A stretch of 64,000 nucleotides of DNA from the NCBI GenBank assembly GCA_014155875.1, contig JACEFZ010027744.1:1-64000 (forward strand). Reading direction: 5' to 3'. The notes under the pieces were generated by a model that was not told the origin of the DNA, made no database searches, and saw only the letters and a program-made list of their open reading frames with translations. Shown one piece after another: positions 1 to 64,000 of the stretch. Source of the stretch: Cepaea nemoralis (Eukaryota > Mollusca > Gastropoda > Stylommatophora > Helicidae). Made by a program: the position numbers and the translations under genes. Position 1 is the first letter of the stretch. The number at the start of each line of letters is the position of its first letter.

Positions 1-600
1 TGGGTATTTCAGCCTGTTATGTCCTGTGCGGAGTCTGAAGATTGCTACTTGTTCTCTTCGGTTGAGTTTGTAATATGCATCATCCTTCTGATGGCCTGGA
101 TGCTCTGATTCCCATTTGGTTCTATAAGTGCTTTTTATCAACCTCTTTGCCTCATTATAGGTTATGTCTATGTCAGGCTGTGGTAGTCGTCCGCCCTCTT
201 TTGCCAGTCTGTCAGCCTCTTCGTTTCCAGGTATACTGCAATGTGATGGGATCCACTGTATTACAACTTTTTTGGATTTCTGGCATAGACCATGGAGTGC
301 TGCTCTTAGGTCAGTTAGTTCTGTGCTGTTATTGCTCTTCAGTATTGAGACAGCTGACTTTGCATCTGTGAAGATAGCTATTTGCTTCTCTTTATTTTCC
401 TCCATCAGGAGCATTTCTGCTGCAGTTTTCAGAGCCTCTACCTCCGCTTTGAAGTTACTTGAAAATTTTCCAGTTGCCATTGAATGTGTTTTTTTTCACT
501 CCATTTTTTAAATTTAGGAGAATTCCTCCTCCTCCATTCTCTATTGAATTTTTGGCTGATCCATCTGTATATGCATGGGTCCAATTCCTGCTTGGGTAAT
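1..600 (-). pseudogene. RNase H domain of the LINE at 1-2940
   Basis: Reading the minus strand gives AYTDGSAKNS (first catalytic Asp), KAEVEALKTA (Glu), AIFTDAKSAVSIL (second Asp) and IQWIPSHCSIPGNEEADRLA (His block), followed by FRLRTGHNRL, the usual sequence just after RNase H in these elements. A frame break near 490 interrupts the domain in a run of eight T. All expected catalytic positions are present. The domain degrades the RNA strand during element replication. Confidence 0.8.
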
Positions 601-662
601 GTTCTTTTATGTAGTTTAGGGCTATTTCTCTTCTTTCGGTTTCATGCTGAGTGTTCTTTTTC

Positions 663-2094
663 TCAATACCAGGGAATGTTTTCTATCATCTCAGGCAGTT
701 GCTGCTGTCTCCAAGCTGGGAACTTGTCTGCATTGTAAATGGGTTTGACTGTTGATATGTTAAGTATGGGATCTGCCCTAATCTTTCGTTTTGCAGTTTC
801 TACAAAGTTGCTACGCTTCAGTCTTCCCTTTCCAAAACCACTAAACCTTTTATACATAGGGTGGTCTGTCAATCTTCTAAATTTTTCAGCTTGTTGCTGG
901 GCTCTGCTATCTCTTCTATCCTGCATTGGTTGTAAACAAGTGATCTTTTCTAATTCATTAATAGGCGTTGTCTTCAGGCTTCCAGTTATGATTCGCATTC
1001 CTTGATTTTGGACTCTACTTATTTTGTTTAAAGTTTGACTTAGCTGCTGTTGCCCAAGCTGCAATGCCATATTCCAGTACTGGCCTCACCCGTCCAGTAT
1101 ATAACTTCTTGAGAACTTTCTCATCTGCTCCCCATGTTGTACCAGCAAGCTTTTTCATGATTGCCATTCTTTGCCTTGCTCTTGTTCGATTTTTCTCAAC
1201 CTGTGTCTTCCATGTCAGGCGACGATCAAAGGTGACTCCTAGATAGTTTGGATTTTCTTCATGGCGCAATATTTTTTCATTCAATACCAGCTTAGGTTGC
1301 TGAGTTTTAGTTGAGAGGGAGAACACTGTGCATGTTGTTTTCTCCTCACTTATCTTCACTAGCCATGATTTTGACCAGTCCTCTAGCGCTAATAGGGCTT
1401 GCTGTATTCTGCTGTTAGCTGTACTAATATATTCTTCAGATGTCCATATGGCTAGGTCATCTGCAAAGGATGATGTGTGTACTCTGGCTGGAAAATTTTC
1501 CGTGATGTCGTTTATATATGCTAGGAATAATGTTGGTGAAAGAACTCCTCCTTGGGGGACACCTTGCTCCAACAGCATCATTTTGCTGGTTTGTCCTTGT
1601 ACTTTTGTCCTGGCAGTTCTGTTCTCAAGGTAGTGGCTGATCCATTTGTACATTTTCCCGCAAACATGCATTTTTTGCAGTTTTACTTTCAGTCCTTCCT
1701 TCCATACTTTATCAAATACTTTTTCTAAATCTATCCAGACTGCTAGTGTGTGCTTTTTCTCTTGGAAGGCATCCTCTATTTCCTGAGCTCTATAGGTTAT
1801 TTGATCTTCAGTAGATCTGTACTTTCTGAATCCTGCTTGGTGAGGTGTTAAGAGTTGGTTTTCTTCCAGATGCCATGTTAGCCTGCCATTGATAATGCGT
1901 TCCATTAATTTTCCTATACAGCTAAGAAGACTGATAGGTCGATAGCCATTTGGTTCTTCCAGGTCTTTTCCTTTCTTTGGGACTGGTATTAGTATAGCTT
2001 CCTTCCATGCCTGTGGGACTATTCCCCTCTTCCAGCTGTAATTTAGGACTGCTAGTAGTTTCTTTTTTGCCTTAGTGCCTAGTCCTATTAGCAT
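663..2094 (-). pseudogene. Reverse transcriptase of the LINE at 1-2940
   Basis: Two overlapping reading frames (2094-1015 and 1070-663) carry the RT. Visible motifs are NGYRPISLLSCIGKLMERI, the H-Q-AGFRK-RST block, AVWIDLEKVFDKVW (motif A; VFDKV where AFDKV is usual), QGVPQGGVLSPTLF (motif B) and SSFADDLAIW (motif C, with the catalytic FADD). NYLGVTFDRRLTW and YGIAAWA from the thumb follow. A frame change near 1040 separates the thumb from a basic connection region ending at 663. The N-terminal RT blocks are lost at the junction with the endonuclease. Confidence 0.85.
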
Positions 2095-2095
2095 T

Positions 2096-2641
2096 TCATT
2101 TGTGATTCCATCCTTTCCTGGTGATGTCTTTCATGTTTGAGAGTGTAAGATCCTTATCTGCCGGGCTATATATATTGTAAATTCTTATTTTCACGTCCTT
2201 TATCATTATATCAACACCTATAATTTCTGTTTGGTTGTCAGAGATCACAGATACTTCGCTGCAAGGTATTGTATTTCGTGTAAGTATTACAACTCCTTCT
2301 TTGTGTCCTTTGCGGTCGAAACGTGTGGCCTGATATCCCTCGACAGAAAATGTGCGATTGGCGTTGAGGTGTGTCTCTTGAATGCATGCCACATCTATTC
2401 TATCTTTATGAAGACGCTGTGTTAGACCTTCTGCATTCCATTGTAGTATGTTGAGTGTCCGGGGTGTTTGGTCAGTAGCTCTTAACCTACTCCTCTGTGC
2501 CTTGACTCCACAGCACAGGGGAAGGTGACCACCAGTAGTCATGGGTGGACCCCCTCGAGGCAGGGGGCCCGGCACTATCACCGCCTGATGGGACTTCACG
2601 GGATTAGCACCATAACGATTAATTTTCATCTGTGGCATCAT
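2096..2641 (-). pseudogene. AP-endonuclease domain fragment of the LINE at 1-2940
   Basis: The translation shows the start of an exonuclease-endonuclease-phosphatase fold: LNILQWNAEGL near residue 63, then ACIQETHL (the metal-binding Glu region) and GVVILTRN. In LINEs this domain nicks the target DNA for target-primed reverse transcription. The fold normally continues for about another 100 residues with a catalytic D-x-N and a terminal S-D-H. Those are absent because the sequence jumps into RT after IYNIYSPADK. The start is taken at the methionine at 2641. Confidence 0.75.
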
Positions 2642-2979
2642 GAAATGATAAAGTTACGTTGCACTTCTTTGTCAAGCCTGTGGCTCAGTACATCCGATTT
2701 CGACAAGCATTTGTTCAGGATGCTTTCCCTAGCCTTTGACTGTCCCCAGTCTACCTACAAGGCAGCAGGTTTGTGCGTCACTTCGTCTGGTCCCTCTCCC
2801 TTGACCTGTCCGACATGGGTGACCCTACCAGTAGCTGTGCTACCGTCGGCATAGCTCTTGGGGTCATTGGAACGCTCAAGCCCCTCTACCTCGTCAAGGT
2901 GGACGCACGGCAGAGGGGAGTTTTATTTTATCTTGCCTTTTTCTAAAAAAATATCTTCCATGTGCCATAAATGTGTCCA

Positions 2980-3180
2980 GACTAGGGGGCGCATTAGCTA
3001 AGATGATAAGGAAGTGGGTAATGCCATGAGCGTGATCGGTCATGGGTTTGATGCCTGGCTTCAATGCCTGTTAAAGGGAGGGAAAGATTGGCCTATTCCT
3101 CCGTGCTTTCAGGCCAATAAAATGTGATCATTCTATCTCACCACAGACCCATAGCTGGAAACTGCTTTGGGGCAAATTTT
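2980..3180 (+). repeat. SINE-G copy (tRNA-like, degenerate)
   Basis: A tRNA-like head (GGTCATGGGTTTGATGCC resembles a B box) is followed by a body also found at 61710-61880 and 60890-61005 (AGGCC...AATGTGAT...CACAGACCCA...GAAACTG). Recurrence within the window supports a dispersed repeat. Confidence 0.6.
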
Positions 3181-3486
3181 GTGTGTGTCTAAATTAATGG
3201 TATAGTATTTTGATATTCCATACCATGACCAGCACATGTAGATGAAAGTGGTAGGCATAAAAATGGTTTGTCTGATTGATAAAACCATTGTAAAAACGTT
3301 TAGTTGTTAAAATAGTTACTTTTATGATTTATGTAACTTAGCCCTGTTAATGTCAATCAGAAAATGAGTTTTATAGTATTATGTACTGCTTATACTACTG
3401 TATACTGGCAAATCATGGACACTGCATTAATAAAGTATAGAAACTGAAGGCAACAGAGATGAGAATTCATTTGATTACGCCCCGGG
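3181..3486. other. No recognisable feature
   Basis: AT-rich sequence between SINE-G and SINE-C. I see no exon-like frame and no repeat structure. It lies upstream of the first visible FBXO4-like exon and is probably intronic. Confidence 0.5.
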
Positions 3487-3622
3487 AAGTTTAACCCGGT
3501 CAACAAATGCCCGCAGAAGTCGGATGTGTCGGCCTAACGGCGCAAGAACGCAGCTCTGCTGTAAACAGGCACAACGCAATCACGTCCGAAAAAAAACTCC
3601 GGATGAACGAAGAAGAAGAAGA
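3487..3622 (+). repeat. SINE-C copy with (GAA)n tail
   Basis: It matches the copies at 7640-7780 and 39520-39665 almost base for base (AAGTCGGATGTGTCGGCC, then CGCAAGAACGCAGCTCTGC, then a GAAGAAGAA tail). It sits against a LINE fragment that continues at 3623. No clear pol III A/B boxes are seen, so calling it a SINE rests on its short length, recurrence and simple tail. Confidence 0.7.
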
Positions 3623-3790
3623 TTTGATCACGCATATAAGGATAAGACAGATGTCACATTTTTTGGGCCATGTAAGAAGAGGACGGTTCTAAAGAAGGTT
3701 GTGACAACTGGAAAGTTCAAGGATGCTAAATGCAGATATTAATAGAGGGAGAAAACGCTGGATGGGTTGATTTAAGAGACTGATTACTTG
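3623..3790 (+). mobile_element. LINE 3'-terminal fragment (RTE-like)
   Basis: Frame-shifted reading gives IRIRQMSHFLGHVRRGRF and then VVTTGKF, the conserved R-Q-x-x-FFGHV-RR...TGK tail of the RT ORF seen in LINE-A/B copies elsewhere in this window. It contains stops and frameshifts. Confidence 0.6.
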
Positions 3791-4039
3791 GCCACTCGCT
3801 CCTTAATAAAACAAAACCTTGAAACTTTGTGACCAAACACCTTTCAGTGCTTTCCAACAATGTTGAGCTAAATTGTATGCCACTTTCTATAGTTTGCAAT
3901 GTACTAGCTTCTTTGCTGTTGGAATTGTATTAATAGAGAGTATTAAAAATAACTTCCCTTGCTTATCTAGAAAACAGAAACAATGGTTATATCAAAGGGA
4001 AAATATAACACCAAAATGTGATATAGCATAGGAGGAGTT
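3791..4039. other. No recognisable feature
   Basis: AT-rich intronic sequence without a repeat or an exon-like frame. Confidence 0.4.
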
Positions 4040-4235
4040 GAATTCAGTCAAGAACTAACATCATAGCACGTTGGACATTCCCATACATGCTCCACCCTGG
4101 TCTTCAACAGCCAGCAAAGAGTTCCAATACTAATGGTACCAGTAGCAGTCTGATTATGTGTGTCTGGCCTTTCCTCAGAGTCCTGACAGAAAGATAATTG
4201 CTTGGCTGTGTCAATAAATAAAACATTGGTGGGCA
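4040..4235 (-). pseudogene. LINE-D C-terminal fragment
   Basis: The minus strand encodes a tail ending HVWECPTCYDV. It closely parallels the fragment at 48268-48497, which ends HVWECLECSDVGS, and the one starting at 25578. It is a 5'-truncated remnant of a LINE that carries RNase H. Confidence 0.6.
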
Positions 4236-4249
4236 ATTATAACATTATA

Positions 4250-4790
4250 TTAAAATGCATGATGCAGATAAAGAGTAGAATTGGTCACACAAAAGCTGCA
4301 TTTCATAAGATGAAAAGTATCTTATGTAATAGATCATATTTTACTGTACGTCAGATTGGCAGTACTGAGATGTTTTTTATAGAGCCTGTTTTGTTTAAGG
4401 CAGTGAATCTTGGAATATGAATGAATAAACTAGGAAGAGTTTGGAGGCATTAGAGATGTGGTTTCTGAGACAAATATTGTGAATTACTTGGACGATCAGA
4501 ATAACTAACAACAATTGCCTGGAAGCAGCTTTTGAAGTACACACCTTCTACGCACCTAAAACAAAGACAAATGGTGTTCTATGGTCATATAATGAGAAGA
4601 GATTCATTGGCGAATATCACGAAGACTGGACAAATCACTGGTATGTCAGGCAGAGGCAGACCAAGAGAAACTATGCTGGATGGTCTAAGGCGTTGGCATG
4701 GAAGAATATCAACAGTAGAATTGATCCAGAATAGTATGAAACATGAACACCCACACCATTTGGCAGGGCACATGATGGTAATGATGATCC
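4250..4790 (+). mobile_element. LINE-A 3' fragment (RTE-like)
   Basis: Reading + gives IKSRIGHTKAAFHKMKSIL (RT thumb), then FYGHIMRRDSLANI, GRGRPRETMLDGLRRWHGR and STVELIQNS, ending in a GCACATGATGGTAATGATG tail. The order and motifs are those of the C-terminus of RTE-like LINE ORFs. Stops and frameshifts mark decay. It ends about 65 bp before the FBXO4-like exon acceptor. Confidence 0.75.
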
Positions 4791-4855
4791 TTTTTTCAAG
4801 TCTAAGTAAACTTGTTTCATTTGTAAAATTAAAGCATTGTTTTCTCTAAACACAG

Positions 4856-5022
4856 TTACCAAAAGTGGGGGCGAACTCATGGCAATGGTGAGGGAACGGA
4901 GATCTGCACCACATGTCCCAGTTTTGATACTATCATGTATTGAACAAGCTGACAGCCCCAGACTTCCAGCCTGTGATATTGTTGACCTGTTGAACCTATC
5001 TTCCATCTCACAACCTTGGCTT
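4856..5022 (+). CDS. FBXO4: FBXO4-like penultimate exon
   Basis: Acceptor TTTTCTCTAAACACAG ends at 4855 and the donor GTAAGT starts at 5023. The 167-bp exon holds 2 + 165 bases, open in one frame from TKSGGELMAMVRERRS through VPVLILSCIEQADS to SISQPWL, and ends in phase 0. Strong splice sites, an open frame and non-repetitive composition make this a real coding exon. Confidence 0.8.
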
Positions 5023-8000
5023 GTAAGTCTTTGCTTACATTTGTAGATGTATCAATATCACTTACATTCTGGGTGTCATTTTTTATTTCAGATATTGTGT
5101 TGAATGTAGCAGCATAGAAAAGAAAAATGATAAAAAGGATGCTTTTAAAATTACATTTAATATGAATACTGTAAAAGGTCATGTAAAGGAGCTCTTTTGA
5201 CTTGTGTTGAGAATATAGTGCTGGCCATGTATTTTTAGATATGTTGGCACTAAATTAGTGATGTTGTCAGTACACAGGGACTGCCTTTACCTACTAGGAA
5301 ATGTCCTGGTGTCAGTATTAGACTGGGTTGACCTGAGAACGCAGTTCAATGAACAAAATCCTGCTTCTAAGGGGATTCAAACACATGACCTTTGTGCTAT
5401 CAAGGCTCCTGAATAATATTGCAATGTGGCAAAAATTACAGCAATCAGCAATGAGAAAATTGAAAATGCCACAAACTCTGATTACCTTGGTTCCATAGTT
5501 AACAGCGGGGGATAATTAAAAGAAGTCAGAAAGAGATTGGCCATAGCAATATAGAGGTTAATAGTTTGAAGAACCTAAGGTACAACAATAGCAAACAAAT
5601 GAAGATAAATATTGAGAGAACATGCAGTCTATCTTGTCACACCATGTGAATGTATGTGTAAGTGTAAGGTGTAATGTACAAATGTAAAGTGTGGGAGTTT
5701 GTTCATACTAGTTTCAATACTAACGTAAGACATTTTGTATGTGTCTAGATGTAAGGAAGTGTGAGTGTATGTGGAGGATGTGTGTGAGTGTGGGGATATG
5801 TGTGGGTGGGGTGTGTGTGGGTGGGGGTATGCGTTTGGATGGGTTGGGGTGTGTGGGTTTTGGTGGGTAGTGGTATTTGTGGGTGTTGGTGGGATGTGTG
5901 GATGGATGTGTGGGGGTGAAAGTAGGGGTGTTGGAATGGGTGTGGGGGATGTGTGTATGGATGGAGGATATGTGTATGGGACGGATGCGGGGGATGTGTG
6001 TTTATGTGGGTGGAGATGTGTGGATGGTTTGAGGAAGTATGTGTGGGAGGCGGGGTTGTGTGGGTAGGGGATTGTGTTGGGTGGATTGGGGATGCAAGGG
6101 CGGGTGGGGAGAAGTGTATGGTGTGTGGGTTTGAGATATGTGTGTGGTGTGTTGGTGGGGATGTGTGGGTGGAGGGTATGTTTGTGGTGGTATGGGTGGA
6201 GGATAGTGTGTGGTGTGGGGGATGTGTGTGATGGGTGTGGGGAATGTGCGTATGGATGGGGTATATGTGTGGGTGAGTAGGGGATTGTGGTGGTTGGGGG
6301 AAGTATGTGGGGTGTGTGGGTGAGAGATGTGTGTGTGTGGATGGGGAATGTGTGGGTGGGGGGGTGTGAGTGGCTTAGGGATGTGTAGGTGGGTGAGGGA
6401 GTTGTATGTGTCGGGGTGGGATGTGTGAGTGGGTGGAGGATGTGTGTGGGTAGGGGTATTGTGATCAAGAGATGTTTGGTTGGGGGTGGGTGTGTGTGGG
6501 TGCGTAGTGGAGGATGTATGCGTGAGTGAGTGTGTGTTGGTGGACGGGTAGGGAATGCGTGTGTGGGTGGGGAGAGGTGTGTGGTGTGTTGGTTGGGGAT
6601 ATTGTGTAGGTGAGGTATGTGTGTGTGGGTGGGGATTTTTGTGGTGTGTGAGTGGGGTATGTGGGGTGGATGGGTAAGGGTATCTGTGTGGGTGTGGGTG
6701 GGAATATTGTGTGGTATATGGGTGGGGGACATGTGTGTGGTGTGTAAGTGGGGATGTGTTGGTGAGGGATATGTGTGTGTGTGGTGCATGGGTTGGGAAT
6801 ATTGCGTGGTAGGGGGTGTATATGATGTGCGGGTGGGGGATTGTGTGGTGGGGGATTAGGTTATGGCATGTGTGGGTGGGTGGAAGTTGTATGTGTAGGT
6901 GGTGGGGTGTGTGTGAGTGGATTGGGGATGTATGGGTGGTTAGGGAGATGTGTGTGTGTGGGGGGGGGGGGGGTAGGGACATGTCAGTTGGTGGGGATGT
7001 GTGTGTATGGTTTGGGGATGTGTGAGTGGATGTGCGATGTGTGGGTTGGTGGGGGATTGTGTGCATGGGTGGGGAATATGTTGTCGATGGAGATGTGGCT
7101 GGGGGATGGGTGGTTTGAGGTGTGGGTGGGGAGAGGATGTGTGGGTTTGGATGTGTATGTGGATGGGCGTGGGATGTGTGGGTTGGTGGGGGAATGTTTG
7201 TGGGTGGCGAGTGTGTTTTGGTTGGGGGATCAGGTGAGGGCAGTGTGGGTGGAGGATGGGTCGGTTGGTGGGGTATGTATGTGTCCCTTGGTGCGTGTGT
7301 GTGTGGGTAGGTGGGGGTGTTGTGTGGGTGGGGTGATGTATGGATAGGTGGGAGATGGCCTCATAACATGGTAATTAGCCTTGTTTATGTTTACAAAATT
7401 CATTTCACAATGTTTATTTTTCTTCCTATGTAAATGCATAATGCTCATAGAGCTGATCTGATACTGGATGATTGTGTGAGATGATGATCCGTGACTGCTC
7501 ATGCTTATCAGCATGATAATGATGATTGTGAAAGACTTTTTTTTAAACTTCTAAAAAAATAATGTATTTTCCCTCCAGTTGTTAGCCGTTATTTTTCACC
7601 AGTTTTATTTTTTGCGCTTGCTCGCTTTTGAACCCAAGCACCCGGGAAGGTTAACCCGGTCAACAAATGCCCGCAGAAGTCGGATGTGTCGGCCTAACGG
7701 CGCAAGAACGCAGCTCTGCTGTAAACAGGCACAACACAATCACGTCCGAAAAAAAACTCCGGATGAACGAAGAAGAAGAAGAACCCAAGCGTAGTCCATA
7801 CACACTATTTACAGCAGTGATGGACTGAATTTTGTGTGTGGATTAGCTTTCCCTATTAACAGTTTCTCTCGCCATCAAGCGAACCCACTCTAACTTCAGA
7901 GGCATTTGTAATTTACATCCCCAAGTCAAGAACAACAGGTCAACATTTTAGTCCAACTGTCCGGTGTAGGGGTTGTACTGCTAACCTCAGCATCAGCACA

Positions 8001-8197
8001 ACGGATGTTTAAGAACACGCGTTCTTACTCATTTGGCCATGCGGACCTGCTTCACCGGTAGTGTAGGTGTTTATTAATTGTAATAACTGAATGTATTTGT
8101 CCCTTTTTTCCCATAGGTCATTGATTGTGTCAGTGGTACCCTACAGTCTGTGGATGCTGGTGTCGTCTGGCTTGTGGAGCAGGCACAGTTCAGATAG
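4856..8197 (+). CDS. FBXO4: F-box only protein 4-like gene, 3'-terminal two exons (span)
   Basis: The joined exons encode 81 residues plus stop: an in-phase C-terminus ending AQFR. The block resembles the C-terminal atypical small-GTPase-like domain of FBXO4: a hydrophobic strand followed by LSCIEQAD, a proline-cysteine pair (LPACDIVDLLNL), QPWLV, and a final amphipathic helix (VVWLVEQ). FBXO4 is the substrate adaptor of an SCF ubiquitin ligase; in mammals reported substrates include cyclin D1 and TRF1. The F-box itself and the earlier exons are left of the window. The incoming exon is in phase 1, so the previous exon must end with one base of a split codon. The gene converges with GTF2F1. 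Identity rests on remembered family features and should be tested by protein search. Confidence 0.68.
5285..5420 (-). repeat. SINE-H copy (tRNA-like)
   Basis: It shares GGGTTGACCTG...GGGGATTCAAAC...CATGACC with copies at 15780-15880, 32210-32370 and 41640-41795. In minus orientation GTTTGAATCC resembles a B box. Confidence 0.5.
5440..5640 (+). pseudogene. LINE reverse-transcriptase fragment
   Basis: A frame with several breaks reads KIENATN, then YLGSIV (from TACCTTGGTTCCATAGTT), KEVRKRLAIAI and NNSKQMKINI, the thumb of a LINE RT. Isolated remnant within the FBXO4-like intron. Confidence 0.55.
5755..7360. repeat. G-rich degenerate minisatellite, 1.6 kb
   Basis: The + strand is almost entirely G, T and A in irregular units such as GGGGATGTGTGTGGGTGG, with hundreds of GGG/GGGG runs and one run of 12 G at 6961-6972. 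The minus strand is the C/A/T complement, so long His/Pro/Thr-rich frames there are by-products. The array lies in the last FBXO4-like intron on its sense strand, so the transcript would be G-rich with potential for G-quadruplex or R-loop formation. Confidence 0.9.
7361..7599. other. Intronic spacer, nothing recognised
   Basis: AT-rich sequence between the G-rich array and SINE-B. No exon-like frame is seen. The stretch CATGGTAATTAGCC...TTTACAAAATTCATT recurs in degenerate form on the opposite strand near 36765-36810, so part of it may be a dispersed repeat. Confidence 0.35.
7600..8052 (-). repeat. SINE-B copy, full length, interrupted by SINE-C
   Basis: Read on the minus strand it starts with a tRNA-like head (AGGTCCGCATGGCCAAATG, then a B-box region) and ends in GCAAGCGCAAAAAATAAAA. 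It is split at 7640-7780 by a SINE-C. Other copies lie at 37170, 40075, 44665, 47578 and 48118. Confidence 0.85.
7640..7780 (+). repeat. SINE-C inserted into SINE-B with target-site duplication
   Basis: The 141-bp insert is flanked by GAACCCAAGC at 7630-7639 and again at 7781-7790, and the interrupted SINE-B resumes exactly (compare AACTCAAGCGTAG at 47610). This proves SINE-C is a mobile unit that ends in (GAA)n and is younger than this SINE-B. Confidence 0.88.
8117..8197 (+). CDS. FBXO4: FBXO4-like last exon
   Basis: Acceptor CCCTTTTTTCCCATAG ends at 8116. The frame (phase 0) reads VIDCVSGTLQSVDAGVVWLV and ends at TAG 8195-8197 after AQFR. It joins the preceding exon to give the QPWLV block. 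The 3' UTR continues downstream. Confidence 0.75.
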   Translation, partial: VIDCVSGTLQSVDAGVVWLVEQAQFR

Positions 8198-8439
8198 CCT
8201 ATTGTCTAATCAAAGTCTGACAAGAGAATACCGCTATTCAAAGGAAAAGTACAAAGACAGTGATACAGGAAATAAGTATTCATAGAGTTGTGCAACACCT
8301 TTTTCTGTTGCTTGATGAGAACCAGATATTTGTCAGTACCACATTATTGAAGCCTCTACTCACTAGAGTAGTGATTGAATAACCTTACCCTAGCAATGCA
8401 TAGATCAAAATATATATTGATGAGTATCTGTCTAGATCG

Positions 8440-8550
8440 TGTAAAACAGCGATCCTATTCCGTGTTAGAAGGGGACACAACAGACTAAATAATCACTTAC
8501 GGAGACTGAAATTGGACCCATTGCCCCTGGATACATGTGGGACAGTCTCA
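8440..8550 (+). pseudogene. LINE C-terminal remnant (post-RNase H)
   Basis: One frame reads ILFRVRRGHNRLNNHLRRL, matching the FRLRTGHNRL tail of the element at 1-2940. It is a short relic downstream of the FBXO4-like stop, probably within the 3' UTR. Confidence 0.5.
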
Positions 8551-9465
8551 GTGAGTTCTAAAATACAGCAAAATATATCCCCAACAAATATCAAAGCTCT
8601 AAGGAATGAGGAATCTAACAGGTTGGCTAAGAAGTGGTTAGCTGGTCGAAGAATAGCTTGTAGATGTTGACTGGCGGGGGGAAGCAATACTCTTGTAGCT
8701 TCATACCAATAATAACTATGGGTATATCATCAAACTGAAACTAACTACTGCTTTTATCAGACACTAACATGGAGATCTGAGTGAGAACAAGAAAGGATGG
8801 AGTAAAGAAAAATATACAGGGAAGATCTGTAAATCCACACTCAGTGGCTGGTCACAAGGATCAATTGTTATCCCCTCATTAAGTTAAGAATAGTACTACT
8901 GATATATTTCTTTGTGTGGCAGTTGGAAGGTAAACTGATCATATGCTACACACTAGTCAGGGAATCATGAGAATGGCCAACACTTGCATAAACCTAAGGA
9001 AAGCTATTTTCATTGGCATCTGAGAATGTATACAGAAAACAAAGAAATACTTTGAAGTATTCCTGTTAAATTGGCATTATCTAGAAAAGCAATGCAGGCA
9101 TTCATAAGTAAACCACAGGAAGGCTGCCATTATCAGAATGCACACAGTCTAGTTTCATAACTTTTTGCCCACAATAAAATCTCTTTTGCTCAATGGTTAT
9201 ATGTGTATTTGTTCTGTAGAGCTACAGAAGTTGTGATTTCAATTTTATTTTATTTGTAAACAGAAACTCATGTTATTTTATCTGTGTCATGCATGATTCT
9301 GTGTTTGAATATGTTCATGAAAAGATGTTGGCCTATTTATGGAAGATCAGATGTCTGCCTAAATTGTAAGACTGAAAAGAGAATGGCTATATAAACTCAT
9401 AAGCCAGGTAGCATGTGTAAATTCATGTCACAGAGATTTTGTAAACCAATTAGAGTGTGATGAGG
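8551..9465 (+). other. Probable FBXO4-like 3' UTR and downstream spacer
   Basis: Non-repetitive AT-rich sequence without coding frames. It contains a poly(A) signal candidate at 9173 followed by a T/GT-rich stretch. The extent of the UTR is inferred. Confidence 0.4.
9173..9178 (+). terminator. Candidate poly(A) signal AATAAA for the FBXO4-like gene
   Basis: A canonical AATAAA lies about 975 bp after the stop codon, followed by TTTTGCTC and TGTGTATTTGTT, which could serve as a downstream element. The assignment is positional. Confidence 0.4.
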
Positions 9466-9469
9466 TAGT

Positions 9470-9665
9470 TAGCATTCAACACTTTATCCACTCGGTCATG
9501 CTGCTTCTGTTAACTAGTAGCATTCAACACTTTATCCACTCAGTCATGCTGCTTCTGTTAACTAGTAGCATTCAACAATTTATCCACTCAGTCAGGCTGC
9601 TTCTGTTAACTAGTAGCATTCAACACTTTATCCACTCAGTCAGGCTGCTTCTGTTAACTAGTAGC
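9470..9665. repeat. 48-bp minisatellite, four copies
   Basis: Four copies of a unit containing TAGCATTCAACACTTTATCC and CTGCTTCTGTTAACTAG, nearly identical. They lie between the two convergent gene ends. Confidence 0.9.
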
Positions 9666-10268
9666 CAAGAAAGTGCAATACATATATAGAGCTGGTGATA
9701 TAAGGGTTGACGCCTACACTTTGTGATATTAATCATTGTTTCTTGAAGTTTGTTCATCATTTGAGTGTGAATGGTTTTTCTATTTATACGTATCGTGATG
9801 TGTTTTTCAGTTGAATATTTAAGTAATTATATTCATGTATGTTGGAGAGCTGTAGTGGCTAGTTTGCTTGTCGTCTCGGTGGTCACGGGTTTGATCCAAA
9901 TTAGGGTAGATTCAGACTTTTAAAATTGACTTTATATATTTTTCTTTATATATATTTTTTATACTATATTAATCTTTCTCCTGTCGGCGGTACAGTATAT
10001 CTCCCTTCGCTAATAATGATTACCACTTCAATAATTAATATTAGTGAGTCATGTGGTCATGATATTTACACATTCCATGCTTTCATAATGCATATAATCA
10101 TACTGTTGTTGTCCAAGATTAGCCTCATATGTATGGATGAAATAATGAATGAATGGAGAGAGAGTTAAGAAGGGCAGAATGTTAGGCAGGGCTGCATGCC
10201 CAATTCTTAACCCTTTGAAAATAAAGCTGATTGGTTCTCTCATCATCCAGTGGCTTGTCAGGTGCAGG

Positions 10269-10270
<2 letters not shown>
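9666..10270. other. Intergenic spacer with AT-rich tracts
   Basis: AT-rich tracts (TATATATTTTTC near 9935-9960) and a possible degenerate tRNA-like stretch at 9850-9910 (GTGGCTAGTTTGC...GGGTTTGATCC). No coding signal is seen. Confidence 0.4.

Positions 10271-10302
<32 letters not shown>
10271..10302. repeat. Poly(C) homopolymer, about 32 bp
   Basis: An uninterrupted run of C. Its length in an assembly is unreliable. Confidence 0.85.
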
Positions 10303-10305
<3 letters not shown>

Positions 10306-10364
10306 TCTGTGAAAATTAATTTTTATCATAAGCCAGACGTCCTGTTGCTTTCACGTATAAATTC

Positions 10365-11085
10365 ATGTCACATGGCTTTCGTAAACAAACTAGAGTGTGA
10401 TGGAGTAGTTAACATTCATACACTTATTCCACTCAGTTAAATGGAGTACTTTTCGTAAACAGAGTGTGATGGGGTAGTTAACATTCATACACTTATTCCA
10501 CTCAGTTAAACGGAGTACTTATGGGCATGTTCTGAGTGCAGTGACATGACTTCTGTTAACTAATGCCCAGTAAAGTCACTCCACTTTTGTTAACTAATAT
10601 GTGTGAGCTAGACACAGGCGGTCAGAAAATTGTACTGTTCGAAATGAAGAGATACGGTTTAGCAAAGATATTAGAATTAAAGAACTGCGAAGAAAAATCA
10701 CGGCACTTCTGTTAACTAATAAGCAGTAAAGTCACATCACTTCTGTTAACTAAAGGAAACAAAAGTTAGTTGCATATTCATTACTGGACATTTAAATCAA
10801 CCCCAGCATATATTGGCTGTGTGATGTACTGGTCAGTGTTAGTTCAGTAGTTTGCCATTGCTTTTTTGAATGACCAATGGCACATACCATCGCAAATTAA
10901 CGCAAAGCAGTCTCCTTTCAAATCCCCTACAGTTGATTTTAAAGTCTCGTCTCGATGTGGCAGGGGAATTGTGAAACTATGCATCTCACTATCTCCCAAG
11001 TTAGAGCAGTGGTCAACTAACTAATAACCAGTCAAGTCACGTCACTCCTGTCAGCTAATAACCAGTAAAATGACGTCAACTAATA
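10365..11085. repeat. Diffuse tandem repeats sharing CTTCTGTTAACTAA
   Basis: Two near-identical units at 10380-10515 (GAGTGTGATGG(A/G)GTAGTTAACATTC...CACTCAGTTAAA) are followed by scattered CAGTAAAGTCAC...CTTCTGTTAACTAA units to 11085. The motif also occurs in the 9470-9665 minisatellite, suggesting one older array broken up by insertions. Confidence 0.7.
10795..10985 (-). repeat. SINE-A copy, degenerate
   Basis: It contains ACCCCAGCATATATTGGCTG, then TTCAGTAGTTTGCCATTGC, matching the 3' body of SINE-A copies elsewhere in minus orientation. The head region is eroded. Confidence 0.6.
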
Positions 11086-11389
11086 AAGTTGATTTTATAT
11101 TTGCAGTCAGGCCAGTTATAATATGAAATTATTTATGATGCAACTATTTATGATGCATTCATGTTTATCCGGTGTTACCCACATTCAATTTATTTAAACA
11201 ATCAACTTTCTTCCCGTGCATAAATTGCATCTTTCATATTTGTTTGTATCACGTTTTTACTTAACTGTGTTATGCTGAATAAATTATTTGACACTGAATA
11301 AATTCTCTCTTTTTTGTTCTTTTTTCGATGCAATGCATGCTTTGTCCCGCTTCTGTGAATTACTGAAAGTAGATAATATTGTGTCCCCA
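11086..11389. other. Intergenic spacer, AT-rich
   Basis: Contains a short direct repeat of TTTATGATGCA near 11130-11155. No coding or mobile-element signal is seen. Confidence 0.35.
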
Positions 11390-12350
11390 GAAAACACTTC
11401 TAGCTCAAAGACCCCCCAAGAAAAAATAAAGCACTGTTACAAAACAAAAAGTACCTACAGCAAACGGAAAGGACCTCTAGAAACCTGGAAGCTCACTCAG
11501 AAAGCACCTTTAGCAAATAGAGACTACCTTCAGAAATCACCTCTAGCAAATATAAACTACCTTCATAAAACACACTTATACAACAGAAATCACCTCTAGC
11601 AAATAGAAACTACCATCAGCAAACAGAAAACACACTTATACAACAGAAATCACCTCTAGCAAATAGAAACTACCATCAGCAAAACTCAGAAAGCATCTCT
11701 AGCAAATAGAAAACCATCAGAAAATACATTCATCACAGAAATAACCTCTAGCAAATATAAACTACCTTCAGAAAACACTTATAAAACAGAAATCACCTCC
11801 AGCAAATAGATACTACTGTTAGAAAACAGAAATTACCTCTAGCAAATAGAAACTACTTTTAGCATCTGGAGAATACCTCCAACAAAGAAAATATATTTAG
11901 CAAATAGAAAGTATCTTCAGCAAACAGCCAGCACACTCGGAAAATAAACAGCACCACTAGCAATTAGAAAGTACCTTCAGCAAACAGAAAGCCAACTTAG
12001 AAAAGAGAAAGTACTTCCAGGAAACTGAAAGCACTTCCAGCAAACAGAAAGTACCTTCCTCCACAAAACAAAGCACTCTCAGAAAACTTCAAAATACGAA
12101 AAGTAACTCCAGAAAGCATATCCAATGATCAGCAGACACGAAGGTGAAAGTACCTCCTCTGGAAAGTGACTTCAAAAAATGAAAAATACCCCCAGACAAA
12201 AGACAGCATCTGCAACGACCAGAAAGCATTTTAGCACACACAAAAATGTTATCAAAAACAGAAGTGACTGCTGTTAAGCTCATACAGAAAAACAAATGAA
12301 CAGAAAAATATAAGTACAAAGCTGGACGAAGGAAAATACCCACACAGACA
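11390..12350. repeat. A-rich degenerate minisatellite, about 1 kb
   Basis: Irregular 20-30 bp units of the form AGCAAATAGAAACTACCTTC / AGAAAACAC. Units at 11585-11680 are near-identical and the rest have drifted. The array ends about 440 bp beyond the GTF2F1 stop and may be transcribed as 3' flank. Confidence 0.8.
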
Positions 12351-12791
12351 CAAGCAAATGTTCTAGCCTAAGCCTTTATCAATGAACACACTAAAATAAG
12401 GAATACTTAGCAGAAAATTGAAACGTCCCAATCATATGAGTATTCTTGTTGTCTCTATTCGTTTATACAGACTTTGGCCAAAACATTCGCTGGTATGTAT
12501 CTTTCCTTTTGTTGAGTTAATTTGCCTTCTGTAAACAGTATTACTGTCTAGCATTCAGAAATATTAAAATCAATATCTGAGAGATGAGATGCCCGAGAAG
12601 AGCTGCCAATTTAGCCACCTGAGACTGAGTTAGAAATGATGCTATCAGACGGACAATTGGATCATCGTATGAAACAAATGAATCATATATTCCCTCGCTA
12701 TCAACCATACCTACCATCATTCATTCCCTCGCTATCACACATTACAAAATAATAACAAGCCTTATAATAAATAAAAACAGCATCTTTAAAA
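12351..12791 (-). other. GTF2F1 3' UTR/flank
   Basis: Sequence immediately after the GTF2F1 stop codon in minus orientation. I found no canonical AATAAA in the sense orientation here, so the polyadenylation site is unresolved. Confidence 0.35.
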
Positions 12792-44192
<31,401 letters not shown>

Positions 44193-44289
44193 CTGTGAAG
44201 AGATGAATAAGTCAATGAAGCTGACTCATCAAAGAAAACATACGACAAGTGATGAATCTACTTGTTTTTTCAGAAACTGTTGAATAAAT

Positions 44290-44525
44290 GGAATCGGCAT
44301 CATGGTGAAGGGGTTACGAATACAATCATAAACCCCAAATCCCATAACTGCCAGTGATTTGGAAGCAGACCACCTTCTGTTTGTTTTCATACAATGGTAT
44401 GACTGCCGGTCATTCATAAAGCAATGGCAAACTGCTGAATGTAAATTTACCAAGATATCACAAAAAGCCAAAAAAAATACTGCGGCTGAGTGCGGTGTCC
44501 TGTAAAGGATTTGCAACTAAATCTG
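44290..44525 (+). repeat. SINE-A copy
   Basis: GGCATCATGGTGAAGGGGTT, GTGATTTGGAAGCAGACCAC, GGTCATTCATAAAGCAATGG and the end GTAAAGGATTTGCAACTAAA. The B box is eroded. Confidence 0.8.
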
Positions 44526-44664
44526 TTTAATGAAAGGGTCAACAAACTTAAAAACCAAATAAGTTTAGGACTTCTTAAGATTGATCCTTGATGTTGATGC
44601 CATCAGATGAGGTCTCACGAAGAATAAGCCTCTATTGTAGAGTTCCTTTAGTTTTTATTTTTTC

Positions 44665-44935
44665 CGCTCGCTCACTTTGACCTCAAGCGTGGTCCTTACA
44701 CTTACTTCTAGTAGAGCTGGACTGAACTTTGCGTGTGGATTAGCTTTCCCTATTAACATTGTCCCTCGCCATCAGGCGAACCCACTCTGACTTCAGAGGT
44801 ACTTGTAGTTTGCATCCCCAAGTCAAGAACGATAGGTCAACATTTTAGTCCAACTGTCCAGTCTAGGGGTTGAACTCCTTACCTCGACATCAGCACACCG
44901 GATGTTTCTTATCCATTCGGCCATGCTGACCTACA
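44665..44935 (-). repeat. SINE-B copy
   Basis: In + view GCTCGCTCACTTTGACCTC through CATCAGCACACCGGATGTTT and TTCGGCCATGCTGACC. The short GTTCTTAA segment in the head is deleted. Confidence 0.85.
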
Positions 44936-44984
44936 GAGTTCCTTTTTTAATTTTGTGTTGAGTCAGTGGATCACAATCATCACC

Positions 44985-45320
44985 ATGGACTAGCAAAGTG
45001 GCTTAAGCTTAAGCATTCAAGTCTCATCAGAGATCTCTGTCCCTGGTGTTCTGGGTTGATTCTATTGATTATATTCCTCTACACTATCATGCTCGGCCAT
45101 CCAGCATCTTTTCTCTCTGTCTGCCTTTTCTAATGCCAATCCTTCTAGCCATTACTTTATATGACAAAAGAACAGTTTGACTCTTTCTTTAAATGGTGTA
45201 TAATGCCCTACTTCTATTAGCCTCTTTTAGGCAGGCGTTAGTTACTCTGGCTATCCAAGTTGTTTGCAACCTTCATCTCAAAAGTCACATCTGTGCTGCC
45301 TCCAAGCTCTTCTTAGTAGT
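44985..45320 (-). mobile_element. LINE-A 3' fragment, decayed
   Basis: In + view CAGAGATCTCTGTCCCTGGT, GTTCTGGGTTGATTCTATTG, then CCATCCAGCATCTTTTCTC and GCAACCTTCATCTCA, parallel to 43610-43960. Confidence 0.65.
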
Positions 45321-45329
45321 TTGTTGCAC

Positions 45330-45530
45330 GACTGAATGAACATGCTCAAGGAACTCCAGACTGGCCTCATACAACATAAGTGGCTCGACACACTGAGCAC
45401 ATCACAAATTGTCGAGCTCATGTTCATCTTTGCACCGGGACACTCAGGTAAGAAAGGTAACGAGCAAGTCCACCAGTTGGTGGACACGACAGTGATTGAA
45501 GAGTGAAGGGCAATGTGTGAGCCATGTATC
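45330..45530 (+). pseudogene. RNase H fragment of a non-LTR element
   Basis: The + frame reads MLKELQTGLIQHKWLDTLST, then VELMFIFAPGHSGKKGNEQV, followed by HQLVDTTVIEE and a stop. PGHSG-x-x-GNE is the RNase H histidine block seen in I/R1/Jockey elements. The preceding catalytic Asp/Glu segments are absent. Confidence 0.6.
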
Positions 45531-46559
45531 AAAAGTGCCATAAAAGACGTAAGACAAAAGAATACAACTTTAAAGACAAAATCTACTTCCTTGTCCAAAG
45601 GAGGGTGATGGGAGAGAGGTGGGGTACCACCAGACATTAATATTTTGTCAAGGACACAAGACATTTGATTAATCAACACAGAACTGGTGTAATCGGTCAC
45701 TGCATGCAGGTCCGGTGGGGAGTTTAAGAACAAAATCGAATCATCTATTTTTATGGTTCTGTCTTGTGATGATGAAACGATCGTCATTAAAGATTACTTA
45801 GAACTGATGTCTAGAAACTTCAATTGGGCACTGTTGAACATCTTTTTCTCAGCTCTAACTTAGAGTAGTACTAGTAGACCCTTAACATAATAAATTTGTT
45901 TTTAAATATTGTAAAATAAATTGTAAACAGTACAACAGTATGTCAGTATATGATCAGCTACCTCATACAAAATATATAATATTGTTTTATCGACAATTTA
46001 TAGTTTTCTTCCATACTGCCGAGTTAGCTCACAGCACAAATTGATAAATTTAATTAATTTGATATTCATTCAGAGTCAACTGCTGTCGAGTCGAGATTAA
46101 GTTGCTTCCTGAACTGTACATACCGTTACGCGCTGTCTTCTACTTAAGTATGGGTATATTGAACCACAAAATCATGTATACTTAATCACGTCACAAAGAC
46201 ATAATGAACCACATAATCATGATCCACCTTAAATGCTGACATCGCTTCGAGTAACAAACGCTAACTGAGGCTAACTTGCAGCTGTTTTATCTTCTGAGGA
46301 TGAAGGAAAAACTGAAACTACAACATCGCTTGCGGAAACAAACAATGCGTGTCTATTGCGACAGTTCCGTATTGAGACTTTTCTAGGAAACAGGCCGTTA
46401 CGCGAGTTGTTTGGTAAAGGCCTAAATGATTTAGGCTAAATCGGTTGAACAAACGAAGGCAAGACGTGTGTGTGTGGGTGGTGTGTGTGTATGTGGGGGC
46501 GGGGTGGGGGTGTCTGTGTTGCTTTCTAAATGAGAAGTTAACATTTAATTCATACTGAG
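45531..46559. other. Spacer upstream of visible GTF2F1 exons (intron 1 or promoter side)
   Basis: No exon or repeat is convincing. A GTGTGTGGGTGGTG tract lies at 46468-46515. A short palindrome-like repetition of CACAAAATCATG / CACATAATCATG occurs at 46166 and 46211. Confidence 0.35.
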
Positions 46560-47030
46560 AACAGGGCACAATAGATTGCGCAAACACATGTTTACACATT
46601 TTATTAGAAGGCAGCAAGTCAAATGGTTTGGCTATGCAAGCAGGTTACCAAGTAACACTACTAACAGTATACCACAACAAGCAATGATGTACACTCTAGA
46701 GGGAAGCAGAGGAAGAGACCGACTACGTAAACGATGGACGCAGGAAATAACAGAGTCCATGGGAATATCGATACATGAAGCCCATAAGCGGGCACTCTCC
46801 CGCTGTTTATACTTCACCTCGGCACCGCAAGGTACAAGAGGAACATGATGAGATGAGATGTATACAAAATTCAATTGGTGAATCAGCCATGTCCACATGT
46901 GGTTTAGCATCGCAGACAGCAGAGCACATACTCCAAGACTGCCCAAAATATTACATATCTAGGCAAACCTTCTGGCCAAGAGAGATGACTGTGGAAGATA
47001 AACTCTATGGATTACTGTTAGTTAGCTAGT
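46560..47030 (+). pseudogene. LINE-C C-terminal region
   Basis: The + frame reads HFIRRQQVKWFGYASRLPSN, then RDRLRKRWTQEITESMGISI. In a second frame after 46850, SMSTCGLASQTAEHILQDC (zinc-knuckle-like C-x-C...H-x4-C) and PREMTVEDKLYGLL follow. This is the R-WFGH...GR-R-RW tail followed by the CxC-H-C end of RTE/Jockey-like ORFs. Frameshifted. Confidence 0.7.
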
Positions 47031-47250
47031 TAGTTGCATGTCCTTTACAGGGTGTAGCAGTCAACCCCAGCATTGGTTGGCTGTTCGTGATTCCTGGGCA
47101 AGTTTACGTTCAGCGGTTTGCCATTGCTTTCTGAACGACCGACACCCATACCATTTCATTAAAAAAAAACCAACACAATTATGTTTCGAATGCGGGTATG
47201 CGGGATTACGAACTGCGTCCGTAACACCTTGGACACGGAGCTGGCATGGA
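47030..47250 (-). repeat. SINE-A copy
   Basis: In + view AGTTGCATGTCCTTTACAGG, CGTTCAGCGGTTTGCC, TTTCGAATGCGGGTATGCG and a CACGGAGCTGG head. Nearly full length. Confidence 0.85.
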
Positions 47251-47344
47251 CCACTGAGTGAAATAAAATAAAAAGTCAGTTATATTCAGACAAGAGATAA
47301 CATTCAATTAAAGTATAGACATATTTCAAGCGAACGAAAGAAGA

Positions 47345-48117
<773 letters not shown>

Positions 48118-48600
48118 CAGGTCAGCATGGTTGAATGGGCAAGAACGCGTGTTCTTAAACATCCGGTGTGCTGATGCCGAGGTTAGGGGTTCAAACCCAA
48201 CACCGGACAGCTGGACTAAAATCTTGACCTGTCGTCTTTGACTTGGGGACGTAAATTACAAGTACCTGTTGAGTTAAGAACCGACATCACTGCACTCAAG
48301 ACATTCCCATACGTGCTCAATCCCTTCGTTCAACAGCCAGCGAAGAGTCATACTACTAATCGTTCTCACCGCTATCTGATTAAAAGTTCTCCTGGTCTTC
48401 CCTCTCAGTTTTGAGATTCTTCCAGAACCCCTGCCGATCCCCCGCAATCTCATTCTTTCCACATATGGGTTCTCAGACTGTTTCTCCACCTGGTCCCACA
48501 AGTACCTTTGAAGTCGGAGTGGGTTCGCCTGCAGGCGAGGGACACTGTTAATATGGAAAGCTAATGCACACGAAAAATTCAGTCCATCACTACTATATAC
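48118..48600 (+). repeat. SINE-B copy interrupted by a LINE-D fragment
   Basis: Head GGTCAGCATGGTTGAATGGG, then GGTTAGGGGTTCAAACCC. The body is cut at 48267 and resumes at 48498 (ACAAGTACCTTTGAAGTCGG). It ends near CATCACTACTATATAC. Confidence 0.88.
48268..48497 (-). pseudogene. LINE-D tail inserted into SINE-B, 10-bp TSD
   Basis: ACAAGTACCT is duplicated at 48258-48267 and 48498-48507. The minus frame reads WDQVEKQSENPYVERMRLRG, then RRTFNQIAVRTISSMTLRWL and HVWECLECSDVGS, and stays open to its natural stop. It is a short 5'-truncated LINE-D insertion. Confidence 0.82.
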
Positions 48601-48724
48601 TAAAAATAGCTAGTCTTCATTTGATAAAAATTAAATTTTTGCTTGTCCTGCACTGTTCTTTATCTTCCACGTGATGTTATCCATATGAACAGTCTGTCAC
48701 AGAAGTCAAGCTGTTTTGAAACTT
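48601..48724. other. Short spacer
   Basis: No feature recognised. Confidence 0.3.
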
Positions 48725-48810
48725 CCTACTCTACTCATACGACTCATACACTTCCTGGACTGACAGGTATGCAACACCACACTGGACCTTCATTCGCCGA
48801 TAAACTTGCC
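48725..48810 (-). pseudogene. Mariner-like transposase HTH fragment
   Basis: The minus strand reads VYRRMKVQCGVAYLSVQEVY, closely parallel to the + strand copy at 51058-51130 (IYRRMKVQYGDAFLSLQQLY). It is the N-terminal helix-turn-helix of a mariner transposase, about 25 residues. Confidence 0.65.
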
Positions 48811-48974
48811 CTATGCCGGACTCCGTGGCGAGAATGTTACGGGCGCGATTCGTAATCCTGTATACCCGGATTCGAAATACAGCGGTTCTGTTTTTTTTTT
48901 CGAAAACAGGTATAGGTGCCCATCGCTCAGAAAGCAATGGCAAACTACTGAACGTAAAACTTGCCCAGGAATCA

Positions 48975-49861
48975 TCTCATCTCATCTCATTGGCACCTTG
49001 CCGTCTTGACAGACGATAGTTTGTGCTCTAAAAAGGCATAATAACTTTTAACTATGGCGGTAGCGAGTGTGACTGATAAGGCCAATTTGCGCTGTAAATG
49101 TCCGTTCACAGTGGGTGCATGTGAACACGTGGTCATTTCCACCATCATGCACCATCTTACGTCTCAAACGCTTGGTGTGTGACTTTTCTGCAATAATTTT
49201 CTCCTTTGACTTTATTCCATTTCTGATATTTGCCCTCCACGCAACACGTTCAGCGGCGACTTGCTCCCAATGTGCATTATCAATGCCTGTATCAATCATG
49301 TCCCGCTTACACACATCTTTGTATCGTAGTAGAGGCCGACCCTGAGATCTCTTACCCATCTGTAATTCACCAAAAAAGATATCCTTTGGTATTCTACCAT
49401 CATCCATCCTCCTAAGATGTCCTATCCATCTAAGTCTACGAAGACTGAGCATGGAATAAACTGTCACACAACCTGATCTTTCCAATACTTCAGTATTTGT
49501 GATTTTGTCTTGCCACTTAATACCAAGAATTCTTCGCAGACACCGCATATGAAAGCTGTTTAAATTGTTCTCTTGGTGTGAGTAAGTTGTCCAGGTTTCA
49601 CTGCCATAGAGAAGAGTACTAAGGATACAGGCTTGATAGACAAGGACTTTTGTTTTGGCAGTAAGCTTCCTGTTCTCCCAGACTCTTTTTCTTAACCTGT
49701 TCATTGTTGTTGCTGCCTTACCAATCCGGATGTTGATTTCCTGATCTAGGGATAATTTGCTATTTACCACTGATCCTAGATATGTAAAATGGTCTACTAT
49801 CTCTAGTTCGGCGTCGTCAATAAAGATTGATGGTACCCCATGTGCACCTTGTGACATAATC
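48975..49861 (-). mobile_element. 5'-truncated RTE-like LINE inserted in SINE-A, 13-bp TSD
   Basis: The 887-bp insert lies between direct repeats TGCCCAGGAATCA at 48962-48974 and 49862-49874. Its minus-strand 3' end is (ATGAG)n (in + view TCTCATCTCATCTCATT), the simple-repeat end typical of RTE elements. It carries an uninterrupted coding region, so it is among the youngest LINE copies here. Confidence 0.9.
49048..49861 (-). pseudogene. RTE-like RT C-terminus with terminal C2H2 zinc finger
   Basis: Open from the truncation point to the stop at 49048: AELEIVDHFTYLGSVVNSKL (RT end), RLRKRVWENRKLTAKTKVLV, YGSETWTTYSHQENNLNSFH, RRLRWIGHLRRMDDGRIPKD and GRPLLRYKDVCKRDM. Near the C-terminus is FTCTHCERTFTAQIGLISHT plus RYRH, a C-x2-C-x12-H-x4-H finger. 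The catalytic RT motifs lie in the truncated part. The finger presumably contributes to nucleic-acid binding. Not functional alone. Confidence 0.85.
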
Positions 49862-50022
49862 TGCCCAGGAATCACGAACAGCCAAAATGCCGGGGTTGAC
49901 TGCTACGTCCTGTGAAGGGCATGCAACTAAATCCATGTGCATAGATATTTGAATATTTGCACTTGCCTAAATTGAACACCATTGACTTTAATTGTACATT
50001 TAGGCATGATCCATTTCTTTTA

Positions 50023-50023
<1 letters not shown>

Positions 50024-50089
<66 letters not shown>
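50024..50089. repeat. (ATT)n microsatellite; a second tract at 50331-50384
   Basis: Perfect ATT repeats flank the SINE-A at 50100-50335 on both sides, so the SINE probably landed in a longer ATT array. Confidence 0.93.
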
Positions 50090-50099
50090 TTCCGCGTTT

Positions 50100-50330
50100 C
50101 CATCCTGTTTCAGGATATTGCGGTCAACATCAGCATCTTTCAGCTGTATGTTGGTTCCTAGGCTAGATTACGCTCATCAGCACGCCACGACTTTCTGAGC
50201 GACCGGCTCCATACTCTCATAAGCCAATGGTGCGACTCGAACCGCTTCCAATTCTCCTGCACTCACGTCAACCACGAAAGTATTCGGGGTTACGGAGAAA
50301 GCTGCTAATCCCTCGGTCAGGGAGCCGACA

Positions 50331-50335
<5 letters not shown>
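50100..50335 (-). repeat. SINE-A subfamily copy between (ATT)n tracts
   Basis: In + view GATATTGCGGTCAACATCAG, CTTTCTGAGCGACCGGCTCC, GTGCGACTCGAACCGCTTCC and CTCGGTCAGGGAGCCGA. The body has the A-family order with a variant head. Confidence 0.7.
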
Positions 50336-50384
<49 letters not shown>

Positions 50385-50385
<1 letters not shown>

Positions 50386-50629
50386 GACCGTCTTCTGTTT
50401 ATTTAAGCTGATGCCCATTGTTTCACTTCCTTTAGCCACGGTGTCTAACATTTTCTATGTTTGTTGTTATCAAGACGATGTCAGTAGACTAAAGTGTAGT
50501 TATTTATATTATGACTACTTACCGCGTCCCCTTGCATATTTTCCAGAAGGGCGTCAAATGAAAACTTTAAAAGTGTGATAGAAACTACAATAACCATGCT
50601 ACAATAACCAGTCTTATAACTTGTCAATA
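50385..50629. other. Spacer
   Basis: No feature recognised. Confidence 0.3.
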
Positions 50630-50870
50630 ATAGGGAGTCTCCGTGGCGAAGTGGTCAAGCCGTTTGACTCGGGCTCCGAAGGTTGTGGGTTCGATTCCGG
50701 GCCGCGAACCTTCGGTTCACGAGTTAAATTTTTCAGGAGACTCCTGTGGGCCGTCGCTAAAGCTACGGAGTTCGTGCTTTGTGCGACGCTTTCCGCGCTG
50801 CGGAAAGAGACCGAGCCATATGGGATAAAATCCCGGTGCAATGAAGTCGACCCTGTCGACCTTTAAGCGA
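50630..50870 (+). repeat. SINE-D copy with clear A and B boxes
   Basis: GTCTCCGTGGCGAAGTGGTC (A-box-like TGGCGAAGTGG), then GTGGGTTCGATTCCGGGCC (B-box GGTTCGATTCC). Body GAACCTTCGGTTCACGAG to GCGCTGCGGAAAGAGACC. The tRNA-like fold extends into a 170-bp unrelated body, so it is a SINE and not a tRNA gene. Confidence 0.85.
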
Positions 50871-50969
50871 CTTTTTTAACTTGTCAATATTGTTGCCAAG
50901 GATGAAAAGAGGGTTAAGCGCGTGACATCACGGTGCAAACGAACACGTTGACGTCACAAGGACAGTTTA

Positions 50970-51190
50970 AAGATGGCCGCCCCACTTTTAACATACACCA
51001 AACATGAGCAGCGTTCTGTTATTCGTTGTTTCTTCAGTGAAGAGGTGAAACCTATAGAAATTTATCGGCGAATGAAGGTCCAGTATGGTGATGCATTCCT
51101 GTCACTCCAGCAACTGTATGAGTGGAGTGGGAAGTTTCAAAGCGGCGTGACTTCTGTGACAGACTGTTCACGGTTCAGCACACCAAGGTT
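50970..51190 (+). pseudogene. Mariner-like transposase N-terminal fragment
   Basis: The + frame from ATG 50973 reads MAAPLLTYTKHEQRSVIRCF, FSEEVKPIEIYRRMKVQYGD and AFLSLQQLYEWSGKFQSGVT. It is the HTH region of mariner/GVQW-type transposases. It ends in unrelated sequence after TPRLQVND, so the second HTH and the DDD catalytic domain are missing. Confidence 0.72.
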
Positions 51191-51284
51191 ACAAGTCAAT
51201 GACATGGTTATTGTAGTTTCTATCACACTTTTAAGGTTTTCGTTTGAAACCCTTATATTAAAAACGCTCTCTGTTTTGCGAATG

Positions 51285-51506
51285 GGTTACGGTAACAGTT
51301 TGTAACTCCGCATACCGCGTTCGAGACACAGCTTCGGGTGATTTGGCAGCAGACCGCCTTGCATTGGTTTTTATAAAATGGTATGAGTGCCGGCGTTCAG
51401 AAATCAATGGCAAATTACTAAACGTAAACTTACCAAGAAATCACAGACGGCAAAAGAATGCTGGGATTGACTGCGACGTCCTATAAAGGATATGCAACTA
51501 ACTTTA
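51285..51506 (+). repeat. SINE-A copy
   Basis: GAATGGGTTACGGTAACAG, CGCGTTCGAGACACAGCTTC, GTGATTTGGCAGCAGACCG and the end AAAGGATATGCAACTAACTT. Directly adjoins a mariner MITE. Confidence 0.85.
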
Positions 51507-51508
51507 TA

Positions 51509-51759
51509 CGAGGGTAAGTTAATAAGTGAGTCACAAATGGCTGTAAAAAAATAACTAAATATGATATAACAGCTTGACTCCTGTTTATTTTTATACATAC
51601 ATTGTCCCTTTATTTCTCAACATAATTTCCACCAACGCTGATGCACTTATCCCATCGTTTTATCAGTCCTCCCAAACCGGCTGCATAGAACTGCGTGCTG
51701 TGTTTTCATTTACCTGCCATCCCACAGAACTGTGTGACTTACTTATTGACTCGCCCTCG
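51509..51759 (-). mobile_element. Internally deleted mariner-type element with TIRs and TA TSD
   Basis: Left end CGAGGGTAAGTTAATAAGTG and inverted right end CGAGGGCGAGTCAATAAGTA are terminal inverted repeats of at least 25 bp. Both are flanked by TA (51507-51508, 51760-51761). Inside, the minus strand carries a transposase C-terminus (GGLIKRWDKCISVGGNYVEK). It is a non-autonomous derivative of about 250 bp. Confidence 0.85.
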
Positions 51760-51879
51760 TAACTTTTTCTACCCAGCTATGCACCGCTTTACGGGACATC
51801 GCTAGGGGCTAAGTCCACTGTAAACCCACCTTGGCGGGAGACATTTCGCGAATGACGCCGAAGTTGAATGTGAAGTGAA

Positions 51880-52085
51880 AACGTGGTTTAGAAAACAGAG
51901 CACGCAGTTCTATGCAGTAGGTTTGGGAGGACTGATAAAACGATGGGAAAAGTGCATCAATGTTCGTGGAAATTATGTTGAGAAATAAAGGGACAATGTA
52001 TGTACAAATATATAATAGTTTCAAGTTGTTATCATGTTTAGTTATTTTTCTACAGCCATTTGTAACTTACTTATTGACTTACCCT
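51880..52085 (+). pseudogene. Mariner transposase C-terminus and right TIR
   Basis: The + strand reads TQFYAVGLGGLIKRWEKCIN, then VRGNYVEK and a stop, and ends with CTTACTTATTGACTTACCCTAG, complementary to the TIR of the 51509 element. It is a second copy in opposite orientation whose left half is lost. Confidence 0.75.
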
Positions 52086-52108
52086 AGTATTACACACATT
52101 GCTACGTT

Positions 52109-52109
<1 letters not shown>

Positions 52110-52146
<37 letters not shown>
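52110..52146. repeat. (CA)n microsatellite
   Basis: About 18 CA units, immediately beyond the mariner right end. Confidence 0.92.
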
Positions 52147-52148
<2 letters not shown>

Positions 52149-52329
52149 AGAAAGACAGAGACACAAAGAGAGAGTAAGACATACAGACGAAGTACGCTTG
52201 TTACTGCAGTGAAGCGCCGTCGTAATTTGGAGGTTTAGTCGTTTTAGTCTTTTAGTCGTTGGATCAACATCACGGCACACGGTTTAACCCATAAGTGCTC
52301 CGTTTTCCTCCTAACTCAAACCTGGGTTT

Positions 52330-52640
52330 GGAGAAACTCAGCTCAATGCACGAACTCCGTTGCATCGGCGAGGATCCTGAAATGCTTTTGGGTAGATTTT
52401 TAACTCGAAATTTTGCCCGGGCAGCGCCGTTAGGCTACTCTTTTTCGATTTCCAACTGCCAAGGGATTTTTTACGTGCGCAACAATACACACGGGCGTCC
52501 GATCTCACTACCCAGAGACCAGGGGAAATTACTGGAAGTCCCGGTGGTTTCTTTTAATTAAATCCTGGTCCTCACCAGGGCCTGAACCCTGGACCTCCAG
52601 CACTCGAGGCGGACACCATACCTCGAGACCACTCAGGTGG
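52330..52640 (-). repeat. SINE-E copy
   Basis: The minus head CACCTGAGTGGTCTCGAGG, then GGTGTCCGCCTCGAGTGCTG and GGTTCAGGCCCTGG. In + view the tail begins ACTCCGTTGCATCGGCGAGG. Matches 40540-40835. Confidence 0.83.
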
Positions 52641-52894
52641 TCCACGTAATTTTATGGTACCCATATTGGGCTTCAAGTTAATGTCATGGTCACTCAGCCC
52701 CCAGAAAACGTGACATCAACCATGTACCGCTTAAGCTAATCGTTGGTACTTCGCCTGTTTACATTTTCATAATGATACGATTTGAATAATTGATGCGAGC
52801 TGCGCCGGTATGATTATGACAAAGCAAATAGATGCATGACATGCACAGCTTGTGGTGAAGTACCAAAATTTGGGGCCAATCATAACATCAGGCT
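52641..52894. other. Spacer
   Basis: No feature recognised. Confidence 0.3.
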
Positions 52895-53048
52895 GGCGCT
52901 AGGGTTTGGGGGTGGTGATCGTGTATTACAAATCCCTCGATATACCGAATCGAGGTCTCAAAATCAGCCGCGGGTGATTTTGAGCAGACTGCTTTGCGTT
53001 ATTTCAATGGTATGAGGCGTCGGTAGTTCAGAAAGTAATGACAAACTA
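52895..53048 (+). repeat. SINE-A copy truncated by a MITE
   Basis: CAGCCGCGGGTGATTTTGAG, CAGACTGCTTTGCG and GTAGTTCAGAAAGTAATGAC run up to ACAAACTA, where a TA-flanked MITE begins. The usual SINE-A 3' end is not seen afterwards. Confidence 0.7.
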
Positions 53049-53183
53049 TAGGGTGTATTTTTAATGCCTGTGCAGTGTTTGAAAATATTGCAGTTTAAAG
53101 TTTTGTATTCACCCTCTGTAAAGTTCATACAACAAAATGGGCAATATTTTCAAACACTGCACAGTCATTAAAAATACACCCTG
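53049..53183. mobile_element. 135-bp MITE with 42-bp TIRs and TA TSD (Tc1/mariner type)
   Basis: The left end TAGGGTGTATTTTTAATG and inverted right end CAGGGTGTATTTTTAATG continue through CTGTGCAGTGTTTGAAAATA with only two mismatches over about 42 bp. TA flanks at 53047-53048 and 53184-53185. There is no coding capacity. Confidence 0.87.
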
Positions 53184-53222
53184 TACATGGAAGCTATTTA
53201 TGGTTATTTAAAATGTTATTAT

Positions 53223-53541
53223 TGGTGGGACGCAGAGGTGTTTCCAAGGCACCAGGGCCGGGTTATATACTGGCCAAGACCTATTGACGCGTCCTCGTCG
53301 AGCGTCCTGGGCAACAGGTCCCTTCGGGGTCCTGGCTAAAGTCAATAGGATCGCCGATTCCTCCGAAGGTTCACGGGGTGTACTGCTTCGCTCAATTGCT
53401 GTGCGTGGCTGCTTATCCGGGCGTCGTCGATAACGCCGCGTTCTCTCTGCCGTGTTTAACATCACTCAGGGTTGCGTGTTGTTATGTTGTCTGGCGTTGG
53501 TACAGACAACGCGTCGCAACCTCGGATGTGAGACCTTGACA
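53223..53541 (-). repeat. 3' LTR of the Gmr1-like element
   Basis: It begins (minus) TGTCAAGGTCTCACATCC directly after a polypurine tract and is inferred to end ...GCGTCCCACCA at 53223, giving TG...CA ends and 319 bp. It includes a TATATAA box at 53263-53269. The low-coordinate boundary is inferred from TG...CA only. Confidence 0.75.
53263..53269 (-). promoter_or_regulatory. TATA box candidate in the LTR
   Basis: The minus strand reads CAGTATATAACCC about 270 bp into the LTR, a plausible U3 core promoter. The corresponding segment is missing from the 5' LTR. Confidence 0.5.
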
Positions 53542-53560
53542 CTCTCCACACCCCTTTTTC
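53542..53560 (-). other. Polypurine tract
   Basis: The minus strand GAAAAAGGGGTGTGGAGAG lies immediately before the LTR start TGTCAAGG. It is the second-strand priming site of an LTR element and fixes the element's orientation. Confidence 0.75.
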
Positions 53561-54878
53561 ATGAAAGGATTTCCTTTCATGTGCAATATATATCTAGGTG
53601 TTATTAAACATGTCAAAGTCGAACATTATACCTTAACAATTATAATAAATATATACAGGTGAATAGTAAACAATATGTATACACCAATTATGTTGCACTA
53701 TGACGTACAACAGCCAAGTACAATCTATTTAATGGGCATTACCTCGCTGTGACACAGCTAGTCCGGTAGGTATCGGCTAAACTGGCCCCTACCTCACAAC
53801 CAAGAACAAAAATACTAAAATAATCAGGTCAAGCCGTGAGCATCTCCCTCTGAGATAGCTCCATCATCAGACCTCTGTTTAGAGTTTCTAATGAAGGTCA
53901 ACAGTTTTGGCAATATACTGTCCATATCTAAACGACATTACATTGACATGTTATTTATCAAGCACACATGTTAATGGTTACAATACTTATTTACATATCA
54001 CCAACAAGTTAGAGTAATGTCCCCTTGTTATTATACAAAAACTTTAGGAACAATAATTTATCGTCGTTTACAAGACATAAATTACCAATGCAAATTTATT
54101 TCTTAGTGTCATAATTTGATCCTTATTGACAAATGTGCACAAAAAGTCACGTTTGTAAAGAAGCAATCAAGTTACGATGCTGAGATTACATCTTATAAAA
54201 ATCGACATATACAATTCCGTATATGGAAATATTTTAAATCACACTTTAATACAATTGTCATACATTTATAGACTTTTTAGCGTAGTCTGATAACTTTTAA
54301 CTTAATATGCAAAAAATCGGAAGTATACAGCTGTACTATTACATGTGTTGTGGTGTCATTCATACAACGTTGGTCCGTTCTGGATGGATCTTATATAAAC
54401 GGAGTAGTAGTTGTTACTATCAGCTGTTGGATCGTCTCTTCCGCTTTCTGCTCGGATTGTACTGTCGCAGTCATCTTTCGTACCTTGTTAAAACGTCTTG
54501 GACACCTCGGTCTGGATACCTTCAGGATTACCTCACGTTGTAGTGGCTTGGTAAGTTCCTGGATCCTGTAGTGTTGTCCAGTGACACTTCTCTGTAGTGT
54601 CCGGTTTTTACAATATTTATATATTTACAATAATAATTACATTCTTTCTCATATCTCACAGTTATCCAACACATTAGTTTACATAATACTGATTCCATTC
54701 TTTCCCATATCTCACAATTATACACGCATTCATTCGCATGATAATACTAAGAATCGCAATATGTACATAAGTTATATACATTGGGAGATATAATCTACCC
54801 CATCACAATGGTGTACACAGCGTTACTGACACATTGTCCCAATTGGCTGTGGTACTGAGCACTATCTACGTTGCAGTT
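53561..54878 (-). other. 3' non-coding region of the Gmr1-like element
   Basis: About 1.3 kb between the RNase H stop and the purine tract. No envelope-like frame is seen. Near 54640-54720 a motif (TTACATTCTTTCTCATATCTCACA) is duplicated in degenerate form. Confidence 0.6.
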
Positions 54879-56325
54879 TTATACACCCTCTGCACTGTGC
54901 TCTGGTGTTGACTGGGTATTAGGTTCGTCGTATGGACATCTCGACAAGAGATCTGCAAGACAGTTTTGTGAACCCTTTATATGGTTAATATCATAGCTAT
55001 AGTCCTGCAGAAGAAGGGACCATCTTGCCACCTTGCTGTTACTAGGCGTTCCTCTGGTAACAATTGTCAGCGGGCTATTATCTGTCTCAATAATGAAATG
55101 TTTGCGTAACAAAAATCTAGAAAGTTTACGTACCAAAAATACCATGGCAAGAGCCTCGAGTTCCGGTGTACTGTAATTTCGTTCGCTGGTGTTCAGTTTT
55201 CGAGAGACGTAGTATACTGGGTACAAGATTTGGTCGTATTCTTGGAGAAGCACACCTCCAATGGCTACGGAGCTCGCATCACATCTTAGTCTAAAAGTAA
55301 TATTCAAATTTGGCAATTTCAGAATAGGTGATTTAGAAAAATATGACAGAATCTTATTAAATGCTGGCCTTAAACATTCACTGTTTACAATCACATTGGG
55401 GTGTTTATTTGTTAGTAGATCAGTGAAACATTTGGTCAATTCAGCAAAATGAGGAATAAACTGTCTATAATAGTTTAAAAGACCTAACACACTTCGCAAC
55501 TGTTTCTTAGTTGTCGGAAGCGACAATTTCAAAATTCTGGACATGATGTTATCGTCAGTTGATATAAGCCATTTGAGATCTTATAGCCCTAAAATGAAAT
55601 TTCCTGAAAGGCTATATCAACTTTGGAAGGTTTTACAGTCAGTCCATGATGTCTAATCCTGTCAAATGTCTGCTGTAGTGCTGTTATGTGCTCTGTCATG
55701 TCCTTTGTGTGTATGCAAATGTCGTCCATGTACCAAATGATGTTAGCAATGTCTGTCAAAAGAATTCTTGTCATTCTGACGAAGGTAGCTGGTGCATTGA
55801 CTAATCCGTATAAACGTATAAACCCCACGGTGTGGCAAATGCAGTCAGATGTATACTATCAGGATGTACAGCTATCTGCCAGTAGCCTTTTGTCATGTCA
55901 AGTTTAGTAAAATAACGTGAGTCAGATAGTTCAGTCAGGATGTCTTCACAGTTGCTCATTGGTTCTAAATCCAACTGTGTAATGCTGTTGAGTTTACGAT
56001 AGTCCACACAAAGTCTAAAAGTGTTGTCCTTTTTGCGTACTAACACTATTGGTGAACAGAAATGAGATTGTGAACGTCGAATGATATGATTTGCTTCTAA
56101 ATCAATGATTTCTTGATGAAGTTTTTCTTTATAGTGTATAGGGATGGAATATGGTCTACACTTAATAGGAACGTCAGATGTTAAGATGATTTGGTGTTGC
56201 ACTAAATCTGTCTGTCCTGGGCTGTCAGAAAAGATCGTCCTGTATTCTTGTATCAGTTGTCTGCAACTGTCAGTCTGTATCTGAGTCAGTTTAGGATTTA
56301 CCTTAATGTCCTGTAAGTTGGTCAC
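54879..56325 (-). pseudogene. Gmr1-like RT and RNase H (frameshifted)
   Basis: RT: CRPYSIPIHYKEKLHQEI, SPIVLVRKKDNTFRLCVDYR, YFTKLDMTKGYWQI (motif A), GLVNAPATFVRM (motif B) and IIWYMDDICIHT (motif C, YMDD). RNase H: LRCDASSVAIGGVLLQEYDQ (Asp), STPELEALAMVFLVRKL (Glu), IIETDNSPLT (Asp), ending QNCLADLLSRC. Breaks are a frame change near 55815 and a one-base deletion-type stop near 55595. The frame also changes by one at the integrase junction (56322-56325). The closest relatives are Ty3/gypsy pols. The C-terminus after RNase H is short and no second integrase follows. Confidence 0.9.
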
Positions 56326-57301
56326 GTGTCAAGAACTGGTGTCGGTATCTCGTTCGTGTCGTTGTCGTCCGTCTGGTCCACTATGGAGGTGCTTGCTGCA
56401 GTCTCTACTTGTTCGTCTTGCCTGTGGTGATATGGTTTGAGCATGTTAATATGGAAAATTTTATGTTTGTCCCTAACTGCAATCTCGTAATCTACCGTCG
56501 AAATTTGTCGTAGTACTTTGAACAGTCCTTGCCATGAGTCAGTTAGGAGATGTCTATCACTTGGCACAAGAAGAAGAACGTCCTGTCCTGGCGTCAGTGT
56601 AATAGTTCTATTTCCTCTGTTAGCATATTGTCGGTAAATAGCTCCTGATTTTTGGAGAGCTTCTTTAGCTAACATACATGATTTCATAATTCTATCACGC
56701 AATGCTGTTACATGTTCATATGGTGAAATGGGTATAGACAAAGTTGTACTTTCAGTCAACATGGAGTGGTACATTACTAATGAGGAGTGAGTGAAATTGG
56801 TATTATGGCTCCCTAACTTAGTTCTAATATGGGAACAGACTTCCCTGATGTCTTTGGAAGTTATGGTTTTAGAAGGACTCGCTTCTGGCGAAATTTAGTA
56901 CCTCTCGATGTTATGTGGTCAAGAGGATCAATTCTGTCGACAGAGATATGTTTGAAAGGTCTGCTTGTTGAATCTGTTAATTGCAGTTCAGCTTGCGAGT
57001 GTTTCTTCTTTTTCACAAGCTTATGGCAGATGTCACAACTTCTGCAATACCGTTTGGTATCACTGCGAAACTTAGGCCAATAGAATTGAGTAAGTAATCT
57101 TGCTCTTGTTTTAGCATCAGCTCTATGCCCTGCGAAGGGTATGTCATGTGCTAGCTTTAATGCTTGATTGCGGTTTTCTGCAGGTAGCACCGTTTGTTCT
57201 GTAGTGCTAGAACCTTTGGTATAGTACCGTGTCAGAATTCCGTTTTTCAGAGCAAAATACCATTTAGCATTCTTTGCTACTCGTGGCTTTTGGCCTATAA
57301 G
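56322..57301 (-). pseudogene. Integrase with deleted catalytic core
   Basis: Zinc-binding domain: LAHDIPFAGHRADAKTRARL then YCRSCDICHKLV, giving H-x6-H and a C-x2-C. The core starts at RPFKHISVDRIDPLD (first catalytic Asp), then frame and sequence jump. Only a short FTSKD-like remnant (TITSKDIREVCSH) appears before a C-terminal module with LTPGQDVLLLVPSDRH, SWQGLFKVLRQISTVDYEIA and FHINMLKPYHH (GPY/F-type). The second Asp and the Glu are missing, so strand transfer is impossible from this copy. A full core would need roughly 130 more residues. It lies between protease and RT. Confidence 0.85.
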
Positions 57302-59479
57302 TTAAAAATACTTTTGCAGAGATCGATCGGCTTTTTGAGATGTTATAAACGTCTCCCTAGTTGTATCAGGAGATGTTACAACTGGACTTACTCGTTGTAA
57401 AGCCTCTGTCTGATCGATTCGATCTTGCATCTGTGCAGTAGATCTAGTTACTGCATTAACTTCATTACAACGATCATTCTCATCACACATTGATGTTACA
57501 TTCACACAATTACATGTATGTTCTGGCGTAGCCAGGTTGGTATTTGTACATTCATTTACAGGTGGTAATACATCATGAATGGTGATTGGTGATGAAGGTG
57601 AAATGGTAGTATCAATATTACAACTGACAGTTGATGTAATACTGTCATATGGCATGTCATTCACTTCAGGAAGGTTTCCAATGATAACATCGCAGCAAGG
57701 ATTGGTTAATGCTGCGCATTTAACCTTTCCTGTAAGGAATGGTGTAGTTATATATGCCCATGCAAGTGGATATTTCTCTATGTTCCCTGAGAACGTCCTG
57801 CATGTGACATATTTACCACTATATTGTGCTGGTAAAATGTAATCTCTCTTTACACCAATGAGAGTACTGCCGCTATCACGCAAAACTGTGGCAGCTCTAC
57901 CATTAACATACCCCTGGTGGATGTTTAGGTTACCTTTGGAGTTTACTACAGAATTGGCCTCCTCACTGGTAACAGGTATAGAATGGCCGCATGTTAACAC
58001 GCCATCCTCATGAAATTGATCACAAATGGTACATTTTTCCTGATGGAACACCTCAATGGAATGTGCTGAGTTTACTGGGTGATCTTGTACACTTTCATCA
58101 TCTGACGACGAACTGTCAAACATGGCTGCATTAGCCTTTTTGGTCATTGACTTGCCTTTACAATCTTTACGCCAGTAACCATAAGCTTTACAAAGGTAAC
58201 ATTTGGTAACTTTTCTATAGTTCTTCCTTTCTCTATCTTGCTTAGAAATGTAATTATGCAAGTACGTAGTGTACCCAGGGTGTTGGTCGCATATATCATT
58301 CTCATTGTGTTTATAATTGCAATATTTGCACTGATACAATTTCTCTGCAGCTTGTTTATAAGGTCTTTGTTTGATATTTGACCCTGCCTGATATTTGCCA
58401 TATGTAGCTGCTGCTACAAAGTCTGTGCTGGTCAGACTACTAGAGAAACAATGCTTATTGGCTGCAAAATAACCAGAGCCACGACTTTCAATCTGTTGAA
58501 CACTTTCACACTGACATTCCAACAAAAATTTCGAAAAGGAGGGTGGGAGAGATGCGATAATCTTATCTCTCAACATAAGATCAACTAATTTGTCATAAAT
58601 TCCATTTACTTTGGCTGCTGACAGCCATTTAGAAAAGATATTTTGAATTTCTGAGATGTAATCAGAGAACGTGTGTGTTGGCTTAGGAGACAACTTCCTA
58701 AACTGTTCTCTATAACCTGATTCATCTAGCAAAAAGTGTGACATAATTTTTGCTTTAATGTAAAGATAATCTTCTTTCAGGTCATTTGGGATCGACTCTA
58801 TGACTTTAAGAGGTTCCCCAGAAAGACTTCTTACATATACTATCCCCCATTCAGGTTTTGGGATTTTGTAATGAGCCATAACAAATTCAAAATTTTGAGT
58901 GAATGCTGCTATGCAATCACCTGTGTTGTAACTTCTGATCAGACCTTGGTACTTTTTATGAGGTTGATCTTTGTTTGTTTCTCTATTCACTTTATCTTTA
59001 GAACATTCAGCTTTTAGCTGTTCAATTTTCAGTTGTGTTTCTTGCTCTTCTCTCTTACTTTGGGCTAAGATCTCAGCTTGCCTCACTGCCGCTTCTGACT
59101 GTTTTAGAGCAGCTTCTGATTGTGCTTGTTGAAGCTTTAGAGCAGCTTCTGTTTGTGCTTGTTGAAGCTTTAAAGCAGCTTCTGAGTCTGCCTCTTTACT
59201 TTTCAGAGCAGCTTCTGATTGCTTTAGAGCAGCTTCTGCTTGTGCCTGCTGAAGCTTTAAAGCAGCGTCTGAGTCTGCCTCTTTACTCTTTAACGCCCTT
59301 TCGGCCGCTTTCTCATCCCTCTCACTAATTTGCTCTTGCTTCAAAAGATATTCTGCATATTTACTTTCACTCCATGTTCTCAATCCCTCACCAGACATAT
59401 TCATTTTTAAACCCATTTCAATGAAATCGTTCAAAGAAGACATGATGAACAATAGGTATGATGGAATAAATATAAACAC
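57302..59479 (-). CDS. Gag-protease polyprotein of the Gmr1-like element
   Basis: 725 residues; MSSLNDFIEMG, the second Met (codon 13), is the likelier start. Residues about 53-160: an Ala/Gln/Glu heptad coil with repeated SEAALKLQQAQ. About 240-326: a SCAN-like capsid C-terminal domain (LLDESGYREQFRKLSPKPTH, then KIIASLPPSFSKFLLECQ). About 385-440: Cys/His clusters QCKYCNYKHNENDICDQH and CYLCKAYGYWRKDC, the latter a knuckle with Tyr at the usual His. About residue 535: VLRDSGSTLIG, the aspartic protease active site (DSG). About residue 590: CDVIIGNLP. A TAA at 57304-57302 stops translation, and the same frame stays open into integrase beyond it. The ORF is otherwise intact. Confidence 0.88.
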   Translation of the reverse strand: MFIFIPSYLLFIMSSLNDFIEMGLKMNMSGEGLRTWSESKYAEYLLKQEQISERDEKAAERALKSKEADSDAALKLQQAQAEAALKQSEAALKSKEADSEAALKLQQAQTEAALKLQQAQSEAALKQSEAAVRQAEILAQSKREEQETQLKIEQLKAECSKDKVNRETNKDQPHKKYQGLIRSYNTGDCIAAFTQNFEFVMAHYKIPKPEWGIVYVRSLSGEPLKVIESIPNDLKEDYLYIKAKIMSHFLLDESGYREQFRKLSPKPTHTFSDYISEIQNIFSKWLSAAKVNGIYDKLVDLMLRDKIIASLPPSFSKFLLECQCESVQQIESRGSGYFAANKHCFSSSLTSTDFVAAATYGKYQAGSNIKQRPYKQAAEKLYQCKYCNYKHNENDICDQHPGYTTYLHNYISKQDRERKNYRKVTKCYLCKAYGYWRKDCKGKSMTKKANAAMFDSSSSDDESVQDHPVNSAHSIEVFHQEKCTICDQFHEDGVLTCGHSIPVTSEEANSVVNSKGNLNIHQGYVNGRAATVLRDSGSTLIGVKRDYILPAQYSGKYVTCRTFSGNIEKYPLAWAYITTPFLTGKVKCAALTNPCCDVIIGNLPEVNDMPYDSITSTVSCNIDTTISPSSPITIHDVLPPVNECTNTNLATPEHTCNCVNVTSMCDENDRCNEVNAVTRSTAQMQDRIDQTEALQRVSPVVTSPDTTRETFITSQKADRSLQKYF

Positions 59480-60537
59480 AATTACTTATGATGTTAGTAA
59501 GTTACAAATATTTATAGCACAGTTAATGTCTAAAGCCAGACTAACGAAAGTATAAAGAGAGATGACAAAAAATTTATACTCAAGTAATCCTTGGGTAATG
59601 TGCTGTTCAGTGGTGCTCGAAATCACACTGGAACGTCTTTCGGGTTGACGCACAAAAAATTTTTGAAGTTCACCAGACTCAGGTAAAGTTGACACAAAAA
59701 CCCTGTACTTTTTAAACTAAACAAAATTAGCACGTTTGTAAATGTATGGTGTGTGTAATGTAACTGACGTCTGTAAAGGTTTGTATGCTGTCAAGTATTA
59801 TTGTTAGTCGTTACCACAATCAACAACTTTCACGCTCACACTAACCCTACTCAATGACATTCAAGGGCGCGGCCGCCATTTTGGATTTTAGGTACAAAAT
59901 TTGTTGAATTTAGTGATAAGTCTGAAGACGCCTCGGTTGGCTTCAAATAATATCTTCACACTTATAATTTAATTAAATCAACTCTATTTATTTGTTACTT
60001 TACCTTAATTTATGACTTGCGCACGTCTATCGGCATGTTCACATTCGCTTCCCTCTCGGACAAAAAAATTTACAAGTTCGCATTTGGTTCAAAACCCGGA
60101 CGAAAGCTACCACGTTCGCACTTGTCAGAGTCGTGCGTGGAGCAAGACAAGTCGCTCGTTTTCTGGCAAGTGTGAAGCAATATCAAACCATCAAATCACA
60201 CGAAGTGAATATCCGAAAGTATTATTCACACGCTTTATTTACGCGCTGCATTTATTATCGCACAAACATCGCGCAATGACAATCCATAGCAATCATTACA
60301 GCATTAACAATATCACTACAATACATAATAATACATGTAAGCAAGAAACATCTCACTTACAAGTCAAACTCTTCAAGCATGCGAACCAGTCTCCCACTGT
60401 CATACAGGCTAGCTCTCAAGGCAGATTCAAACACTTCTCGCATACCCATGCGACCTCTCCATTCAACAACCTAAACCCGTCTGCCAGTTCTGGCGTTCGA
60501 CACGCTACACGCTCACGTCAGCTGGTGTGACCCCTGC
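59480..60537 (-). other. 5' leader region of the Gmr1-like element
   Basis: About 1 kb between gag and the partial 5' LTR. The primer-binding site expected next to the LTR is not recognisable. On the + strand CTGGTGTGACCCCTGC at the junction resembles a tRNA-Trp-type PBS but in the wrong orientation. Deletion of the LTR 3' half could explain its absence. Confidence 0.5.
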
Positions 60538-60713
60538 AAGGTTCACGGGGTGTACTGCTTCGCTCAATTGCTGTGCGTGGCTGCTTATCCGGGCGTCGTC
60601 GATAACGCCGCGTTCTCTCTGCCGTGTTTAACATCACTCAGGGTTGCGTGTTGTTATGTTGTCTGGCGTTGGTACAGACAACGCGTCGCAACCTCGGATG
60701 TGAGACCTTGACA
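60538..60713 (-). repeat. Partial 5' LTR of the Gmr1-like element
   Basis: 176 bp identical to 53366-53541, from TGTCAAGG inward. The remaining roughly 143 bp of the 3' LTR, including the TATA box, have no counterpart. Confidence 0.88.
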
Positions 60714-60839
60714 TACAGGACCTCGCGTTGGAGCTCAAGCCAACGAACACAAGCAAGCAAGCAAGCATTATTGATAAATTATTGCGGAGTTTCTTGTACT
60801 ATAGCTGACGCGCTAGAGAAATTGACAGTGAACTTTGCT

Positions 60840-61005
60840 GCTAAAGTTAACGTCGCTATCTGACGCGGGTTCGAAACATGGACTCGTCGCTGTGAAAGTG
60901 AGTGAAAGACTGGCCACTTATTCCCCCGTGTAATCAGGCCTACAAAATGTTGTGGCGCTGTAACACTACAGATCCACAGCAGGAAACTGATACGGGACAC
61001 ATTAA
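60840..61005 (+). repeat. SINE-G copy
   Basis: GACGCGGGTTCGAAACATGG (B-box-like), GTGAAAGACTGGCCACTTAT, TCAGGCCTACAAAATG and CAGGAAACTGATACGGGAC. Confidence 0.7.
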
Positions 61006-61239
61006 TTAATTAATTAATTATTATCTTCTACATCCCATTGGTTACGATTTCAATTAACCGAAGTATATTTTTAACGAGTGCAACGTGCATACGGACCAGT
61101 TTTTTTTCGCCATTGCCCGAGAAATTATGACATCTGTCTCACATCCAAGAGATCATAGCAGTGAATAGAAAGACAGTATCGGATCCCTCTTAAGGAGCTG
61201 TCCTGAAAGTACTGACTGTCCTTTGCTGGAGTCGAATCA
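61006..61239. other. Spacer
   Basis: (TTAA)n at 61001-61022; otherwise unassigned. Confidence 0.35.
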
Positions 61240-61445
61240 GACCTGTTTTACGGCTGGCTGCAATGCAGGGTTCCCCTTCGGGAGACCCACGTTCGAATCC
61301 TCGGTAAGGTGTGGGAGGGGGGGGGGGGAAGAAAACCCTAACCTGCACAGTTCGCGGCGACTGCACTAGCCAGGCGGCCTTAATTCCTCAGTCTCAAGAT
61401 CCCACTGGCCTACACAGCAAGGTACTATAGGCAATAGATGACAGT
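61240..61445 (+). repeat. SINE-F copy
   Basis: TGGCTGCAATGCAGGGTTCC, then ACGTTCGAATCCTCGG (B box) and CTAACCTGCACAGTTCGCGG, GCCAGGCGGCCTTAATTCC. A poly(G) run of about 13 at 61316-61328. Confidence 0.8.
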
Positions 61446-61469
61446 AAAGTGAATAATCAGGAATAAAAT

Positions 61470-61695
61470 CTAAGTTGTTCGAAACACAGCTGCGGGCGTT
61501 TTGGAAGCAAACCACCTTGCACTGGTTTCCCATACAAAGGTATGAGTGCCGGTCGTTCAGTGAGCAATGGCAAACCACAGAACGTAAATTTGAATAGAAA
61601 TCACAAACAGCACCCAAAAAAAAAAAAAACAAAAAAAAAAAACAACAACTGGAGTTGACTGCAATGTCCTGTAAAGGATATACAATCAACTTTTT
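61470..61695 (+). repeat. SINE-A copy
   Basis: GTTCGAAACACAGCTGCGGG, CGTTCAGTGAGCAATGGC, an A-rich expansion at 61616-61648, then GTCCTGTAAAGGATATACAA. The head is partly missing. Confidence 0.83.
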
Positions 61696-61709
61696 ATTAG
61701 CTGTGTTCA

Positions 61710-61880
61710 TTGGGATCTGATAATGTCAAGATCATGGGTGGACGACGATTCCACGACAATGCTCGTCGTCTCGCTAAGTGAGGGAAATATTGGCCACCTA
61801 TTCAGGCCTACAGAATGTGATGGCCTTCTCACATCACAGACCCACAACATGAAACTGTTTCGAGATAAAACATTAGTGAA
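61710..61880 (+). repeat. SINE-G copy
   Basis: GATCATGGGTGGACGACGAT, then ATTGGCCACCTATTCAGGCC and CACAGACCCACAACATGAAA. Confidence 0.7.
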
Positions 61881-62364
61881 GTGAAATGACAGTTACCATT
61901 CGATTCAACAATTGTTGCTGTTGTAAGTTTATGAAAATGTATTTAAATCCCGGAGTGCCCACGGTTCTTCCCGCCACACCAGTCAGCCTCTCAAACAGAA
62001 CCAGTGTGGCACCCAAAGTAGTTTTAGGAACTGGTGACACCGTGCAAAGTCAACTTCCGCTTGGAAAATGACAGCTGTTACATTAAAATATTTAACAGGA
62101 GAAATAGATAACGAAATTAGTCACACTAACTAATACGGTAGAAAGCTTGTCGCTTACGTATTTATGTTTTATATTTTAACGTTTTTCATAAGTAAACTTG
62201 AAGAAGAATTATGTATCATTTCAAAAAGGCGTTTAAAATGTAATTGGGTGTTAGTCTTTGATTTTATTCCAACTTAGGCCTAGCCCTAGCCAGTCTGGAC
62301 GCTCCGTGCTGGTTACATCCTGACATGCCTCTCCGCAGATGTGAAGTTCCAGTACCGGTCTTGC
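61881..62364. other. Spacer, unassigned
   Basis: No repeat or exon recognised. GGAACTTCACATCTGCGGAG at 62331-62350 (minus) is shared with 18660-18690. Confidence 0.35.
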
Positions 62365-62575
62365 TCAGCCCGTTGGCTTCCGATCTTGGAGAGGAGAAGG
62401 GGAGATCTGCAACACAGCCACAGTGAACCCCCTCTGGAGAAAAGTCTCCACAAAAGCTTCACTCCGATCGATGCCAGACATGTATAGGGCGGAGTCGACC
62501 AGAACCTGGATGTGTTGGTTGTGACAGCTGAAATTTAGTCTTGGTTTTCCAGGTGGTTTGTAACCAACCAACCAG
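62365..62575 (-). pseudogene. Possible retroelement protease-like fragment
   Basis: The minus frame reads PGKPRLNFSCHNQHIQVLVD, then SALYMSGIDRSEAFVETFLQ and ends at a stop after DRKPTG. QVLVDS resembles a retroelement aspartic protease start, but the expected DSG/DTG is DSA. Assignment is weak. Confidence 0.3.
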
Positions 62576-63070
62576 CTATCCGGCCAGCCAACCAAGCAGC
62601 CAACCAACCAAACTACCAACTATCCAGCCAGCCAACCAACCAGCCCACCAAACAACCAAACTACCACCTATCCAGCCAGCCATCCAACCAGCCAACTAGT
62701 CAACCATCCAGCCAGCTAATCAGCCAGCCAACCAACTAAACAACCAGCCAGCCAGCCAGTCAGTAGGTAACCAGCCAGCCAACCAGTCAACCAAATTACC
62801 AACTATCCAGCCAACCGACCAACCAACCAACCAGCCAGTAACCAACCAACAAACCAGACAGCCAGTTAGCCAACCAGCCAAACAACCAACCAAGCAACCA
62901 ACCAGACAGCCAACCATCCAAACAACCAACCTGCCAACAAGCAAGCCAACCAACCAACTAGCCAAACAACCAACCGACCAGATAACTAACAAGACAACCA
63001 ACCAGCTAAACAACCACCCAACAAACTAGCAAGCCAACCAACCAATCAGTCAGCCAAGCAAGCAAGCTAT
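62570..63070. repeat. (CCAA/CCAG)n tetranucleotide-type array
   Basis: About 500 bp of AACCAACCAGCCAGCCAACC with point changes. The minus strand is TTGG/CTGG, so spurious W/L/V/G-rich frames appear. Confidence 0.92.
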
Positions 63071-63104
63071 CAACCATCCTCTTTGTATGCAACATATCTA
63101 CATA

Positions 63105-63230
63105 GCTGCCTGCTTGCGTGCCTACCTACCTACCCACCTAACTACCCCCTCTACGAACCTACCTATTCACCGGTTTTCCTGCATACTCACCTGCCTTCCT
63201 ACCTACCTATTTATCTAGTTCTCCATCTGT
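63105..63230. repeat. (CCTA)n-rich tract
   Basis: TACCTACCTACCCACCTAAC-type repeats. Confidence 0.85.
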
Positions 63231-63269
63231 CTTGTGTGTCTATTTGCCTGTGTGTCCGACTGTCTGCCT

Positions 63270-63318
63270 GTCAGTATGTGTACATGTATGTCTGTCTGTC
63301 TGTCTGTTTACTTGTCTA

Positions 63319-63390
<72 letters not shown>
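63270..63390. repeat. (TCTG)n then (TC)n microsatellite
   Basis: GTCTGTCTGTCTGTCTG followed by about 33 TC units. Confidence 0.93.
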
Positions 63391-63404
63391 GCACACACAC
63401 ATAT

Positions 63405-63515
63405 GATGGTACAGAGGGATATAATCAGCAGAGTTGACACAGAACACCAAGGACCGCGATCTATGAAGAGACATGGACGCCTACGTCAGTTGGCAGGACA
63501 CATGATGATGATGAT
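63405..63515 (+). mobile_element. LINE-A 3' tail fragment
   Basis: GGATATAATCAGCAGAGTTG, GACGCCTACGTCAGTTGGC and AGGACACATGATGATGATG, the complement of the sequence at 26820-26940. Ends in (ATG)n. Confidence 0.75.
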
Positions 63516-63800
63516 GATGTTTGAAATTCCTCTCTACCAATATATTCCAATATTTACGTTGTCTTTTGTCCTTTCTTTTGCCTCTATGAATACAGTTCAA
63601 TACCTAAGAACGTATCTCTCTTTACCCGTGATTTGTATCCTAGCTATTGGTAGTAAAACAAAAAACAAAAACAAAAACTTCAAACACCGGTTGAATCATA
63701 CGGAACAAAAAGAAACACGCCCTGTCCGCCTTTGTTTATTTGTAAACGCCCGGTGCATTACCCTAGTGTGAAAATGAATAATTTCCAATGTATTTCACAC
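63516..63800. other. Spacer, unassigned
   Basis: AT-rich, A-runs near 63655-63680. No repeat recognised. Confidence 0.3.
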
Positions 63801-63804
63801 AAAC

Positions 63805-63843
63805 ACTTTTCTTGTTATTATCTGGATGTATAGACGACGCCAT
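63805..63843 (-). CDS. Speculative GTF2F1 first coding exon
   Basis: The minus strand has AACCAATAGGCGG (a CCAAT-box context) followed by ATG GCG TCG TCT and ten more codons, to a GTTTGT donor in phase 0. That is the phase needed by exon 2, and GTTTGT is used as donor by exons 4 and 11. Human exon 1 begins MAAL; this one begins MASS. The distance (19.6 kb, spanning the Gmr1-like element) and the short length make this only a candidate. Confidence 0.2.
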
Positions 63844-64000
63844 CCGCCTATTGGTTAACTTGTATCGGGCGGCGGAATCAATGAAAACAAATTGTCGCTA
63901 ACTTGTTGAGACGGTGAAATATGTAACAAAGAAAGAAACACGGAGAAAGCCATAGATAGGTTAATTAAGGTAACGCGTGCAAATAATTAGTAAATTACCG

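Follow-up and report, generated by a model that had tools for sequence, protein, structure and literature searches.

Integrase ahead of reverse transcriptase in a high-copy Ty3/gypsy retrotransposon family of Cepaea nemoralis, very probably of the Gmr1 type

In the portions available to us of PMC8220671, PMC6238403, and PMC2774666, all citing Goodwin and Poulter 2002, the Gmr1 clade is characterised by an order in which integrase precedes reverse transcriptase (RT). According to the excerpts of the papers that followed, deuterostomes were the first hosts from which this integrase-first lineage was described, with crustaceans (PMC3587641) and an annelid (PMC8220671) being added later, and Gmr1-like elements also being reported, in the accessible text, from tetraodontiform fish (PMC11117352) and frogs (PMC4131045). 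The same partial texts report the SCAN domain for Gmr elements (PMC4131045, PMC3424704), and the frog survey, so far as its available part goes, met it among the Gmr elements alone, in more than half of them (PMC4131045). A survey of molluscs lists 21 gypsy clades, and Gmr1 is absent from that list in the extract at hand (PMC6238403); in the literature searched, part of it available as extracts, we found no description of a Gmr1-type element in a mollusc.

The window, as we call the whole stretch of 64,000 nucleotides that was analysed, carries on its minus strand an element that spans 53366-60713, as delimited by comparing its LTRs with those of other copies in the genome (Table 1). The preliminary description had given it as 53223..60713, of which the 60713 end stands, while 53223-53365 no longer matches the 5' LTR and is left out of the element, the true end being 53366 because the 3' LTR stops early. 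Two copies have a 3' LTR cut in this manner, that of the window and L060 (about 180 bp), at LTR positions that are near each other and not identical. The minus-strand order first proposed for the window copy, namely gag, DSG protease, integrase zinc-binding domain, integrase C-terminal module, RT with YMDD, and RNase H, agrees with both the open reading frame and Pfam scans, with the Pfam scan of the protease stretch giving no match to a protease family. The window gag-protease pieces are 84-92% identical in amino acids to the gag-protease part of four longer copies in the same genome (L039-L042). By eye, no TGG stands directly after the 5' LTR as a primer-binding site. A conserved stretch about 10 nt further inside the element, at 60080-60121 in the window and also in L043-L061, resembles by eye the complement of a tRNA T-arm. 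A short antisense frame of about 70-98 aa, at 54307-54571 (+) in the window, is common to L040 and L042, a sharing that recent common descent alone may explain, and the longest antisense frame of the 3' stretch is one of 146 aa in L041. Elsewhere in the window, frames at 1-2653, 35089-35568, and 49051-49902 resemble by eye fragments of LINE RT, endonuclease, and RNase H, and tandem arrays lie at 13109-14734 (a 48-bp unit, 34 times), 24117-25575 (a 68-74-bp unit, 20 times), and 37694-39279 (a 40-bp unit, 40 times).

Table 1. Parts of the integrase-first element in the window, in minus-strand order
Feature	Position	Strand	Basis and remarks
5' LTR	60122..60713	-	about 592 bp, starts TGTCA; 89.7% identical to the 582-bp 3' LTR of copy L041 (8476-9057)
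Leader, LTR to gag	59480..60121	-	sequence reading and ORF start
gag-protease open frame	57302..59479	-	725 aa; N-terminal coiled repeats
SCAN-like stretch in capsid	58490..58714	-	PF02023 E 0.003, 17.8 bits; curated cut-off 27
Protease active-site triad DSG	57869..57877	-	motif reading
Integrase zinc-binding domain (H2C2)	57020..57184	-	PF17921 E 1.1e-16; within 57190-56861
Integrase catalytic core remnant	56775..57019	-	two gaps relative to L041; mostly deleted
Integrase core end and C-terminal module	56322..56774	-	PF24626 4e-6 and PF22938 1.8e-5, each slightly below its cut-off
Reverse transcriptase, YMDD	55589..56325	-	two frames; PF00078 1.9e-9 and 3.3e-13
RT end and RNase H	54879..55544	-	PF17917 1e-29, PF17919 2.9e-26
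3' stretch, about 1.3 kb	53542..54878	-	short open frames only; purine-rich tract AAAAAGGGGTGTGGAGAG adjoins the LTR
3' LTR, first 176 bp only	53366..53541	-	100% identical to 60538-60713

We are highly confident that this is a dead member of a high-copy, recently active family of integrase-first (Gmr1-type) Ty3/gypsy LTR retrotransposons, and the case for a family that is new within the known integrase-first gypsy kind is well supported. The Gmr1-like identity already suggested in the preliminary description is supported by the domain order together with the gypsy-type enzymes; what speaks against it is a SCAN score below the Pfam cut-off, the lack of a clear primer-binding site, and the database protein P0166, in which a truncated RT, cut before its active site, precedes integrase.

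Among database proteins, labelled for domain order by their BLAST matches to pieces of L041, the integrase query gave 1320 matches, and the 120 listed comprise 49 integrase-first proteins, 70 with integrase only and no RT, and P0166 as the single integrase-last one. The query spanning the integrase-RT junction, which favours proteins having that junction, gave 100 integrase-first proteins, 20 with RT only, and none with integrase last among the 120 listed of 335 matches. The RNase H piece gave 10 matches, nine with RT only and one integrase-last (P0005), and scans of IMG/VR showed no relatives. The named hosts of the integrase-first matches listed include the molluscs Physella (snail), Ruditapes (clam), and Mytilus (mussel), besides Lineus, Apostichopus, a crinoid, sole, medaka, frogs, sea turtles, and sponges, one of the sponge hosts being presumed from the protein prefix Em. 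Snails are the nearest named relatives of the window family among the matches listed. Near relatives with integrase first are P0011, P0131 from the snail Physella acuta, and P0012 (ENA), the last of which is 68% identical in the integrase core (54% over a partial RT). P0046 from the land snail Bradybaena similaris (49% in RT) has RT and RNase H only. All four are too distant to belong to the same family as the window element.

The careful RT tree was built from 33 rows hand-picked from 250 proteins, and the RT trees contained no copia RT. Two groups were named A and B after inspection of an earlier careful tree: group A has 11 rows (support 93/84), seven of them with a named host (frogs, turtles, sole, and sponges), and group B has 17 rows including the window family (99/98), with clam, sea cucumber, crinoid, and snail as the named hosts and three rows that are RT only. 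A and B stand together against Ty3, P0121, P0123, P0127, and P0130 at 94/82, and did so at 91/78 in that earlier tree. The closest partner of the window family in the RT tree is P0012 (95/85), followed by P0011 and the snail Bradybaena; a quick integrase tree, where Ty3 has a very long branch, joins the family to P0012 (99) and then to the snail Physella (97). The window family thereby appears to sit among the integrase-first animal elements, beside the vertebrate/sponge subgroup. Its earlier portrayal as a possible distinct lineage fits in part, its subgroup among the integrase-first animal elements being apart from the one with fish, frogs, and turtles.

It is also conceivable, albeit unlikely in our judgement, that the integrase-first order had a second, independent origin in an invertebrate gypsy lineage which is not next of kin to the vertebrate Gmr1. 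The separation of the two well-supported groups would agree with this, as would two further results: placing B with the four outlying RTs was not rejected (p-AU 0.32), and a quick tree of 95 rows sets P0121, P0123, P0127, and P0130 between the vertebrate/sponge groups and that of the window. Against a second origin, A and B come out joined, apart from Ty3 and these four RTs, in the best careful trees. Both readings are weakened by the naming of the groups after the trees had been seen and by the shortness of three of the four outlying proteins, P0121 and P0130 beginning at RT and P0127 having 98 residues before it. In P0123, the 350 residues that precede RT contain no integrase, and the protease match among them is weak (E 0.047) and below the cut-off. 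The gag also looks SCAN-like, as in Gmr elements, which likewise argues against a second origin, although the PF02023 match stays below the curated cut-off in the window copy as well as in L041 (E 0.0028) and L040 (E 0.0073); a structure model of the capsid, at pLDDT 44, is too poor to use. A single origin of the integrase-first order is therefore favoured rather than demonstrated, since the grouping of B with the four RTs was not rejected and these RTs lie inside in the quick tree. If the order had arisen once in the vertebrate/sponge group and a second time, independently, in a large group of invertebrate elements that includes the window family, moving integrase ahead of RT would be a step that evolution can repeat, and no one-off accident.

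The reading as a Gmr1-type family draws directly on the other copies in the genome. With the RNase H piece as query, at least 150 places including the window were found at 95% amino acid identity or more in the 3.47-Gb genome, with the best 150 of 42513 first-look candidates being scored. The 29 best other copies, which are the top-scoring rows and not a random sample, were read with 1.5 kb on either side, the downstream flank ending within the 3' LTR or soon beyond; integrase is upstream of RT in 27 of them, downstream in none, and was not found in two (L015 and L020). The four longer copies, L039-L042, are stretches taken from an initial 20 and partly picked for long frames, and all four have the order gag, protease, integrase, RT, and RNase H. 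In L040 and L041, everything from gag to RNase H lies in a single open frame (1633 and 1601 aa, respectively), while the frame of L039 (1566 aa) starts inside gag and that of L042 is broken in gag. Pfam finds H2C2 in both L040 and L041, with the integrase core between the zinc finger and the C-terminal module (PF00665, 1.9e-17 and 4.1e-17); for the module itself, L041 passes PF24626 and PF22938, and L040 passes PF22938 with PF24626 just under. By motif reading, the L041 integrase has D-x59-D-x35-E, H2C2, and GPY/F.

A genome search for copies and their domain order had been proposed in the preliminary description; integrase after RNase H was found in none of the 29 partial and none of the four longer relatives, nor was any integrase found downstream of RNase H in the 3' stretch of the window copy. 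This within-genome comparison covers the integrase-first family alone, since the top RVT_1 matches of the genome (L001-L008) matched none of the gypsy pieces and could not serve as controls. Integrase between protease and a Ty3/gypsy RT, as originally claimed for the window copy, is thus common property of the family, and the order is not local to the window copy, because 27 of 29 relatives and all four longer copies share it. Accordingly, the notion of a standard gypsy element rearranged in the window copy or at its locus alone, which the deletions and the frame break of that copy could suggest, is refuted by the shared order, with the other two relatives showing no integrase and two of the longer copies having everything in one frame, and we give it virtually no credence.

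The enzymes themselves are of the gypsy type. Ty3 is the best solved relative of the RT, at E 1e-70, and the integrase matches it at E 1e-32 (PDB 7q5b). The RT and RNase H families found by Pfam are PF00078, PF17917, and PF17919, with no copia-type RT recognised. GPY/F is a hallmark of the integrases of gypsy elements and retroviruses. In Ty1/copia elements integrase normally comes before RT, and such an element would account for the domain order, but RT, RNase H, and integrase all match gypsy-type families and Ty3 best, and since the RT is Ty3/gypsy-type and the integrase carries GPY/F, a copia identity is rejected as exceedingly improbable.

The family has the features of an LTR retrotransposon: 11 full pairs of LTRs with TG..CA ends come from L040-L042 and eight of ten further loci, and most of them have a short target-site duplication, which by eye is of 5 bp in six pairs and of 4 bp in two, with none in three. 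These pairs are 97.2-99.7% identical, with the ten further loci leaning to young copies because they were chosen for long open frames. No LTR pair was found for L039 or L045/L046, and L059/L060 match over 180 bp only. For the six pairs among L039-L042, dN/dS is 0.13-0.26 in integrase and 0.04-0.08 in RT-RNase H, and the median for the RNase H piece is 0.09 (435 pairs from 30 loci including the window). Integrase and RT are under purifying selection, and the family has multiplied recently with its gag-pol in working order.

The window copy, in contrast with such a working gag-pol, is broken: its gag-protease frame is followed by a stop, its integrase core has suffered two deletions, its RT frame is interrupted, and its 3' LTR is cut. 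Because the core is mostly deleted, only the zinc finger and the C-terminal module of its integrase are plain, as the preliminary description had it. Both core gaps are the same in L014, on another contig, which is 98.5% identical to the window copy over 2.3 kb. It is possible that the two represent a subfamily without a working integrase; either core-less copies would have spread helped by others, or both derive from one duplicated segment.

Most likely, the family would follow the ordinary LTR retrotransposon cycle of transcript, Gag particle, reverse transcription, and integration by a DDE integrase, with only the order within the polyprotein being unusual. Gag, protease, integrase, RT, and RNase H would be made as one chain, and because they are made in that order, integrase would have to be released from between protease and RT, with cleavage and integration presumably taking the usual route. 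The window copy, having lost most of its integrase core, would have been mobilised only by the enzymes of other copies.

In comparison with known systems, the likeness to the Gmr1 lineage, beside which the family is set by published descriptions, lies in the same integrase before a gypsy-type RT and, weakly, in a gag that looks SCAN-like. The fish Gmr1 entry in the available part of PMC11117352 has 1634 aa, and the gag-pol of the window family is likewise one frame of about 1600 aa; on the other hand, that entry, at 6465 bp with an LTR of 518, leaves about 0.5 kb untranslated, compared with the 3' stretch of about 1.3 kb in the window family. The latter also differs in belonging to a subgroup beside the vertebrate/sponge one. 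Crustacean GyRex4 and others (PMC3587641), together with annelid LGF3 (PMC8220671), have protostome hosts and are Gmr1-like according to their authors, in the excerpts available, the likeness to our family being one of description. Given that snail, clam, and mussel proteins were found, the integrase-first kind may be wider in molluscs than the accessible part of PMC6238403 records, some of the MolGy clades named there may be the same kind under another name, and the group may be under-recognised in invertebrates. Ty3 of yeast has homologous RT and integrase, but with RT at 562-1015 and integrase after it, at 1088-1452 (PDB 7q5b). What the snail would add to the Gmr1 lineage is an abundant and recently active family.
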